Source: Ardenticatenaceae bacterium
GTDB lineage: Bacteria; Chloroflexota; Anaerolineae; Promineifilales; Promineifilaceae
Assembly: GCA_020634415.1 (NCBI GenBank)
Contig: JACKBT010000010.1
Coordinates: 1 to 64,000, forward strand
Direction of reading: 5' to 3'
DNA: 64,000 nt
Shown here: positions 1 to 64,000 of the stretch, piece after piece
Position numbering within the stretch: the stretch's first letter is position 1
Layout: each line of letters begins with the position of its first letter
Translations under genes and position numbers: made by a program
Notes under the pieces: model-generated
Database searches by the model: none
Seen by the model: the letters and a program-made list of their open reading frames with translations, nothing else
What the model was told of the DNA's origin: nothing

Positions 1-1096
1 GGCCCCATTGGGAGATGCAGTGGGCTTCGTCTATGGCGAGGAGGGCCAGGTTGCTTTGTTCTAACAAGGCGATGGTGTCGGGTTTGAGCAGGGTTTCGGG
101 GGCAACGTAGAGGAGTTTGATGAGTCCCTGCCGCACCTGCTGGATGATGACGGCTTGGGCACTGTAGGTGAGGCTGCTGTTGAGGAAAACGGCCGCTACG
201 CCCACTGCCTGTAACTGCGATACCTGATCCTGCATGAGGGAGATGAGCGGTGAGACAACGACGGTGAGGCCATCCATTAATAAGGCTGGAATTTGATAGC
301 AGAGTGATTTGCCGCCGCCGGTGGGCATGACGACGAGGGTGTCGCGTTGGGCCAGGATGTTGTTGATGATTTCGGCCTGTAACGGCCGAAAATCCTCATA
401 ACCGAAGATGGTTTGCAGGGCTTCTTGAGGAGACTGGAGACTGGAGACTGGAGATTGAGAGGTTGGGAGATTGAAGTAAGTTGGATCAGGTAGGGTGTCG
501 TCGTAGTCGGAGTCGTAGGGGATGTAGTTTTCGTCGGGCAGCCAGAAGTCGTCGAAGGGGAGGGGCGGCGGCGGTGGTGGTGGCAGAGGAGTTCCATTGC
601 CATTTTGGTGGAGGCGGGCGAGGACGGCCGTTTGCGCCAAAACCTCCCCATTTTCATCAATATGGGCCAGGGGGATGTCCAATTCGGTCAGGGTTGCACC
701 GACGAGGAGGGTGCGGTGGCACTGTTCGGGTTTTTCTTCGCTGCACATGAGGGCCACGCGCTGCTGCTGTTGGAAGGCGTTTTGGATGCGGCCGATGCCT
801 TCCTGATAGAAGTCCATCGTTTTGACCCTGGCGTAATCCACTTGGCCATCGGTGTAGCAGTCGGGATGGCCGGGGCGGCCACCGAGGGTCTGCCCCATGA
901 AGAGGTAGCGGATGCCTGCGTTTTGCAGGGCATTTTGCAAGGCTTCTTTGCTGAAATCGGGTTTGTGCCGCGAGTAGGGGGCGGAGCGGATGTCTATGAG
1001 GTAGGCGATGTGGTGTTGGTGGAGAACGGCCGTAAACGCCTCTAACGACCGACTGCCATAACCAATGGTGTAGATGGGGATTAACTTCTCAGGCAT
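1..1096 (-). CDS. DUF488-RecQ helicase fusion, 3' end outside window
   Basis: The frame is open from an ATG at 1096 to the left edge (365 codons). Residues about 8-165 form a DUF488 domain: TIGYGSRS at 10-17, DIRSAPYSR from 35, and the family motif CSEEKPEQCHR from 118. A proline-run linker and a short repeat-derived segment follow. From about residue 222 a RecQ-type superfamily 2 helicase begins, with FRPLQ, Walker A PTGGGKSLCYQ near 258 and DEAHCISQWG at the cut edge. I checked by hand that both halves share one frame. RecQ unwinds DNA in recombination and repair; DUF488 has no settled function. Another in-frame ATG at 1120 is possible; neither start has a clear ribosome binding site. The fusion is unusual, since RecQ normally starts directly with the helicase. 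Confidence 0.85.
   Translation of the reverse strand, partial: MPEKLIPIYTIGYGSRSLEAFTAVLHQHHIAYLIDIRSAPYSRHKPDFSKEALQNALQNAGIRYLFMGQTLGGRPGHPDCYTDGQVDYARVKTMDFYQEGIGRIQNAFQQQQRVALMCSEEKPEQCHRTLLVGATLTELDIPLAHIDENGEVLAQTAVLARLHQNGNGTPLPPPPPPPLPFDDFWLPDENYIPYDSDYDDTLPDPTYFNLPTSQSPVSSLQSPQEALQTIFGYEDFRPLQAEIINNILAQRDTLVVMPTGGGKSLCYQIPALLMDGLTVVVSPLISLMQDQVSQLQAVGVAAVFLNSSLTYSAQAVIIQQVRQGLIKLLYVAPETLLKPDTIALLEQSNLALLAIDEAHCISQWG
430..478. repeat. Iterated GGAGACT/GGAGATT repeat inside the DUF488-RecQ linker
   Basis: Tandem copies of GGAGACT followed by GGAGATT lie in frame in the helicase gene. They encode a linker reading LPTSQSPVSSLQSP. The same unit builds intergenic hairpins elsewhere in the window, so this looks like a copy that was inserted and then kept as an interdomain linker. 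Confidence 0.7.
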
Positions 1097-1231
1097 GAAG
1101 CGATTATAATCCAGGCTCATTATTGCGACTACAAATGAATGACGAGAAATCGTTCAGCAATCAGTGATTGATCGTGTAACGGGCTTGCTGTAGTGGCGGT
1201 TATACTTGTGTAAAAAAGTGAGGAGAGCAAG

Positions 1232-3172
1232 ATGTTTAGAAAGCCAGTTTGCCTTATTTTCAGCGGATGTTTCTGCCTAATTGTGATTTTTATGGTTGGT
1301 TGTGTGCCGATGGAGGAGGTGGCGACGGCAACGGCCGTTACGGAGGTGGTGGGTGGGGAAACGGCCGTGTCTACCCCCATCGCCGCCGTCCCCATCAACA
1401 CCACTCGCCAAACCACCCCAACTCCCACCTCTACCATTTCTGCCACACCACTTCCTACCGCTACACCCACTGCCCAGCCTACAGCCACACCTATCCCCTT
1501 GCCACTCCCACAGATGCAACCTTTCCCAACTGTCACGCCAGATTATCCTTTCCGTGAAACAAAACAAGTTTTCTTGTTTTACGGTGATGTAGGCGGAGAC
1601 GGGGCTAGTCCTCTTGGTAGTTCACTCCCTTCTTTGGTGATTTATGGGGATGGGCAATTGCTCATGGAAGTTGGCGACTGGCAGACAAGAACAATCATGG
1701 AGTCCAATCTTTCGCCAAATGAGATGTGTGATCTACGAGAGCAAATTGCCGCTACTGGGTTTATGGAGCCTCATGATCCATTTGAATACTTTACGCAGCA
1801 GGAAGGGAGTGCTGGCGCACCATATACAGATATTCAGGTGGAAGATGTTTTCTATTCATTTTATAGTCGTGATGTGGATTATTTGGTAGCTGATTTGGCT
1901 AACGGCTATGAGATCATAAAGAATTTTCAACCAACACAGCCCCTTACCTTATACATGCCGGAACAATTTCTTGTTTCGTTGGAAGAATGGCCTTACGAAA
2001 CGCAAACCGAGCCAATCGTTTGGCCTGAAGATTTGCCAGTTTTAGCTGATTTGCGGTCTGATCCTGAGCAAGAACTGTTTGTTATTGAGAACGATCTTCT
2101 AACATCAATTTTCGACCTATTTTCACACCAAATTTCAGTACGCTTTTTTCAAGAGAATGAAATAGTATACAGGATGCTTATTCGTCCTGTTTTGCCGCAC
2201 GAGACTGTGCAAAAGCTCCTTGATTACCCCTTCCCACAAGCACCTAAAGATTATGTGCCTGTCTTAAATTGTGAAAATGAACCATCGTTTATTTCGTCGG
2301 CAATTCCTACAGTAACACCAACCTTAACGGCCGATCTCGCTCAACTTAGTGGACAAGGCCGAATCCTATTTGTTACTGATACTGATGGCGATGATGAGAT
2401 TTTTGTCATGGAAGCTGATGGCACAAATCGCCTACGTTTGACAAACAACCTGGCTGATGATTTCTCCCCAAGTTCATTTCCAGACGGACAGCACATCGTT
2501 TTTGCTTCTGATCGTGATGGGGACAGCGAAATATATGTGATGGCAGTTGATGGAACAGATATTGTGCAACTTACGAACAATGATGTGGGTGACTACACTC
2601 CAGCCGTTTCGCCTGATGGAATGCAAATTGCTTTTGTCTCTGGTCCTGATGGGGACTGGGAAAAATCTGAAATTTACATCATGCGTAGTGATGGTTCTCA
2701 GTTACGTCGTTTAACGAATGATAATAAAGGTAATAGCAATCCTGAATGGACACAAGATGGCCTGCACATTCTGTATAGGCAGGAGACTGGAGGGACTTTG
2801 TACCCTTATTGGCTAGATGTTAATACTTTGGAGAGTATAAGTGCTACCGACACTATCCTTCCTTCCACCAGTGGGAGTTTGCGAGCCTGGTCTCCGGATA
2901 ACTCACGTTTTGTTCGAGACCACAAAGTTGATGACACACACTTTGCGATTCAAATTATGGATGTCAACAGAAATATTTTGCAAGAAGCCATCATGCCTGT
3001 AGATTATTTTCGTTCATTTGATTGGAGTTCCGATGGGAAGTTTGTTCTTTTCTCTGCACGAGAGTACGGTGACTGGGACATCGAACTCTATGTTTTAATA
3101 GTGGAAACGGGCGAAGTGATCCAAATTACGCACAATCAGCAAGATGAATTTGGTGCTGTTTGGTGGCCGTAG
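1232..3172 (+). CDS. Lipoprotein with C-terminal TolB/PD40-type beta-propeller repeats
   Basis: The 646-residue product begins with a signal peptide ending in lipobox MVGC (lipidated Cys24), followed by a Thr/Pro-rich linker to about residue 95. The middle third has no motif I recognise. From about residue 375 several repeats follow the pattern ILFVTDTDGDDEIFVM, SPDGMQIAF and DGTNRLRLTNN, typical of PD40 blades in TolB-like propellers. It is probably anchored to the outer face of the membrane; a binding role is inference. GAGGAG stands 5 bases before the ATG. It precedes the DNA-repair pair on the same strand, but a shared transcript is not evident. Its AT-richer body lacks most of the ACGGCCGT motifs found in the neighbours. 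Confidence 0.75.
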   Translation: MFRKPVCLIFSGCFCLIVIFMVGCVPMEEVATATAVTEVVGGETAVSTPIAAVPINTTRQTTPTPTSTISATPLPTATPTAQPTATPIPLPLPQMQPFPTVTPDYPFRETKQVFLFYGDVGGDGASPLGSSLPSLVIYGDGQLLMEVGDWQTRTIMESNLSPNEMCDLREQIAATGFMEPHDPFEYFTQQEGSAGAPYTDIQVEDVFYSFYSRDVDYLVADLANGYEIIKNFQPTQPLTLYMPEQFLVSLEEWPYETQTEPIVWPEDLPVLADLRSDPEQELFVIENDLLTSIFDLFSHQISVRFFQENEIVYRMLIRPVLPHETVQKLLDYPFPQAPKDYVPVLNCENEPSFISSAIPTVTPTLTADLAQLSGQGRILFVTDTDGDDEIFVMEADGTNRLRLTNNLADDFSPSSFPDGQHIVFASDRDGDSEIYVMAVDGTDIVQLTNNDVGDYTPAVSPDGMQIAFVSGPDGDWEKSEIYIMRSDGSQLRRLTNDNKGNSNPEWTQDGLHILYRQETGGTLYPYWLDVNTLESISATDTILPSTSGSLRAWSPDNSRFVRDHKVDDTHFAIQIMDVNRNILQEAIMPVDYFRSFDWSSDGKFVLFSAREYGDWDIELYVLIVETGEVIQITHNQQDEFGAVWWP

Positions 3173-3226
3173 AGTGATGTCCGAAAATAGCCAGCTTTCT
3201 CGTGTGGAATCGGTTATGATTCTGGC

Positions 3227-4678
3227 ATGGAACTGAATCATGAACATTGTTACGCGATTGTAAAAAGTAGAGATGAACGGTACGACGGCCGTTTCTTCAC
3301 TGGCGTTCTGACCACAGGCATCTACTGCCGGCCCATCTGCCCCGCGCCGCGACCCAAAGCGGAAAACGTGCGCTTTTTTGTGTCGGCAGCGGCGGCGGAA
3401 GAGGCGGGGCTGCGCCCCTGTTTGCGCTGTCGCCCCGAATCCTCACCAGGCACACCCGATTGGGTTGGCACTTCGGCCACTGTTAACCGCGCCCTGCGCC
3501 TGATTGGCGAGGGGGTGATGGACGAGCACGATTTGCCGGAGTTAGCCAGTCGTTTGCACGTGGGTACGCGCCAACTGCACCGCCTTTTTGTGCAGCATGT
3601 GGGCGCTTCGCCCGTCACCGTTGCCCAAAATCGGCGGGTGCTGTTTGCTAAAAAGCTCATTACGGAAACAACGCTGCCGATGACGGAGATTGCTTTTAGC
3701 GCGGGTTTCTCCAGTATTCGCCGCTTTAATGATGTGATGCAGAAGGTATACGGCCGTTCGCCCACCACCCTGCGCAAAGAAGGAACCCGACCCCGCCCGC
3801 AAGCCGAGCTACAGCTCAAACTGGCTTATCGGCCACCCTACGACTGGCAGGCCATCCTGCAATTTTTGGGCGCACGGGCTATTCCCGGCGTGGAGTGGGT
3901 AGATGGCGACCAATACCGGCGCACGGTGAAAATGGGCGAGGCGGTGGGCACGATTTTGGTGGCACACGAAGCGGCCAAACACAATTTGCTGCTCACCATC
4001 TCGCCCAACCTCTCGCGCAGCCTCATTCACATTGTGGATCGGGTGCGGCATCTGTTTGACTTACGCGCCGACCCGATGGTGATTGGGGAGCATCTGGCGC
4101 AGGATGCGCGGCTGGCTCCCCTTGTGGCGCGGCGGCCTGGGCTGCGCGTGCCGGGGGCGTGGGATGGGTTTGAGGTGGCGGTTAGGGCTATTTTGGGGCA
4201 GCAGGTGAGTGTGAAGGGGGCGACGACGCTGTCGGGGCGATTGGTGGCTGCTTGTGGCACGCTGCTTGAAGGCAGTGATCCCCATCTGACCCACCTCTTT
4301 CCCACCCCAGAGCGGCTGAGTGAGGCGGATTTAAGTGGCCTGGGTCTGACGGGGCAGCGGATCGTGGCGATTCAGGCGTTGGCGCGGGCGGTGCATGAGG
4401 GGGAGTTGGTGCTGGGAACGGCCGTTTCCCTCGACGATCTCATTGCCCAACTGGTGCCACTGCCGGGTATTGGCGATTGGACGGCGCATTATATGGCGAT
4501 GCGTGTTTTTGGCGAGCCGGATGCGTTCCCGGCGGGTGATTTGGTGTTAAGGAAGGCGGTGGGGGATGGAACGGCCGTTACCGCTAAACAGCTTCAACAA
4601 ATGGCCGAAGCCTGGCGGCCCTGGCGGGCTTATGCAGCGATGCAGTTGTGGGCGGGGAGTCTTGAGGTAATTCAGTAA
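3227..4678 (+). CDS. Ada-type regulator fused to AlkA-type DNA-3-methyladenine glycosylase
   Basis: The 483-residue protein joins three modules. The N-terminal Ada metal-binding domain carries the IYCRPICP and PCLRCRPE cysteines, which in the family repair methyl-phosphotriesters and switch on transcription. An AraC-type helix-turn-helix follows (about 85-185; ITEIAFSAGFSSIRRF-like pattern). The rest is an AlkA-like glycosylase with the helix-hairpin-helix LPGIGDWTAHYMAMR and the catalytic Asp in FPAGDLVL. This order is the known Ada/AlkA fusion of adaptive alkylation responses: it senses alkylation and removes 3-methyladenine-type bases. The following gene encodes the alkyl-guanine transferase, so the pair forms a compact repair unit. 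Confidence 0.9.
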   Translation: MELNHEHCYAIVKSRDERYDGRFFTGVLTTGIYCRPICPAPRPKAENVRFFVSAAAAEEAGLRPCLRCRPESSPGTPDWVGTSATVNRALRLIGEGVMDEHDLPELASRLHVGTRQLHRLFVQHVGASPVTVAQNRRVLFAKKLITETTLPMTEIAFSAGFSSIRRFNDVMQKVYGRSPTTLRKEGTRPRPQAELQLKLAYRPPYDWQAILQFLGARAIPGVEWVDGDQYRRTVKMGEAVGTILVAHEAAKHNLLLTISPNLSRSLIHIVDRVRHLFDLRADPMVIGEHLAQDARLAPLVARRPGLRVPGAWDGFEVAVRAILGQQVSVKGATTLSGRLVAACGTLLEGSDPHLTHLFPTPERLSEADLSGLGLTGQRIVAIQALARAVHEGELVLGTAVSLDDLIAQLVPLPGIGDWTAHYMAMRVFGEPDAFPAGDLVLRKAVGDGTAVTAKQLQQMAEAWRPWRAYAAMQLWAGSLEVIQ

Positions 4679-4711
4679 TTGGGTAATTATGTAATTTGAG
4701 GAGATTTATAA

Positions 4712-5197
4712 GTGAATAAACAGACATTTTATACGCATGTAGACAGCCCGATGGGGCCGATTTTATTAGTGAGCGATGGTACGAATTTGACGGGGTTGAA
4801 TTTTCAGACGGAGAAACGGCCGATTCAAATTCAACCAGATTGGCAAGAAGACGATGCACCTTTTGCGGAGGTGATTGCCCAATTGCTCGCTTATTTTGCT
4901 GGAGAACGACACGATTTTGAGCTGCCTTTGGCTTTTAACGGCACAGAATTCCAGAATGCAGTTTGGCAGGAATTACAGAATATTCCCTACGGTGAAACGA
5001 CTTCTTATGGGGAATTGGCGCGGCGCATTGGCCGGCCGAAGGCGGTGCGGGCGGTGGGGGCGGCCAATGGGGCCAACCCTATTCCGTTGGTTGTGCCTTG
5101 TCATCGGGTGATTGGTAGTAACGGTAGCCTTACTGGTTATGGTGGGGGACTACCCATCAAAAAAGCATTGCTGGCTCACGAGCAGAGCCATCGGTAA
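4712..5197 (+). CDS. ogt: Methylated-DNA--protein-cysteine S-methyltransferase (Ogt/MGMT)
   Basis: The 161-residue protein has the family active site IPLVVPCHRVIG, whose Cys takes the alkyl group from O6-alkylguanine in a single-turnover reaction. The upstream helix-turn-helix region (PYGETTSYGELARRIGRPKAVRAVG) and the downstream SLTGYGGGLPIKKALLAHE segment are also intact. Length matches Ogt. The start is a GTG at 4712, with GAGGAG 8 bases upstream; no better start exists. It follows the Ada/AlkA fusion by 33 bases, in a gap made of repeated GTAATT units, and is probably cotranscribed with it. Confidence 0.92.
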   Translation: MNKQTFYTHVDSPMGPILLVSDGTNLTGLNFQTEKRPIQIQPDWQEDDAPFAEVIAQLLAYFAGERHDFELPLAFNGTEFQNAVWQELQNIPYGETTSYGELARRIGRPKAVRAVGAANGANPIPLVVPCHRVIGSNGSLTGYGGGLPIKKALLAHEQSHR

Positions 5198-5205
5198 TTG
5201 TGAAT

Positions 5206-5293
5206 GTAAAACGTGAAACGTAAAGCGTAAAAAATATCCACGCAAAGGCGCAAAGGCGCAAAGGGAATTTATGTATTACGTTTTATGTTTTAC
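5206..5293. repeat. Iterated-unit hairpin with embedded GCAAAGGC tandem repeat
   Basis: The gap between convergent genes holds CGTAAAA-type units on the left (5206-5232) and their approximate reverse complement on the right (5275-5293). CACGCAAAGG-type tandem units lie between them at 5239-5264. The outer arms could pair as a long imperfect stem. Part of the GCAAAGGC tandem recurs at 53617-53634. Confidence 0.6.
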
Positions 5294-8200
5294 TCATCGT
5301 GCCAAAGTCATCAGAGCCAACGTTAGCAGCCTGCCTGCCGCCGCCAGCCGTTCTTCATGGACGGCGAAGGCGGCTGTGTCGGGCAGGTTGTTTTCGTCGG
5401 CCAGCCGCCAGGCGATGACGAGGGTGGGCAGACCGGCTTCGCGGAAAGGGATTTGGTCGCTGTTGGTGGTTTGTGCTGCTAGTACCAACTGTTCATCGAG
5501 TGCGGTGGCGGCGGTATTGAGGGTGTGGAGCAAACGGCCGTCACGAGTCTCATCCCCCTGTGCGCCTAGGCTAAAACCATCACCGCCGCCCACGCCATCT
5601 AGCTGGAGCATGGCGATGGTGTGGCTGAGGGGTTGGGTGGGGGTGAGGGTGTAGTAGGTGGAGCCAAGTTGACCCATTTCTTGTGCGCCCCAGGCGGCAA
5701 AGAGAACTGTATGTTTAGGCTGGTAGCCGATTTCTTGCCAGGTTTGAGCCAGCGCCAGCAAGGTGGCAATGCCGCTGGCATTATCGTTTGCACCCGTGTA
5801 GGTGAGGCCGGGTTCGGTGGCGCAGGTGTGGGCGGCGGGGAAGCCGGTGGCGGTGGCGGGACAGAGTAAGGTGGGGGGATCGTTGCCCACGTGGTCGTAA
5901 TGAGCGCCGATGATGATGATTTCCTGGCTGAGGAAGGGATCGCTGCCGGGCAGGAGGGCCAGGATGTTGGCGCTGGTGGTGGGCGTGGGCGGGCTGAGGG
6001 GCGCGTCGAGATGGGCGGTGATGTTGAGGGGGTGATAGGGCGGCAGTTTTTCCATATCGGCGCGGTTCAGGTCGAGGGTTTCGAGGAAGCGCGTGTAACC
6101 GGCGGCGGTGAGTTCGTAGACGGGGAGGGGAGCGAGATCGGTGGGGAGAATCGGCCGTTTGCCCCATAAATCGGCTTCTTCGCGCTTAAATGTAGGCAGG
6201 ATCAGCCCCACTGCGCCGCGTTCGGCCAGTTGGCGCAGGGCGGCGTTGAGGCTGGGCGGCGGCGGCATGAGGACGATTTTGCCGTCGAGATTGCCTGCGG
6301 CTTCCAGGCTGTTGAGCCAGACGAGATCGGCGCTGACGGTGCTGGTGAGGGCGGGACGAGCCAACAGGAACTCCTGACGATAGGTGTAGGTTTGGGCGGT
6401 GGTGGTGAAGACGAGGGCCAGGCGCGGGGCGTACAGCAGGGCGGTGTGGGTGATGGGGAAGGGCTGGACGTAGCTGCTGCTGTCACCGGCGGGCTGCAAG
6501 CCGTAGCTGGCGAATTGGGCGGCGATGTAGTCGGCTGCTTGTTCGGCGCCATCTGTACCGGCGAGACGGCCGTTCCAATCTGGATTGGTGAGGGCGTTGA
6601 GGTGGGCAATGGCCGTTGCTACCTCAAACCCTTGCGCCGCTGTAACCCACTCCGGCTGCACGTGGCCCTGCGCTAACGAATCGCGCCAGGTGAGGGCGAA
6701 GGCGGGCAGGGTGAGGCCCATTTGGGCGTGGGAGGTGGCATCGGAGGGGTCTTGCAGCAGAGCGAGGAGTGTGTCCCAGCCATAGGTTTCTACGAGATAG
6801 CGCACGGCATCCCAGGCAGCAGCCTGGACGAGGGGACGGCGTGTGTCGGAGAGTTGGTCATCGTTGGGCAGGGTGAAGAGGTCGGGCAAGGTGTCGTTTT
6901 GAGCGGCCGTTTGCAGGTCGTGGAGGCTGGTGGAGACGGCCGTTAACGCCTGTCCTCTATCAAATTGGCGCGACAGCAGCAGGCTCACCCCTTTGAGCAG
7001 CCACTCCTCGCCCACACCCATCTGGTGCAGCAGTTGGCGTGTTAGTTGGAGGGCTAAGGCCGACTGGTAATCGTCGTTGACGAGCAGTTTGATGCCTGCG
7101 TTGGGGGTCGTCCAACCGCCAGCCGTGCCAAAGTTGGGGGCGATGGCCTGCCCCATATCGGCGGCGTTGGTGTACAACTCGACAGCCAGCGGCGCGGGGT
7201 TGGCGATTTGGAGTTGGGCGGCCAGTTGGGTGTAGATGATTTCGGCATCTTGTTGGATGGTTTGGGCCAATTCGGTCTGTCCGTCAGAATATCGCATAGT
7301 CAATAGGATGCCCTGCAAAGGAACCAACAAAGAACCAAACCAACGATAGCCGCTGTCCGAGCGGACAAATACGCGGGGCAAAGTGGTGGTGTGGGTGGGG
7401 GAGTCGCCGAGGGTGTAGTGCCAGGTGACATCGGCGAGGACGTTGCCGTTGGCAAGGAGGGCGATGGGTGACGCGGTGAGGCTGAAGTCGGTGATGTTGT
7501 TTTGTTGGGCGGTGCGGAACCAGTAAGTTTGGCTGGCTTCGAGATGGGGTACGGTGGGGTCGAGGGTGTTGAGGAAGGCGGGGAGGTTGTTGGTGGTAAC
7601 GGCCGTTGCCCGTTCTGCCAGCAGGGCATCCAGTTGGGTTTGGATGGTGCTGAGACGACTGCGCCAATCTTGCTGCCAGAGGGCGGCAAAGTCGGTGGTG
7701 TTCAGGGTCTCTTGTAAGGCTGCTTCTACACCATCACGCCCGGCAGCCTGGATAAATGCGCCCAGACCACGCCAGCCGAGCCGCTGCTGCAAATAGGAAA
7801 CGGCCGCCCAATCGAGGGCTGGTTGTGTGGCAAAATTGTCGTTGATGACGGCCGTTTGCAGAGCGGGTAATAGCTGCTTTTGGGTAGCGATGAGGTCGGT
7901 CTGTTCTTGCAGGAGGAGGGGCAGGCCGTGCCACAGCCAGGGGGCATCGGCTTCGCGGAGGCCAGCGTTGGCGAGGAGGAGTTGGGCCAGGGTGTCGGTT
8001 AGCTGCTGGCTGGTGCTGATGGCGGGGCTGTAGACGAGTTTGACGAGGCCGGGTTCAACCCAACTGGCCTGGTCGGCGGGCAGGCCCAGGCTGGTGGTGG
8101 CGCGGAGGGTGCTGCTGTCGGGCAGGAGGAGCAGGGTGGTGGGCGGCGCGGCGGGTAAATCAAGCAAGTTGGTAAAGCGGTTGAGCTGGTTTTGGATGAG

Positions 8201-11200
8201 TTGGGCGGTGGGCGTGAGGGGAGATGTGGCTTCTGGCGGCTGGGCGATGGTGATGGGGCCAATGGGCTGTGGGTGCAGGTTGGGGCCGTGCCACTGCCAG
8301 CCGCTGTCGGTGCGGCTGAGGCGCACGGTGAGGGGGATGCTTTCTTGGGTGTCGGTGATGTTCAGCCCCAGGCTGAGGCTGACGATGGCTGTGTCGCCCT
8401 GCACCTGGATGGCGGTGGGGGTGAGGCTGACTTCTTGGGGGTTGAGTTGCTGCAAGTCGGTGAGCCAGTGGGTGTCTGCAGCCGTTTGTCCATCGGGGTG
8501 TGTGGTGGCGAGGAAGGCGGTGAGGTCGCCGTTGTTGATGGCGGCGGTGCGGCTGGCGAGCATATCGCGGATGGCTGGTTCGCTGTCGGCGAGGGCTAGA
8601 AGGGTGGCGTTGGCGACTTGGGCGGCGGCGGTGAGTTTGGCTGGTTCGATGACGTTGGGCAGGTCTATGGGGCGATGGTAGGAGGGAATGTCTACGTCCT
8701 CATCTACCCAGATGATGAGGCTGGAGGCCACGCCCGCTTCGAGGAAGGGGACATGATCGCTGCGGCCGAGGTTGATAACGGCCGTTGCCACTCCCAAACT
8801 TTGGGCCGACGCGGCCAATTCATCGGCCAGGGGGCCGCTGCTGATGGAGAGTGTATCTATACCTGTGCCTACCATGTCCATCTGGATGGCGGCCTGGGTC
8901 ACATCCAGGGGGTAGCGGGGGTGCTGCACGTAGTAGGTGGAGCCGAAAAGGCCATGCTCTTCGCCATCCCAGGCGGCGAAGAGGACAGTGCGGCGGGGGA
9001 CGTAGCCATTTTCGTGCCAACTGCGGGCGATTTCCAGCATGGCGGCTATGCCGGAGGCGTTGTCGTTGGCTCCAGCCCAAATTGTGCCGTCGGGAGTATG
9101 GCCCAGATGGTCGAAGTGTCCGCCGATGATGACGATTTCGTGGGCGTAGCGGGGATCGCGGCCGGGAATGACGCCGAGGACGTTGCGAGCTTGATGGGTG
9201 CTGGCGGCGGGGGCAGCCAGTGAGAATTCAACTTCGGCGGTGAGGGGCAGGGAGTCGGGGGTGTTGAGCAGGTTGGTGATGGTGGTGCTGCTGCCAATGA
9301 GCAAATCTTGTACCAGATCGTCGTAGACGCGGAAGGTGGGAATGGTTTGGGCGACCCAGGTTTCGCGGTAGATGTTGCCGAAGCCGGGGGGGAAGAGGGC
9401 GGGGTCGGTGAGGAGGAGGAGGCCCGCTGCGCCATACTCAAGGGCGGCGCGGCTGACGGGGGTGATGTCGGCGCGGGCGATGATGTTTTGGCAGAGGGGG
9501 ACTTTGCCGACGAGGTTTTGTCCGGCGAAGTCGTCGGGCTGGCAGTCGTCGAGCCAGATGACCTGGCCGCGCCCGCTGCCGGAGCCAGCGTAGTTGAAGA
9601 TGGTGGGGTTGTAATCTTGGAAGCGGGTTTGGGAAACGGCCGATCCATTGGCAAAAACGGTGAGATCGGGGGCGGCCGAAAGTTCGGTGTAGGTGATGGG
9701 GAAGTTCTGGAAGAATGTGCCGTCGTCGCCTGCGGGCTGGAGGCCGTAGGCGGCGAAATGGTCGGCGATGTAGTCGGCGGCGGCTTGGCCGCCAGGGGAG
9801 CCAGCCATGCGGCCCGCATATTCAGGGCTGGCGAGGATTTCGATGTGGCGCATGGCTTCCTCAAAACGCCAGCTTTGCACGAGGGCGGGCAGGTTGCCGT
9901 TGGCGATGAGGGGGCTGGGGTTGTAGGTGGCGGGGGTGGTTTGGGGAGCAGTGGGAGGGGCGGGGGTGGAGACTGGAGACTGGAGATTGGAGATTGATGG
10001 TGCGGGGGTGGGTTGTTGATTGTGGGTGATGAGAGGTGGGGTGTTATCGCGGTTGGTGAGCCAGAGGGCGGCGGGGATGAGGAGGGCGAGGAGGAGCAGG
10101 ATGGCGAGGCTGATTTGGCGGCGGCGGGTGAGGAAGGGGGATGGTGTGGTGAGGGTTTGGCCGCGTTGGAGGGGTTGTAAACGGCCGTAGGTGAGGCTGC
10201 GCCACAGCCATTCAACGGGACCGAACTGGTACTGTTCCAGCCACCAGCGGCTGAAGTGGATTTGGGCGATGTAGATGATGAGGGTGAGAATAAGGCCGAA
10301 GGTGGGGTCTGTGAGGCCGTAGAAGCCGAGGCCGTAGCTGTAGAAGATGAGGGTGGCGATGAGGCTTTGGCTGAGGTAGTTGGTGAGGGCCATGCGGCCG
10401 ACGGGGGCGAGGGGCTGGAGCCATTGGCGGCCGCGCCCGGTTTGCAAAAGGAGGATGAGGGCGGAGACGTAGAAGAGCATGAGGCTGGGGGCGGCGATGG
10501 TGCGGGTGGCGGTGATGGTGAAACGGGTGTAGAGGGCGGGAACGGCCGTTGTATGATTGCTCACATAGACAAACAGCCCGTTAAAGAGGAGGCCCACGAC
10601 AAAGGTGATAAGGGCCACACGCTTGATAAGGGGCAGATGCTGCTGGATGTTTTGGAAGAGCCGCCGCTTGCCCACATAGAGACCAAGCAAGAACATGGCA
10701 AAAATATTGCCGAAGAAGTAGAGAAAGCCGCTGAGGATGGCCAGATACTCCTGAAGGCGGCGTTGGGTCACTTCGGCAAAGGTTCCGGTCTGGTAGAGGG
10801 AGACGGGATAGATGCTGCGTTTGAGGGGGGCAACGAGGTCTGCGTAGCCCTGGCGCAGGGCTTCGAGGGCGTTACCGGGCAGGGTGAGCATCATGGAGAG
10901 AAGGAGGCAGAGGCCCACGCTGATGAGCAGGAAGCGGGGGGAGCGGTGGCGGAAGAGGAGGAGGATGAAGCCGAGCAGGGCGTAGATGGTGAGGATGTCG
11001 CCGAACCAGATGAGGGTGCCGTGGATGATGCCGATGAGCAGCAGGATGGTGAGGCGGCGCAGGTAGAGGGGGATGAAGGGGCGATTTTTGGCTTGGGCGC
11101 GGAGCATTTGGATGGCCATGCCCCAGCCGAAGAGGAAAGAGAAGAGGGAGTAGAATTTGGCTTCGACGAGGAAGCGGGTGGCGTTGACGAGGGCGATGTC

Positions 11201-11359
11201 GAGCCATTCGTTCCAGTTGGCGGGGTTGGTGGAACGGCCGCTGTAGGCGGCCATGTTGGCGACGAGGACACCAAACAGGGCGAAACCGCGCAAGATGTCT
11301 ACGAATTCGACACGTTCGCTGGCTTTGGTGGGGGTGATGGTTGTTGGTGGTTGGGTCAT
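5294..11359 (-). CDS. Giant DUF418 membrane protein fused to two M28 peptidase modules
   Basis: The protein has 2021 residues. Residues 1-400 are a multi-helix DUF418 domain (VEFVDILRGFALFGV start), followed by another membrane helix near 425 and a Pro-rich linker. The first M28 module (about 500-935, with a PA-like insert) keeps every expected metal and catalytic residue: GGHFDHLG, GANDNASG, WDGEEHG, QMDMVG and SDHVPF. Two tandem modules follow, each an NTF2-like stretch plus a helical region that may be a degenerate peptidase-MA-like fold (about 940-1545). The last M28 module (about 1575-2021) has GAQEMG for GEE and SDQIPF for SDH, so it lacks the catalytic Glu and a metal-binding His. The catalytic parts probably lie outside the membrane. 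It is transcribed behind two peptide-type ABC permeases, which suggests extracellular peptide breakdown coupled to uptake (inference). Confidence 0.8.
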   Translation of the reverse strand: MTQPPTTITPTKASERVEFVDILRGFALFGVLVANMAAYSGRSTNPANWNEWLDIALVNATRFLVEAKFYSLFSFLFGWGMAIQMLRAQAKNRPFIPLYLRRLTILLLIGIIHGTLIWFGDILTIYALLGFILLLFRHRSPRFLLISVGLCLLLSMMLTLPGNALEALRQGYADLVAPLKRSIYPVSLYQTGTFAEVTQRRLQEYLAILSGFLYFFGNIFAMFLLGLYVGKRRLFQNIQQHLPLIKRVALITFVVGLLFNGLFVYVSNHTTAVPALYTRFTITATRTIAAPSLMLFYVSALILLLQTGRGRQWLQPLAPVGRMALTNYLSQSLIATLIFYSYGLGFYGLTDPTFGLILTLIIYIAQIHFSRWWLEQYQFGPVEWLWRSLTYGRLQPLQRGQTLTTPSPFLTRRRQISLAILLLLALLIPAALWLTNRDNTPPLITHNQQPTPAPSISNLQSPVSTPAPPTAPQTTPATYNPSPLIANGNLPALVQSWRFEEAMRHIEILASPEYAGRMAGSPGGQAAADYIADHFAAYGLQPAGDDGTFFQNFPITYTELSAAPDLTVFANGSAVSQTRFQDYNPTIFNYAGSGSGRGQVIWLDDCQPDDFAGQNLVGKVPLCQNIIARADITPVSRAALEYGAAGLLLLTDPALFPPGFGNIYRETWVAQTIPTFRVYDDLVQDLLIGSSTTITNLLNTPDSLPLTAEVEFSLAAPAASTHQARNVLGVIPGRDPRYAHEIVIIGGHFDHLGHTPDGTIWAGANDNASGIAAMLEIARSWHENGYVPRRTVLFAAWDGEEHGLFGSTYYVQHPRYPLDVTQAAIQMDMVGTGIDTLSISSGPLADELAASAQSLGVATAVINLGRSDHVPFLEAGVASSLIIWVDEDVDIPSYHRPIDLPNVIEPAKLTAAAQVANATLLALADSEPAIRDMLASRTAAINNGDLTAFLATTHPDGQTAADTHWLTDLQQLNPQEVSLTPTAIQVQGDTAIVSLSLGLNITDTQESIPLTVRLSRTDSGWQWHGPNLHPQPIGPITIAQPPEATSPLTPTAQLIQNQLNRFTNLLDLPAAPPTTLLLLPDSSTLRATTSLGLPADQASWVEPGLVKLVYSPAISTSQQLTDTLAQLLLANAGLREADAPWLWHGLPLLLQEQTDLIATQKQLLPALQTAVINDNFATQPALDWAAVSYLQQRLGWRGLGAFIQAAGRDGVEAALQETLNTTDFAALWQQDWRSRLSTIQTQLDALLAERATAVTTNNLPAFLNTLDPTVPHLEASQTYWFRTAQQNNITDFSLTASPIALLANGNVLADVTWHYTLGDSPTHTTTLPRVFVRSDSGYRWFGSLLVPLQGILLTMRYSDGQTELAQTIQQDAEIIYTQLAAQLQIANPAPLAVELYTNAADMGQAIAPNFGTAGGWTTPNAGIKLLVNDDYQSALALQLTRQLLHQMGVGEEWLLKGVSLLLSRQFDRGQALTAVSTSLHDLQTAAQNDTLPDLFTLPNDDQLSDTRRPLVQAAAWDAVRYLVETYGWDTLLALLQDPSDATSHAQMGLTLPAFALTWRDSLAQGHVQPEWVTAAQGFEVATAIAHLNALTNPDWNGRLAGTDGAEQAADYIAAQFASYGLQPAGDSSSYVQPFPITHTALLYAPRLALVFTTTAQTYTYRQEFLLARPALTSTVSADLVWLNSLEAAGNLDGKIVLMPPPPSLNAALRQLAERGAVGLILPTFKREEADLWGKRPILPTDLAPLPVYELTAAGYTRFLETLDLNRADMEKLPPYHPLNITAHLDAPLSPPTPTTSANILALLPGSDPFLSQEIIIIGAHYDHVGNDPPTLLCPATATGFPAAHTCATEPGLTYTGANDNASGIATLLALAQTWQEIGYQPKHTVLFAAWGAQEMGQLGSTYYTLTPTQPLSHTIAMLQLDGVGGGDGFSLGAQGDETRDGRLLHTLNTAATALDEQLVLAAQTTNSDQIPFREAGLPTLVIAWRLADENNLPDTAAFAVHEERLAAAGRLLTLALMTLAR
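9966..9998. repeat. GGAGACT/GGAGATT repeat inside the M28 fusion gene
   Basis: Units of GAGACTGGAGACTGGAGATT lie in frame in the Pro-rich linker between the DUF418 and M28 parts and encode SISNLQSPVS on the minus strand. It is the same unit, read in the same frame, as in the DUF488-RecQ linker. Confidence 0.7.
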
Positions 11360-11367
11360 GTTGGGTG

Positions 11368-11427
11368 GGGGACTAGAGACTAGAGACTAGAGACTAACCA
11401 GTCTCCAGTCTCTAGTCTCTAGTCCCC
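11368..11427. repeat. 27-bp stem hairpin of repeated ACTAGAG units
   Basis: The arms at 11368-11394 and 11401-11427 are complementary with one mismatch, and the loop is 6 bases. Each arm is made of repeated ACTAGAG units. It fills the gap between the ABC permease fusion and the giant peptidase gene and could act as a processing or attenuation structure in the shared transcript. There is no T-tract. Confidence 0.85.
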
Positions 11428-11428
11428 A

Positions 11429-13921
11429 TTAATATCTTGACTGCCTCACAATTTCTGTGAGGAGGTGGGACAGGATTTCGCCGTAGGTTTGGAGTTTTTC
11501 GGGTTCGATGCGGTTGAGGGTGTCTTCGGTTGGTGTCGCTGTACTTACGGGATTGGCCCAGGTGAAGTTGAGCCAGGCGGCGCGGCCGATGTTGAGGGGG
11601 ATGATGTCCGTCGGGTCGGGGTTGGCGGCGATGGGGGTTTGGGTGGTGGCGGCGGCTTCGCGTAATAAGTTGGCTAAGTTAACGGCCGATCCAGGATGAA
11701 TGGCTAAGGCATCTACACCGGCTCCGGCATAATCTAGCTGGATGATGACGTGAGGTGTGAGGGGATCGCCGTTGCTGGGAGCGGGCAGATGGCGGACGGT
11801 GACGGGGTCGCTGAGAAAGGCTTCGAGGCCGGAGGCGTTGAGTTGGCCGCCCCAGGCGATGAAGAGGACGGAGCGGCGCACTTCGAGGTCTTGCTCTTGC
11901 CAGAGGCGGGCCAGTTCGAGCAGAACGCCAATGCCGGATGCGCCCTGGTTGACAGAGGGGTAAAGTGTGCCGTCGGGGTCTATGCCGAGGCCGTCGTAGG
12001 GGGCGAGGAGGATGATGAGTTCGTTGGCGATGGCGAAGTCGCTGCCGGGCAGGTAGCCGAGGATGGTGGGAACGGCCGTATTCTCCACCGCGCTCAAGTC
12101 TAAAGACATCTCAATCGTCACGTCCAAGTCGTGGGCCATCCAGCCGGGGCCGTGTTGGCTGGCATTAGCCAGAGTGAGGGTGCTGAGATTTTGTCCGGCG
12201 GTGTTGAGGATGGTGGTGGCGACAGACGGCCGTATGCGGAAAATGGGGATGTGGGGCTGGATGTTGTAGCTGTCGAGGTTGGCGGCGTGGGTTTGGGAGC
12301 GGACGGCGGCGGGGCTGTCGTCGGTGAGCCAGAGGATGCCCTGTGCGCCGCGAATGAGGGCTTCATTGGCGAAGTCAGGGGGCGCGGTGGCCTGATCGAG
12401 CAAGATGATGCGGTCGCGCAGGTCGAGGGTTTTGTAATCCTCCCAGGTGGGGGTGCGGCCCGCGGCGAAGGTGAGGAAGGTGAGGGGGTATTCGACCTGA
12501 CCGCCGCCGCCGTGCCCTTCGAGGACGAAGCCGAAATCGCGTTGGTGTTGGAAGGCGCGATCACCATCTTGGCTGTGGAGGATGAGTTGGGGCTGGGTTA
12601 ACGGCCGTACTAAATCAAGCTGGCGTGGGTAGATGTATTCTGACTGTTTCCAGCCGGGCTGTAGGCCATATTGGATGAAGTGATCGGCGATGTAGGTGGC
12701 GGCTTGGGTGATGTCGGGGGAGGTGGGGGAACGGCCGTTCATGGCAGCAAGGGCGGCGGTGTGGTCGTAGGCGGATTCGCCGTTGAAGGCGCGGGCGACG
12801 CGGGCAAACCAGGGGGCGGGGCCGGTGTTGTTGATGATGAAGATGGTGGCGTAGGTGAGGAGGGCGATGACCAGAATCATGCGTTTACGCAGGAGGAAGT
12901 TGGTGCTGACGTGGTGTTGTTCGATGAGGCGGCGTAAGCCTTCGCCGAAGGTGTTGAAGCCGACGACGGCGATGAAGAAGGCGATGGCGGGGGGGAAGAC
13001 GATGAAGGGTTTGGCGCGGAGCCAGCGGTAGCCTTCGGCCAGCATCGCGCCCCATTCGGGCACTTCGGAGAGGGTGACGACGTTGATGCCGGTGATTTCG
13101 TCGCCGAGGGCGATGCGGCTGCCGCCGCCGATGAAGATGCCGACGAAGGCTAGTTCGCCCATGAGCATGAGGGTGGCCCCGAGTTCGAGGAAGCTGATGA
13201 TGAGGAGTTGGGGCAGGAGGTTGGGCAGGATGTGGCGCACGGCGATGGCGAAGTTGGTGGCGCCGGCGGCTTGGGCACCTTCGATGTAGGGCATTTTGCG
13301 CAGGATGAGGAATTCGCCGCGTATGTATTGGGCGATTTCGGTCCAGCCGATGGCGGCGAGGGCGATGATGAAGACGGGCAGGCCGCGCCGGATGTCGAGG
13401 GCGAAGACGAGGATCATGCTGCTGATGAGCATGGGAACGGCCGTTGTGATGCTGATGAGGGCCATGACGAGTTGGTCGGGGAAACGGCCGTCGTTCCAAC
13501 CGGCATACGCGCCCAGGATGAGGCCCACTATGACGCGCACCATTGTAATGAAGGCGGCGGCGATGAGGGTGTTGCGTGCGCCGTAAAGAAGCATACTGAG
13601 GATGTCGTTGCCGTATTCATCTGTGCCGAGGGGGTATTCGGCTGAGGGGGCCAATGGGGGGCTGATCCACTCGTCTTGAACGGGGTCGAAGTGGGGGACG
13701 ATGTGCTGTCCGGCGATGTAGGGGTTGCGTGGCGCCCACAGGGGGCCAAAGAGGACGAGCAGGAAGAGGATGATGACGATGAAGCCGCCAAAGAGCAGTG
13801 GCCCATTGCTGGTGAAGTGGCGCAGTTGCAGCCGCGACCGGGCGCTGGCGGGATCGGCGTTTAGGGGGCCGAGTTGGGAGAGGTCGGCGCGGGGGTTGAG
13901 GAGGGTGCGAAGACTACGCAT
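11429..13921 (-). CDS. DppC-type ABC permease fused to a degenerate M28-like domain
   Basis: Residues 1-335 are an oligopeptide/dipeptide-type inner-membrane permease: an N-terminal helix, PLGTDEYGNDILS, several membrane segments, and the EAA loop EGAQAAGATNFAIAVRHILPN that contacts the ATPase. After a further helix (about 348-368), residues 380-830 resemble an M28 peptidase with a PA-like insert. The active site is gone: APYDGLG for GAHYDHLG, NQGASG for NDNASG, GGQLNASG for GEE, and no final His. It is therefore unlikely to be a peptidase and may bind peptides or structure the complex (inference). Normal DppC has about 300 residues. It lies just downstream of the DppB-like gene. No binding protein or ATPase gene is in the window. 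Confidence 0.85.
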   Translation of the reverse strand: MRSLRTLLNPRADLSQLGPLNADPASARSRLQLRHFTSNGPLLFGGFIVIILFLLVLFGPLWAPRNPYIAGQHIVPHFDPVQDEWISPPLAPSAEYPLGTDEYGNDILSMLLYGARNTLIAAAFITMVRVIVGLILGAYAGWNDGRFPDQLVMALISITTAVPMLISSMILVFALDIRRGLPVFIIALAAIGWTEIAQYIRGEFLILRKMPYIEGAQAAGATNFAIAVRHILPNLLPQLLIISFLELGATLMLMGELAFVGIFIGGGSRIALGDEITGINVVTLSEVPEWGAMLAEGYRWLRAKPFIVFPPAIAFFIAVVGFNTFGEGLRRLIEQHHVSTNFLLRKRMILVIALLTYATIFIINNTGPAPWFARVARAFNGESAYDHTAALAAMNGRSPTSPDITQAATYIADHFIQYGLQPGWKQSEYIYPRQLDLVRPLTQPQLILHSQDGDRAFQHQRDFGFVLEGHGGGGQVEYPLTFLTFAAGRTPTWEDYKTLDLRDRIILLDQATAPPDFANEALIRGAQGILWLTDDSPAAVRSQTHAANLDSYNIQPHIPIFRIRPSVATTILNTAGQNLSTLTLANASQHGPGWMAHDLDVTIEMSLDLSAVENTAVPTILGYLPGSDFAIANELIILLAPYDGLGIDPDGTLYPSVNQGASGIGVLLELARLWQEQDLEVRRSVLFIAWGGQLNASGLEAFLSDPVTVRHLPAPSNGDPLTPHVIIQLDYAGAGVDALAIHPGSAVNLANLLREAAATTQTPIAANPDPTDIIPLNIGRAAWLNFTWANPVSTATPTEDTLNRIEPEKLQTYGEILSHLLTEIVRQSRY

Positions 13922-13931
13922 GGCGGGGAGG

Positions 13932-13996
13932 GGTGTAATGGTGTAATAGTGTATTGGTGTAGTAAATATACCAATACACTATTACACCATTACACC
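13932..13996. repeat. Perfect 27-bp stem hairpin of repeated GTGTAAT units
   Basis: The arms at 13932-13958 and 13970-13996 are perfect reverse complements with an 11-base loop. The units (GGTGTAAT, AGTGTATT) differ from the GAGACT family, but the construction is the same. It sits between the two permease genes. Confidence 0.9.
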
Positions 13997-14016
13997 AATA
14001 TACCAGCAATCTCATC

Positions 14017-14931
14017 TTAGTTCTCCTCCCGAATACGCGGATCGATAACCCAGTAAGCAATATCCAGCAAGAAGTTAATGGTGAGGAAGGTGAGGCCGAG
14101 GGCGGTGGCGAGGGTGACGACAACGGCCGTTTGCCGTGCATCTATCGCTTCCAAAAGACGCAGCCCAAGACCGGGCCAGAGGAAGAAGAACTCGACGATG
14201 GGCAGCGCACCGAGGGCGAAGCGGAGCGAAACACCCATCGCTGTAAGCAGCGGCACGGCTACATTGGGCAAGGCGTGGCGAATGACGGTTCCCATCTGGC
14301 CCAGCCCTTTGGAGTAGGCGGTGCGGATGTAATCTTCTTCCATCGTGCGTTTGAAGCCGAGGAAGGCGGCGCGGGTGAGGTAAGCCAGAGGGCGGGCGGA
14401 CAGGACGAGCAGCGGCAGCGTCATATGCTGGTAATCCCAACCGAAGCCCACCACACTGACGAGGGGATGGCCGAAGAAGTAGACGTAGTAGATTTCGGCC
14501 TGCCGCCATAGAATGGCAGCAAAAAAGGAGGGTACGGAGATGCCCAAAACAGTAATACCCATGAGGGCCGGTATGCTTTTGCTTTGTTTGAGGAGGGCGG
14601 CAGCGGCACCTAAGGGGATGCCGATGAGGGTGGCGGCAGCCAGGGCGATGAGGAGCAGCCCCATGCTGTTGAGGTAGGCTTCGGCCAGGATGGAACGGAT
14701 GGGGATGGCGGCCCCGCTGCTGCTGCGAACTGTGCCGAATTCGCCTTGTAGGGCGCGGCCTAAGTAGTCGCGGGTGTCTGTCCAGGCGAGGGTGCTGTAT
14801 AGGGCAATGTCAAATTCGGGTTGGGCGATTTCGGAGTTGCGGGACAGTCTCATGCCCAGGTGGATGAGGAAGATGATGGCGAGGGTGACGGTGGTGATGA
14901 AGAGGAGGCGACGGCCGATTAAGCGCAGCAT
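14017..14931 (-). CDS. DppB-type ABC transporter permease
   Basis: The 304-residue protein starts with a typical DppB helix (LRLIGRRLLFITTVTLAIIFLIHLG), continues with LGRALQGEFGTV and has about six membrane spans. The EAA loop is YIRTAYSKGLGQMGTVIRHALPN. It would form the transmembrane channel of a peptide-type importer with the DppC-like fusion transcribed after it. A -35-like TTGACG lies 41-46 bases upstream. It is slightly shorter than usual for DppB because the periplasmic loop after the first helix is short. The substrate cannot be read from the sequence. Confidence 0.88.
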   Translation of the reverse strand: MLRLIGRRLLFITTVTLAIIFLIHLGMRLSRNSEIAQPEFDIALYSTLAWTDTRDYLGRALQGEFGTVRSSSGAAIPIRSILAEAYLNSMGLLLIALAAATLIGIPLGAAAALLKQSKSIPALMGITVLGISVPSFFAAILWRQAEIYYVYFFGHPLVSVVGFGWDYQHMTLPLLVLSARPLAYLTRAAFLGFKRTMEEDYIRTAYSKGLGQMGTVIRHALPNVAVPLLTAMGVSLRFALGALPIVEFFFLWPGLGLRLLEAIDARQTAVVVTLATALGLTFLTINFLLDIAYWVIDPRIREEN

Positions 14932-14949
14932 AGATGGTTCTCGAATTAT

Positions 14950-14977
14950 GGTTTAGTTTAAGTTAGTAAACCGTCAA
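14950..14977 (-). promoter_or_regulatory. Possible sigma70-like promoter of the dppB-like operon
   Basis: On the minus strand TTGACG (14977-14972) is followed after 16 bases by TAAACC (14955-14950). The -10 match is weak. The -10 box and a GGTTTA sequence form a short inverted repeat (GGTTTA...TAAACC) that could be an operator. Confidence 0.35.
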
Positions 14978-15010
14978 GCTGTTATACGAAGGCAGTCGGG
15001 GGTTTGTGCA

Positions 15011-15181
15011 TTATTTGGGGGGTGAACGGCGATTCCACCACCAGATGATGTAGTAAACGATAACAGCGAGGATGATGAACCAGCGGCCAGCGTTGCCAAA
15101 GTTTTGGCCGAGATAGTTGCCAATAGCAAAAGCGAGAAAGGCGAAGATGATGCTGAGAATTAATTTACGGACATTGAGCAT
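15011..15181 (-). CDS. Small 56-residue membrane protein
   Basis: This short gene lies between the permease and kinase genes. The ATG at 15181 has AGGAG 7 bases upstream, and the frame ends in TAA at 15011. The product begins MLNVRKLILSIIFAFLAFAI and has two hydrophobic segments (about 7-20 and 33-48), the second ending in YYIIWWWNRR, so it probably forms a helical hairpin in the membrane. I know no family for it. The good ribosome binding site and hydrophobic pattern make it likely to be real. It lies 40 bases downstream of the GHMP kinase gene on the same strand and may be in its transcript. Confidence 0.6.
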   Translation of the reverse strand: MLNVRKLILSIIFAFLAFAIGNYLGQNFGNAGRWFIILAVIVYYIIWWWNRRSPPK

Positions 15182-15220
15182 GGGAAACTCCTGTTGGGGG
15201 TGGTGGTTGATTTTATTGTT

Positions 15221-16195
15221 TTAGCGTTGGTAATTGAAGATTACTTTTGTGCCGTCGCGTTCTAGTTGGAAGGGGAATTCTTGTAAATGGTGTAGGGCTT
15301 GGCGCACGGCTTCCTGATGTTCGTAGGGACAGTAGAGAAGCAGGAAGCCACCACCGCCTGCTCCGGTAATTTTGCCGCCTATGGCTCCGGCCTGGCGGGC
15401 GGCGGTATAGATGTCGTCGAGAATGTCGTTGCTGATTTTGCTAGCCATTTGCTTTTTGAGCTGCCAGCTTTCGTGCAGGAGATGGCCGATGGTGTGGAGA
15501 TCGCCGTGTTCGAGTTCGTTGAGGGCGGTGTAGGCCATTTGTTTGATTTGGCGCAGGATGGGTAGACGGCCGTTTATGTTGGCTTTTTGCTCGGTTAACA
15601 CAGAGTCGGCCTGGCGGGTGATGCCAGTGAAAAACAACAGTAAACTTTCGTTGAGTTTGCGCAGACGGGCAGTAGTCAGCGTGACCTTTTTGCTTTTGAT
15701 ACGACCTTCTGGCGTGAATTCGAGGAAGCGCAGGCCGCCTAAGGCGGCGATGTATTGATCTTGGATGCCGATTGGCTTGTGCAGGGTATTTATCTCGATT
15801 TCGCAGGCTTCGGCAGCCAGCCGCTCGCTGGTGATCATTTCGCCGAGAAAGGCATACATGGCGTGGAGAGAACCGACGGTAACGGTGCTGGATGATCCCA
15901 GACCAGAAGCCGAGGGAATGTCGCCCATGGTGTTGACTTCTACGCCGTGTTCGATGCCTGTTTTGCGCAGGGCTTCGCGGATGAGTTCGTGCTGAACCTG
16001 GTCAACGTGGTCTACCATTTCGGTGCGGGTATAGCCGATGCGTAGTTTGGGATCGAAGCGTCTTTTGATGGTGACGAAGATGTATTTGTCTATGGCTGAG
16101 GTGAGGACGCAGCCGCCTTCGGCTTGATAGAAGGTGGGAAAATCTGTGCCACCGCCGAAGAAGCTGACACGGAGCGGGGTTTGTACGATGATCAT
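15221..16195 (-). CDS. GHMP-family sugar kinase (heptose-7-phosphate kinase-like)
   Basis: The 324-residue protein opens with [20 protein letters not shown], the N-terminal signature of D-glycero-D-manno-heptose 7-phosphate kinase-like GHMP enzymes. It has the phosphate-binding loop [15 protein letters not shown] near residues 94-108 and the C-terminal [16 protein letters not shown] motif. The reaction is ATP-dependent phosphorylation of a sugar or sugar phosphate, usually leading to nucleotide-activated sugars for surface glycans. Galactokinase-like or fucokinase-like substrates are alternatives. No partner isomerase or nucleotidyltransferase lies beside it, so the exact substrate stays open. 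Confidence 0.82.
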
Positions 16196-16234
16196 GTCCC
16201 TATGATAGTGGGAAATGACGGGGGAACAAGTTAT

Positions 16235-17407
16235 TTAGCCTTTGTAGCGTTCTTTGATGTCAACGGCCGTTACATACCGCATCGCCGTCTGGGCACTCGT
16301 CCAGCCAAACCAGGCCATCAGCTCATCCACACCATAGTCCAGCCGCGCCATCTTGGTGGCACAATAATGGCGGCAGTCATGAGCCGACAGTTTTTTAGGC
16401 ATACCTAACTGTTTGCCCAACCAGGCCGCCCGTTCGCTAATACGTACCCGGTTTAGCCCTTCACCCAAAAGCTGCCCACCTTCGCCATTTTTGAGGAGGC
16501 GAGTTGTCGCCAAAATCAAGGGGCCATCCTCATCTATGAGGGCTGGAGGGTACAGGCTTTGCAGATAATAAGTGGCAATTTCGTGGGTTTGCTTGGTTAA
16601 TTTATGCGTTGTCCATTCGTGGGCTGTGCCTTTGACCTTGGGGCGATAGAAATGGATCTGGCCCGCAGTGAGGTCAACGTTGTCTACTTTGAGAAGGGCT
16701 ACTTCGCTGGCGCGAAGGCCGTGATCGAGCAGCACACACATAAGCAGCGCATCGCGCCAGGCTTGGGGCGACTCGTTTTGCACTTGTTTGAGGGACTGGG
16801 CCTGCCCATCACTTAGCAGGGTTGGTTTGCGCTTTTTGGTGGAGCGGCGGTTGATGACGACTGTGCGCTTTTGGCCTTCGGGTTTGTAGGCGTAGGTGAC
16901 TTCTTTTACTCGCGTCTGGTCACGTCGCTGATCCATGTTGAGGCCACCTTGCCGCGAAAAGCCTTTTACCGATTGGATGAGTGCGCCTTCGTGGCGGTCA
17001 ATTACGCCTGATTTGACGGCCATTTGGGCATAGGTGCGCACGGTGGACAGTCGGGCGTTGACGGAGTTAATGGCATAGCCTTCTTGCAGCAGCCATTGCA
17101 CAAAACCTTCGACGATGCCCCAGGTGACACCTTGCCAGGCGTTGGGGTCGTACTGGAAGTCAGCTCCATTTTCGAGAGGAATACGAGCATCGAGCAGGTA
17201 TTCGGCGAATAGTTCGAGGTCGCGGGCGTGGCGCTTGACGGTGTTGATGGATTTTTCGTTGAGGTAGCGTTGGAAGATGTTTTGCCCGGCGGCGCGGTTG
17301 GCGATTTGACCGGCGATTTCCAGGGGTGTTGGTGTGAATGGTTGGAGGGAACGGCCGTCTTCCGTCACAATAATCTCGCCGTGCAAGGGTGTGTTATTAT
17401 CAGACAT
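16235..17407 (-). CDS. Tyrosine recombinase/integrase (XerC/D-like)
   Basis: The 390-residue protein has an N-terminal SAM-like core-binding domain (about 45-160) and a C-terminal catalytic domain. Catalytic residues are visible: Arg in LLDHGLRASEVALLK, the H-x-x-R box in LSAHDCRHYCATKMA, and the nucleophile Tyr in TAMRYVT. Such enzymes cut and rejoin DNA through a covalent 3'-phosphotyrosine. It stands alone with no other mobile-element genes, but a 9-7-9 inverted repeat of the kind these enzymes bind begins 20 bases upstream of its start codon. Its role could be integration, dimer resolution or phase-variable inversion; nothing here decides which. Confidence 0.9.
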   Translation of the reverse strand: MSDNNTPLHGEIIVTEDGRSLQPFTPTPLEIAGQIANRAAGQNIFQRYLNEKSINTVKRHARDLELFAEYLLDARIPLENGADFQYDPNAWQGVTWGIVEGFVQWLLQEGYAINSVNARLSTVRTYAQMAVKSGVIDRHEGALIQSVKGFSRQGGLNMDQRRDQTRVKEVTYAYKPEGQKRTVVINRRSTKKRKPTLLSDGQAQSLKQVQNESPQAWRDALLMCVLLDHGLRASEVALLKVDNVDLTAGQIHFYRPKVKGTAHEWTTHKLTKQTHEIATYYLQSLYPPALIDEDGPLILATTRLLKNGEGGQLLGEGLNRVRISERAAWLGKQLGMPKKLSAHDCRHYCATKMARLDYGVDELMAWFGWTSAQTAMRYVTAVDIKERYKG

Positions 17408-17427
17408 AACCGAATCATATCATATTT

Positions 17428-17452
17428 CGTACATATGTCCACAATATGTACG
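17428..17452. other. 9-7-9 inverted repeat, possible recombinase core site or operator
   Basis: CGTACATAT (17428-17436) and ATATGTACG (17444-17452) are perfect reverse complements around the 7-base centre GTCCACA. Arm and spacer lengths fit a tyrosine-recombinase core site. It lies immediately upstream of the recombinase gene, so an autoregulatory operator is the other reading. Confidence 0.5.
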
Positions 17453-17459
17453 GCAATAA

Positions 17460-17492
17460 AGATTGGAGCAATTTTAAAAATTGCTCCAATCT
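17460..17492. terminator. 16-bp perfect hairpin between recombinase and carboxylase genes
   Basis: The arms AGATTGGAGCAATTTT (17460-17475) and its complement (17477-17492) surround a single A. It lies in a divergent intergenic region, so it may be an operator or belong to the GATTGGAG hairpin family rather than being a terminator. It stands 18 bases before the -35 box of the next promoter. Confidence 0.45.
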
Positions 17493-17509
17493 GATCTTAC
17501 TCGGTTTCG

Positions 17510-17538
17510 TTGACAAACTATTTTGGCCGCGCTATGCT
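17510..17538 (+). promoter_or_regulatory. Sigma70-like promoter for the carboxylase/atuA genes
   Basis: TTGACA at 17510-17515 and TATGCT at 17533-17538 are separated by exactly 17 bases. The predicted start is about 20 bases before the ATG at 17566, giving a short leader without a clear Shine-Dalgarno sequence. Confidence 0.7.
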
Positions 17539-17565
17539 CAAAACCATCACCACCACGTATGAATC

Positions 17566-19191
17566 ATGGCAACATTCAAATCACAAATCTTAACGACAAG
17601 CCAAACTTACCAGCAAAACCGACAGGAAATGCTGGCCCTGATTGACCATATGCGTCAGCTAGAAACCCGCGCCGAACTGGCATCGGCCCGCTCAAGTGAG
17701 CGCTTTGCCCGACGTGGGCAGATATTGCCCCGTGAACGTGTCGCCCGCCTTCTCGACCCCGCCTCGCCTTTCCTGGAAATTGGCAACATGGCCGGGTATT
17801 TGCGCGATACCGATGACCGCGCCCAATCCATACCAGGCGCCAGTATGATTGCCGGTATTGGCTTCATTAATGGCGTGCGGGCCATGATTTTAGCCACAGA
17901 TAGTGGCATTAATGCCGGGGCTATCACCGAAATTGGTGGCAGCAAAATGGTGCGCTGCCAAGATATTGCCTTAGCGCAAAAGCTGCCGTTTGTGCATCTG
18001 GTGGAAAGTGCGGGTGCAAATTTGCTTGAATATCGTGTCCAACTGTTTATTCAGGGTGGCTCTCTCTTCCAAAAATTTGCCAAACTGAGTGCGGCTGGCT
18101 GCCCAGTCATCACGGTGCTGCATGGCTCTTCCACGGCTGGCGGGGCTTATATGCCCGGTATGAGTGATGTTGTGATTGGTGTGCGGGGGCGTGGGCAGGC
18201 CTTCCTGGCTGGCCCTCCCCTGGTGAAGGCGGCTACGGGGGAGATCGCTGATGCGGATGAACTGGGCGGCGCGGAAATGCACGCCACGATTACGGGTTTG
18301 GTTGAATATCTGGCGGAAAATGATACGGATGCGATTCGGTTGGCGCGAGAGATAATCGGCCGTTTGCAATGGCAAAAAAATCTCCCCCCACCCCACCACG
18401 CGGCCACCTTCCGCGAACCCCGCTATGACCCTGAGGAGATTGCGGGTATTGTGCCTGTGGATTATCGGCAGCCCTATGATGTGAAGGAAGTAATCGGCCG
18501 TTTAGCCGACGACTCCGATCTGCTTGAATTCAAAAGCCGTTATGGCCGCCAAACAGTCTGTGTCCAGGCCAACATACACGGCCATCCCTGCGCCTTCATC
18601 GGCAATAATGGCCCCATTGACCCCGACGGTGCTACCAAGGCCACCCACTTCATCCAACTGTGCTGCCAGGCCAACACCCCCCTCATCTTCTTGCAAAACA
18701 CCACTGGTTACATGGTTGGCACCAGCTACGAACAGGGCGGCATGATCAAACATGGCTCCAAGATGATTCAGGCTGTTACCAATGCCACCGTGCCTCGTTT
18801 TACGCTGATGATTGGGGCCAGCTTTGGTGCGGGCAACTACGGCATGTGTGGCCGTGCCTATGAGCCAGATTTTCTCTTTAGCTGGCCCAATGCCGTTACG
18901 GGGGTCATGGGTGGCGAGCAGGCGGCCATGACGATGCGTATGGTGATGGAGGCTAGTGCGGCACGGCGGGGGCAAACGGCCGATCCCACCCAACTAGATG
19001 CCCAAGAACAAGCCATCATTGCCCACTTCAACAGCCAATCTGATGCCTTTTTTACCTCTGGCTGGCTGCTGGATGATGGCCTGATTGACCCACGAGACAG
19101 CCGCAAGGTGTTGGCCTTTTTGCTGCAAACGGCCGATGAAGCCCAGCGCCGCACCCTCTACCCCAACACCTTTGGCGTTGCCCGAATGTAA
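17566..19191 (+). CDS. Acyl-CoA carboxylase carboxyltransferase subunit (geranyl-/methylcrotonyl-CoA type)
   Basis: The 541-residue protein is a complete carboxyltransferase beta subunit, with the oxyanion-hole motifs GSSTAGGAYMPGMSD and IGASFGAGNYGMCGRAYEPDF and the biotin-side QNTTGYMVG. This close similarity to MccB/AtuC indicates transfer of carboxyl from biotin to the gamma carbon of an unsaturated acyl-CoA such as 3-methylcrotonyl-CoA or geranyl-CoA. The biotin carboxylase gene starts 2 bases after its stop, and an AtuA homologue follows, which tips the balance toward geranyl-CoA and acyclic terpene use. A leucine-degradation role remains possible because no HMG-CoA lyase or isohexenyl-glutaconyl hydratase gene is present to decide. 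Confidence 0.88.
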   Translation: MATFKSQILTTSQTYQQNRQEMLALIDHMRQLETRAELASARSSERFARRGQILPRERVARLLDPASPFLEIGNMAGYLRDTDDRAQSIPGASMIAGIGFINGVRAMILATDSGINAGAITEIGGSKMVRCQDIALAQKLPFVHLVESAGANLLEYRVQLFIQGGSLFQKFAKLSAAGCPVITVLHGSSTAGGAYMPGMSDVVIGVRGRGQAFLAGPPLVKAATGEIADADELGGAEMHATITGLVEYLAENDTDAIRLAREIIGRLQWQKNLPPPHHAATFREPRYDPEEIAGIVPVDYRQPYDVKEVIGRLADDSDLLEFKSRYGRQTVCVQANIHGHPCAFIGNNGPIDPDGATKATHFIQLCCQANTPLIFLQNTTGYMVGTSYEQGGMIKHGSKMIQAVTNATVPRFTLMIGASFGAGNYGMCGRAYEPDFLFSWPNAVTGVMGGEQAAMTMRMVMEASAARRGQTADPTQLDAQEQAIIAHFNSQSDAFFTSGWLLDDGLIDPRDSRKVLAFLLQTADEAQRRTLYPNTFGVARM

Positions 19192-19193
19192 CC

Positions 19194-21146
19194 ATGCCCT
19201 TCCACAAAATCCTCATCGCCAATCGCGGCGAAATCGCCGTCCGCATCATCCGCACCGCCCAAAACATGGGCTACGGAACAGTCGCCGTCTTCTCCGATGC
19301 CGATGCGGACGCGCCCCATGTGGCTTTGGCCGATCAAGCTGTGCGTTTAGGCGCGGCTGAACCGGCCCAGTCTTACTTGAATATGGAGCGTATTTTAGCT
19401 GCCGCCCGTCTGGCGGGCGCAGATGCCATTCACCCTGGTTATGGTTTTTTGGCCGAAAACGCTGATTTTGCCGATGCTGTCATTGCTGCCGGATTGGTGT
19501 GGATTGGCCCGCCGCCAGCAGCAATGAGGGTAATGGGCAACAAAACGGCCGCTAAACAAGCCATCGCCGCTGCCAATGTTCCCATTCTGCCTGGCTACGC
19601 GGGTGAACAAGGCGATTCAGCATTTATTGCCGCCGCCACTTCATTGGGTTATCCCGTGATGGTCAAGGCGGCGGCAGGGGGCGGCGGGCGCGGAATGCGC
19701 CTGGTGCACAAGGCCGAGGCGATGCCCTTGGCTTTAGCCGCAGCCCGTTCGGAAGCGCGGCAAGCCTTTGCTTCCGATGAACTGCTGCTGGAAAAAGCCA
19801 TCATCAATCCGCGCCATGTGGAGGTGCAGGTTTTTGGTGATCAACAGGGCCACGTGGTTCATTTGGGTGAACGGGATTGCTCGATTCAGCGGCGGCATCA
19901 AAAGGTAGTGGAGGAGTCGCCCAGTCCGGCCGTTTCGCCTGAGTTGAGGGAAGCGTTGGGAAAAGCGGCCGTTTCTGTGGCCCAGGCGGTGGGGTATTAT
20001 GGTGCGGGTACGGTTGAGTTTTTGCTGGATGAAGCTGGGCAATTTTACTTCATTGAGATGAATACTCGGCTGCAAGTGGAGCATCCTGTGACGGAAATGG
20101 TGACCGGACTAGATTTGGTGGCCTGGCAGTTGTTGGTGGCGGCGGGTGAGCCGCTGCCCTTAACCCAGGCTGAGATTCAGCTAAACGGCCATGCTATTGA
20201 AGTGCGCCTGTATGCCGAAGACCCAACCAACCACTTTTTACCCAGTACGGGGCCTGTTTTTCTGTGGCAGCCGCCGCAAGGTGAAGGGGTGCGTGTGGAT
20301 CATGGCCTTCGGACAGGCATGGCGATTACGCCATTTTATGATTCGATGGTGGCGAAGATTATTACTTGGGGCGAAACGCGGGCGATGGCGCGGCGGCGGC
20401 TGGGGCGGGCTTTGGCGGCAACGGCCGTTTTCGGCCCCACCACCAATCGCAGCTTTCTCATGCAAACGGCCGTTCATCCCACTTTCATCAAGGGCGCAGC
20501 CACGACTAACTTTATCGCTGATACCTGGCCGCCAGCAGAAGAACAAACGCCTCCGCCCATTTTGGAGGCTTTAGCCGGATTGCTTTTCTATCGCCGTAAT
20601 GACCGCCTTGTTGGGCATGGTGTTGACTCGCTCAACCTCGGTGGTCGGTCCTTCACCTGTTGTTTTCAGGAGAGGCAGGCGGTGCGGGTAACGGCCGTTG
20701 CGCCCCAGCAATATCACATTCAAACCAGCAGCGGCGTATTCGACATTCAGGCCATCGCCCAAAGCCAAAACAGTGTGCGCTTTGAGCATGATAGTTTGCA
20801 GGCAAGTGTGGTGTATGACTTTGAGGAAAACGGCCGTCTCTGGCTGCAATACGGCGTACACACAGTCACCTTCACCGATATTCTGCTATCTCCACCAGAA
20901 AACAGGGACACAGTTAGCAATGGACAGGTGCTTGCCCCCATGCCCGGTGTCATTCGGCACATTGCCGTGCAAGTTGGCAGCATCGTAGCCACAGGCCAAA
21001 CCCTGCTCACCCTGGAAGCCATGAAAATGGAACACAACATCACAGCCCCTCTCCCCGGCATCATCACCGAAATCCTGGTGCAAACTGGGCAGCAGATGAA
21101 GCCGCGAGAATTATTAGTAGTCATCACCCCAAGAAACGAAGGTTAG
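19194..21146 (+). CDS. Biotin carboxylase/biotin carrier subunit of acyl-CoA carboxylase
   Basis: The 650-residue alpha subunit begins with the biotin carboxylase signature FHKILIANRGEIAVRIIRTA. It has the ATP-grasp glycine loop KAAAGGGGRGMRLV, the catalytic region FIEMNTRLQVEHPVTE, and a C-terminal biotinyl domain with EAMKMEHN, whose Lys carries biotin. Together with the preceding subunit it carboxylates biotin with bicarbonate and ATP, then passes the carboxyl to the acyl-CoA. Translation is probably coupled (2-base gap). The TAG stop codon lies inside the left arm of a GATTGGAG-type hairpin. Confidence 0.93.
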   Translation: MPFHKILIANRGEIAVRIIRTAQNMGYGTVAVFSDADADAPHVALADQAVRLGAAEPAQSYLNMERILAAARLAGADAIHPGYGFLAENADFADAVIAAGLVWIGPPPAAMRVMGNKTAAKQAIAAANVPILPGYAGEQGDSAFIAAATSLGYPVMVKAAAGGGGRGMRLVHKAEAMPLALAAARSEARQAFASDELLLEKAIINPRHVEVQVFGDQQGHVVHLGERDCSIQRRHQKVVEESPSPAVSPELREALGKAAVSVAQAVGYYGAGTVEFLLDEAGQFYFIEMNTRLQVEHPVTEMVTGLDLVAWQLLVAAGEPLPLTQAEIQLNGHAIEVRLYAEDPTNHFLPSTGPVFLWQPPQGEGVRVDHGLRTGMAITPFYDSMVAKIITWGETRAMARRRLGRALAATAVFGPTTNRSFLMQTAVHPTFIKGAATTNFIADTWPPAEEQTPPPILEALAGLLFYRRNDRLVGHGVDSLNLGGRSFTCCFQERQAVRVTAVAPQQYHIQTSSGVFDIQAIAQSQNSVRFEHDSLQASVVYDFEENGRLWLQYGVHTVTFTDILLSPPENRDTVSNGQVLAPMPGVIRHIAVQVGSIVATGQTLLTLEAMKMEHNITAPLPGIITEILVQTGQQMKPRELLVVITPRNEG

Positions 21147-21182
21147 AGATTGGAGATTCATAAAATCCCCAATCTCTAATCC
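21141..21182. repeat. Hairpin of GAGATTGG units after the biotin carboxylase gene
   Basis: The left arm 21141-21158 and right arm 21164-21182 pair almost completely as GGTTAGAGATTGG against CCAATCTCTAATCC. The left arm supplies the TAG stop codon (21144-21146) of the preceding gene. Confidence 0.75.
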
Positions 21183-21195
21183 CCAATAAACATCC

Positions 21196-22968
21196 ATGAA
21201 CCGTAAAACCATCTACATTGCCGGTGCCGCTGGAGCCTGGGGCGATTCCTCCCTCGCCACCGCCCAGCTCCTCACCGCCCCCCACCTCGATTACATCATC
21301 TACGAAGCCCTGGCCGAGGTGACAATGGCGATATTGACTCGCGCCAAGATGAAAAATCCCCAGACCGGGTACGCCATTGACTTTATTGATCCCATCCTCA
21401 AAACCCATTTACAGGCGATTCGGCAGCGTGGCATCCGTGTCATCACCAATGCTGGGGGCATCAACCCGCAGGCAGCGGCCACAGCCCTGCGTCAGATCGC
21501 CCAGGAGCAAAACATTCCCCTTCAAGTAGTTGTCGTCGAAGGCGACAATTTGATGCCACAGTTAGACAAACTGCGCCAGGCCGACATCCGCGAAATGGCG
21601 CAGAACACCCCCCTGCCCGCCCGTGTGTTGGCGCTAAATGCCTATCTGGGGGCATTCCCTATTGCGGCCGCCCTCGATGCGGGCGCGGATGTGGTTATCA
21701 CGGGGCGTGTCGTAGACAGTGCCCTGGTACTTGCCCCACTCATCCACGAATTTGGCTGGCAGCCCGACGACTATGACAAGTTGGCACAAGGCAGTTTGGC
21801 CGGGCATCTCCTGGAATGTGGCCCACAATCCACTGGCGGCCTGCTGACCGACTGGGAAAGTGTGGCCAGTTGGGTCAATATTGGTTATCCCCTTGCCGAA
21901 TGTACGGCCGATGGCTCATTCATCATCACCAAACCTGCCGCTACAGATGGCCTGGTTAACCGGGCCACAGTTACCGAACAGATTTTGTACGAAATTGGCG
22001 ATCCGCGTGCCTATATTTTGCCCGACGTGGTTTGCGATTTTGCCGATGTGCATTTGGCAGAGGTGGGCGAGGATCGGGTGCAGGTAACAGGGGCCAAGGG
22101 CAGTCCACCGCCGCCCACATATAAGGCGTGTGCGTTGGAGATGGATGGTTATCGTCTCACCTTTTTGCTGCTGGTAACAGGGCGGGATGCTGTGCGCAAG
22201 GCGCAGCGCGTGGGCGAAACGCTGCTGGCTCGTATGAGGCGTGTTTTTCCGCAAATGGGCTGGCCTGATTTTCGGCAAATCTCTATCGAGATGTTGGGTG
22301 GTGAGAGCCAATTTGGCCCGCACAGCCAGGCTATGCAGGCACGAGAAGTCGTCTTAAAAATTGCCGCGCACCACGACAGTCAGGAGGCACTGGCCTTTTT
22401 TGCCCGCGAAATTCCCTCAAGTGCTCTTTCAATGGCGCAAAGTTTAATCGGTGGTGGTTCTGGTTTGCCGCGGCCGATGCCGCTCATCCGTGTTCATTCG
22501 CTGCTGGTGCCAAAGGAGATGGTGGCGGTGCAGGTGGATGGGGAGGCGGTTGATTTGCGATTTGCGATTGACGATTTACGATTGGAGCGGCCTGAAATCG
22601 TCAATCGTCAATCGCCAGTCGTAAATTCTCCTGTGGTGACTGTGCCTTTGCTGCGAATTGCTTATGGGCGCAGTGGCGACAAGGGGGATATTTGCAATGT
22701 GGGAATTGTGGCGCGGCGGCCAGAGTTTGTAGAGGTGATTCGGCGGGAATTAACGGCCGATTACGTTAAAACCTACCTTGCTCACCTGGTACATGGCAAT
22801 GTGGAACGTTTTGAACTGCCAGGGCTGGCTGCTTTTAACTTTGTGCTGTATGAAGCTTTAGACGGTGGCGGCACAGCATCTTTGCGCTTTGATCCTTTGG
22901 GCAAAGGTATGGCTCAGATTTTGCTGGAATGCCCAATTTCGGTGCCATCTGATTTGTTGGAGAGTTGA
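21196..22968 (+). CDS. atuA: AtuA-like protein (DUF1446), acyclic terpene utilisation
   Basis: The 590-residue protein carries the AtuA/DUF1446 domain (IAGAAGAWGDSS near the start, VITNAGGINPQAAA, DVVITGRVVDSALVLAPLIHEFGW, SGGLLTDWE-like region). After an unusual linker it has the AtuA C-terminal domain (LLRIAYGRSGDKGDICNVGI). The family is required for citronellol and geraniol breakdown in pseudomonads, but its reaction is not settled. The position directly behind the two carboxylase subunits supports a role in geranyl-CoA-type metabolism. About 25 residues between the domains (near residues 453-478) are encoded by an iterated hairpin repeat that the family does not normally contain. Confidence 0.85.
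   Translation: MNRKTIYIAGAAGAWGDSSLATAQLLTAPHLDYIIYEALAEVTMAILTRAKMKNPQTGYAIDFIDPILKTHLQAIRQRGIRVITNAGGINPQAAATALRQIAQEQNIPLQVVVVEGDNLMPQLDKLRQADIREMAQNTPLPARVLALNAYLGAFPIAAALDAGADVVITGRVVDSALVLAPLIHEFGWQPDDYDKLAQGSLAGHLLECGPQSTGGLLTDWESVASWVNIGYPLAECTADGSFIITKPAATDGLVNRATVTEQILYEIGDPRAYILPDVVCDFADVHLAEVGEDRVQVTGAKGSPPPPTYKACALEMDGYRLTFLLLVTGRDAVRKAQRVGETLLARMRRVFPQMGWPDFRQISIEMLGGESQFGPHSQAMQAREVVLKIAAHHDSQEALAFFAREIPSSALSMAQSLIGGGSGLPRPMPLIRVHSLLVPKEMVAVQVDGEAVDLRFAIDDLRLERPEIVNRQSPVVNSPVVTVPLLRIAYGRSGDKGDICNVGIVARRPEFVEVIRRELTADYVKTYLAHLVHGNVERFELPGLAAFNFVLYEALDGGGTASLRFDPLGKGMAQILLECPISVPSDLLES
22552..22628. repeat. Iterated-unit hairpin inserted in frame in atuA-like gene
   Basis: GATTTGC/GATTGAC/GATTTAC units at 22552-22583 face their approximate complements at 22594-22628. 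The insertion is in frame and falls exactly at the boundary between the two AtuA domains, where it encodes a spacer. Confidence 0.75.
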
Positions 22969-23009
22969 GAAGTGAGGCCAGCGTGTTAAAATCAAACTTT
23001 ATATCTGGG

Positions 23010-23062
23010 AGACTAGAGACTGGAGACGAGAAACTGTTTGGACTCAAGTCGCCAGTCTTCTC
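23010..23062. repeat. Imperfect hairpin of GAGACT/GGAGAC units
   Basis: GAGACTAGAGACTGGAGAC at 23010-23028 faces GACTCAAGTCGCCAGTCTTC at 23041-23060 as an imperfect stem. It lies in the gap between the atuA-like and DUF309 genes. Confidence 0.55.
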
Positions 23063-23073
23063 TACAATCACTT

Positions 23074-23922
23074 ATGAATAATCAAGAAACAACTCCACTC
23101 ATTGTTGGCTTTGTGGCCGACTTCATGTTTACCACACGCATCGAGAATGCTGCTCGCCATGCTGGTTTTCACATTCACTGGATTGAACGGGCCAGCGATG
23201 TGGGCCAAGCTGACCCGACGGCCCCCCGCGAAACACCTGGCGAATCGTTATACGGCCGTCTCGGCCACCTCTTCACCCAACTTGCCGATTGGCAGCCCGC
23301 CCTCCTCCTCTTCGACCTCGATAACCACAACATCCCCTGGCAGAAATGGATACCCGCCCTCAAATCTTCACCTGCCACCCGCCGTATGCCCATCATGTGC
23401 TTCGGCTCCCATAAAGATGTTGCCAGCATGACGGCCGCTAAAAAAGCGGGGGCTGATGTTGTCTTGGCCCGCTCGCGCTTTACGGCCGATATGCCCGATC
23501 TGCTCCAAAAATATGCCAACGTCCCCGATAGGGCAGAACTGCAAGAAACCTGCCAGGAGCCTCTTTCCGCCAAAGCCATCAAAGGGCTTCAGTTGTTCAA
23601 CGAAGGGCAATACTTTGAGTGCCACGAAGAGCTTGAAGATGCCTGGAACGAAGATGAGTCACCGGGGCGCGAACTGTATCGTGGTGTTTTGCAGGTAGGC
23701 GTGGCTTATATGCAGATTCAGCGTGGCAACTATCGCGGCGCGATTAAAATGCTGCTGCGCGTGCGCCAATGGCTCGATCCTTTGCCCGACATCTGTCGTG
23801 GCATCAACATCGCCCAACTCCGCACCGACGCTCAGGCAGTTCACGACACTCTCCTTGAACTTGGCCCTGAACGCATAGATGAATTTGATTTAACCACCTT
23901 CAAAAAGGTGGAATATCAGTAG
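23074..23922 (+). CDS. Receiver-like/DUF309 two-domain protein
   Basis: The C-terminal half (about 165-235) is a DUF309 domain with LFNEGQYFECHEELEDAWNED, LYRGVLQVGVAYMQIQRGNYRGA and a following Leu/Arg helix. The N-terminal half (about 8-140) has a response-regulator-like alpha/beta pattern (PALLLFDLDNHNIPW, RRMPIMCFGSHKD, AAKKAGADVVLARSRF) but no clear set of phosphorylation residues, so it may be a degenerate receiver. DUF309 function is unknown. I start at ATG 23074; an upstream TTG at 23038 in the same frame would read through the repeat. It faces the P-type ATPase gene convergently. Confidence 0.75.
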   Translation: MNNQETTPLIVGFVADFMFTTRIENAARHAGFHIHWIERASDVGQADPTAPRETPGESLYGRLGHLFTQLADWQPALLLFDLDNHNIPWQKWIPALKSSPATRRMPIMCFGSHKDVASMTAAKKAGADVVLARSRFTADMPDLLQKYANVPDRAELQETCQEPLSAKAIKGLQLFNEGQYFECHEELEDAWNEDESPGRELYRGVLQVGVAYMQIQRGNYRGAIKMLLRVRQWLDPLPDICRGINIAQLRTDAQAVHDTLLELGPERIDEFDLTTFKKVEYQ

Positions 23923-23950
23923 GCACTTAGTTTCCGACCCACAAAATAAA

Positions 23951-23976
23951 AGGAGCGAGCTTTATTGCTCGCTCCT
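23951..23976 (-). terminator. Intrinsic terminator of the P-type ATPase gene
   Basis: AGGAGCGAGC and GCTCGCTCCT form a perfect 10-bp stem with a 6-base loop. Read on the minus strand it is followed by TTTTATTTT, the expected T-tract, so it ends the ATPase transcript. The plus-strand side lacks T residues. Confidence 0.85.
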
Positions 23977-24012
23977 CGGCTCCCCAGCCTTTCCTCTGCT
24001 TGAGAAAAGGTT

Positions 24013-26724
24013 TTAGTCTTCACCTCTTTGCCGTCTTATCCACTTGCTCACTTCAACCACAATAAAAATGGAGGAGCTGGCTACTAAAGCAACCAGTAGA
24101 TTTTGCAAGGAAAGGTCTTCTGTAGAAAAGAAGCCTTGTAAGAAGGGTACATAAATTAAAGCCAGTTGCAGCATGAAGGTGGTTAAAACGGCTATGACCA
24201 TTAATTTATTAGAAAACAGCCCAATTGTAAAGATAGAATCAATATTGGAGCGGATGGCGAGGGCATTGCCCATTTGGGCCAGAGTCAGGGTGGTGAAAGC
24301 CATTGTCTGCCAGGGGCCATCAGGGTCATTTATCCAATAAACATACCCCACACCCAATGACACGATCCCCATCAGAAACCCGATCCACAAAATGCGCTTT
24401 CCCATGCCCCGACTGAAGATGCTTTCTTGGGGGTGAAAGGGCGCACGCTGCATGATACCCCGTTCCCCCTGCTCCACCGCCAGGGCCAGTCCTGGTAAAC
24501 CATCCGTTACCAGATTAATCCAGAGAATTTGCAAAGGCAGCAAGGGTAAGGGCATTCCCAGAAACGGGCCGATGAGCATGACGATGAGTTCGCCAGTGTT
24601 GCTGGACAGCGTGTATTTGATGAATTTGCGGATGTTGTCGAAAATAATCCGCCCTTCTTCAACGGCCGCTACAATCGTAGCAAAATTGTCATCCAACAAA
24701 ATCATGTCGGCTGCTTCTTTGGAGACATCCGTGCCGGTAATGCCCATCGCCACCCCAATATCAGCTTTTTTCAGCGCGGGGGCATCATTCACGCCATCGC
24801 CAGTCATAGCCACGATTTGCCCCTTGTCTTGCAAGGCATCCACAATATTCAGTTTGTGTTCAGGCGAAACTCGTGCATACACATTGATTTCTTCGACGGC
24901 CTCTTTGAGCTGTTGGAGGTTCATTTTGGTGAGGTCGTAACCTGTTAAGTTCTCGTCGCTGCGGGCGATATCTAGCTCTTTGGCAATATGCTGGGCCGTC
25001 AGGCGGTGGTCGCCGGTGATCATGATGGGGCGAATGCCAGCGGTGCGAGCGACGGCCACAGCTTGTTTGACTTCGGGGCGCGGCGGGTCAATCATGCCAA
25101 TCATGCCGATGAATATTTCGTGAGCTTCGGTTTCTTCGTTGGCATCGGCCGTTTCCATAGCGCGGAAAGCCACACCTAACACCCGTTGGCCTTGCTGGGC
25201 CAGACGGCCGTTTGCCGCCAAAATCCGCTCCTTCATGGCCTCATCTAGCGGCACAATCGCCTCACCCGTCCACACCGCATCTATCACCTCCAACAAACTA
25301 TCCACCGCCCCCTTAGAAAAAGCCACAAACGGCGAACCACGCCAGGGCGCATCACTATCATCCTGCTCCAGGCTTACCTCATGCACCGTCGTCATCCGCT
25401 TCCGCTCCGACGTAAACGGCACTTCCGCCACACGCGGCCAACGGGCATCCAAAGCCTCTTTGCCGTAGCCCACCTTGGCGGCAGCCACAATCAATGCCCC
25501 TTCTGTCGGATCGCCAATGGCTCGCTCCACACCTTCCTCATCCGTTTGCAAAACCGCGTCGTTAACCAAAGCGGCCGCTTTCAGCAACATGCCTAATGTG
25601 CGCTGCTGGGGTGGCAAATCTGGATCGAGTTCTGCCTGGTACAACACACCTTTCATATCCTCCAAAGCTTCAATTGTTTCGGTATGGCCGACTACATCCA
25701 GAACCGTCACCGTCATGCGGTTTTCGGTGAGCGTACCCGTCTTATCGGAGCAAATGACCGTGACGGAGCCGAGGGTTTCTACCGCTGGCAGTTTGCGAAT
25801 GAGGGCGTTGCGCTTTAACATGCGCTGCGAGCCAAGAGCCAGGGTAATGGCAACGACAGCGGGCAAGCCCTCAGGCACAGCGGCTACCGCCATAGCGATG
25901 CCTGTCAAAATCAGCTCCTCAATATCCTCGCCCCGAATCAGGCCCAACACCACGACGACAGCGATGATGCCCATGGCGATCCAGGCCAATGTTTTGCCCA
26001 ACTGCCCCATGCGCCGCTGCAAGGGCGTTTCTTCGCCTTCAACCTCTTGAATGAGTTCGGCGATATTGCCCAGTTCGGTGTTCATGCCGGTGGTGGTGAT
26101 AACGGCCGTTCCCCGCCCATATGTCACCGTCGTCCCCATAAACACCATATTGCGCCGATCCCCCAGCGTCAAATTGTCCTTATGCAGGGCCTCACTTACC
26201 TTGTCTACGGCTTCAGATTCACCCGTCAGAGCAGCTTCTTGCACGCGCAGGTTGACACTTTCCACAATACGGCCGTCTGCCGGAATCAAGTCACCCGTCT
26301 CCAGCAAAACCACATCACCTGGCACCAAATCACGCGCCGAAATTTCCTCAATACGGCCGTTGCGCCGCACCTTCACCGTAGGCACAGCCATCTTCTTCAA
26401 AGCCGCAATCGCCTGCTCCGCCCGATACTCTTGAGTAAAGCCCAAAATCGCATTCAAAATCACAATCGCCATAATGACAATCACATCATTATATTCGCCC
26501 AAAAAAGCCGACACGGCCGCCGCCACAATCAAAATGACGACCATCACCTCTTTAATCTGATCCCACAAAATAAGTAAGGGGTGTTTACTACCTCGCTCAA
26601 TCAGCTCATTGGGGCCATATTGCGCCAAACGTTCTTGAACGGCCGTTCCCGACAATCCCTCCTTAGGATTTGTCTCCAGCCTCTGCAAAGCATCATCAAC
26701 AGCCAATTTATACCAGTCAGTCAT
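24013..26724 (-). CDS. Cation-transporting P-type ATPase (Ca2+/SERCA-like P2 type)
   Basis: The 903-residue protein has the N-terminal cation ATPase domain ([23 protein letters not shown]), the actuator motif TGES, the membrane motif [19 protein letters not shown], the phosphorylation site [14 protein letters not shown], and the hinge [22 protein letters not shown]. The C-terminal transmembrane block includes [23 protein letters not shown]. These are the features of P2A/P2B Ca2+ pumps and related PMA1-like ATPases. It moves a cation, most likely Ca2+, across the cell membrane at the expense of ATP. It is a single-gene unit with its own terminator downstream. Mn2+ or Na+ as substrate cannot be excluded. 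Confidence 0.93.
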
Positions 26725-26853
26725 GGGGTGTGCTCTCCTGTTCCTTATGGGATTTCAAGTATAGCATTTTTCCCCAATCGGTAAACTCACCCCGCACAAA
26801 ATCGGCCAAACGATCAGTTGCCAAACCGCCCCACTTCCTGCATACTGATGAGC

Positions 26854-26914
26854 CGGAAACTAGGGACTAGAGATTGGAGACTAGAGCTTATTAGCCGCCA
26901 ATCTCCAGTCCCCC
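26854..26914. repeat. Hairpin of ACTAGAG/GATTGGAG units before the PIG-L genes
   Basis: Units of GACTAGAGATTGGAGACTAGAG (26865-26886) face CCAATCTCCAGTCCCCC (26898-26914). It lies in the divergent region between the ATPase and PIG-L genes. Confidence 0.65.
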
Positions 26915-26962
26915 ATCTTCCAAACCAATCATTAGTATCTTCACCCTACGGAGGCAATCCCC

Positions 26963-27688
26963 ATGACACAATACATCCCCGAACGCGCCATGTTCATCTA
27001 CGCCCATCCCGACGACATCGAATTCGGTGTGGCCGGCACGGCCGCCAAATGGGCCAAACATGGCTGCGAAGTCACCTACGTCGTCCTCACCGATGGCAAC
27101 GTGGGCAGCCACGACCCTGAACATACCCGCGAACAACTGGCCGAAATACGCCGCGCCGAGCAAACGGCCGCTGCCACAGTCGCCGGAGCCAAATGCATCT
27201 TCCTCGGCTACGACGACGGCATGTTAGAACCAACCCTGGAACTGCGTAAACAGCTTGTGCGCCTCATCCGCATCCACCGCCCCAACATCGTCGTCTGCGG
27301 CGATCCCACCCTCTATTTCCGTGGCGAACGCATCAACCATCCCGACCATCGCGCCGCCGCCAAAGCCGCCATTGATGCCGTCTTCCCCTCCAGCGAAATG
27401 CGCCTTCTCCACCAAGAGTTTGAGGCCGAAGGCATCATGCCTCACAAAGTTAACTACGTGTATGTCAGCGGCAATCTCGATGATGCCAATCAATACATAG
27501 ACATCTCGGAAACCATCGAAACCAAACTGGAAGCCCTGCGCCAACACGCCAGCCAACTTGGTGATAACGACCCTAGCGATCGCATGAGAAATTGGGCCAA
27601 GGAAATCGGACGTCGCGTAGGCTTCCCCTACGCCGAAGCCTACCGCCGCATCACCCTCGAGGCCATTGAAGAAAAGAAAGAGGAGTAA
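26963..27688 (+). CDS. PIG-L family deacetylase, copy 1
   Basis: The 241-residue protein has the family zinc site AHPDDIEFGVAG near the N-terminus and the downstream HPDHRAA motif. PIG-L/LmbE enzymes remove acetyl groups from N-acetyl sugars such as GlcNAc-inositol, GlcNAc-malate or chitooligosaccharides. GGAGG stands 8 bases before the ATG. The next gene is a tandem paralogue, 11 bases downstream. In this context it might belong to low-molecular-weight thiol or glycan metabolism; neither is shown. Confidence 0.88.
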   Translation: MTQYIPERAMFIYAHPDDIEFGVAGTAAKWAKHGCEVTYVVLTDGNVGSHDPEHTREQLAEIRRAEQTAAATVAGAKCIFLGYDDGMLEPTLELRKQLVRLIRIHRPNIVVCGDPTLYFRGERINHPDHRAAAKAAIDAVFPSSEMRLLHQEFEAEGIMPHKVNYVYVSGNLDDANQYIDISETIETKLEALRQHASQLGDNDPSDRMRNWAKEIGRRVGFPYAEAYRRITLEAIEEKKEE

Positions 27689-27699
27689 GTCGGTAAACC

Positions 27700-28425
27700 A
27701 TGACCAATCAATACATCCCCGAACGTGCTATGTTCATCTACGCCCACCCCGACGATATTGAGTTTGGGGTGGCCGGCACGGCCGCTAAATGGGCGGCCAA
27801 CGGCTGCGAAGTCACCTATGTCCTCGTCACCGATGGCAATATTGGTTCTCATGATGCCAGCCTGACGGCGCAACAACTGACAGACATCCGCCACGCCGAG
27901 CAGCGGGCTGCTGCCGAAGTCGTGGGTGTTAAAAACGTCGTCTTCATGGGCGAACATGATGGCCTCACCGAGCCAAGCCTGGAACTGCGCAAAAAAATCG
28001 TCAAACTCATCCGCCAATATCGCCCCAACGTGGTTGTCAGCGGCGATCCCCGCTCCACTTTCGTCAGCGAATATTACATCAACCACCCCGACCATCGCGC
28101 TGTAGCCATTGCCGTGCTGGATGCCGTCTTTCCGGCCAGCGAGATGCGTCTGCTGTATACCGAATTTGAAGCCGAAGGGATTTTTGCGCACAAGATCAAC
28201 TATCTCTACATCTCTTTCAGCGACGATCCTAATCTCTATATTGACATCACCGACCACTTTGACACCAAAGTCGAAGCACTGCTCAAGCATCAGCCAAGCC
28301 AATTTGACAAATGGGACCCCCGCCCCACCCTAGAACAGTGGAGCAGAGAGTCAGGCAAAATGATTGGCGTGAAATATGCCGAAACCTTCCGCAAATTCGT
28401 GCTGCACGAGGTGGAAGCTTCGTAA
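27700..28425 (+). CDS. PIG-L family deacetylase, copy 2
   Basis: This 241-residue protein is a clear tandem duplicate of the previous one: the first 35 residues are almost identical (YIPERAMFIYAHPDDIEFGV), and the zinc motifs AHPDD and HPDHRA are kept. The two copies diverge mainly in the C-terminal third and in the loop after the GDP motif (GDPTLYFRGERI versus GDPRSTFVSEYY), so they may act on different acylated substrates. They are almost certainly cotranscribed. Confidence 0.88.
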   Translation: MTNQYIPERAMFIYAHPDDIEFGVAGTAAKWAANGCEVTYVLVTDGNIGSHDASLTAQQLTDIRHAEQRAAAEVVGVKNVVFMGEHDGLTEPSLELRKKIVKLIRQYRPNVVVSGDPRSTFVSEYYINHPDHRAVAIAVLDAVFPASEMRLLYTEFEAEGIFAHKINYLYISFSDDPNLYIDITDHFDTKVEALLKHQPSQFDKWDPRPTLEQWSRESGKMIGVKYAETFRKFVLHEVEAS

Positions 28426-28464
28426 ACGGGGCCCCTTTGCCCACTGCTTCTCGTTTATCGGTCT

Positions 28465-29316
28465 ATGGCCCAACTCCAGCGGTACCAGTCTGACCAACTA
28501 TACACTCTGCGCGGTGCGCTGCAGATAGCCCAGCAAGCATTAATGACCGCCGAAGCTGAATTATCGCAGCGGCAGGCGGCCATTAATGCTTTTCGGATGC
28601 ACTGCCGTCTCAAGTTGGATCAGCTTGTCGATCTGTATCAGGAATTGGGGGCGCAGAAGCAGTCGGTGTGGACGCAGTTACAGCTTAGGCAGCAGGCGGA
28701 GGAAATGGGTATTCCTTTTGATGAAAATGATCCGTTTTGGCAGGGGCAAAGCACAGAACCACCCCCACCTGAGACATATGAGGAGCCTTTGCTGCCCACC
28801 GCCACTGCCCGCGACAAAACGGCCGAAAAACGACTCTATCGTGAATTGGCCCGCAAATTTCACCCTGATTTGGCCGAAACGGCCGTTGAAAAAGCCTATC
28901 GCACCAGCATGATGGCCGCCATCAACAACGCCTATGCCGGCGACAACATCGAAGCCCTCTACGATCTGGCGGGCGAACTTGACCCTGATGAAATGGCCGA
29001 ACTGGCTCAAATTGAACATCTGGAAATCCGCAAGCTGCGCCGCCAAATCCTGCAAATTCAGCAGCGGCAGCGCCGTGCCCAGCGCCGCCTCGACAGTCTG
29101 ATGCAAGAAAATACCGCTCGCCTCTGGCAAAAAGCCCAAGAGCTAGACAATGGCAGCGAAGATTGGTGGCATCTGGTGCGGCGCGAAATCGAGCAAGCCA
29201 TCGAGCAGCGGCAGGAGGAGATAGCCTCCCTCCACAGCCAACTCCAGAACCTCCATCCCGATCCCGCCTCCAGTCACACGGTGGGAACTTATCAAAAAGG
29301 CAATTTTGGGGGTTGA
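28465..29316 (+). CDS. J-domain protein with coiled-coil regions
   Basis: The 283-residue protein has a central J domain (about 115-170: EKRLYRELARKFHPDLA with the HPD triad that stimulates DnaK ATPase). It is flanked by charged Gln/Arg-rich helices likely to form coiled coils (15-60 and 185-270). It lacks the Gly/Phe and zinc domains of DnaJ, so it is a class III J protein, probably directing Hsp70 to a specific client. It starts 39 bases after the second PIG-L gene. The -35 box of the next promoter overlaps its TGA stop codon. Confidence 0.8.
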   Translation: MAQLQRYQSDQLYTLRGALQIAQQALMTAEAELSQRQAAINAFRMHCRLKLDQLVDLYQELGAQKQSVWTQLQLRQQAEEMGIPFDENDPFWQGQSTEPPPPETYEEPLLPTATARDKTAEKRLYRELARKFHPDLAETAVEKAYRTSMMAAINNAYAGDNIEALYDLAGELDPDEMAELAQIEHLEIRKLRRQILQIQQRQRRAQRRLDSLMQENTARLWQKAQELDNGSEDWWHLVRREIEQAIEQRQEEIASLHSQLQNLHPDPASSHTVGTYQKGNFGG

Positions 29317-29341
29317 CGTGCTGTCGGCCCTATGCTATAGT
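29313..29341 (+). promoter_or_regulatory. Strong sigma70-like promoter of the leader ORF/ABC exporter unit
   Basis: TTGACG (29313-29318) and TATAGT (29336-29341) are separated by exactly 17 bases. The -35 box overlaps the stop codon of the J-domain gene. Transcription would begin near 29348, about 40 bases before the leader ORF. Confidence 0.8.
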
Positions 29342-29386
29342 GCCAAGCGGTTTGAATATCCCCAAAAAGGAGAGTAGGCGCACAAA

Positions 29387-29494
29387 ATGATGACATTTTT
29401 ACACACCATCACACACCCTAACGATGCCTTTGCCGTTGCTTTTAACGGTAACGGCCGTTACGCCGTGTCTGTGCGTCGCCGACCCCGCCATTAG
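29387..29494 (+). CDS. 35-residue leader peptide ORF before the ABC exporter
   Basis: An ATG-ATG start at 29387 follows AAGGAGAG (29367-29374) by 12 bases, and the frame ends in TAG. The peptide starts MMTFLHTITHPNDAFAVAF and ends AVSVRRRPRH. It is neither a membrane segment nor a known toxin. Its position between a promoter and two terminator hairpins, ahead of a drug-type ABC exporter, matches ribosome-mediated attenuator leaders such as BmrB of the Bacillus bmrCD operon. The Arg-Arg-Arg near its end fits the R/K-x-R/K pattern known to stall ribosomes with macrolides. That function is inference; the ORF itself is well supported by promoter and ribosome binding site. Confidence 0.6.
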   Translation: MMTFLHTITHPNDAFAVAFNGNGRYAVSVRRRPRH

Positions 29495-29517
29495 CTAAAC
29501 CCCTGTTTTGCTTTCGA

Positions 29518-29550
29518 GGTCACGGCGCATTTTAGCCCGTGGCCTTTTTT
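29518..29550 (+). terminator. Intrinsic terminator 1 downstream of the leader ORF
   Basis: GGTCACGG (29518-29525) pairs with CCGTGGCC (29537-29544), 8 bp including one G-U, and is followed by six T residues (29545-29550). Confidence 0.8.
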
Positions 29551-29582
29551 ATTTCCCCTTCGTTTTGCCACTAGCCACGGGC
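29535..29582 (+). promoter_or_regulatory. Alternative (antiterminator-type) pairing between the two terminators
   Basis: GCCCGTGGC (29535-29543), the right arm of terminator 1, is the exact reverse complement of GCCACGGGC (29574-29582), which covers most of the left arm of terminator 2. If these pair, both terminators are broken. This A:B, B:C, C:D layout is that of a classical attenuator. Confidence 0.55.
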
Positions 29583-29603
29583 CTTCCCAGTGGCTATTTT
29601 TTT
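29572..29603 (+). terminator. Intrinsic terminator 2 before the ABC exporter
   Basis: TAGCCAC (29572-29578) and GTGGCTA (29590-29596) form a perfect 7-bp stem with an 11-base loop, followed by seven T residues (29597-29603). Confidence 0.75.
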
Positions 29604-29626
29604 GTTCGTTACCCATCCACAGCAAT

Positions 29627-29643
29627 ATGACACTCGGTGTCAT
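29627..29643. promoter_or_regulatory. Perfect 7-3-7 palindrome, possible repressor operator
   Basis: ATGACAC-TCG-GTGTCAT is a perfect inverted repeat 100 bases before the exporter start codon. The arm length and central spacer fit a dimeric TetR/MarR/PadR-type operator. No regulator gene is adjacent, so the binding protein is unknown. Confidence 0.5.
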
Positions 29644-29663
29644 GTTTACAAGTTAGCATAAAG

Positions 29664-29700
29664 AGGCTAGAGATTATCAGTCTTTAGTCTCCAATCCCCC
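29664..29700. repeat. Short hairpin of AGAGATT/TTAGTCT units
   Basis: GAGGCTAGAGATTATC faces AGTCTTTAGTCTCC as an imperfect stem. It is a shorter member of the iterated hairpin family, in the leader of the ABC exporter genes. Confidence 0.45.
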
Positions 29701-29742
29701 ACTGTCTAAGCCCACACCGGGTAAGGTATCTGGAAGGAAACT

Positions 29743-31650
29743 ATGAAAGCATCAAATTTTGACCTGAAAGAGATTGTTACTGATAACCGTTTGCGCGGTC
29801 TGTGGCGCATGATGACTGGCTTCCGCCTCATCTATGTGATCGCGGCCGCTTGTTTAGGCATTGCTGCCCTGGCTCAGACCGGCAGCTACTATCTGCTGCA
29901 ATATTTTGTAGACACAGTATTGCAAGATGAGACGTTATTGCGCACAACCTGGCTAATTGCCGCAGGTTTTGTGGTATTAGCTTCTATACAGGGAACGCTC
30001 ACCTTCTTGGGTGGCCGTTTAGCCGCCCGCACCGCTGAAGGCATCACTGTCCGTTTGCGCGACTATCTGTATGACCATTTGCAGCGACTTACCTTTACCT
30101 ATCATGACAACATGCAGACGGGTGAATTACTGCAACGGGCCACATCTGATGTAGATACTTTGCGGCGGCTTTTTGCTGAGCAGGCGATTGGGATCGGCCG
30201 CATTACCCTGCTCTTTATTGTGAACTTCATTGCCCTGCTGCTGTTGGACGTGAGGTTAGCTTTCTACTCCGTAGCCATCATACCGATTGTCCTGGTTATC
30301 TCCCTTTTCTTCTTTGTTAAAGTAGGCAAAGCCTATGAAACATATCAGGATCAGGACGCGGCTGTCTCTAGCCATTTGCAAGAAAACCTGACAGGTGTGC
30401 GTGTGGTAAAGGCATTTGCCCGACAAGCGTATGAGAAGGACCGGTTTGATGAGAAGAGTTGGGAGAAGTTTCTGCGCGGACGGCGGTTGGCTTTCATGCA
30501 CGCCACCTACTGGCCGATCACAGATATTCTTTGTGGTTTACAGATGGTTACTGGCTTCTTCCTGGCTGCCCGGATGGCGATTTTGGGCACGATTACGCCC
30601 GGCACCTACCTGGCTTATGTTGGCTTCCTCATTCAAATCATCTGGCCGATTCGCAATCTCGGCCGTTTGGTGGCGCAGATGTCTACTGGCTTTGTTTCGC
30701 TGGATCGGGTGAAGGAGATTATCCGGCAGTTCCGTGAGCCACTGGATAAAGGCACATACTTGCCCGAAGGCAAGCTGCAAGGGGCTATTCGGATTGAGAA
30801 TGTGACGTTTGCTTATGAAGGTGAAGAGCCGGTGCTGCATAACATCAGCTTTGAGGCGAAACCCGGTCAGGTGGTGGCTCTTTTGGGGGCTACAGGTTCG
30901 GGGAAGACGACGTTGGTGAATTTGCTGCCGCGTTTTTATGAGTATACAAACGGCCGTATCACCCTCGACGACGTTGAACTTAAAGAGTACCCGCGCAGCT
31001 TTCTGCGTCAACAAATCGGCGTGGTGCAACAAGAGCCATTCCTCTTCTCCCGCTCCATCCGCGACAACATTACCTATGGTGTGGGGCGCGTGGTGACGGA
31101 TGAAGAACTGTTTACGGCGGCCCGCGCAGCGGCCGTTCATGATGTCATCGAGTCCTTCCCGGAAGGCTATAAAACAATGGTCGGCGAACGGGGTGTCACC
31201 CTCTCTGGCGGACAAAAGCAGCGGGTAACATTGGCCCGAACCCTGCTCAAGAACCCCCGCATTCTGATTCTGGACGATGCTACCTCATCGGTAGACACAG
31301 AAACAGAAGCCGAAATTCGTGAAGCCCTGAACAGTCTCATGGCCGAGCGCACCACATTCGTCATTGCCCATCGCATTCAAAGTGTGATGAACGCTGATTT
31401 GATTCTGGTGCTGGATCATGGGCATATTGTTCAGCGCGGCACCCATGAGGAACTTGTCAACCAGCCCGGCATCTACCGCCGCACCTATGATGTGCAGGCG
31501 CGGATTGAGGAAGAGCTGGAAGATGAAATAGCGGCCGTTATGACTACAAACAATGGACAAGCCAATGACCATAAAAATGGTAAAACGAATGGCTACAGCA
31601 ACGGCCGTCACGTAAAAGAGTTAGCTGGAGAATTAGAGACTGGAGACTAG
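29743..31650 (+). CDS. Heterodimeric multidrug-type ABC exporter, subunit 1 (degenerate Walker B)
   Basis: The 635-residue half-transporter has a six-helix membrane domain (about 25-325) and an ATPase domain: Walker A GATGSGKTT, Q-loop QQEPFLF, signature LSGGQKQRV, Walker B ILILDDATSSVD and switch His in VIAHRIQ. The residue after the Walker B Asp is Asp, not the catalytic Glu, so its own nucleotide site cannot hydrolyse ATP efficiently. The second subunit has the complementary defect. This is the pattern of BmrCD and TM287/288 heterodimers that expel drugs, lipids or peptides. The C-terminal tail is Asn/Gly-rich and ends within a repeat that supplies the TAG stop. Confidence 0.9.
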   Translation: MKASNFDLKEIVTDNRLRGLWRMMTGFRLIYVIAAACLGIAALAQTGSYYLLQYFVDTVLQDETLLRTTWLIAAGFVVLASIQGTLTFLGGRLAARTAEGITVRLRDYLYDHLQRLTFTYHDNMQTGELLQRATSDVDTLRRLFAEQAIGIGRITLLFIVNFIALLLLDVRLAFYSVAIIPIVLVISLFFFVKVGKAYETYQDQDAAVSSHLQENLTGVRVVKAFARQAYEKDRFDEKSWEKFLRGRRLAFMHATYWPITDILCGLQMVTGFFLAARMAILGTITPGTYLAYVGFLIQIIWPIRNLGRLVAQMSTGFVSLDRVKEIIRQFREPLDKGTYLPEGKLQGAIRIENVTFAYEGEEPVLHNISFEAKPGQVVALLGATGSGKTTLVNLLPRFYEYTNGRITLDDVELKEYPRSFLRQQIGVVQQEPFLFSRSIRDNITYGVGRVVTDEELFTAARAAAVHDVIESFPEGYKTMVGERGVTLSGGQKQRVTLARTLLKNPRILILDDATSSVDTETEAEIREALNSLMAERTTFVIAHRIQSVMNADLILVLDHGHIVQRGTHEELVNQPGIYRRTYDVQARIEEELEDEIAAVMTTNNGQANDHKNGKTNGYSNGRHVKELAGELETGD

Positions 31651-31687
31651 AGACTGAGTAATCTCTAGTTTCCAATCTCCAGTCTCC
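31633..31687. repeat. Hairpin of GAGACTGG units between the two ABC genes
   Basis: The left part (31633-31655) and right part (31660-31687) pair as GAGACTGGAGA against TCTCCAGTCTC with internal mismatches. Its left arm encodes the last residues (LETGD) and the stop codon of subunit 1. Confidence 0.75.
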
Positions 31688-31702
31688 CCGTTGAGGTTCA
31701 AA

Positions 31703-33526
31703 ATGAGTGAAGAATATTTTGAAGAAGAAGAATTCGAGTCCCAATTCAATGGTCAAACCGTTAAGCGTATTCTGAAGCAAGGTCTGCCCCATTGGCCTTA
31801 TATGGTCGCCTTTCTGGCCAGCGTCGCCCTGGTTTCAGCCGTAGACTCTTACTTCACCTACCTAAACAAACGCATCATTGACGAAGGCATTGTGCCTGGC
31901 GACATGGATGCGCTGGTGCGTTTGATGGTGCAGTACGGCGTGTTCATCTTTGTCCAGGCTGTCCTGGTGTTTGGGTTCATCGTAGCTGCCGGGACGCTGG
32001 GCGAACGGGTGCAATATGATTTACGCAAGGCCATGTTCAATAAGCTGCAAGAGCTGTCGTTGGGCTACTTTGACCGCACCCCCGTTGGCTGGTTGATGTC
32101 TCGCCTCACTTCTGATGCGGGGCGTGTGGGCGAATTAGTATCTTGGGGCTTTTTGGATGTGACCTGGGGTATTACCAATACCATTGCCGCCGTAACGTTC
32201 ATGTTGATCATCAACTGGCGCATGGCTTTGATTGTGTTCATCATGATTCCTGTATTGGCCGTTGTCGCGGCCCAGTTCAAAAAGAAAATCCTGGTGGAAT
32301 ACCGCAAAGTCCGCAAGTTCAATTCACAAATCACCGGCTCGTACAACGAGAACATTCAAGGTGTGCGCGTGGTGAAATCACTGCGGCGTGAGGAAGGCAA
32401 TCTGGAAGAGTTTCAGGAGCTTTCGGGGCAGATGTATCAGGCGGCGTTTAAGGCGGCCTGGTTGTCGGCACTGTTTCTGCCCACAGTGCAGTTGATAAGT
32501 GCGCTGGGTGTGGGTAGTGTGATTGCTTACAGTGGGGCGCAGGTGCAGATCGGCGGCCTAACGATTGGTGGTATTCATGCTTTCATCGGCTATATCACAT
32601 TCATGCTGTGGCCTATTCAGGAAATGGCGCGGGTGTATGCGGAGATGCAGCAGGCAATTGCCTCTGGTGAGCGTATCTTCTCGCTGATTGATTCTGTACC
32701 AGAGGTGGCAAATCAACCAGACGCACTTGATCCGGGTACGATTCGCGGTGATATTGTGTTTGAGGATGTGGATTTTCAATATGAGGCGGGCAAACCAGTG
32801 CTGTCGAACTTTAACTTGACGATTAAGCAGGGTGAGACAGTGGCATTGGTGGGGCCAACGGGTGCAGGCAAGTCTACGATTGTGAATCTGATCTGCCGGT
32901 TTTATGAACCAACGAAAGGGCAGATTTTGATAAACGGCCGTAATTACCGCGACCTCACCCTCCACAGCATCCACTCCCGCATTGGCATGGTGCTGCAAAC
33001 ACCCCATCTGTTCTCGGGGACGGTGATGGAGAATTTGCGATACGGCCGTTTGGCTGCCACCGACGATGAAATTGTAGAGGCCGCCCGCATGGCGGGGGCA
33101 CACGACTTCATCGTTAAGTTAGAAGAAGGTTACGACACCCAAGTCGGCGAAGGTGGGGTGCTGCTCTCCGTAGGGCAAAAGCAGCTCATCAGTCTGGCGC
33201 GGGCCATCCTGGCCAAGCCCGACATCTTCATTATGGACGAGGCCACCAGTTCTGTGGATACGCTGACAGAGGCTCTCATCCAGAAAGGTATGGAGCAGTT
33301 GATGGAAGGGCGCACCAGCTTTGTCATCGCTCACCGGCTTTCAACCATTAAGAATGCCGACCGCATCCTGGTAATTGAGAAAGGTGGTGTCTCAGAAATG
33401 GGAACACATACTGAATTAATTCGCCAACGGGGTCACTATTATGATCTCTACACCAAGCAGTTCCGGGACGAGAAAACACGAGCGTATGGGGCGGACTTGG
33501 ATACGGCCGTTCCCCTCGCCGCCTAA
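31703..33526 (+). CDS. Heterodimeric multidrug-type ABC exporter, subunit 2 (degenerate signature)
   Basis: The product is about 607 residues. It starts at the ATG at 31703, after GAGG with 6 bases of spacing. An acidic N-terminus (EEYFEEEEF) precedes the six-helix membrane domain. The ATPase domain has Walker A GPTGAGKST, a signature reading LSVGQKQLI instead of LSGGQ, Walker B IFIMDEATSSVD with the catalytic Glu, and switch His in VIAHRLS. The altered signature faces the Asp-type Walker B of subunit 1, so one composite site is degenerate on both sides while the other is fully canonical. That is strong evidence that the two proteins form an obligate heterodimer. Confidence 0.92.
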   Translation: MSEEYFEEEEFESQFNGQTVKRILKQGLPHWPYMVAFLASVALVSAVDSYFTYLNKRIIDEGIVPGDMDALVRLMVQYGVFIFVQAVLVFGFIVAAGTLGERVQYDLRKAMFNKLQELSLGYFDRTPVGWLMSRLTSDAGRVGELVSWGFLDVTWGITNTIAAVTFMLIINWRMALIVFIMIPVLAVVAAQFKKKILVEYRKVRKFNSQITGSYNENIQGVRVVKSLRREEGNLEEFQELSGQMYQAAFKAAWLSALFLPTVQLISALGVGSVIAYSGAQVQIGGLTIGGIHAFIGYITFMLWPIQEMARVYAEMQQAIASGERIFSLIDSVPEVANQPDALDPGTIRGDIVFEDVDFQYEAGKPVLSNFNLTIKQGETVALVGPTGAGKSTIVNLICRFYEPTKGQILINGRNYRDLTLHSIHSRIGMVLQTPHLFSGTVMENLRYGRLAATDDEIVEAARMAGAHDFIVKLEEGYDTQVGEGGVLLSVGQKQLISLARAILAKPDIFIMDEATSSVDTLTEALIQKGMEQLMEGRTSFVIAHRLSTIKNADRILVIEKGGVSEMGTHTELIRQRGHYYDLYTKQFRDEKTRAYGADLDTAVPLAA

Positions 33527-33535
33527 AGCCACGCC

Positions 33536-33575
33536 AAGTTAGGAGATGGGGCCATTGTGCCCCGTCTCCTAACTT
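33536..33575. terminator. 17-bp stem terminator between convergent genes
   Basis: AAGTTAGGAGATGGGGC (33536-33552) pairs with GCCCCGTCTCCTAACTT (33559-33575), with one G-U and a 6-base loop. No T-tract follows, but the stem sits exactly between the converging ABC exporter and cytochrome c genes. Confidence 0.6.
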
Positions 33576-33583
33576 ATGCCGGA

Positions 33584-35128
33584 TTATTGCCCCGCCCACA
33601 CTGGCTGCCCCGCCGCTGTGCGTAATTCGATGTAGGCCCCGGTTGTTACATTGCGCAGCCAATTTACTTCCATATGGTCGGTTGACTCAAACCCCTCCAG
33701 TTCAATCTGATCGCCCACATTCAGGACGATGCCATTCTCGCTCCAGAACCAGGGTGGGCCAAGCATGGCTTCACGCTGCTGCCCATCGGCCGTTTGGAAG
33801 GTGAGGAGATTGTCAACGGCCGTTACCACCACCCCCTGAAACGATAAGACCTCAGCCGTATTCGGCGCAGCCGCAGCATTGCCAGACGGTGTAACCGTCG
33901 TGCCACTCTGCCCTGGTGGTGTACCTGTGTCACTCCAGGGCGGGCCACCTTGCCCCTGGCCTCGATTGCCCTGTCCTTGCCCCTGATTGCCTTGTCCTTG
34001 GCCCGAAGTTGTTGTGCCATCCGTGCGCAGCCAGGGCGGGCCACCACCTTGCGCCGTGCCACGTGGATTTTCCACCACAGGCGCAGTCGGCTCCCAGGCG
34101 CGGATATAATCAACCAACGCTTCAATCTCCACTGTCGTCAGGCGGTCGCCAAAAGCAGGCATCGTCGAGTTAGGACGGCGGCCACCATTGATAACGGCCG
34201 TCATGATTTGCTCATCCGTCTGACTGGTGAGGAACTGCTGGCTGTTAAGTGTCGGGCCAGTGCCGCCGCTGCCATTTTCCCCGTGACAGGTGGCGCAAAT
34301 TGTGTCAAACAACTGTCCACCATAGGCCATTACTTCATCAGGGTTTTCCAGGTTAATATGCACGGGTTCGGGCGGCGTTAGGGCTAAGCCACCCGCCGAA
34401 ACTACGTCCCAATTCTGCAAAAAATTAACCACGCTGCTAATCTCTGCTGGCGACAGGGCATTGTTCCAGCCCACCATCAGAGTTCCCGGAACGCCTTCGG
34501 TGACGATGCGCACGAGTTCGGCCGTATCAATGGCCCGCACCTCATCCGTATTCAAAGCCGCACCCAAATCGCTGCCCTCACCGTTCACACCATGACAAAC
34601 TGTGCAGTTATTGGCATAAATCTGTATGCCCTCTGCCCATTGGCTGCCTTCTGCCCCCAAGGCTGCTACTTCGGCCAGAAAGGCTTCGTCCACCTCAGGC
34701 ACAGGCAGGGCTGGGGGAATTAACCCCTGGGTGGCAGCTAATTCGTTGATTTGCGTCCAATCACCATAACGAATAAGGGCTATCAGTTCATCAATCTGAT
34801 AATCGGTGAAGATGCCGCCTTCATCAATGTGCCAGGGGGCCATCGCTGTATCATAACGGCCGCGGGCAATCACTTTATACAGAACGTCATAATCGGCCGT
34901 GCGCAAGCCCTCGTTGTCCAGCGCCGGGGTCGCGCCAATACCCTCGCCCGTTGCGCCGTGGCAAATCGCGCAATTTTCTACATACATCAACGCCGCATCG
35001 GACACAAACTCGGTTCGCAAATCAGTTTGGGCTTGCTCCATGCGCTGCGGCTCCAGCCAGCCATAGACTGGCAATACCACCACAATGGTCATGATGGCGA
35101 AGAAGCTAATGAAATTGTTTTTGTTCAT
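33584..35128 (-). CDS. Membrane-anchored triheme cytochrome c
   Basis: The protein of about 514 residues starts at ATG 35128 (AAAGGAC upstream), with an N-terminal hydrophobic anchor (FISFFAIMTIVVVLPVYGW). Three c-type domains follow, each with one haem site: CAICH, CTVCH and CATCH. A Gly/Gln-rich linker (GQGQGNQGQGQ) leads to a C-terminal beta domain of about 95 residues (VEVLSFQGVVVTAVDN-like) with no haem motif. It would carry electrons on the outer face of the membrane from the cytochrome b/Rieske pair, whose genes lie directly upstream on the same strand. The C-terminal domain is an uncommon addition. Confidence 0.88.
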   Translation of the reverse strand: MNKNNFISFFAIMTIVVVLPVYGWLEPQRMEQAQTDLRTEFVSDAALMYVENCAICHGATGEGIGATPALDNEGLRTADYDVLYKVIARGRYDTAMAPWHIDEGGIFTDYQIDELIALIRYGDWTQINELAATQGLIPPALPVPEVDEAFLAEVAALGAEGSQWAEGIQIYANNCTVCHGVNGEGSDLGAALNTDEVRAIDTAELVRIVTEGVPGTLMVGWNNALSPAEISSVVNFLQNWDVVSAGGLALTPPEPVHINLENPDEVMAYGGQLFDTICATCHGENGSGGTGPTLNSQQFLTSQTDEQIMTAVINGGRRPNSTMPAFGDRLTTVEIEALVDYIRAWEPTAPVVENPRGTAQGGGPPWLRTDGTTTSGQGQGNQGQGQGNRGQGQGGPPWSDTGTPPGQSGTTVTPSGNAAAAPNTAEVLSFQGVVVTAVDNLLTFQTADGQQREAMLGPPWFWSENGIVLNVGDQIELEGFESTDHMEVNWLRNVTTGAYIELRTAAGQPVWAGQ

Positions 35129-35184
35129 GGTTAAGAAGTCCTTTTGTAGATTGGGCCATTCTTTTTGGTCTTTAAATAATTGCT

Positions 35185-35255
35185 CGGGTAACAAAGTAGA
35201 GCGATTTTGCAAATCGCTCGGACGATTTACAAAATCGTCCTACACTCGTTACCCG
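35185..35255. repeat. Three-stem branched structure between cytochrome c and Rieske genes
   Basis: Two adjacent 9-bp hairpins, GAGCGATTT/AAATCGCTC (35199-35219) and GGACGATTT/AAATCGTCC (35220-35240), sit inside an outer stem CGGGTAAC/GTTACCCG (35185-35192 with 35248-35255). Together they could form a three-way junction in the polycistronic RNA. Confidence 0.65.
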
Positions 35256-35298
35256 ATTTATTTTTTAATCTGCAATGAGATTGGCCCAATCTTAACTG

Positions 35299-35775
35299 TT
35301 ACACCAACTGCTCTGGCTCGTAATGGTCGCGCTGTTGGGCGCGGGTGGTGTCTACCCATATCTGCCCATCGGTTATGACAACAGGGAAGGTGTCTAGGGC
35401 GCGAGGGGCGGGTGGGTTTTCCACATCGCCGTGAATGTCGAAACTGGAAGCGTGGCAGGGGCAAAAGAAGTGCTGTTGATCGGTCTGCCAATTGACGGTG
35501 CAGCCCAGGTGGGTGCAGCGGTTGTAGACGGCCAGAAAGCCGCCGCTGTTGTCACGAATGAGATAGAAACGGCCGTCTGGGAACTGTGTCACCGAATTCA
35601 GCGGGAAACTATCTACCATCCCCGCTGCCACCACACCGCCAAATTCCCCTTCCAGGCTGCGCGGCTGCATATACATCAGGCTCGCGCCGCCAACTTCCAA
35701 TAACGCCAGACTGCTCAATGCGCCCAGCCCCAACTTCAAAAAATCACGTCGAGAGAGTTGTTCTTGTATTGTCAT
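35299..35775 (-). CDS. Rieske iron-sulfur protein of a bc-type complex
   Basis: The product is about 158 residues. It begins with a twin-arginine signal (LSRRDFLKLGLGALSSLALL) that also serves as the membrane anchor, followed by a Rieske domain. The cluster ligands are in CTHLGC and CPCHASSF, the normal two-Cys/two-His set for a [2Fe-2S] centre. It accepts electrons from quinol at cytochrome b and passes them to cytochrome c. The start is ATG 35775; upstream codons would read through a repeat. It lies between the cytochrome b and cytochrome c genes, in transcription order b, Rieske, c. Confidence 0.92.
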   Translation of the reverse strand: MTIQEQLSRRDFLKLGLGALSSLALLEVGGASLMYMQPRSLEGEFGGVVAAGMVDSFPLNSVTQFPDGRFYLIRDNSGGFLAVYNRCTHLGCTVNWQTDQQHFFCPCHASSFDIHGDVENPPAPRALDTFPVVITDGQIWVDTTRAQQRDHYEPEQLV

Positions 35776-35798
35776 GAGATAATCCTTTTGGAGCGACT

Positions 35799-35847
35799 GG
35801 TGGCAGGTAGCAAGGATCTGTGTAACTTGCCACTTGCCGCCTGCCAC
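35799..35847. repeat. Hairpin of GGCAGGT/GGCAAGT units
   Basis: GGTGGCAGGTAGCAAG (35799-35814) faces ACTTGCCGCCTGCCACC (near 35831-35847). It is another iterated-unit hairpin with its own sequence, filling the gap between the cytochrome b and Rieske genes. Confidence 0.65.
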
Positions 35848-35848
35848 C

Positions 35849-37207
35849 TTACACCGTCAAGGCCATATTTGCGCCGCGAAAGAAAACACCGATGAGTGTT
35901 AGCACAATAAGGCTGACGAAGACAAAGGTGAAGATGCCTACCAGAGCTTCGCTGTGTGTCAGCTTGCCGCCGCGCCGCATGAATGTGTAGACCAGCCACA
36001 ATCCCAGCAGCGTTAGCAGGAAGGGCAGCAGGCCATTGGAGATGAGTGTCGGCCAGGTGGGGAACAGGCTGGGTAGGTCTATGTACCATTCGTCCAACAG
36101 CACCAGCAGTGGGGTCAGACCCAGGCTAAGCACGGCGGCCATGGCGGCCACCCATTTGCCCATGCTTGAGCGGAAGTAAATGCCGATGCCTTCGCTGCCT
36201 TTATCTAAACGAGGCACGAAGAGGATGGCAAGTAGACCAACGCCAGCTAAGGCCATCGCGGCCAGGGGGTGCATATGCAGCAGCAGTTCTTGCAAACCCA
36301 TGAAGTACCAGGCGGCTTTGGCTGGATTGGGTGGATGGCTGGGATTAGCCAGTGCTTCTAAGGGGGCGGGCACAAAGACGGAGAAAAGGAGGAGACCGGC
36401 AATGAGGACGGCCGCAGCGGCAAATTCGATTTGTACCAGATGGGGGATGGTGGTGAGGCGTTCGATGCGGCTGCGACGGCCGTTTTCTTCGTCCTCTTTT
36501 GGCTGAGAAATACCGCCATCCTTACGCACCTTCCAAAAGTGGTAAGACATTAGCAAAATGAGCAGCGCGGGCAGCACAGCCACGTGAATGGCGTAGAAGT
36601 TGCGCAAGGCCCCCTGCCCCACCTCTGGCCCCGCCAGCAAAAAGTCGCTGATGGCCTGCCCGATGAGGGGGATGTAGCTGAGTAAACTAGTGCCGACGGT
36701 GATGGCCCAATAGGCCAGTTGATCCCAGGGCAGCAGGTAGCCGGTGAAGTTGAAGGCCAGGACGACGAGCAGTAGAATCACGCCGATAGTCCAGTTGGTA
36801 GAACGGCCGTCCATGAACCCACCCGTAAAAAAGACCCGCAGCAAATGTAGGAAAACTGTCACCACCAGCAGATTGGCTGACCAGTGATGCAGGGCGCGAA
36901 TCAGCGAGCCAAACAGCACCTGCGTTTCCATCATCTGAATGCTGGCGTAGGCGGTGTCTGTGCTGGCATCGTAACGAAACATCATCAACACGCCGGTGAT
37001 GATGAGGACAACGATTAAGGTAGCCGAAATCCCGCCCAAGCCCCAGGTGTAGGTCCATTTGAGGGCCGGCGCGGGCACTTTGGTGGGATGAAGGTGCAAA
37101 ATCAGGTTGTTGGCAACCGCTCTCATGCGGCTGCGATCATCGGCGGGGCTGTTGGTGTACAGCAGCCGGGTGGTCCATGATTTTGGGGTTTGTGTTGTTT
37201 CAGACAT
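35849..37207 (-). CDS. Cytochrome b of a bc-type quinol oxidoreductase
   Basis: The product is about 452 residues. The N-terminal cytochrome b6-like part has haem-binding His pairs in LIRALHHWSANLLVVTVFLHLLR and IHVAVLPALLILLMSYHFWK. A charged segment (about 235-260) and a C-terminal subunit IV-like part follow, with PNPAKAAWYFMGLQELLLHMHP. So both halves are fused as in mitochondrial-type cytochrome b. A final membrane segment follows. It oxidises quinol and delivers electrons to the Rieske and cytochrome c proteins encoded next. The start is ATG 37207; earlier codons lie in the promoter region. Confidence 0.92.
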   Translation of the reverse strand: MSETTQTPKSWTTRLLYTNSPADDRSRMRAVANNLILHLHPTKVPAPALKWTYTWGLGGISATLIVVLIITGVLMMFRYDASTDTAYASIQMMETQVLFGSLIRALHHWSANLLVVTVFLHLLRVFFTGGFMDGRSTNWTIGVILLLVVLAFNFTGYLLPWDQLAYWAITVGTSLLSYIPLIGQAISDFLLAGPEVGQGALRNFYAIHVAVLPALLILLMSYHFWKVRKDGGISQPKEDEENGRRSRIERLTTIPHLVQIEFAAAAVLIAGLLLFSVFVPAPLEALANPSHPPNPAKAAWYFMGLQELLLHMHPLAAMALAGVGLLAILFVPRLDKGSEGIGIYFRSSMGKWVAAMAAVLSLGLTPLLVLLDEWYIDLPSLFPTWPTLISNGLLPFLLTLLGLWLVYTFMRRGGKLTHSEALVGIFTFVFVSLIVLTLIGVFFRGANMALTV

Positions 37208-37327
37208 AGGTTTTGCCTCGTTTTTTAGATTGGCTGTAGTATGCTGGAGGGGGGTGAAGTTGTTATGTAGCGAATATGAAGATAGTATGAAGTGAGAAGA
37301 GGCAAAACAGTGCGTCTGCATCCAACT

Positions 37328-37367
37328 GAGATTGAGAGTTGGGAATTGGCCCAATCTCCAATCTCTA
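37328..37367. repeat. Imperfect hairpin of GAGATTG units
   Basis: GAGATTGAGAGTTGGG faces CCCAATCTCCAATCTC around a 6-base loop, with a few mismatches. It lies in the divergent gap between the cytochrome b and MOSC genes. Confidence 0.6.
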
Positions 37368-37389
37368 ATTTTCTAAAGGTAAAATTGTT

Positions 37390-38052
37390 ATGACACAACC
37401 TTATATCCATTCCATTTTTGTTGGGCAGCCTAAAACTTTAGCAGATGAACGGGGCGAGTGGCGTTCTTCAATCTGGCGGGATTTGGCGCGAGGGCCGGTA
37501 GAGATAGAGGTGCGTGGGCTGGCAGGCGATCAGGCAACTCAGCCGTATCATGGGGGTTTGGATTCGGCCGTTTGCTGCCATTTCCTTGACCATTACCGCT
37601 TCTGGAACAGCCAATATGACCTGAATTTGCAGGCGGGTAATGTGGGGGAGAATTTTGTGCTGGAACATATCACCGAAGAGGAGGTGTGTATTGGGGATGT
37701 GTATCGGGTGGGTACGGGGCTGGTGCAGGTGAGTTGTCCTCGTGTTCCTTGTGAGACGCAAGCGCGGCGGATCGGCCGTTCTGATTGGGTCAAACTCACC
37801 TTGAAAGAGCTGCGACCTGGCTTCTACTTGCGGGTTTTGGAACCAGGTGTGGTGCAGGCTGGTGATGAATTCAGACTGGAAGAACGGCCGAATCCTGGCA
37901 GCAGCCTCACCCTATTTAACCGCTGTTGGTACCACGAATTCGACCCCCATCTGGCTGAAAAATTCACTACAATGACGGGCCTAATGCCCAGATGGCAGGA
38001 GCGTTTTGCCGAGAAATTGGAACAGCATATAACAAATTCAAAGAACAATTGA
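37390..38052 (+). CDS. MOSC-domain protein (YiiM-like)
   Basis: The 220-residue protein matches the MOSC (molybdenum cofactor sulfurase C-terminal) family as in YiiM: FVGQPKTL start, GLAGDQATQPYHGG, NVGENFVLEHITEEEVCIGDVYRVG, and the cysteine motif VSCPRVPCETQARRIG, where the first Cys is the likely Mo ligand. YiiM-type proteins reduce N-hydroxylated bases such as 6-N-hydroxylaminopurine with the molybdenum cofactor. Redox partners are not obvious nearby. It runs in the same direction as the sugar isomerase gene 12 bases later. Confidence 0.85.
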   Translation: MTQPYIHSIFVGQPKTLADERGEWRSSIWRDLARGPVEIEVRGLAGDQATQPYHGGLDSAVCCHFLDHYRFWNSQYDLNLQAGNVGENFVLEHITEEEVCIGDVYRVGTGLVQVSCPRVPCETQARRIGRSDWVKLTLKELRPGFYLRVLEPGVVQAGDEFRLEERPNPGSSLTLFNRCWYHEFDPHLAEKFTTMTGLMPRWQERFAEKLEQHITNSKNN

Positions 38053-38063
38053 ACGAGGTAAAG

Positions 38064-38903
38064 ATGAATCATCATAACACTGATCAAGCAAGATTTTCTG
38101 TCTCCAGTTGGAGCCTGCACCGCCATTTAGGCCAGCCCCAGTTGTATGGGGTCGAATCAGGCCACAATATCCCTGTTGCCTCTCACAACCAGGGCGAATT
38201 CGCCTTGCTGGAACTGCCGCAACGCATTGCCGACTTTGGCATTCACACGCTGGAAATCTGCCATTTTCATCTGCCCAGTCTGGATGCAGGGTATTTAACC
38301 GAACTACGTCAAGCCCTCACAGCCGCTAATGTGGAGTTGTTCTCTCTGTTGGTGGATGATGGGGATATTACTCACCCTGAACATGGCGAACGAGATTTGG
38401 CCTGGATTGATAGTTGGGTGGAGGTGGCAGCGGCTTTGGGCAGCAAATGTATGCGGGTGATTGCGGGCAAACAGCCCACTACGCCGGAGAATCTACAGCT
38501 GAGTCAACAGAGGTTAGAGCGTTTGTGGCAAACGGCCGATTCCCACAACATCCGCCTCATGACTGAAAACTGGTTCCCCCTGCTGGCCACGCCAGCGGCG
38601 GTTAAGCAGTTGTTTGAGGCGATGAACGGCCGTATCGGCCTCTGTCTCGACTTTGGCAACTGGCGCGGCGAAGAAAAATATGCAGGCTTCGAGCAAATCG
38701 CCACCTACGCTGAATCGTGCCATGCAAAAGGCCAGTTCAACGAAAAAGGCCAGCTCCACCGCGACGACTATGGGCGATGTTTAGACATCACCCGCGCCGC
38801 CAGCTTTGCTGGCCCCTACACCCTCATTTACGATAGCCCCCACCCCACCAGCCAGTGGGATGGCCTGGCTATCGAAAAAGAGATGGTCTCACTCTATATC
38901 TAG
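38064..38903 (+). CDS. Sugar phosphate isomerase/epimerase (AP-endonuclease-2-like TIM barrel)
   Basis: The product is about 279 residues and starts at ATG 38064 after GAGG. Its pattern is a xylose-isomerase-like TIM barrel: LEICHFHLPS, VELFSLLVDDGDI, CMRVIAGKQ, IRLMTENWFPLL, GLCLDFGNWRG and a closing TLIYDSPHP. Such enzymes isomerise or epimerise sugars, inosose or hydroxypyruvate with a divalent metal; the likely ligands are the Glu in TENW and the Asp in LDFGNW. The substrate is unknown. Its last 15 bases overlap the end of the converging PRPP synthetase gene. Confidence 0.8.
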   Translation: MNHHNTDQARFSVSSWSLHRHLGQPQLYGVESGHNIPVASHNQGEFALLELPQRIADFGIHTLEICHFHLPSLDAGYLTELRQALTAANVELFSLLVDDGDITHPEHGERDLAWIDSWVEVAAALGSKCMRVIAGKQPTTPENLQLSQQRLERLWQTADSHNIRLMTENWFPLLATPAAVKQLFEAMNGRIGLCLDFGNWRGEEKYAGFEQIATYAESCHAKGQFNEKGQLHRDDYGRCLDITRAASFAGPYTLIYDSPHPTSQWDGLAIEKEMVSLYI

Positions 38904-39914
38904 GGTCAAACCCGTGCGCGTTTCCGACCAAAACGAAAACAGATCGCCAATAGATTCACGCAGGTAATTTTGGCGGATAGCGCCACCAAACACGGAGGCC
39001 GTAGAAATAACCGTCATATTTTTCGGCCGTCGCTCTGGCGGCCGAACGACGGTATCCGTCGTCACCACCTCACGAATTTGAGGAATGGAGGCCAATCGCT
39101 CCACCGCTTTCCCCAAAAACAGACCATGCGTACACATCACTGTAATTTCCTCAATGCCACACTCCACCAGGTTATGGCACAATTCCACCACCGTGCCGCC
39201 AGTAGCAATTTCATCATCATAAAAAATGGCATGGCGGAAACCCGTAATCTGCCGCTGCAACATTTCATCAATTTGCACCTTCTGGTCTGAGATGCGCGTT
39301 TTGATGGCCGTAGCCATAGACAAGCCCAGCATTTCGGCCAACCGCGAACTAGATTTGGCATTGCCAATATCGGGAGCTACGACCACCGTGTCTGGCGTAT
39401 TCAAGCCTTGCTGTTTGGCATAATCGGCAAAAAGGTGGCGGCACGTTACCGGATCGGCGGGGATGCTAAAAAAGCCATGCACCTGAGGTGAATGCAGCCG
39501 CATGGTCATCACATGCGTGGCTCCGGCCGTCTTCAACAGATCGGCCACCAATCGTGCCGTAATTGAAATGCGCGGCGCATCTTTCTTATCTGAACGGGCA
39601 TATGAAAAGTAGGGAATGATGGCGTGAATTTCGCGGGCGGAGGCACTTTTGGCAATGTCCAACATCATCAGCAATTCCAGCAAATGATCACTCACTGGCG
39701 GCGTGAGTGACTGGATAATATACACATTGCGTCCGCGCACACTGGCCCCTAATTGCACAAACAAGTTGTCGTTACTAAAGCGGGAGAGGTTTGTTTTCTC
39801 CAGGGGTACATCTAAAAAATCGGTTATTTTTTGAGCCAATTCTGGGTTAGAACGGCCGCTAAAAAAGCGAACATCATCAGGGTCTAAATACAAAATTTTT
39901 TCCTCTTCTTCCAT
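38889..39914 (-). CDS. prs: Ribose-phosphate pyrophosphokinase (PRPP synthetase)
   Basis: The 341-residue protein has the PRPP synthetase layout: FSGRSNPELAQKITDFLDVPL at the start, the ATP-site FSNDNLFVQL and YFSYARSDKKD, and the PRPP-binding loop FYDDEIATGGTVVELC. It converts ribose 5-phosphate and ATP to PRPP and AMP, the entry to purine, pyrimidine, His and Trp synthesis. The PRPP loop reads DDEIATGG where many class I enzymes have DDMIDTGG, and the central PDIGNAKSSSRLAE also departs somewhat from the consensus. It may therefore be a divergent or regulatory paralogue of the housekeeping copy. Confidence 0.85.
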   Translation of the reverse strand: MEEEEKILYLDPDDVRFFSGRSNPELAQKITDFLDVPLEKTNLSRFSNDNLFVQLGASVRGRNVYIIQSLTPPVSDHLLELLMMLDIAKSASAREIHAIIPYFSYARSDKKDAPRISITARLVADLLKTAGATHVMTMRLHSPQVHGFFSIPADPVTCRHLFADYAKQQGLNTPDTVVVAPDIGNAKSSSRLAEMLGLSMATAIKTRISDQKVQIDEMLQRQITGFRHAIFYDDEIATGGTVVELCHNLVECGIEEITVMCTHGLFLGKAVERLASIPQIREVVTTDTVVRPPERRPKNMTVISTASVFGGAIRQNYLRESIGDLFSFWSETRTGLTLDIE

Positions 39915-40005
39915 CTTAAGTCACCAAGTCTCAAGTTTCTTTAATAGTAACGGGGACAGGCACATTTTGCACGTGAAAATCGAATGATTGGATCAATGCT
40001 GCACA

Positions 40006-41190
40006 CTAGGGCACGGCTGGTGCCGAAACCACTTCAAAACTCCAGCTATAAGTTTCTTCACCAATCGAGACATAAACCGTGTACTCCTGGCCTACAACAA
40101 GCTGCTCTCGGGGGATAATCACTACCGCGTCACGAGCGTCTAAAATGGAGCGGCCCACCTCTTGCTCATAGGCATTGGGATTGGTGTAGGTGGTTTCGCT
40201 GTAGGTACACGCATCTAAAAGGTCGTTGCCTTTGGTAAAGGCGACATAGGTTACATTGGGCACTAATTCACCTGTGCCTAATTGCATAATAATAGCGGGG
40301 CCGGTTGGTTGTTCATAGCCAGGGCAATTGGCAAAGGGATTGGGCCATTCGTGCATACTCAAACGAGTAATCCAGGTTTGCGCCCCATCGCCAGGGAAAA
40401 AGATAGGAAAGGTAACGTTGTCTGGCACATCGCCCAGGCCAGAGCGCACATCGGTCACGGCTGCCATTTTGAATGTGCCCGTGTCTTCCACAAAATCACC
40501 ATAACCGACAGTCTCTAGCTGGGGATCAAGCAGGGGCAAAGCATGGAATGGGGCCGAAAACCAAAAATTGATGGCCCAATTGAATTGTCCTTCGGTTTGG
40601 GTGGTGGCAAAGATATTGCCGCTGCGGGCCGCCTGATCGCCAGATTCATCGAAGAGGGCGTTGCTGGGGTCCTCGCTGTGGGCAATGGGGGCATCATTTA
40701 TGACCATATAAGAGCTGTGCCAGGCACTGCCATTGGTGAGTTCAAAATCTTCGCCGATGGGGGGCAAGTTGGCAATTTGCCGAAAACGATTGATATAGGC
40801 CAGCCAGTCAGGTTGGGGCACGGGGATTGGAGTGTTGGTAGGTGTGGGTAAGGGGGTTTCTGTGGGCAGGGGGGTGTTGGTGGGCAGGGGCGTTGCTGTG
40901 TTGGTGGGGGGCAGCAGTGTGGGGGTGGGTGAAGGAACGGCCGTATCCGTAGGGACATTTGTGGCTGTTGGCGGTGCATCTGTTGTCGCTGTGGGTTCAG
41001 CCGTAGGCGTTTGAGTGGCAGTAGGGGCAGGCCCATCATCTGCACCCGAAGCAGCCAGCACACTCGCTTCTGCCTCTGCCGTATTTGCCGGCAAGGGCTG
41101 CCAAAGGTTCATCACAACGAGAGCGATAAGGATGATATTTACAAGAAGAGAAACGACAGCAATAAGAGCGATACGCGATTTAGTATACAA
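40006..41190 (-). CDS. Membrane-anchored CAP/SCP-domain protein
   Basis: A short cytoplasmic N-terminus and one membrane helix (IALIAVVSLLVNIILIALVVM) lead to a long Thr/Pro linker (PTPTxTPLPTNT pattern). A CAP domain follows (about 130-250: WLAYINRFRQIANLPPI, HSSYMVINDAPIAHSE, NIFATTQTEGQFNWAINFWFSAPFHALPLLDP), then a C-terminal beta-rich tail with YSWSFEVV. CAP domains occur in secreted proteins of uncertain function, some binding lipids. I favour a TTG start at 41190 because GGAGG lies 10 bases upstream; a GTG at 41259 would place that site inside the gene. It is probably a cell-surface protein. Confidence 0.7.
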   Translation of the reverse strand: MYTKSRIALIAVVSLLVNIILIALVVMNLWQPLPANTAEAEASVLAASGADDGPAPTATQTPTAEPTATTDAPPTATNVPTDTAVPSPTPTLLPPTNTATPLPTNTPLPTETPLPTPTNTPIPVPQPDWLAYINRFRQIANLPPIGEDFELTNGSAWHSSYMVINDAPIAHSEDPSNALFDESGDQAARSGNIFATTQTEGQFNWAINFWFSAPFHALPLLDPQLETVGYGDFVEDTGTFKMAAVTDVRSGLGDVPDNVTFPIFFPGDGAQTWITRLSMHEWPNPFANCPGYEQPTGPAIIMQLGTGELVPNVTYVAFTKGNDLLDACTYSETTYTNPNAYEQEVGRSILDARDAVVIIPREQLVVGQEYTVYVSIGEETYSWSFEVVSAPAVP

Positions 41191-41294
41191 ATGTGTTTTT
41201 CCTCCAATACAAGTACAAAGTTTTCCAATACAAGTTTTTCCAACACTACGAAGCCCCACTTAAGAAACAGATTACAGGAATGTCCCCCCTTAAC

Positions 41295-41900
41295 TCAAGC
41301 AGCCTCCCTGATCTGCTTCACGACCTGCACCAAAACGTCATAAGGCTGTGCGCCATTCACCAGATATTTGTTGTTGAAGACAAGGGCGGGAACGCTGTGC
41401 AGCCCATATTGGTAGGCTTGATGGACATCGGCGGCAACGGCCGTTTCCCACACCTCATCGGCCAAAGCCGCCACAAACGCATCTTTATCCAATCCCACCT
41501 GCTCGGCAACGGCCGTTAACACCGCCACATCCTCAATAGACTTGGCCTGCTGCCAATAAGCGCGGAACACCGCCTCGTGATAGGCATCGCCCACCCCTTG
41601 CGCCTCGGCAAACTTCGCCCCCACCAAAGCCGGGCGACTGTCTACACCAAACGGCCCCTCATGAATCTCCACCCCATAATGCTCCCGCGCCATCTGATGA
41701 AAATAATGCCGCTTGGCTGCAATCGAAGCTTTGTACTCCTCCGAAAGCGGCGGTGTTCCTTTCGGTCTCAGTTCAAACGAACGCCAGCGCACCGTTACCT
41801 GGTGACTTTCCCGTAAAGCCTCCAAACTGAAGGCTGCTAAAAAACAAAACGGTCAGACAAAATCTGACCAGACATCTATGACAATTGGTTTCTCATCCAT
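41295..41900 (-). CDS. DsbA/FrnE-family thiol oxidoreductase, probable selenoprotein (UPFC active site)
   Basis: Translated from ATG 41900 the protein reads MDEKPIVIDVWSDFV, then a TGA codon, then PFCFLAAFSLEALRES, and continues open for 185 codons to a stop at 41295. FrnE-type DsbA proteins have CPxC exactly here, so the TGA replaces the first active-site Cys. The remaining DsbA features are intact: helical insert, cis-Pro motif LHSVPALVF and the FELRPKG segment. A hairpin with a G at the start of its loop lies 17 bases after the TGA, fitting a bacterial SECIS. The likely product is a 201-residue selenocysteine (UxxC) oxidoreductase. The alternative is a nonsense-mutated gene. It is coupled to the SpoIIM-like gene, whose stop is 6 bases upstream; an ATG at 41906 is also possible. 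Confidence 0.7.
41817..41835 (-). promoter_or_regulatory. SECIS-like hairpin downstream of the in-frame UGA
   Basis: On the minus strand AGCCTTCA-GTT-TGGAGGCT forms an 8-bp stem (one G-U) with loop GTT. It starts 17 bases after the UGA at 41855-41853, and the loop G lies about 26 bases after it. Bacterial SECIS elements need a stem of this kind with a G in the first loop positions at this distance. Confidence 0.6.
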
Positions 41901-41906
41901 ACACAT

Positions 41907-42908
41907 TCATCCACCTTGACCCAAATCAGAATCTCCAATCTCTAACCTCTGTGCCGACCGGCCTGCCAGCAGCAGGTAACTATACAAAATCAGGCCCGTC
42001 GCCACCCCCACCCCCCACTTCACCGGCCAGATAATATTCTCATTGGGCGATATAAATCCCTCGATAATCCCGGCAATAACCAACAAGGGAACACAGCCCA
42101 CAATCAGCTTCAAAGCTTTTCGCGCCGCCAGCACCAGGGCATCACGGCGGCGCAGCAGGCCGGGATGCACAATCGCCCAACCCAACATGAGGCCAGAACC
42201 GCCAGCAATAAAGATGGTGGTTAGCTCAATCACGCCATGCCCTACCATGAATGTGCCTAACTCAAATCCAACATCATAATGGGAAGTCAAGCCTAACAGG
42301 CCACCAATCAACAAGCCATTAAAGATCATGGCGTAGAGGGTGAGCAAACCGGCTGTTACCCCGCCGCTAAAGGCCAGGAAGGAGACGCGGATGTTGTTGG
42401 TCATGATGAAGGAGGAGGCATACGGCCGTTCCTCAATGGGAATATCCGTCCACAAATCCTTGTCTTCAATCTGGGGGATGAGCGTCTGTACCTGGGGCGG
42501 CAGCAGCCAGATAGACGCTTCTGGCCGCCAATTGGTTAACAATCCGGCGGCTAATGCGGGGATGATGAGTAAGAGAGCGGCCGTTATCGTATACCAGGCC
42601 GTCTCCCGAAAAGTACGGGGAAAACCCTGAGTAACAAAACGAACCATACGCTTCACCGCCAGTGGTTCGCTGCGATAAACCACCGCATGACCCCGTGCCA
42701 CCAACTGGTTCAAATAAGCCGTCACTCGATGCGTAGGAAATTCTCGCTGGGCCACCGCCAGATCAGACGCAGCCGCCCGGTATAATTTGCCCAACTGCTT
42801 CACCTCATCTGGCGAAAGTTGTTCGATGGCTCGTTGGCTGCGATCCAACAATTCTGTTAGCTGCTTCCATTCATTTTGGCGGGATTGGTAGAATTTTTCC
42901 ACGTTCAT
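41907..42908 (-). CDS. SpoIIM-family (stage II sporulation protein M-like) membrane protein
   Basis: The 333-residue protein has a cytoplasmic N-terminal helical region (KFYQSRQNEWKQL...YRAAASDLAVAQ) and about six membrane segments, with the family motif NNIRVSFLAFSGGVTAGLLTLYAMIFNGLLIGG and GHGVIELTTIFIAGGSGLMLGWAI. Outside sporulating bacteria these proteins are often next to RDD-family genes, as here (divergent neighbour). Their role is unclear; transport or membrane organisation is suspected. The last residues RLEIGDSDLG come from a GAGATTGG-type repeat. The TGA stop immediately precedes the DsbA-like start. Confidence 0.85.
   Translation of the reverse strand: MNVEKFYQSRQNEWKQLTELLDRSQRAIEQLSPDEVKQLGKLYRAAASDLAVAQREFPTHRVTAYLNQLVARGHAVVYRSEPLAVKRMVRFVTQGFPRTFRETAWYTITAALLLIIPALAAGLLTNWRPEASIWLLPPQVQTLIPQIEDKDLWTDIPIEERPYASSFIMTNNIRVSFLAFSGGVTAGLLTLYAMIFNGLLIGGLLGLTSHYDVGFELGTFMVGHGVIELTTIFIAGGSGLMLGWAIVHPGLLRRRDALVLAARKALKLIVGCVPLLVIAGIIEGFISPNENIIWPVKWGVGVATGLILYSYLLLAGRSAQRLEIGDSDLGQGG
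41928..41950. repeat. GAGATTGG-type repeat encoding the SpoIIM C-terminus
   Basis: AGAATCTCCAATCTCTAACC (plus strand) is the same unit as the intergenic hairpins, here read through on the minus strand as RLEIGDS. No matching second arm is close by. Confidence 0.5.
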
Positions 42909-42982
42909 GTTGGCAATGATTATACGCGGGATGGGTGAAAGGGGTAAAATAGGGTGCTGAAAACTTTGATCGGGAGAAAACA

Positions 42983-43768
42983 GTGGCCTTTGAAGATGAG
43001 TTCCTCAACATTGATACCCCAGAAAATGTGATTTTTGGTTATGAAGTGGTGGGCATTGGCTCACGGTTTATGGCCGCGCTGGTAGATACACTGGCGATTG
43101 TCGTCATTCAAGTGGTAGTGAATCTGACGATGTTTTTATTAGCCAACAACGTTTTGAATGTGGACATGGGGGCGGGATGGGTAACGGCCGTCTTCGGTCT
43201 CATCGCCTTTGCCCTGCTGTGGGGCTACTACATCTTCTTCGAGATGTTGTGGAACGGGCAGTCACCAGGCAAACGGCTGGTGGGTCTGCGAGTTCTCAAA
43301 GCCGATGGTACACCCATCACCCTCACCGAATCCATTGTGCGCAACCTCATTCGTCTCGTAGACTTTCTGCCCCTCTTTTACGGCGTAGGTGTTGTCGTCA
43401 TGTTCATCAACGCCCAGTCACGCCGCCTGGGCGACCTGGCCGCAGGCACATTGGTCGTGCGCGATCAGGCAGATTTGACTCTGGAAAATCTCACCACCAC
43501 CTCACGCCGCACCCTTCCCTTCCAAATTCCCCTGCACATTGCCGAGCAAGTCAGCAGTTGGCCGTTAGAACGTCTGACAAAGGCGGATATTCAGCTAGCC
43601 GAGGAGTATCTTATGCGACACAGCGATCTGGAAAACGCCCCACGGCTTGCTCTACAAATTTTACGGCGCTTCTATGACCGCATGGAATTGCCAGAGCCAC
43701 AAGTCGCCATCCATGATCGCAAATATTTCCTGGCGCAAATCATTAAAGAGCAGCAGCATGATGGGTGA
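42983..43768 (+). CDS. RDD-family membrane protein
   Basis: The 261-residue protein starts with GTG (GGGAG upstream) and has the RDD signature (GSRFMAALVDTLAIV first helix; WNGQSPGKRLVGLRVLKADG; RRLGDLAAGTLVVRD). It has about four membrane segments and a soluble C-terminal helical tail from about residue 170. RDD proteins are of uncertain function; some act as ion exchangers. It is transcribed divergently from the SpoIIM-like gene, a pairing common in many bacteria, and overlaps the next gene by 11 bases, so the two are translationally coupled. Confidence 0.88.
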   Translation: MAFEDEFLNIDTPENVIFGYEVVGIGSRFMAALVDTLAIVVIQVVVNLTMFLLANNVLNVDMGAGWVTAVFGLIAFALLWGYYIFFEMLWNGQSPGKRLVGLRVLKADGTPITLTESIVRNLIRLVDFLPLFYGVGVVVMFINAQSRRLGDLAAGTLVVRDQADLTLENLTTTSRRTLPFQIPLHIAEQVSSWPLERLTKADIQLAEEYLMRHSDLENAPRLALQILRRFYDRMELPEPQVAIHDRKYFLAQIIKEQQHDG

Positions 43769-44621
43769 TGCCTTCACACCACACCAACTCGCCGCCGATA
43801 TTCACACAATCCATGACATCTTCGCTGCTTTCTTCGCCCAACTCATAGAAGCTGATTGGCAGAGGTTGACCGAGCCTAACGGCTGGACACTGCACCAAAC
43901 GGTAGCCCATCTGGATGCGGTAGCCGGGGCTTACCAACAGACCATTGAGGCTATTCTGTCCTACCGTCAGGTGGACTTCGACCGTGAGGGTGTGTACCAA
44001 CGAGAAGATTTGCCTCGATGGAATGAGGAACAAATTGCAGTGCGGCTAAAACGGCCGATCCCCGACCTCTGCACCTCTTTTCTCGCCACCCTGCAAACGG
44101 CCGCTGTCTCCGCCGCCCACCGCCAAGCCGCAGAACTCCCCCAAACGCACATCTTTCCCGTCTACAACAGCTCTATGACACTGGCACAACTGTATGGCGG
44201 CCAGGCGGCTCACCCTGGCTTTGTCCATGCGGCCCAGGTTGCCAAGGGGGCCAACAGGCCACCCTTGTGGCAGCAATATCCGCCCGACCTGCTCCAACGA
44301 CAAATCACGCGCTTTTTGCACCTCATGTCCCTTTCTTATTGGCCGCAGCGGGGCCAGATGCACACAACCATCAACCTGGTAGTGCCGCGCCGGGCAAGTT
44401 GGCATTTGCGGCTGTCGCTTGAGGGCTGTGAGGCTTATGAGGGGAAGGGAGAACGGCCGTCTCTTACTCTCTGGTTTCGCTCCCTAGAAGCCCTCAGCCG
44501 CTCCTTCACTCTGCAAGCAAGCCCTCTACGCGCCATACTGACAGGTCAGGTATTGGCCTGGGGCAATCTCTCACTTGCTTTTCGTCTGAACACCCTGTTT
44601 GACCCAACGGGCATTGTGTAG
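43758..44621 (+). CDS. DinB-like/maleylpyruvate-isomerase-type protein
   Basis: The product has 287 residues, starting at ATG 43758 inside the end of the RDD gene. The N-terminal 160 residues follow the DinB/mycothiol-dependent maleylpyruvate isomerase pattern (WQRLTEPNGWTLHQTVAHLDAVAGAYQQTI), with a metal-binding His in TVAHLD and another near QAAHPGFVHA. The C-terminal third is reminiscent of an SCP2-like small domain (LTLWFRSLEALSRSFTLQASPLRAILTGQVLAWGNLSLAFRLNTLF). Related enzymes use a low-molecular-weight thiol as cofactor. The exact reaction is not evident, and the family assignment is from pattern only. Confidence 0.65.
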   Translation: MMGDAFTPHQLAADIHTIHDIFAAFFAQLIEADWQRLTEPNGWTLHQTVAHLDAVAGAYQQTIEAILSYRQVDFDREGVYQREDLPRWNEEQIAVRLKRPIPDLCTSFLATLQTAAVSAAHRQAAELPQTHIFPVYNSSMTLAQLYGGQAAHPGFVHAAQVAKGANRPPLWQQYPPDLLQRQITRFLHLMSLSYWPQRGQMHTTINLVVPRRASWHLRLSLEGCEAYEGKGERPSLTLWFRSLEALSRSFTLQASPLRAILTGQVLAWGNLSLAFRLNTLFDPTGIV

Positions 44622-44634
44622 GGTATCCATTCCC

Positions 44635-44958
44635 TTACTCCCCCAGGGCACATGCCTGCCACAAATAGTCCCAGGTGTAAATGCCCGTGCTGTGCCCATC
44701 ATTCCAGAAAAACTGCACAGCGTAACTACCAACGGCCTGCACATTTTCCAGGTTAAGGGCTTCGTTTTGGGTTTGCCATAGTTTGGCCACATCGGGTGGG
44801 CCGCCCATGTGGGCATGGCCCCCTTTGCATTCGACACACGGGCATATGGCCCGCAGCCCAGCAAAGGGGTATTCGCATCTTTGGCCGTTATCCCACTCAA
44901 TAATGAGTAGACGTTGTTGGCGATCGGCCGTTACATTTGTCGGCTTTATGTTATTCAT
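44635..44958 (-). CDS. DUF971 protein
   Basis: The 107-residue protein fits DUF971 (gamma-butyrobetaine hydroxylase N-terminal-like): LLIIEWDNGQRCEYPFAGLRAICPCVECKGG, with the Cys motif CPCVEC, and a C-terminal VGSYAVQFFWNDGHSTGIYTWDYLW. The Cys/His set suggests zinc or iron binding; such small proteins are often near Fe-S or Mrp-type genes, but none is here. It converges with the DinB-like gene with a 13-base gap. Confidence 0.85.
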   Translation of the reverse strand: MNNIKPTNVTADRQQRLLIIEWDNGQRCEYPFAGLRAICPCVECKGGHAHMGGPPDVAKLWQTQNEALNLENVQAVGSYAVQFFWNDGHSTGIYTWDYLWQACALGE

Positions 44959-45257
44959 TTATCTGTGTCACCATCCTTAATCAAAATCACACATAACACC
45001 TGCCCCTCCGGGAGATTTCAGATGAGGCCATTACACCCGAGATAAACCTCCCGGAGAAAAAGGTCAAAATCACACACCTATTTTACGTGCCAATTGCCAT
45101 AGGCCAAAGGAGTAAAAAAAGCGTAAAAATTGGCTTCACAACTGCATAGAATCAAAAACTCTATAGTACAATGCACGCAGGTCGCAAAAAGCTAGTTTGA
45201 CACTCTAGTATTTGCACCAAATGTACTAGCCCATAATTTAAGTAAAGGAGGTTTTCC
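44959..45257. other. Intergenic region upstream of the ComX-like gene, with two inverted repeats
   Basis: No gene is seen. CTCCGGGAG (45006-45014) and CTCCCGGAG (45048-45056) form 9-bp arms around 33 bases. A TTGACA at 45197-45202 is followed by CTAGTA (45205-45210) and TACTAG (45224-45229), a 6-bp inverted repeat that also contains TTTG/CAAA inside. No good -10 stands at normal spacing from the TTGACA, so an activator-dependent promoter or operator is possible. A second -10-like TACAAT is at 45167. Confidence 0.4.
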
Positions 45258-45428
45258 ATGCACAAGAAAAAAGTGTCTATTCATGGTTTCAACAGTATGT
45301 TGAAGCCCAATGGGAACGGCAGCCCCATGTTCGCCGTATTACGCGGTCTGACAAAGGTGAAGCGGTCACAGATCAGTGCCGAACCGTTCCTCATTGAACT
45401 GGGTTCTTGGAGCGGATGGTCCTGGTAA
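45258..45428 (+). CDS. ComX-like precursor peptide with Trp-rich C-terminus
   Basis: A very strong AAAGGAGG stands 6 bases before the ATG. The 56-residue product begins MHKKKVSIHGFNSMLKPNGN and ends EPFLIELGSWSGWSW, with Trp at 51, 54 and the last position, 56. It has no Cys and no membrane segment. ComX pheromone precursors of Bacillus are also 53-58 residues long and carry, near the C-terminus, a Trp that ComQ modifies with a geranyl or farnesyl group before export. The next gene encodes an isoprenyl-diphosphate-synthase-like protein, as comQ does. The match is by size, position of Trp and gene pair, not sequence identity. A differently modified RiPP precursor is the alternative. Confidence 0.65.
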   Translation: MHKKKVSIHGFNSMLKPNGNGSPMFAVLRGLTKVKRSQISAEPFLIELGSWSGWSW

Positions 45429-45490
45429 GGACAATTTGTTCCAACTGTTCCAACAGCGCATACCAGCAAACATAGAAGCAGATATGAAAA

Positions 45491-45522
45491 TGCGTGTGGC
45501 CTTAGGCCACACGCATTTTTTT
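45491..45522 (+). terminator. Strong intrinsic terminator between ComX-like and ComQ-like genes
   Basis: TGCGTGTGGCC (45491-45501) and GGCCACACGCA (45505-45515) form a perfect 11-bp stem with loop TTA, followed by seven T residues (45516-45522). It would stop most transcripts after the peptide gene, so the peptide is expected in excess over the enzyme. Confidence 0.9.
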
Positions 45523-45540
45523 GATATTTGGGGACTCGTG

Positions 45541-46500
45541 ATGATAGGACAACAAATTAGAAAATTGATTCAATCGCTGCCAGAGGTTTCTGCCTGGCCG
45601 GAAATGGCAGCTATTTTTAACCGGCTGGACAATAGTCAGAACCCTGATTGGGAGATACCTTGCCTGGTGTGCCAGGCAGTTGGCGGGAGTGTGCAGGCTG
45701 GCTTGCCTGGGGCAGCCGCCCTGGCTTGTTTGCAAGGCAGCATTTTGTTTGTAGATGACATTTTGGACAATGATCCTCGTGGGGAGTACCATCGCTTAGG
45801 GTATGGGCCAACCGCCAATTTGGCGCAAGCTATTCAGGCGGCCGCTTTTCGGGTTATAGCAACGGCCGTTATTGACGAACCCAGACAATTGGCCGCCATT
45901 CACACCCTGGCCAAAGCCGCCATTGATACAGCCTATGGGCAAAATCTAGACGTGCAGAACCTGCGCGGTGAAGAAAATTATTGGAAGGTTGTGCAGGCTA
46001 AAAGCACCCCATTTTATGGAGCATGTTACAAGATTGGGGCTTTGATGGGAGAGGCAGATTTGAAAACGGCCGATTCCCTCTACGACTTCGGCGTAATCAT
46101 AGGCGAAATCATCCAGCTAGAAGACGACCTGACAGATGCCTTTGAAACACCCAGCAACGCGGACTGGCGCGAAGGCCGCAACAACCTGCTCATCCTCTAC
46201 GCCAGCACCGCCCAACATCCCCAACAAGAACGATTCCTTCAACTTCTACCCCAGACCGACAACCTGGCTGCCCTGCAAGAAGCCCAACAAATCCTCATCA
46301 CCAGCGGTGCCGTCAGCTACTGCATGTACCATCTCATCAGCAACTATCAGGCAGCACGGCAACTGCTCGACACCCTCAACCTGGCAAATCCGCAAATTAT
46401 ATTAAGCATGTTAGACAGCTATGCCAATTCACTCATCCACTTTTTAGAGCTAAGTGGATTTGCAGTGCCAAAGGAACTGCTGCTGGCTCAAGAAATGTGA
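45541..46500 (+). CDS. Isoprenyl-diphosphate-synthase family protein, ComQ-like
   Basis: I start the gene at ATG 45541, after the terminator hairpin, giving 319 residues (a GTG lies one codon earlier); reading farther upstream would run through the hairpin. The protein has the all-helical prenyl synthase pattern: first Asp motif FVDDILDND (DD at 72-73), KSTPFYGACYKIGALMG, and second Asp motif IIQLEDDLTD (195-199). ComQ of Bacillus is a diverged member of this family, of about 300 residues, that prenylates ComX on Trp. A conventional short-chain prenyl diphosphate synthase is the alternative, but other isoprenoid genes are absent and a Trp-rich peptide gene lies 112 bases upstream. Confidence 0.8.
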   Translation: MIGQQIRKLIQSLPEVSAWPEMAAIFNRLDNSQNPDWEIPCLVCQAVGGSVQAGLPGAAALACLQGSILFVDDILDNDPRGEYHRLGYGPTANLAQAIQAAAFRVIATAVIDEPRQLAAIHTLAKAAIDTAYGQNLDVQNLRGEENYWKVVQAKSTPFYGACYKIGALMGEADLKTADSLYDFGVIIGEIIQLEDDLTDAFETPSNADWREGRNNLLILYASTAQHPQQERFLQLLPQTDNLAALQEAQQILITSGAVSYCMYHLISNYQAARQLLDTLNLANPQIILSMLDSYANSLIHFLELSGFAVPKELLLAQEM

Positions 46501-46796
46501 CAATAAACCAAATATAAAGTGACTTACTTCACTCAACCAGTAGGGTTAAACGATTGAAAATGTAAGGAGTTTGAATTGTCACCTTGCACCCCGCTGTAAA
46601 AACTCATATTTTTCGGCAAAGGGAAAACAAGGATTTCGTTTAGGGTATCTGGCAGCAGAGGTCTGCCAACAAGTTGTTGCTGTCTTGGAAAATAGCTACC
46701 AAGATTATGTGCCCTTCCCAATGAACCCCTACATTTGTCATTGCGACACAATCTTCACGCATCTATATCCCACGACGGCAGCAGGAGATGGGCTTG

Positions 46797-49139
46797 ATGC
46801 AAACACTAAATTTATCTACATTTGAAACCATAGCCATTTGGTCCGTGCTAGGTATTGCTGTATTGGGGCTTCTTTACGCCATCTTTTTGCGTCAGCAGAT
46901 TTTGCGCGAAGATAAAGGCACAAAAGAGATGCAAACGGTGTGGCTGGCAATTAAGGAGGGAGCTGACGCTTATCTAAGCAAGCAGCTCAAAACGATTTTA
47001 CCCTTCATCGCCATTTTAACCGTTGCTCTCTTTTTTAGTGTCTATATTGTGCCGCCCACGGAAGAAGCTATTCAACGATTTGGCAGCAGCATGGGTGAAA
47101 ACCAACTGCGGCTCATTGTGGGGCTGGGGCGGGCCATTGCTTTTGTAATGGGGGCCACTTTTTCGTTGGCAGTAGGGCAGATTGGGATGCGTATGGCGGT
47201 GCAGGGCAATGTGCGTGTTGCCGCCGCTGCTCGCACCAGCTTTAGTAAATCGCTGCAAATTGCCTACCGCTCTGGCACGATTACGGGGATGCTGACCGAT
47301 GGCCTGGGGTTGTTGGGCGGCACGCTGATCTTCATGGTCTTTGCTCAGGCAGCGCCAGATGTGCTGCTGGGTTTTGGCTTTGGCGGCACGCTGATTGCGC
47401 TGTTTATGCGCGTGGGGGGGGGCATTTACACCAAAGCGGCCGATGTTGGTGCTGATTTGGTGGGTAAGGTGGAGCAAGATATGCCAGAGGATGATCCGCG
47501 CAATGCGGCCGTTATTGCTGATTTGGTCGGTGATAATGTGGGTGATTGTGCAGGCATGGCGGCCGATATTTTTGAATCCTATGAAGTCACGATTGTGTCG
47601 GGGCTGATTTTAGGGTTGGCCTTGATGGGTATTACGGGCCATGTGGAATGGATTTTGTTCCCGCTGTTGGTGCGCGGTATTGGTGTTTTGGCCTCTATTC
47701 TGGGTACATATCTGGTGAAGGGGCAGTCGGAAGGCCAGGGGGATGCCATGAAATCCATTTTTCGTGGTTTTATGACTTCGGCCGTTATTTCGGTAGTGCT
47801 GTTTGGGTTGGTGGCTATTTTTTACATGAAGGATGTGCCGGGTGGCTGGTGGCGGCCGTTTTTGTCTACGACAGCGGGCGTGGTTTTGGCGGTTTTAATT
47901 GACCGACTGACGGATTACTTTACGGGCACACACCACAAGCCGGTTGAAGAGATTACGGACAGCACTAAAAGTGGGCCAGCGACCACGATTTTGTCGGGTT
48001 TGTATGTGGGTTATGAGTCGAGTGTGTGGTCGGTGTTGGTGATTGCGCTAACGATTGGGGCGGCTGTTTTCATTTACAATGGTCTGCCGGTGGCGGGGTT
48101 TGTGGCGGCGGGAACGGCCGTTTCCGAAGCCGCTATTCACATCATTTTTGTCCTGTATGGGGTTGCTATGACGGGCATTGGCATGTTGACCCTGACGGGC
48201 AACAATGTAGCTATGGACTCCTTCGGCCCCATCGCCGATAACGCCAATGGCATTGGCGAGATGGCCGGGTTGGATGACAAGGCACGGCAAATCATGGCTG
48301 ATTTGGATGCGGTGGGCAACACCACCAAAGCCATTACCAAGGGGATTGCCATTGGATCGGCCGTTATCGCTGCGGTGGCTCTGTTTGGGGCTTACATCAC
48401 CGATGTCAGCAAGATTGATCCGGAGGCATTAGCCAACGGCATTCGCGTCTCGGTGCCAGTGGTGTTCATCGGTCTGCTGTTGGGGGGGGCGCTGCCCTGG
48501 CTGTTCTCCTCCTTCTCCATTCGGGCCGTCAGTCGGGCCGCCACGCAAATGGTGGCCGAAGTGCGCCGCCAATTCAAAATTCCGGGCATTATTGAAGGCA
48601 CCGTGAAGCCCGATTATGCGCGAGCGGTTATGATCTCCACCGAAGCAGCGCAGCGCGACCTGATCAATCTGGCGGTGATTGCCATTGGCACACCCATTGC
48701 GGTGGGGCTGCTGTTGCAAGTGGAGGCGTTGGGCGGCTTCTTGGCTGGCGTGATTGTGTCGGGGCAGCTTTTGGCCGTCTTCATGTCGAATGCGGGCGGG
48801 GCCTGGGACAATGCCAAGAAGATGATTGAGGATGAGCCACGTAATCTGGCGAACAACACGGGTAAAGGTTCGGAGCGGCACAAGGCCGGGGTGGTGGGCG
48901 ACACCGTTGGCGATCCCTTGAAGGATACGGCTGGCCCGGCCCTGAACCCCATGATCAAGGTGGTGAATCTGGTGAGTTTGCTGATTGCGCCCATTATTGT
49001 GCAGTATAAGGATGTGGGCTGGCAGTTGGTTTTGGCTGTGGTGATTATGCTGGCGCTTCTGTGGTGGGCGATTAATCGCTCGAAAGTGGAGCCAGCGAGG
49101 GTGCAGCCGCCGGAAACGGCCGTTTCCACGGGTGACTAA
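46797..49139 (+). CDS. hppA: Membrane-bound proton-translocating pyrophosphatase
   Basis: The protein of about 780 residues has some 16 membrane segments and the hallmark motifs GGGIYTKAADVGADLVGKVEQDMPEDDPRNAAVIADLVGDNVGD-type region, DNANGIGEMAGLD, and the C-terminal GDTVGDPLKDTAGPALN. Asp and Lys residues here bind Mg-pyrophosphate. The sequence GNTTKAITKG has Lys where K+-dependent enzymes have Ala, indicating the K+-independent H+-pumping type. It couples pyrophosphate hydrolysis to proton export. The start is ATG 46797 (AGGAG 9 bases upstream); the earlier ATG at 46788 is too close to the ribosome binding site. Confidence 0.95.
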   Translation: MQTLNLSTFETIAIWSVLGIAVLGLLYAIFLRQQILREDKGTKEMQTVWLAIKEGADAYLSKQLKTILPFIAILTVALFFSVYIVPPTEEAIQRFGSSMGENQLRLIVGLGRAIAFVMGATFSLAVGQIGMRMAVQGNVRVAAAARTSFSKSLQIAYRSGTITGMLTDGLGLLGGTLIFMVFAQAAPDVLLGFGFGGTLIALFMRVGGGIYTKAADVGADLVGKVEQDMPEDDPRNAAVIADLVGDNVGDCAGMAADIFESYEVTIVSGLILGLALMGITGHVEWILFPLLVRGIGVLASILGTYLVKGQSEGQGDAMKSIFRGFMTSAVISVVLFGLVAIFYMKDVPGGWWRPFLSTTAGVVLAVLIDRLTDYFTGTHHKPVEEITDSTKSGPATTILSGLYVGYESSVWSVLVIALTIGAAVFIYNGLPVAGFVAAGTAVSEAAIHIIFVLYGVAMTGIGMLTLTGNNVAMDSFGPIADNANGIGEMAGLDDKARQIMADLDAVGNTTKAITKGIAIGSAVIAAVALFGAYITDVSKIDPEALANGIRVSVPVVFIGLLLGGALPWLFSSFSIRAVSRAATQMVAEVRRQFKIPGIIEGTVKPDYARAVMISTEAAQRDLINLAVIAIGTPIAVGLLLQVEALGGFLAGVIVSGQLLAVFMSNAGGAWDNAKKMIEDEPRNLANNTGKGSERHKAGVVGDTVGDPLKDTAGPALNPMIKVVNLVSLLIAPIIVQYKDVGWQLVLAVVIMLALLWWAINRSKVEPARVQPPETAVSTGD

Positions 49140-49148
49140 ATTAAAAGA

Positions 49149-49181
49149 AGATTGGGTCAATCTCCAAGATTGACCCAATCT
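49149..49181. terminator. 15-bp perfect hairpin after hppA
   Basis: AGATTGGGTCAATCT (49149-49163) and AGATTGACCCAATCT (49167-49181) pair perfectly around CCA. Each arm also contains an internal AGATTG/CAATCT inverted repeat. There is no T-tract, but the position fits a transcript end or stabiliser. Confidence 0.55.
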
Positions 49182-49263
49182 GAAAACTGCGTAGATAGTT
49201 ATAAAGCTTGATGAAGTGCCGCCAAAACGATACTCTCTCACCCATCTGAACTTGTGATGGTGC

Positions 49264-50187
49264 ATGATGATTTTGGCATTTGATTTTGGCGGCACAAAAC
49301 TAACGGCAGGCTGTGTGCCAACGGCCGTTTCCCCCCAAACCTGGCATACACATCAACGCATCTTCTCCCCCGCAGGAGCCGATGCCCAATATGACATTGA
49401 TACCATGATTCGCCTGGGTCATGAGATGCTGGCCGGGGCCAAACCTGCGGCTGTTGGCGTGAGTTTTGGCGGGCCAGTAGATTTTGCGCGGGGGATGGTG
49501 CGGCTTTCGCACCATGTGCCAGGCTGGGAGGAGACACCGCTCCAGACTATTTTTGAGGATGAGTTTGATGCCCCAGTGCGGGTAGATAATGATGCCAATG
49601 TGGCTGCGTTGGGCGAATTTGCCTTTGGTGCGGGGTGCGGGCTGTGTGATTTGATGTATTTGACGGTGAGTACCGGCGTGGGCGGTGGCTGGATTTTGAA
49701 CGGCCGTCCCTGGCGCGGGCACGAGGGGATGGCGGGGGAGATTGGGCATACGGCCGTTGACCCCAACGGCCCGCTTTGTTTATGCGGCAAGCGGGGCTGC
49801 GTGGAACGGCTGGCTTCGGGGCCGTATATGGCCGCGGATTATGTGGAAGAAGGGGGAGAGGCGCGAGGAGAGAGGGGAGAGATAACCGGGAAGAGGGTGG
49901 CAGAGTTGGCGGCGGCGGGAGATGAGGTGGCGCGGCGGATTTTGCGGCGGGGGGCCTGGGGGCTGGGCGTGGGCATTGGCAATGCGGCTAATTTGTTAAA
50001 TCCGCAGCGGTTTGTGTTGGGCGGTGGGGTGACAAAAGCGGGGGAGATGTGGTGGACGGCCGTTCGTGCGGCCGCGCAGCAAACAGCCTTGCCCGAGATT
50101 CATTTCGACATCGTGCCGGCTCAGTTGGGTGATGATGCGCCGTTGTGGGGCGCAGTGGCTTTAGCGGGTACAATTGGCATTGAGTAA
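49264..50187 (+). CDS. ROK-family sugar kinase (glucokinase-like)
   Basis: The 307-residue protein has the ROK/ASKHA layout: MILAFDFGGTKLTAG phosphate-1 motif, VDNDANVAALGEFAFGAG, VSTGVGGGWILNGRPWRGHEGMAGEIGHTAVDPNGPLCLCGKRGCVERLASG with the conserved His and the three-Cys zinc motif CLCGKRGC, and the C-terminal GGGV. It phosphorylates a hexose such as glucose or N-acetylmannosamine with ATP. A Gly/Arg/Glu-rich run at residues 197-211 (GGEARGERGEITG), encoded by GAGAGG-type units, is an insert unlike the family. It is followed by tatD after a gap of 22 bases. Confidence 0.88.
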   Translation: MMILAFDFGGTKLTAGCVPTAVSPQTWHTHQRIFSPAGADAQYDIDTMIRLGHEMLAGAKPAAVGVSFGGPVDFARGMVRLSHHVPGWEETPLQTIFEDEFDAPVRVDNDANVAALGEFAFGAGCGLCDLMYLTVSTGVGGGWILNGRPWRGHEGMAGEIGHTAVDPNGPLCLCGKRGCVERLASGPYMAADYVEEGGEARGERGEITGKRVAELAAAGDEVARRILRRGAWGLGVGIGNAANLLNPQRFVLGGGVTKAGEMWWTAVRAAAQQTALPEIHFDIVPAQLGDDAPLWGAVALAGTIGIE

Positions 50188-50209
50188 TTTAGTAATTGGG
50201 TAATTCTGA

Positions 50210-50995
50210 ATGTTGATTGACACACACTGCCACCTGGATTTTGAGTGGTTTGACGAAGATAGAGCGGCGATGATTGCGCGGGCGGTGGCGGCGGGGGTAA
50301 CGCGCATGATTGTACCGGCCATTGATCTGGCGGGCTGTACGGCCGTTTTGCGCCTGGGAGAATTGTATGATGAGGTGTATACGGCCGTTGGTATTCACCC
50401 CAATGCCACCGCCGACTGGCAAGATAGCTGGCTGGACAGCCTGCGCCAATGGGCACAGCCAGAAAAGGTCGTCGCCATTGGCGAAATTGGCCTAGATTAT
50501 TATCGGGATCGGTCGCCCAAAGATGTGCAGCACCATGCCTTACGTTTGCAATTGGAACTGGCCGCTGAATTGAACCTACCCGTCATTTTGCACAATCGGG
50601 AGTCGAATGAGGACATCATTCGGCTGCTGCGTGAATCGCCATTGGCGGGACGGGAGAGGCCAGGCGTGCTGCATTCTTTTGCCGCTGACTGGGCCACAGC
50701 CCAGGCTGCCCTGGATATGGGCTTCTATTTGGGTTTTACGGGGCCAGTCACCTATAAAAAGGCGGATGATTTGCGGCGCATTGTGGCCCAAGTGCCACTG
50801 GATCGGCTGTTGGTGGAGACGGACGCGCCCTTTTTAGCCCCGCAGCAGTATCGTGGCAAGCGCAATGAGCCAGCTTATGTGCGCTTTGTGGCCGAACGTA
50901 TCGCGGCTATTCACGGCTTAGAAACGGCCGAATTAGCCCGCATTACCACCCAAAACGCCCTGCAACTCTTCTCCAAAATACCCCATGCCCACTAA
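50210..50995 (+). CDS. TatD-family metal-dependent hydrolase/DNase
   Basis: The 261-residue protein has all TatD markers: MLIDTHCHLDFEWF metal site, GIHPNA, AIGEIGLDYYRDRSP, LPVILHNRES, GVLHSF, and the terminal LLVETDAPFLAPQQYRGKRNEPAYV. The family carries a two-metal site in a TIM barrel and acts as a 3'-5' exonuclease or D-aminoacyl-type hydrolase. It overlaps the next glycosyltransferase gene by 11 bases and so is probably translated with it. Confidence 0.92.
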   Translation: MLIDTHCHLDFEWFDEDRAAMIARAVAAGVTRMIVPAIDLAGCTAVLRLGELYDEVYTAVGIHPNATADWQDSWLDSLRQWAQPEKVVAIGEIGLDYYRDRSPKDVQHHALRLQLELAAELNLPVILHNRESNEDIIRLLRESPLAGRERPGVLHSFAADWATAQAALDMGFYLGFTGPVTYKKADDLRRIVAQVPLDRLLVETDAPFLAPQQYRGKRNEPAYVRFVAERIAAIHGLETAELARITTQNALQLFSKIPHAH

Positions 50996-51932
50996 CCCCT
51001 CCCCCCTCCTCTCCATCATCATCGTTAGTTGGAACGTCCGCGATTTGCTGCGGAACTGCCTGCGCTCCATTGACGAAAATCGCGGCGACTTGCCGTTGGA
51101 GGTGATTGTGGTGGATGGCGGTTCGCATGATGGCAGCCCGGAGATGGTGCGGCAGGAGTTTGGCTGGGTGCAGTTGGTGGCGCGGCCAGACAATGTGGGC
51201 TTTCCGATGGGGAATAATTTGGGGTTGGAACGGGCCAACGGCCGTTATCTCCTCCTCCTCAACCCCGATACAGTGGTAGTGGGCGATGCCCTGCCCACAA
51301 TGGTGTCCTATTTGGAAAGCCAGCCCGCAGTGGGGGTGTTAGGGCCGCAACTGCTCAATGCCGATGGCACGGTGCAATCTTCGCGGCGACGTTTTCCCAC
51401 TCTGCTGACGGCTTTTTTTGAAAGCACCTGGCTGCAAGCGTATGCGCCAGCCAGGCTACTGCGTGATTATTATGTGCTGGATGTGACTGATGGGGAAACG
51501 GCCGTTGTGGATTGGGTAAAGGGCGCGTGTGTGCTTACACGGCGCGAAGTGTATGAACAGGTGGGCGGCATGGATGCGGCTTATTTCATGTATTCGGAGG
51601 AGTTGGATTGGTGCAAACGCATCAAAGCGGCAGGCTGGGAAGTGGTCTATTTGCCGACGGCGCAGATTGTGCACCATGAGGGCAAGAGCAGTGAGCAGGC
51701 GATCACGCATCGGCATATTAACTTCCAACGGGCCAAGCTGCGTTATTTTCGTAAGTATCACGGCCGTTTGGCGGCCACCACCCTACGCATATTCTTGTTG
51801 ATGAATTACGTGTGGCAGTTAAAATTAGAAGCTATCAAGGGGATTGTCGGCCATAAACGGCCGTTGCGCTGGCAGCGCGTCAAATCCTACTGGCAAATCA
51901 TTCGCTCCGGGCTGCGTCCGGCCGGATATTAG
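50985..51932 (+). CDS. Family 2 glycosyltransferase
   Basis: The 315-residue protein is a rhamnosyl-transferase-like GT-A enzyme: LLSIIIVSWNVRDLLRNCLRSI at the start, EVIVVDGGSHDGS, NVGFPMGNNLGLERANGRYLLLLNPDTVV with the metal-binding DxD-like NPDT, and VKGACVLTRREVYEQVGGMDAAYFMYSEELDWCKRI with the catalytic-base region. It adds a sugar from a nucleotide donor to a lipid-linked or surface glycan. A C-terminal basic helix (RYFRKYHGR) may contact the membrane. It probably serves the surface glycan pathway whose other enzymes lie on both sides. Confidence 0.9.
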   Translation: MPTNPSPLLSIIIVSWNVRDLLRNCLRSIDENRGDLPLEVIVVDGGSHDGSPEMVRQEFGWVQLVARPDNVGFPMGNNLGLERANGRYLLLLNPDTVVVGDALPTMVSYLESQPAVGVLGPQLLNADGTVQSSRRRFPTLLTAFFESTWLQAYAPARLLRDYYVLDVTDGETAVVDWVKGACVLTRREVYEQVGGMDAAYFMYSEELDWCKRIKAAGWEVVYLPTAQIVHHEGKSSEQAITHRHINFQRAKLRYFRKYHGRLAATTLRIFLLMNYVWQLKLEAIKGIVGHKRPLRWQRVKSYWQIIRSGLRPAGY

Positions 51933-51943
51933 AAAGGTGAAAC

Positions 51944-52300
51944 ATGGGACAAAAGATTGAGATCGATCTACCAAACAGCATTTACAGCCAACTCAAAGCC
52001 ATCGCCGACTCATCCTCATGGTCATTTGATGAAGTGATTCTGCAAACCATTCGCAACGGTTTGCCGCCACTTTTGGGCAAAGTACCCCACGCATTTCATC
52101 AAGAACTGTTAGCCCTAAATGGCCTGACGGACCGAGATTTGTGGGGTGTTGTGGAAGGCAAAATAACCAGTTCCACAGATATGACTGATGAAGAGTACCG
52201 GCGGGCCGATTTTGATTTACTGCGCCGGACTTACGCTCTTTCAGTGCTCAAATGGCGCGGCCATCCCATCCCTGAGCCGTATGATGCGCTCATACTTTAA
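51944..52300 (+). CDS. Small protein of unknown function with ribbon-helix-helix-like start
   Basis: The 118-residue product begins MGQKIEIDLPNSIYSQLKAIAD, a beta strand plus two helices as in ribbon-helix-helix DNA-binding antitoxins. It continues with an acidic helical part (TDMTDEEYRRADFDLLRRTYALSVLKWRGHPIPEP). I recognise no named family. It starts 11 bases after the glycosyltransferase, with AAAGGTG upstream. In related proteins a toxin or nuclease gene usually follows, but here an unrelated glycosyltransferase does, so it may be an orphan antitoxin-like protein. Confidence 0.6.
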   Translation: MGQKIEIDLPNSIYSQLKAIADSSSWSFDEVILQTIRNGLPPLLGKVPHAFHQELLALNGLTDRDLWGVVEGKITSSTDMTDEEYRRADFDLLRRTYALSVLKWRGHPIPEPYDALIL

Positions 52301-52306
52301 TTAAAA

Positions 52307-52355
52307 ATTATGAATTATGAATTATGAACAACTTTCATAATTCATAATTCATAAT
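52307..52355. repeat. Perfect 21-bp stem hairpin of ATTATGA units
   Basis: The left arm (52307-52327), three copies of ATTATGA, and right arm (52335-52355) are perfect complements with a 7-base loop. It is a third sequence type of the same iterated-unit hairpin architecture, just before the GT4 gene. Confidence 0.9.
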
Positions 52356-52369
52356 CATAATTCTCTGTC

Positions 52370-53566
52370 GTGCCTCTCAAAATTGGTCTTGTCACTGGCG
52401 AATATCCACCGATGGAAGGTGGTGTGGGGGCGTTTACCCAGGAGTTAGCCAAAGAATTGGCTGTTTTGGGCCATCAGGTTCATATCATTACCAGCCGACA
52501 AGCGCGACCCGCAGCTGAGGAGCGGCGTATTGCTAACCTGTTGGAGCCGGTGGACATTGGTTTTGCTCAACTGCATCCCCAAATTCAGAAGTGGCGCTGG
52601 CCTTCGCTGGCAGCGGTGGCGGATGTTGTGCTGCGCTATGGCTTGGATGTGGTCAATATTCAGTATCAGGCGGCGGCATATCATATGGGCAGCCCGGCGG
52701 CCAATTTTTTGCCCTGGCGTTTGCGGGGGTTGGTAAAGACGGCCGTTACCTTCCACGACCTCCGTGTGCCATACCTTTTTCCGAAGGCGGGGCGGTTAAG
52801 GGAAACGGCCGTTACCTTTATGGCTCGTCAGGCGGATGGCTGCATCACCACCAATTTGGCCGACTATGAAGAGCTGCGGACTCGTGTGCAAACGGCCGTC
52901 GTGCAAATTCCCATCGGCAGCAACATTACCACCTATCAGCCGCATCACGTGGAAATTGCCGAAGCTCGTGAGCGGTTGGGGCTGCAAGATGGCGACCGCT
53001 TGCTGGGCTATTTTGGCTTCCTCAACGAAAGCAAGGGGGCTGACACCCTGCTGGAAAGTCTGGCGCAGCTAGAGGACAACATTCATCTCGTTTTTATCGG
53101 TGGGCAAACGGGCAGCAGTGATAGTGACAATAATCAGTCGTTTTTGGCGCAATTAAAGCAGCGCATCGAGGCAATGGGGCTGGCGGAACGTGTGCATTGG
53201 ACAGGCTTTTTGCCCGATCAGCGCGTGTCTACTTTCCTTCATGCGGCCGATGTGATGGTGATGCCGTATCGGGATGGTGTTTCACTGCGACGGGGGACGC
53301 TGATGGCGGTGTTGGCACACGGCCGTCCCCTCATCACCACCCACCCCGCAATGCCCGCGCCTGAACTGGTTCACGGCGAGAACTGCTGGCTTGTGTCCAC
53401 CAATGACAGTGAGGCCGTATCTTGTTCGGTGCATCAGTTGTTGGATGATTATTGGCTATGCGAAAAAATTGGTGGAGGTGCGGCGCAAGTGGCAAGGCTG
53501 TTTACGTGGGATAAGATTGCGGTGCAAACGGCCGATTTTCTGCAAACGCTCAAGGTTAAAGGATAA
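52370..53566 (+). CDS. GT4 glycosyltransferase
   Basis: The 398-residue protein starts with GTG and has the two-domain GT-B fold: N-terminal LVTGEYPPMEGGVGAFTQELAKELAVLGHQVHIIT, linker, and C-terminal donor-binding domain with YFGFLNESKGADTLLESLAQL, VFIGGQTG, VHWTGFLPDQRVSTFLHAADVMVMPYRDGVSLRRGTLMAVLAHGRPLITT. The usual EGFG-type Glu pair is replaced here by DGVSLRRG, a variant also seen in other GT4 proteins. It transfers a sugar to a surface glycan or lipid. The gene follows a long AT-rich hairpin and precedes the nitrilase gene. Confidence 0.88.
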   Translation: MPLKIGLVTGEYPPMEGGVGAFTQELAKELAVLGHQVHIITSRQARPAAEERRIANLLEPVDIGFAQLHPQIQKWRWPSLAAVADVVLRYGLDVVNIQYQAAAYHMGSPAANFLPWRLRGLVKTAVTFHDLRVPYLFPKAGRLRETAVTFMARQADGCITTNLADYEELRTRVQTAVVQIPIGSNITTYQPHHVEIAEARERLGLQDGDRLLGYFGFLNESKGADTLLESLAQLEDNIHLVFIGGQTGSSDSDNNQSFLAQLKQRIEAMGLAERVHWTGFLPDQRVSTFLHAADVMVMPYRDGVSLRRGTLMAVLAHGRPLITTHPAMPAPELVHGENCWLVSTNDSEAVSCSVHQLLDDYWLCEKIGGGAAQVARLFTWDKIAVQTADFLQTLKVKG

Positions 53567-53647
53567 CAACTGGGACACGAACAAACGCGGATGAACGCAG
53601 ATGAGGCTTTTATTGACGCAAAGGCGCAAAGGGGTGCAAGAAGAAAT

Positions 53648-54562
53648 ATGATTGATGAATTTATGTGTGTGAAAACGGCCGTTATCCAGGCTGCTCCCGT
53701 GTTGTTTGACCGCGAAGCAACGGTTGCCAAAAGCTGTGATTTGATTGCCAAAGCAGGCAAGATGGGCGCGGAGTTGATTGTTTTTCCTGAAGCCTTCATT
53801 CCCGCCTACCCGCGTGGCCTTAGTTTTGGCATGGTGGTGGGCAGCCGCACGGAGGCTGGGCGGCAAACGTGGCAGCGGTATTATGCTAACGCGGTGGATG
53901 TGCCTGGCGCGGCGACAGAGCAGATTGGCGCGGCGGCACGAGCGACCAATGCCTATGTGGTGATGGGGATCATTGAGCGGGATGGTGGGACATTGTATTG
54001 TACGATGTTGTATTTTGGGCGGGACGGCCGTTTGCTGGGCAAACATCGCAAACTGAAACCAACCGGCAGCGAGCGGCTCATCTGGGGTGAAGGGGATGGC
54101 AGTACGTTGACCGTGATTGACACGGAGTTCGGCAAGGTGGGCGGACTGATTTGCTGGGAGAATTACATGCCATTGGCTCGGATGGCGATGTACAGTCAGG
54201 GCGTGGACATCTATCTGGCCCCAACGGCCGATTCCCGCGACAGTTGGCAGGCCACCATGCAGCACATTGCCCTAGAAGGCCGCTGCTTTGTGCTGGGTTG
54301 TAATCAGTTTGTGACCAAAGCCATGTATCCCACGGATTTGCCCGGGGTTGAGGAGTTAGCCAGCCAGCCAGAGGTGATGTGCCGGGGTGGCAGTGTGATT
54401 GTGTCGCCGTTGGGGCAGGTTTTGGCGGGGCCGTTGTATGGTGAGGAGGGGATTTTGTGCGCTGATTTGGACATGGGCGAGGTGGTGCGCGGTAAGTTGG
54501 ATTTTGATGTGGTGGGGCATTATGCACGGCCTGATGTGTTTGACTATAGGGTAATTGAGTAA
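53648..54562 (+). CDS. Nitrilase-family carbon-nitrogen hydrolase
   Basis: The product is about 304 residues from ATG 53648 (ATG 53663 is also possible; the 57 bases before are repeat-like and probably not coding). The catalytic triad is clear: Glu in IVFPEAFIPAYPRG, Lys in LGKHRKLKPTGSERLIWG, and Cys in GGLICWENYMPLARM. The pattern, including the GSERLIWGEGDG and DSWQATMQHIALEGRCFVLGCNQ segments, is that of true nitrilases that turn nitriles into acids and ammonia, rather than of amidases. The substrate cannot be read from sequence. Confidence 0.9.
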   Translation: MIDEFMCVKTAVIQAAPVLFDREATVAKSCDLIAKAGKMGAELIVFPEAFIPAYPRGLSFGMVVGSRTEAGRQTWQRYYANAVDVPGAATEQIGAAARATNAYVVMGIIERDGGTLYCTMLYFGRDGRLLGKHRKLKPTGSERLIWGEGDGSTLTVIDTEFGKVGGLICWENYMPLARMAMYSQGVDIYLAPTADSRDSWQATMQHIALEGRCFVLGCNQFVTKAMYPTDLPGVEELASQPEVMCRGGSVIVSPLGQVLAGPLYGEEGILCADLDMGEVVRGKLDFDVVGHYARPDVFDYRVIE

Positions 54563-54612
54563 TTGAGTAATAGGGCCTAGGAGATGATCTCCACCTATTT
54601 TTTGAGGTGAAT

Positions 54613-55062
54613 GTGACTAACGTTGTGGTGAGTTTACGTGAATTAACGGCCGAATCGGCCATGAAAATAGTTAAATTGCAAGTTGCGCCAGAGCAGGAGA
54701 AGTTTGTCGCCAGTAATGTAATCTCGATTGCCCAGGCTTATTTTGAGCCAAAACATTGGATGCGCGGCATTTTTGCTGATGAGGAGCCGGTTGGGTTTTT
54801 GCTGCTTTATGATGATCCCGAAGAGCCGAACTATTTCTTGTGGCGGTTGATGGTGGATCAGCAGTATCAGAGGAGGGGATACGGCCGTTTTGCTGTTAAT
54901 CTACTCATTGACTATGTGAAAACACGGCCCAATGCCACCGAGTTATTCGTGAGCTGTGTGCCTGGTGAGGGCAGCCCGCAGCCTTTTTATGAGAGTCTGG
55001 GTTTTGTGGATACGGGGGAGTTGATTGGAACAGAAAACGTGCTGCGGCTGTCTTTGGTGTAA
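54613..55062 (+). CDS. GNAT acetyltransferase (PaiA/spermidine acetyltransferase-like)
   Basis: I start at GTG 54613 because TTGAGG lies 5 bases upstream. The 149-residue product has VSLRELTAESAMKIVKLQVAPEQEKFVASNVISIAQAYF, matching the N-terminus of PaiA-like polyamine acetyltransferases. It has the acetyl-CoA loop QYQRRGYGRFAVNLLI and a C-terminal FYESLGFVDTGE. It transfers acetyl from acetyl-CoA to an amine, possibly spermidine. An earlier GTG at 54607 is in frame. It ends 3 bases before the converging glycosyltransferase gene. Confidence 0.85.
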   Translation: MTNVVVSLRELTAESAMKIVKLQVAPEQEKFVASNVISIAQAYFEPKHWMRGIFADEEPVGFLLLYDDPEEPNYFLWRLMVDQQYQRRGYGRFAVNLLIDYVKTRPNATELFVSCVPGEGSPQPFYESLGFVDTGELIGTENVLRLSLV

Positions 55063-55065
55063 GGG

Positions 55066-56187
55066 CTATTTGTGGGCGGCGTTGCGGTAGAGGGTGAGGG
55101 TTTGAGCGGCCGTTTTTTGGGGCGAAAAGTGGCGGGCTTGGGCTAGACCACGTTGGGCGAGTTCCTGGCGCAGGGGTTCATCGGTGAGTAAACGGCCGAT
55201 TTGCGCCGCCATCTCCTCGATATTGTTGGGATCAAAATACAACACGGCCTCGCCCCCCACTTCCGGTAAGCTGGAGGTGTGGGCGCAAGTAACGGCCGTG
55301 CCACAGGCCATCGCCTCCACCACCGGCAGGCCGAATCCCTCATAACGGCTGGGAAAGACGAAGACATCAGCCCCACTGTAAAGGGGTGGCAGATCGGCAC
55401 TGTCTATAGGGCCAAGAAAGCGGACACACTCTTGTAAGCCCAGCATTTCCGCTTCGGCTTTGGCCTGGGGGTAGCGATTGTCCCAAGCTCCGGCGATGAC
55501 GAGGGTGGTATTGGCCGTAGATGGGGCTAACTTTTGCCAGGCTCGCAGCAGGTTGACGAGGTTCTTGTGGGGTTTGTTGATGCCAAAATAGAGGACATAT
55601 TTCCCCGATAAGCCAAACTGCTGGCGTATACGGGCAATCTCTGCGGGGTTTTGTGGCCGGAAGTGATGGTCTGGGGCAAGATGGACGGTGGCGATGCGGG
55701 GGGCGGCGAAGGGGTAATGGTGCTGCAAGTCGTGGCTGGTGGCCTGGGAGATGCTAATGATGTGTCGGGCGCGGCGCATGGCAAGTTGGCTGGTGAGGCG
55801 GAAAAGGAGGCGGGCGCGGCTGGAGACGTAGTGGGGAAACAGTTGCGGCGTTATGTCATAGATGGTGACGATGGTGGGCAGGGGCAGGCGGTAGGGCATG
55901 AGGTAGTAGGGGCTGTGGTAGACGTTGGCCTGGATTTGGCGCAGCAGCCGGGGGATTTGCCACTGCTGGGCGAGGGAGAAGGGGGAAACGGCCGTTGCTA
56001 TCGTTTGTACGTTATCGGCTGTGAGGGGCAGTTGCCAGCGCGAGGGCTGGGTGGGATCGTGCAACAAAACAAGCTGCTCATTATCCGCCAACTGTGGTAC
56101 GATTGCCTGGGCTAATTGGCTGACATAACGGCCGATGCCGGGAAAATGGTCGGTGGCGGTGCGGGCATCGAGGACATAATGCATCAT
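55066..56187 (-). CDS. GT4 glycosyltransferase (mannosyltransferase-like)
   Basis: The 373-residue GT-B protein has an N-terminal GIGRYVSQLAQAIVP, the donor domain with YVLYFGINKPHKNLVNLLRAW, LVIAGAWDNRYPQ, FLGPIDSADLPPLYSGADVFVFPSRYEGFGLPVVEAMACGTAVTCAHTSSLPEVGG. The two Glu residues of EGFGLPVVEAM bind the nucleotide sugar, and the retaining mechanism is typical of GT4. It is the last gene of the minus-strand glycan operon; its start overlaps the previous stop by 4 bases (ATGA), a mark of coupled translation. Confidence 0.92.
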   Translation of the reverse strand: MMHYVLDARTATDHFPGIGRYVSQLAQAIVPQLADNEQLVLLHDPTQPSRWQLPLTADNVQTIATAVSPFSLAQQWQIPRLLRQIQANVYHSPYYLMPYRLPLPTIVTIYDITPQLFPHYVSSRARLLFRLTSQLAMRRARHIISISQATSHDLQHHYPFAAPRIATVHLAPDHHFRPQNPAEIARIRQQFGLSGKYVLYFGINKPHKNLVNLLRAWQKLAPSTANTTLVIAGAWDNRYPQAKAEAEMLGLQECVRFLGPIDSADLPPLYSGADVFVFPSRYEGFGLPVVEAMACGTAVTCAHTSSLPEVGGEAVLYFDPNNIEEMAAQIGRLLTDEPLRQELAQRGLAQARHFSPQKTAAQTLTLYRNAAHK

Positions 56188-57323
56188 GCTGTAACCTGGC
56201 GGAGGATGGCTTCAATGGCGGTGGTGGTGCGTTGAATGGTGAAATGATGGACCACTCGTTCGCGCCCAGCTTGTCCCATGCGGGCACACTGGGCTGGATT
56301 TTTGAGCAGGCTCATTACAGCCTGGGCCAAACCATGTTGATCGCCGGGCAGCACCAGCAGCCCTGTTTCTCCGGGCAGCACGATTTCGGGCAGGGCGCCA
56401 TGTCCCAGCGCAACCACTGGTTTGCCCATGGCCATGGCTTCTACATTCACCAGGCCAAATGGTTCTGGCTCGCCGGGATGCACGAAGATGGTCATGGCGG
56501 CCAGGGCGGGGCGCACATCATCCAAGTGCCCGGTGAATAGAACGCGCTCGCTGAGGTTGAGATCGGCCGTTAGCTGCTGCAACTGTTGGGGGTAATCGTC
56601 TTCTACGCCAAAAGGGGAACCGCCAACGATGATGAAGGTGGCAGCGGGGTGTTGTTGGCTGATTTCGGCGGCCATTTCTAAGAAACGCACTTGCCCTTTC
56701 CAGGGACGCAAACGGCCGACCATGCCGATAATGGGTACGTCGTCGGGGATTTCGTAGCGTTTTTTGAAGGTGATGCCGCGCCGGGTGGGATCGTAGCGGC
56801 TGACATCAATGCCGTTGAGGACGACGCTGGTTTTGCCGGGACAAGGCATGTGGTCGGCCACTGCCTGGGAGTTGGTGATGACGCGGCTGGCGGTGCGGCA
56901 GAGGAGTTTTTTGAGGGTGGTGTCTATTTGGGGGTTGGCTGGTTTGTTTTCGGAAAGCCAAAAGTCGCGCATGTGCCAGATGAACGGCCGTTTTGCCAGT
57001 CGGGCGGCGGGGGCGGCATAGAGGGCGGCGCGAACGGTGTTGGCGTAGAGGGCAGTGGCTTCTAGCTGCCGCGCTAATTTGGCCAGTTGGCGCACCTGCC
57101 CGACCCCGTCGGTCAGCAGGCGGGGGGAGCGGCGCAGCCGAGGCAGGTCGAAGGTGTGATGGGGGATGTGGAGATCGGCCGTTTTTTGGGCTAAAGCACC
57201 AGGGCAGCAAACGACGTGGGGGGACCACTGCTCTCGATTCAGGTGCTGCAATATGAGCAGGAGGCTGTGTTCGGCCCCGCCCAGGGCGGTGGCGTGATCA
57301 ATGAAGAGGATGGCTTTACTCAT
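56184..57323 (-). CDS. GT4 glycosyltransferase
   Basis: The 379-residue protein has the GT-B fold: LFIDHATALGGAEHSLLLILQHLNREQW at the start, GMVGRLRPWKGQVRFLEMAAEI, FIIVGGSPFG, VLFTGHLDDVRPALAAMTIFVHPGEPEPFGLVNVEAMAMGKPVVALGHGALPEIV. The EPFGLVNVEAM motif holds the donor-binding Glu pair. It overlaps both neighbouring glycosyltransferase genes by 4 bases. The acceptor is presumably the growing surface polysaccharide. Confidence 0.92.
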   Translation of the reverse strand: MSKAILFIDHATALGGAEHSLLLILQHLNREQWSPHVVCCPGALAQKTADLHIPHHTFDLPRLRRSPRLLTDGVGQVRQLAKLARQLEATALYANTVRAALYAAPAARLAKRPFIWHMRDFWLSENKPANPQIDTTLKKLLCRTASRVITNSQAVADHMPCPGKTSVVLNGIDVSRYDPTRRGITFKKRYEIPDDVPIIGMVGRLRPWKGQVRFLEMAAEISQQHPAATFIIVGGSPFGVEDDYPQQLQQLTADLNLSERVLFTGHLDDVRPALAAMTIFVHPGEPEPFGLVNVEAMAMGKPVVALGHGALPEIVLPGETGLLVLPGDQHGLAQAVMSLLKNPAQCARMGQAGRERVVHHFTIQRTTTAIEAILRQVTA

Positions 57324-58468
57324 GGCATCTCCCTCTTTTGGTATATGTAAATTGCCTCATCATAAATAGATTCTAACATACGGGCTACCTGCCGAATATC
57401 ATATTCTGCTTCCACATGGTGGCGGCTGATTTGTCCCCACTCAGGCCATTTTTGGGGGTTTTGCAGCATCTCGTGCAATCGTGCAGCCAGTGCTTCACTA
57501 TCACGCTCAGGCACTAAGTAACCAGGTTCTTTGATGCCGACGACTTCGGGGATGTCCGCATGGGTGGAGGCAACTACCGGCACACCAGCAGCTTGCGCTT
57601 CCAAGATGACAGTAGGCGCACCGCCTTCACTGTCGCCATCGGCGGCCAGAACGCTCGGAGCCAAGAAGAGATGGGCGTTTGCCATTTCTTGGGCATAGGC
57701 AGCATGAGAGAGGTAGCCAAGAATTTGCACCTGGGCTTGAATTTGCCGAGAGTGGATGAGATTTTCCAGGTCGGTTCTTAAAGGGCCATCCCCAATTATT
57801 CGCAACCGGATGTGTGGGTATTGGGGAGTGAGGCGGCTAACGGCTTCGATGGCATAGGCGACACCTTTTTTTTCCGTAAGACGGCCACACATGAGGATGT
57901 TGACTTGATCATCAGCGGGGTAGACTCTGGGCTTGAAGTTAAATTTTTGAGTATCTACGCCTATGTGGGAGATACGTATTTTTTCAGGCGGGCAACCAAG
58001 TGCTATCAGGCTTTTTTTCATGTGATTGCCTTCAACGAGAAAGAGTGTACCTTGTGCAAAAAGACGTTTATAACCAGCTTGCCAGCGTGGTTCTTGAGCT
58101 TGTTGTGACATGTCTTTGCCGTAGAAGGTGGTAAGCAGGGGGAGATCAAACAGGTGATGGGTAGGCAGAGCGTAAACGCCTTCTGTGCCAAAATGGGCGT
58201 GGAGGAGTGACGGCCGTTCCCGCCGAATAATCTGATTGAAATAAGGCGACTGTCTCCGTAACCGAAACCAAGCATAGTTCCAATAACGGGCAAGCAGCGG
58301 CAATTGAGATAGGGTGTAAACATCGGCAAAAGGGAAGTTGGAAAGGTTTTGGGCAAAACGTGCCAGCATAATGGGGCGATAGGCATGCAAATTGGTTAAG
58401 TATTGATAGATAAATGTTTCGGAAAGGGCCAGATAGGCACGATGGAAGTGAATGGCGGTTGGGGACAT
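57320..58468 (-). CDS. GT4 glycosyltransferase (colanic-acid type)
   Basis: The 382-residue protein resembles the WcaL/AmsK group of exopolysaccharide GT4 enzymes: AYLALSETFIYQYLTNL at the start (SETFI is typical of that group), LLHAHFGTEGVYALP, ILMCGRLTEKKGVAYAIEAVSRL, LRIIGDGPLR, VQILGYLSHAAYAQEMANAHLFLAPS and DSEGGAPTVILEAQAAGVPVVAS. It probably adds a hexose to a polysaccharide repeat. The start codon shares its first base with the previous stop (TAATG), another sign of coupling. Confidence 0.9.
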   Translation of the reverse strand: MSPTAIHFHRAYLALSETFIYQYLTNLHAYRPIMLARFAQNLSNFPFADVYTLSQLPLLARYWNYAWFRLRRQSPYFNQIIRRERPSLLHAHFGTEGVYALPTHHLFDLPLLTTFYGKDMSQQAQEPRWQAGYKRLFAQGTLFLVEGNHMKKSLIALGCPPEKIRISHIGVDTQKFNFKPRVYPADDQVNILMCGRLTEKKGVAYAIEAVSRLTPQYPHIRLRIIGDGPLRTDLENLIHSRQIQAQVQILGYLSHAAYAQEMANAHLFLAPSVLAADGDSEGGAPTVILEAQAAGVPVVASTHADIPEVVGIKEPGYLVPERDSEALAARLHEMLQNPQKWPEWGQISRHHVEAEYDIRQVARMLESIYDEAIYIYQKREMP

Positions 58469-59382
58469 TAGGGTTGTTCTCGTTCTGTTAACAATTCTAC
58501 TAGATGCAGTTCCTCATCGGTTTGGGGCTGGTGATGAGAAAGGGGAAAATGCGTAGCTGGTGGATTGCGATGATGGGGATAGGCCAGGGCTGAATAGAGT
58601 TGTGTAATGAGGTGTTCAGGGTTCTGACAAAAAGTTTGGTAATGGATACGAAAAATACGCGAGGCATGAATGTGGACCAGGTCTGCTTCTATTTGCTGCT
58701 GTAGGGTGAAAAGTTGTTGGGCGATTTGTTCGGGAATGGGGAGGTTTCTGAGTTGTTGGTAGTTGGGCGGACGGACAGACCACCATTCGGTGGGATCAGT
58801 TAGATTTTGGTAACGGCCGTGTAACACCGACAGCCCTACATCACATAAGTCTCGCTCAACAATGAGGAAGAGACTGTTGGGAAAAATCTTCTGCAAAGCA
58901 TCTAGGCGCAGCATATGTTTAACATTTTTATTGACGAAGGCCACATCCCCATAGAGCTTTTGGATGGCTGCAATGGTACGCTGGAGGCTGTTTTTTTGGG
59001 CAGGGGTGACATCCTCAAAATGGCTGTATGCTTCCATATCGAAATATCTGCCCCAAAAACCGCCAGCTTCACGAGGTGATAGAGGGCCAGTTACTTTGCC
59101 ATAATTGCTTTGGAAATCTGACTGATACTCACCGTAGCGATGGTTTTGCCAATAGGTGATGCAGATTGGCGCATGGGGATATTGACCAACGCCATTGGTG
59201 AAGTAGGCAACTTTGAGGCGGTGCACAATGTATTGGTAGACAAGGGTTGTGCCGGAACGTGGTAACCCAAAGATGAAGAGTTGGGGCTTGAGGGTGGTGA
59301 TCGGCCGTTTTAGGTAGAGGGTTTCTAGAAAACGGCCGTACTTAAATGGGTCAAGATAACGCCACAAAGAGGATTTACTCAT
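58468..59382 (-). CDS. Sulfotransferase, first of three in the glycan operon
   Basis: The product is about 304 residues from ATG 59382. The PAPS 5'-phosphosulfate loop is FIFGLPRSGTTLVYQYI, and the 3'-phosphate motif region is FLIVERDLCDVGLSVL, with the conserved Arg/Ser-type positions. A likely catalytic His lies in the middle (VKHMLRLDAL or YSHFED). Such enzymes move sulfate from PAPS to a sugar hydroxyl. It overlaps the FemAB-like gene by 4 bases. Its place among glycosyltransferases points to a sulfated polysaccharide or glycolipid. Confidence 0.85.
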   Translation of the reverse strand: MSKSSLWRYLDPFKYGRFLETLYLKRPITTLKPQLFIFGLPRSGTTLVYQYIVHRLKVAYFTNGVGQYPHAPICITYWQNHRYGEYQSDFQSNYGKVTGPLSPREAGGFWGRYFDMEAYSHFEDVTPAQKNSLQRTIAAIQKLYGDVAFVNKNVKHMLRLDALQKIFPNSLFLIVERDLCDVGLSVLHGRYQNLTDPTEWWSVRPPNYQQLRNLPIPEQIAQQLFTLQQQIEADLVHIHASRIFRIHYQTFCQNPEHLITQLYSALAYPHHRNPPATHFPLSHHQPQTDEELHLVELLTEREQP

Positions 59383-60356
59383 TGCTTCAATACAGCCTTT
59401 ATCCGCTGTTTCATTCGGTGAACCGGACTTTCTAAAGCATAACGGTAAACAGGCCACTCCTCAGCACCATAATGCTTTTTAGAACGAGCAACCCCTTCAT
59501 GCCCGCCACTAGGGTTAAAGTCATAGTAACGATAACCACGTTCGATAGCATCTTTTATAATTGTCGCCTGCAAGACATTATTGGCATTATATTGAAAATA
59601 ATCAGCAAAAGCTGCACCATGCCACCAATCCACATGCTGATTCCAATAAAAGACCCAGGCACCTGCAATTACTTTTCCCTCCAACTCAGCCAACCAGAGC
59701 TTAATTTGGTTTGGATACTCTTGACTTAAGGCAAAGCCATTCGCAAATAGCTCCCATGGATACCGACTTGAAACATCATCGCCCCATCGAGCCAATGAAT
59801 CAAGGTAAGCTTCAAAGTATTGTTGGTAGTCCTGCAAATCACGTGCCAAGCGCACCGTCACGCCTAATCGCTGCCCCTTGCGGGCACCACTTCGATGCCC
59901 TTTTGTAAAGCGAGAAAAAATGGTTTCAAAGTCTGTATCGAGTGTGATAATGTGAGTGAAATCTTCTCGTTGGCTTGAGAATATTTGACTTGGAAGTTCA
60001 TTTTTTGTAGTAGGGTTGCTTATTATGCGAAGGAGAGAGGTGCGTTGGGTAGTAGCAGTTTCCAGCATTTTTGTTTGCTCGGCTGCCCCCACTTCTCCAT
60101 TCGCCACAAATCCACCGTAACAGGCAGCAAAGGTGCTAATACGTGTATGAAAAAGGCTGTTGCCAGGCATTTGTATTAAAGGCAAGACAACATTCACACC
60201 ATTATCGAGAACAGCCCCTAAGGTAGCATCTTGATATTCGGGGAAGGTGGTTAAGGCTAATTTGTGCCAGAGAGGGGTATGGAAAAAGGTAGCATAGTCA
60301 CATTGACGGGCTATGTCCCACCAAAATGCCTCGTCAACTTGATGGTGAATTTCCAT
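59379..60356 (-). CDS. FemAB/GNAT-type aminoacyl- or acyl-transferase
   Basis: The product is about 325 residues. It shows the BioF2/FemAB-like double GNAT pattern: CDYATFFHTPLWHKLALTTFPEY, FSRFTKGHRSGARKGQRLGVTV, WLAELEGKVIAGAWVFYWNQHVDWWHGAAFADYFQYNANNVLQATIIKDAIERGYRYYDFNPSGGHEGVARSKKHYGAE-type end. The C-terminal part is characteristic of FemAB-related proteins in exopolysaccharide clusters (peptidoglycan bridge or N-acyl sugar transfer). I use ATG 60356; an upstream in-frame codon at 60431 would overlap the methyltransferase gene by about 100 bases. Confidence 0.8.
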   Translation of the reverse strand: MEIHHQVDEAFWWDIARQCDYATFFHTPLWHKLALTTFPEYQDATLGAVLDNGVNVVLPLIQMPGNSLFHTRISTFAACYGGFVANGEVGAAEQTKMLETATTQRTSLLRIISNPTTKNELPSQIFSSQREDFTHIITLDTDFETIFSRFTKGHRSGARKGQRLGVTVRLARDLQDYQQYFEAYLDSLARWGDDVSSRYPWELFANGFALSQEYPNQIKLWLAELEGKVIAGAWVFYWNQHVDWWHGAAFADYFQYNANNVLQATIIKDAIERGYRYYDFNPSGGHEGVARSKKHYGAEEWPVYRYALESPVHRMKQRIKAVLKQ

Positions 60357-61056
60357 AGAAATGTTTGGGTTTTTGGGCAACGACAATGTACATCCATGTA
60401 AATCGTTCGTCACGTAGTTTACCTTGATCAAGAAAGGGATAGATCAGGTTTGTTAGAGCAGTAAAGCTATTCACAAGTGGTCGCAGCGGCCCTTTGGCGA
60501 ACCGCCGTAAGTAATAATTAAATTCTGTTCCAAAAGTGATCCAGAATCCGGAAAGAGGAGTGATTTCCAATACTGAAAATCCTGCTTTTTCAAACATATA
60601 GTGCAAGCCGTACCGCGTATAACGAAAGAAGTCGCGTGGCTCTTCGTGCAAATGCCAAAAAAGTGGCATGGTATATAAAGCATATCCGCCTGGACGCAAG
60701 ACACGATGAGCCTCTATTAAGGCCAGTAGAGGCTCTTCAAGGTGCTCCATAACGGCCGTACTCAACACACAATCGAACGAGTCATCATCTACGGGAATAT
60801 CGTAAGCTGTACCGAACAAATCTATATTGGACTGATCGTGAGGGCAATCTTCATGATCCAGCCCTATATGTTCAGTTACAAACTCGCCTACTAACAGTCC
60901 TTTCGCTTTAGTCCCACAGCCAATCTCTATCATCCTGCCCGAAAAATAACGTGATGCCCGATCCCGAATCTGCTTGCCAGCGATTCTAGTAACATTATAA
61001 GTAGGTGTGGTAATAGGAAAACGTTGGAAATATTTATCAACTGACGACATTAGCAA
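60334..61056 (-). CDS. Class I SAM-dependent methyltransferase
   Basis: The 240-residue protein has the SAM-binding motif MIEIGCGTKAKGLLVGEFV, the acidic motif IGLDHEDCPHD, and the motif IV-like FDCVLSTAVMEHLEEPLLALIEAHRVLRPGGYALYTMP. This is the methyltransferase type 11 pattern. The C-terminal part contains hydrophobic helices and a basic stretch. It could methylate a sugar or lipid in the glycan pathway. The operon position between the sulfotransferase and FemAB-like genes supports that role. An ATG at 61050 is also possible. Confidence 0.85.
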   Translation of the reverse strand: MLMSSVDKYFQRFPITTPTYNVTRIAGKQIRDRASRYFSGRMIEIGCGTKAKGLLVGEFVTEHIGLDHEDCPHDQSNIDLFGTAYDIPVDDDSFDCVLSTAVMEHLEEPLLALIEAHRVLRPGGYALYTMPLFWHLHEEPRDFFRYTRYGLHYMFEKAGFSVLEITPLSGFWITFGTEFNYYLRRFAKGPLRPLVNSFTALTNLIYPFLDQGKLRDERFTWMYIVVAQKPKHFYGNSPSS

Positions 61057-61057
61057 A

Positions 61058-61909
61058 TCATCCTGTTTGCATCTGGTACTGCCAACTTATAGGGGTGTCA
61101 CGTTGAAGAAAATCAAAGAGCTGTTGATTTGGCAGTTGATAGTAGTTTTGTAAAGCCAGTACTGTTGCCTTGGTTGGTCTGTTATGATGAGCGGGGAAAA
61201 TCTTATCAAGGGGGCGGGTAAACGACCGTAAAACAGGCAAATAATAATTAAGGTACAATCTTACTCGGGAATGGGTATTCGCATTTTTCTTCTCTGCTTG
61301 AGAGACAAAGGGAAAATCAGGGTCTATTCCTAAAAAACGGCATACTTTTTGTAAACCCTTACTCGGATTCGCAGTCACATCCTCTTCAAAAATTAACACC
61401 AACAACTGTTCACGACCAAATAACTTGAGATAAGCTTGGAGCTGTTCATGATAACGGCCGTATTCCAAAACCCCATGGCCAGCAACCAAATGCTTATACT
61501 GCCCCATCAACAAATCATCAATACCACAGCGTGGTGACACCCGACCACTACGAATAATATGATTCACGGCCGAGATAGCCCGATTTACCGGATTACGCAA
61601 AACAACGATCAACTTTACATCAGGCAGCAAATCATGAATATGGCAATGCACATCAGCCAGATGGCCCTCCACCCCCTGTCCGTTCGCCCACAGATAATCT
61701 GGTGTCTTTTCCCCCACAGCTTTTTGCTTATTCGCCGCCACGAAATGTTGTTCATACCACTGAACTCCTTTGTGGTAATGATAATCCTTGTCAAAAAAAT
61801 GAACTTCACCCGTTGCCATAAAAACATCCGGGTGCTGGCCTAACTGCTCAGCCAACCAGGTTGTTCCCGACTTCTGTGCGCCAATAATCAAAAAATTAGG
61901 CAGCATCAC
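61058..61909 (-). CDS. Sulfotransferase, second in the glycan operon
   Basis: The 283-residue protein is of the heparan-sulfate-sulfotransferase-like type: NFLIIGAQKSGTTWLAEQLGQHPDVFMA (PAPS loop), VHFFDKDYHYHKGVQWY, EKTPDYLW, and the 3'-phosphate site LIVVLRNPVNRAISAVNHII. The length and motifs are complete. It sulfates a glycan hydroxyl or amine using PAPS, which is made elsewhere. It begins 5 bases after the aminotransferase gene. Confidence 0.9.
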   Translation of the reverse strand: MMLPNFLIIGAQKSGTTWLAEQLGQHPDVFMATGEVHFFDKDYHYHKGVQWYEQHFVAANKQKAVGEKTPDYLWANGQGVEGHLADVHCHIHDLLPDVKLIVVLRNPVNRAISAVNHIIRSGRVSPRCGIDDLLMGQYKHLVAGHGVLEYGRYHEQLQAYLKLFGREQLLVLIFEEDVTANPSKGLQKVCRFLGIDPDFPFVSQAEKKNANTHSRVRLYLNYYLPVLRSFTRPLDKIFPAHHNRPTKATVLALQNYYQLPNQQLFDFLQRDTPISWQYQMQTG

Positions 61910-61914
61910 TTCCT

Positions 61915-63105
61915 CTAAGAAGCAATTATAGCTCGTACCGCCTCAATGACACTTTCCACATCAGCGTTCGTCAACTTCGGCGATAAAGGCAAAGACACTG
62001 TACGCTCACTCAACCAAGTTGCATTCGGATAATCTTCTGGAAGTAAGCCATATTGTTCCCGATAGTAGGGGTGTAGATGAACCCCAATATAGTGAACACC
62101 CGTACCGATGTTTTGCTTATGCAACGCCATCATAAAATCATCACGATTTATCCCAGTGCGCCCCTCATCAACCATCAAAGTATAAAGGTGTCTGGCATGA
62201 CGAATATGAGCCACATCTGGTGCAGGCAAATCTACAGCGAGATCACTAAAAGCTTGGTTATAAATGTTCCATATCTCATTGCGCCGAACCAGGTTTTGCT
62301 CCACCCGCTTTAGCTGATGCAACCCTATAGCTGCCTGCAAATCTGTCATATTGTACTTGTAACCCGGCAACACAACCTGATAATGCTTGAAACCTTCATC
62401 CGAATAGCGTTTCCAGGCATCTCGGCTCAAGCCATGCAGCCCATAAATCTTTATTTTGTCAGCATATTCAGGCACATTCGTAGTAACTATCCCCCCTTCC
62501 GCAGTAGTTACATTTTTTGTCGCATAGAAGCTAAAGACTGTCATATGTGCTATCGTGCCAATCTTTTTGCCCTTGTAAGTCGTTTCAATGGCATGAGCGG
62601 CATCTTCAATCACTATTAAGTTATGCCGCTCAGCAATATCCATAATCGCATCCATATCACAAGCCAGGCCACACAAATGAACAGGTACAATGGCTCGGGT
62701 ACGTGGCGTTATGGCATCTTCAATTTTTTGGGGATCAATGAGCTGGGTTTCGCGCTCACAATCTACCAAAACGGGCGTGGCTCCTGTATGAATGATGCTG
62801 TTAACAGTCGCACAAAAGGTCATCGGGGTAGTAATGACCTCATCACCAGGGCCAACCCCTGCGGCTAACAGGGACAGATGCAGCCCTGCGGTGCAGGAAT
62901 TGAGAGCTAAAGCATAATCAGCCCCTACATATTGCCGAAACATTTCCTCAAATTGATTCACTTTGGGGCCAGTACCAATCCATGCTTTGCGCAAGGAGTC
63001 TACGACTTCGTCAATCTCTTCTTCTAATATTTGTGGCTGCCCAAAAACAAGGTAGTCATCGCGAATAGGTTTATCAGGATCGTGGGACATAGTTTGTTTC
63101 CTCAT
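61915..63105 (-). CDS. DegT/DnrJ/EryC1-family PLP aminotransferase
   Basis: The 396-residue protein carries the family pattern: GTGPKVNQFEEMFRQYVGADYALALNSCTAGLHLSLLAAGVGPGDEVITTPMTFCATVN, the PLP-phosphate and ring contacts in VIEDAAHAIETTYKGKKIG, and the Schiff-base Lys in FSFYATKNVTTAEGG. It makes an amino sugar from a 3- or 4-keto nucleotide sugar, usually with glutamate as donor. Its start overlaps the upstream sulfotransferase stop by 4 bases. It suggests that the glycan made by the operon contains an amino sugar. Confidence 0.93.
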   Translation of the reverse strand: MRKQTMSHDPDKPIRDDYLVFGQPQILEEEIDEVVDSLRKAWIGTGPKVNQFEEMFRQYVGADYALALNSCTAGLHLSLLAAGVGPGDEVITTPMTFCATVNSIIHTGATPVLVDCERETQLIDPQKIEDAITPRTRAIVPVHLCGLACDMDAIMDIAERHNLIVIEDAAHAIETTYKGKKIGTIAHMTVFSFYATKNVTTAEGGIVTTNVPEYADKIKIYGLHGLSRDAWKRYSDEGFKHYQVVLPGYKYNMTDLQAAIGLHQLKRVEQNLVRRNEIWNIYNQAFSDLAVDLPAPDVAHIRHARHLYTLMVDEGRTGINRDDFMMALHKQNIGTGVHYIGVHLHPYYREQYGLLPEDYPNATWLSERTVSLPLSPKLTNADVESVIEAVRAIIAS

Positions 63106-64000
63106 GATTTAGTTTTGTAATCAAGAAGTGGCTTGTAGGAAGGGGCTTTATCAACTTTGCGGCGCCGAATTTGTTTAAGCAGTTTCTGGCGTGCTTGCCA
63201 GCCAGGATCGGTGGCTAGTTGGCGGCGGCGATTATAAACTTGGATTTTGTTTTGTAAGTTGTAGCGGAGGTGTTGTATGCGTTTGATGGGCTGAACGGCC
63301 GTATCCGTCACCAACGGATAGCCCAAAACCCTAAGCACATTCCCCGCAACCTGTTCAAACAAACCAATCTCCTTCATAGGCAGTTGCTGTAAAAACTTAG
63401 CCTTATTATTTTGCATAAGAGGTCGGGACAAATTTTTCCAGTAATCTGTTTTTTGAGCCTCAGATCGAGCTTCATCAGCCGTGTAAAATTGCAGCATTTC
63501 TGACTGATAAGCAACACCTAGAAAAGCACAAACACGCTTTAGCTCAGCCTCTGGATGCTCCAGTAAATCTTCATATCTCAGCAAGCAGACCGCATCCAGA
63601 GCCTTTAGCTCTTGATAAACTCGCAAACATTCTTCTTGTTCACGCCGCCATTCTTGCGCAATATTATAGATGTGCTGATCATGACTGGGAACTTTTTTGA
63701 TAGAACAGGCACAATCACGCCCATCCCGGCACAGATAGATAAAACGTGCATCAGGCAAAACTTCACGAATCTGAAAAGCGTGATCGAAAATATTATTTTC
63801 TTTGCATACCCAATTGGAAACCCCTTCCTGAGAAGCATACCAACTATATAAAACAGACAAAAGGCCACTAAGATTTCTGAAGCGGATATTTGGCAACAAC
63901 TTTTCTGGAACAGGTACATATTTCCACTGTAGATGCGATCCCCTAACTTGAGTCAACGCAATGGCATCCGCAACCATTTCGCGGAAATTATCCTCTTTCG
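63102..64000 (-). CDS. Sulfotransferase, third in the glycan operon; N-terminus outside window
   Basis: The frame is open to the right edge, upstream of an ATG at 63977, reading KEDNFREMVADAIAL, so the true start and the PAPS 5' loop are beyond the window. Visible are CKENNIFDHAFQIREVLPDARFIYLCRDGRDCACSIKKVPSHD, the 3'-phosphate region with the conserved CRDGRD, and a C-terminal LLRYEDLLEHPEAELKRVCAFLGV, a typical sulfotransferase end. A basic helical tail follows. It is the most upstream visible gene of the operon. Confidence 0.85.
   Translation of the reverse strand, partial: KEDNFREMVADAIALTQVRGSHLQWKYVPVPEKLLPNIRFRNLSGLLSVLYSWYASQEGVSNWVCKENNIFDHAFQIREVLPDARFIYLCRDGRDCACSIKKVPSHDQHIYNIAQEWRREQEECLRVYQELKALDAVCLLRYEDLLEHPEAELKRVCAFLGVAYQSEMLQFYTADEARSEAQKTDYWKNLSRPLMQNNKAKFLQQLPMKEIGLFEQVAGNVLRVLGYPLVTDTAVQPIKRIQHLRYNLQNKIQVYNRRRQLATDPGWQARQKLLKQIRRRKVDKAPSYKPLLDYKTKS

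Follow-up and report, generated by a model that had tools for sequence, protein, structure and literature searches.

In a 64-kb stretch of Chloroflexota DNA, the window of this study, a short gene for a Trp-rich peptide is followed by a gene for a diverged isoprenyl-diphosphate-synthase-like enzyme. The pair is conserved in related genomes, in most of which it lies close to the gene of a receptor homologous to ComP of Firmicutes. We have good confidence that the enzyme prenylates the conserved Trp of the peptide, and that relatives sense the peptide via their ComP-like receptor.

A precursor gene and a synthase-like gene in the window

The ribosome binding site AAAGGAGG is spaced six bases from the ATG of the precursor gene (Table 1), and the encoded peptide ends in IELGSWSGWSW, with three Trp within its last six residues, at the first, third and sixth positions counted from the end. 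Of these, W54, third from the end, occupies the position that at least 90% of the aligned precursors (n = 23) conserve. The enzyme frame begins with an ATG, a GTG at 45538 being an alternative start; its product matches PF00348 at 2.2e-20 with no second domain, and carries the motifs DDILD (FARM) and DDLTD (SARM), the latter intact. A sequence-only reading of this DNA had proposed just such an arrangement, a 56-codon gene with a strong ribosome binding site and a Trp-rich end, placed first, and an isoprenyl-diphosphate-synthase-like gene with DDILD and DDLTD, placed second, and our analysis bears it out on each of these points.

Table 1. Features of the precursor-enzyme pair in the window
Feature	Position	Strand	Remarks
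Ribosome binding site AAAGGAGG of precursor gene	45244..45251	+	read from sequence
Precursor peptide gene, 56 aa	45258..45428	+	leader, then core ...GSWSGWSW
Hairpin and T run	45486..45520	+	16 pairs, loop 3
Isoprenyl-diphosphate-synthase-like enzyme, 319 aa, PF00348; putative peptide Trp prenyltransferase	45541..46500	+	

Is the short frame a gene at all? A search of the window peptide against 5.8 billion proteins recovered the peptide itself and a single other match, P0122, likewise of 56 aa, which is 77% identical and has an identical SWSGWSW end. A profile built from 28 leaders of other loci, with the Trp cores removed, ranked the window ORF first among 1200 open frames of at least 30 aa in the window, with an E-value of 1.6e-7, the next-best frame reaching 1.1. 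Thus, both the relative and the rank argue that the ORF is more than chance, and we dropped the chance reading. We likewise dropped the reading of the peptide as a classical ComX, as PF05952 is unmatched: against Pfam, the peptide matched no family at E ≤ 1, ComX included, and its relative in locus L033 had no match to the Pfam ComX model at 0.1; an annotated Anoxybacillus ComX gave 2.7e-20 in the same test. Searching G001 and 14 control genomes with the Pfam ComX model returned nothing anywhere, B. subtilis among the controls included, so that this negative carries no weight. With NHLP leader models there was no match for the window peptide; the sole match, at E 0.26, was to an unrelated ABC-ATPase model.

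The hairpin between the two genes is a possible partial terminator, which would keep the precursor transcript in excess over that of the enzyme. Stems of -15 kcal/mol or better ahead of a T run occur in 13 of 28 loci, a count made without shuffle control; terminator-like sites in a 2-kb stretch, 3 against 2.5 in shuffles, are not above the shuffled level.

Conservation of the pair

A leader-bearing short ORF lies upstream of the enzyme in all 30 distinct loci, the window included, and in 29 of them a Trp stands near the precursor C-terminus, mostly as W-x-x-W. The sequence-only reading had asked whether the peptide gene is kept beside the enzyme in related genomes, and it is. Seven loci come from MAGs of Chloroflexi, Anaerolineales, Anaerolineae, Caldilineae or Caldilineaceae; the further ones come from a class sample, with the enzyme in 25 of 396 genomes, and a phylum sample, with the enzyme in 6 of 400, five of them shared with the class sample, 30 being the total after removal of overlaps between samples. 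The gap between precursor and enzyme is 30-411 bases in the 28 loci measured. While 23 precursors were found by searching for a C-terminal Trp, those of L031, L032, L035, L057, L019 and L029 were found in later searches, and that of L034 sits at the end of a different contig from this genome (L097, G387). As the Trp filter also let through 7 unrelated ORFs, in 6 loci, the leader was tested alone: with profiles from which the cores and all sequences at least 50% identical had been removed, the correct ORF came first in 27 of 29 loci, L034 standing outside this set, and second in L024 and L030. In equal-length precursor pairs (n = 7, none with the window peptide), Ka is 0.17-0.22, Ks 0.98-1.99 and Ka/Ks 0.11-0.19; with Ka this far below Ks, related precursor ORFs evolve as proteins, under purifying selection.

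The viral contigs searched held no relative, and a plasmid search with the L072 sensor gave no match. A plasmid search with the enzyme returned 48 records, of which the best 20 of 48 are 24-31% identical and either annotated as polyprenyl synthetase or without annotation.

A profile search from the 23 precursors yielded 74 proteins and, together with the loci precursors, 96 distinct sequences, outside which stand the precursors of L019, L097 (G387) and L093 (G294). All 96 have a Trp within their last 15 residues, where W-x-x-W is found in 89, GW in 86 and W-x-G-W in 80. Counted from the C-terminus, 49 of them have their last Trp at position 2 and 27 at position 3, and 1 to 3 residues follow it in 85. 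The precursor of L019 has its leader intact, with ASWD and then 44 residues beyond its only Trp. In a six-locus subgroup (L029-L032, L035 and L036), residues may extend past the core (WLIWKAETPGT, WEIWHAPDADVTY); other cores of these loci, LGWSAWW and TWSVWG, have no such extension.

The prevalence of W-x-x-W, in which the first Trp is nearly fixed too, would also agree with a different modification of the peptide, with both Trp prenylated or the prenyl group cyclised further; a precedent for the latter is ChrPC, for which Trp prenylation with cyclisation of the added prenyl group is reported (PMC13290415). We regard this as unlikely, given that the enzyme has no second domain and that single-Trp cores exist (VGWD, VGWS, VGWK, PSWF and LQWRG), according to which one acceptor seems enough.

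A ComP-like receptor in relatives

Flanks are long enough at 28 loci, the window being among them, and at 26 of these a receptor is encoded near the pair; L063 and L081, where the contig ends 5 and 71 bases past the enzyme, stand outside the count, and the two exceptions are the window and L066 (G100). The receptor is about 740-1270 aa long where complete and follows the enzyme, often touching it, or is divergent and before the precursor, as in six loci; in L072 a regulator gene stands between the divergent receptor and the precursor. Locus L079 (G409) has a receptor or fragment flanking the pair on both sides.

The receptor N-terminus has a single TM helix followed by a PDZ-like domain and then by several more helices, an arrangement to be set beside the published modelling of B. 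amyloliquefaciens ComP, with a PDZ domain between TM1 and TM2 and ten TM helices (PMC9620489). Pfam PDZ_2 in the L002 receptor stays below the cut-off at 1.3e-4, while the PDZ match in L099, a receptor of the second type described below, lies above it at 3.6e-7. A model of the sensor from 6 rows has a mean pLDDT of 77; Foldseek found no match to it at E ≤ 0.001, and the rows from E 0.09 onwards contain DegS, HtrA and AlgW, which fit a PDZ domain but do not prove it, as well as GPCRs. A profile of 24 sensors with the kinase part excluded (Z = 20,000) matched Anoxybacillus ComP with 49 bits (E 2.9e-13) and Priestia ComP with 25 bits (E 5.4e-6); as controls, 40 shuffles and other neighbour proteins stayed below 1 bit, and 45 other polytopic proteins did not exceed 1.3 bits. 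Alignment of the sensor with ComP by hhalign gave 97.8%. The TM-PDZ-multiTM sensor is homologous to Firmicutes ComP; taken together with the pair, it gives Anaerolineae ComQXP(A)-like modules that have the order X-Q-P and an unrelated leader.

By motif, the outputs of the 26 receptors are HisKA in 14, HisKA_3-like in 5 and HD-GYP in 2 (L002 and L061), with none assigned in 5, one of which is truncated. Judging from a sequence region common to the HD-GYP receptors, the output of L004 is probably HD-GYP too. Pfam, run on three receptors of the main type, found HD_5 in L002 (4.3e-39), HisKA and HATPase in L007, and HATPase in L072, where HisKA_3 stays below the cut-off. Where HD-GYP replaces the kinase (L002:6914-9394, L061 and probably L004), the pheromone could be coupled directly to c-di-GMP. 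Regulator-like genes, which by sequence and by their similarity to ComA read as REC and LuxR-type, lie near the pair in six loci (L071-L074, L077 and L078). Compared with two ComA, these regulators, including one of the two L072 copies, are 21-28% identical, a level taken as common among such regulators. In four of the six subgroup loci (L073, L074, L077 and L078), a related gene of 354-382 aa stands beside the divergent receptor.

Among the 396 class genomes, 25 have the enzyme (E ≤ 1e-30), 34 the sensor (E ≤ 1e-20) and 23 both, with p = 7e-27 before any correction for kinship. The 11 of 34 genomes with a sensor and no enzyme at these thresholds include two with an enzyme of a second type (G019 and G055) and one with a broken enzyme gene (G334).

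This second type is encoded directly before a PDZ-multiTM receptor in G019, G055 and G368 (L098, L099 and L103), and scores 69-92 bits to the main family and 69-91 bits to canonical enzymes. Its locus in G055 has a 72-aa precursor with an NHLP leader (NF038399, 46.1 bits at a cut-off of 40) that ends in GKWG; the locus in G368 has a 79-aa ORF with no family match, ending in ENIWVPPTYP, and in G019 the contig begins inside the enzyme frame.

Further genes recur in the surroundings of the main-type pair. A ComEC-type gene (PF03772, from scans of two of the five) is convergent after the receptor in L065, L067, L068, L069 and L075, roughly 3.5-6 kb downstream of where the enzyme gene begins. It recalls the link of ComX with competence in Bacillus, but four of the five loci are close relatives, so that the arrangement may reflect shared descent only. 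ABC-exporter genes found close to some pairs (L059, L060, L062 and L076) could be an export route or a matter of chance. Among the neighbours identified, neither gene type is found near the window pair. Downstream of the enzyme in L071 are large genes that, from their sequence, read as an acyl-ligase and a polyketide synthase, an echo of Bacillus, where ComX controls surfactin.

A window without a receptor

At the window pair, both an adjacent ComP receptor and an adjacent ComA regulator are missing, and the receptor slot of the relatives L001 and L003 is occupied by a proton pyrophosphatase. Profiles of sensor, kinase and response regulator made here found none encoded in the 64 kb, in line with the earlier statement that no ComP/ComA pair is present. 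Thus, the window shows the emitter half only, and the receptor of its organism is either elsewhere or missing. The G100 assembly, with its pair at L066, has no sensor at E ≤ 1e-20; about 3 kb before its enzyme, a second, very diverged synthase-like protein of 295 aa is encoded.

The opposite case may be represented by L094 (G095) and L096 (G350), strong ComP-like sensors in genomes where the enzyme is absent at E ≤ 1e-30, which could be receiver-only. In L095 (G334), the prenyltransferase gene beside the receptor is broken over three frames, by decay or assembly error. L100, L101 and L102 are second ComP-like sensors with no pair nearby, the module being elsewhere in those genomes.

Could the prenylated peptide serve not as a signal but as a bacteriocin or membrane-active agent, standing alone in the window because it needs no receptor? 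The two loci without a nearby receptor, the exporter genes near four other pairs and the use of PalQ to prenylate antimicrobial peptides (PMC13290415) would agree with this; that 26 of 28 loci encode a ComP-like receptor close by, in many cases immediately behind the enzyme gene, makes it distinctly improbable.

An enzyme family that has lost its IPP motif

The enzyme of the proposed signalling pair has the fold of a trans-isoprenyl diphosphate synthase, its closest solved folds being ordinary synthases, and has 694 relatives at E ≤ 0.001 (the best 120 of 694 are listed). Residues D72, D73, D76, K154, Q192, D196 and D199 are kept in all 81 aligned relatives, and D195 in 80. GK-x-x-R, in contrast to canonical synthases (GGPP, FPP and octaprenyl-PP), is found in none of the 81, in none of the 30 loci sequences and thus not in the window enzyme, and the His before FARM is replaced in 81 of 81 and missing from the window enzyme. 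Both GGKxxRP and this His have roles in IPP binding. In the wider family from the loci, counted over the 29 of 30 rows longer than 280 aa, GK-x-x-R is again absent (0/29), but the His is kept in 4/29 and a Lys stands in the Lys column in 2/29, so that remnants of the IPP site persist in some members. The family further differs from canonical synthases in that RRG is reduced to RG and the post-SARM loop is about six residues shorter. Four of four Firmicutes ComQ likewise lack GK-x-x-R and the His, and shortened loops are common to these four and the family.

In a tree with long branches, 14 family members, four Firmicutes ComQ and three type-II enzymes are separated from 14 canonical synthases, E. 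coli IspA and IspB included, by a branch with 99/97 support; the family with ComQ alone is not the best grouping in it (p-AU 0.087). An earlier tree of 47 rows, in which L001 and L003 are the closest relatives of the window enzyme, also has the family separate, with ComQ on the canonical side; a group of family and ComQ is neither demonstrated by that tree nor clearly rejected (p-AU 0.077). Tight grouping with ordinary short-chain synthases, about which the sequence-only reading had asked, is therefore not seen in these trees, whose long branches call for caution.

That the enzyme is after all an ordinary short-chain prenyl diphosphate synthase beside an unrelated peptide gene, in keeping with its PF00348 match, fold, intact SARM, best NCBIfam matches (polyprenyl synthases, though far below cut-off, the first with 87.9 bits against 468) and the His kept in 4/29 members, is very improbable and was dropped in view of the lost GK-x-x-R, the separation in the trees, the peptide linked in 30/30 loci, and the one or two better-scoring PF00348 genes that the 7 genomes checked already carry.

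Discussion

How could a peptide-modifying synthase relative operate? We envisage a precursor composed of a recognition leader and the C-terminal core G-S-W-S-G-W-S-W, its transcript possibly made in excess over the enzyme by virtue of the hairpin. The leader would guide binding of the precursor to the enzyme which, having no IPP motif, would bind an allylic diphosphate (geranyl, farnesyl or geranylgeranyl), supplied by the ordinary synthases of the cell, via its Asp-rich motifs and Mg2+. A C10-C20 prenyl group would then be transferred to the indole ring of the conserved Trp; the likeliest acceptor is W54, which is third from the end, as in ComX, and preceded by Gly. In ComX, acceptor Trp at positions 2-4 are described to work (PMC5331326), and PalQ is described to work better with Gly before the Trp (PMC13290415). 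After trimming, the modified peptide would leave the cell and, in relatives, could be sensed by the ComP-like membrane receptor, which would relay to its histidine kinase or HD-GYP domain; in the subgroup, the receptor would be a histidine kinase with the response regulator gene beside it. While the conservation of the pair, the purifying selection on related precursors, the loss of the IPP motif and the homology of the receptor to ComP come out of the computations, we infer the prenylation itself, its donor and acceptor residue, the export and the match between ligand and receptor.

The main point against a simple analogy with ComQ is the intact SARM, DDLTD. ComQ has a pseudo-SARM with the second Asp only, and in the review that describes it, DDxx(D) is regarded as unsuited to prenylating Trp (PMC5331326). 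In PalQ, the SARM Asp is reported as present and mutable without loss of activity (PMC10853753).

The sequence-only reading had described the system as either distant or convergent. The homology of the receptor to ComP favours a distant common origin, at least for the sensing part; the precursor is without a match to the ComX model. With a homologous sensor and a similar enzyme occurring in Chloroflexota, the module would be much older or have spread widely by transfer. We incline, by a little, to the view that prenyl-Trp signalling is such a module, common to Firmicutes and Chloroflexota, and that in the latter it comprises two or more types of precursor (those of the W-x-G-W leader family and those with an NHLP leader), kinase and HD-GYP outputs, the HD-GYP ones probably being c-di-GMP outputs, and genomes that look emitter-only or receiver-only. 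If so, emitter-only genomes (G100, perhaps the window organism) and receiver-only ones (G095 and G350) would open cheating and eavesdropping to study. The system would also give candidate peptide pheromones for Anaerolineae, and its enzymes would constitute a large family of probable Trp prenyltransferases whose leader is defined and whose acceptor, W-x-G-W, is short; the HD-GYP receptor loci could link a peptide pheromone directly to c-di-GMP.

How does the system relate to those already known? A 2014 census places ComQXPA-like loci in Firmicutes only and in no other phylum (PMC4008528). Chloroflexi are said to contain the ComP-ComA type of pair (PMC8895600). Among the matches listed from the open-licence literature, no such ComX/ComQ-like system is described for Chloroflexota or Anaerolineae, or via other phyla.

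The PalX/PalQ/PalP system of Paenibacillus alvei shares with the one described here a RiPP precursor with a conserved C-terminal Trp, an isoprenyl-diphosphate-synthase-like enzyme with the SARM Asp retained and a histidine kinase gene, and is resembled by our type-II loci (as far as described in PMC10853753); the reported preference of PalQ for Gly before Trp (PMC13290415) is paralleled by the GW found here. However, the leader of PalX is of the NHLP kind and Trp is its final residue, whereas no NHLP model recognises the window leader and 85 of 96 precursors have residues after the last Trp. With ComQXPA of Bacillus and relatives, the common features are a precursor of 50-60 residues with a Trp near its C-terminus, a diverged trans-isoprenyl diphosphate synthase with FARM and without GK-x-x-R, a receptor whose sensor, of TM, PDZ-like and multi-TM parts, is homologous to ComP and, for a subgroup, a response regulator encoded close by. 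The window peptide, at 56 aa and with a C-terminal Trp, agrees in length and Trp position with what is given for B. subtilis ComX precursors, 52-73 residues with the Trp no more than 5-10 residues away from the C-terminus (PMC4008528). The differences are the gene order, X-Q-P in Chloroflexota modules as opposed to Q-X-P-A, the unmatched PF05952, the intact SARM in place of the pseudo-SARM of ComQ, the mostly W-x-G-W core, the strong hairpin that separates X from Q in 13 of 28 loci, the HisKA and HD-GYP outputs and the Chloroflexota host. Judged by its sequences, the system would be a variant of the ComQXPA kind, in which the peptide is not a ComX and the enzyme a possible ComQ.
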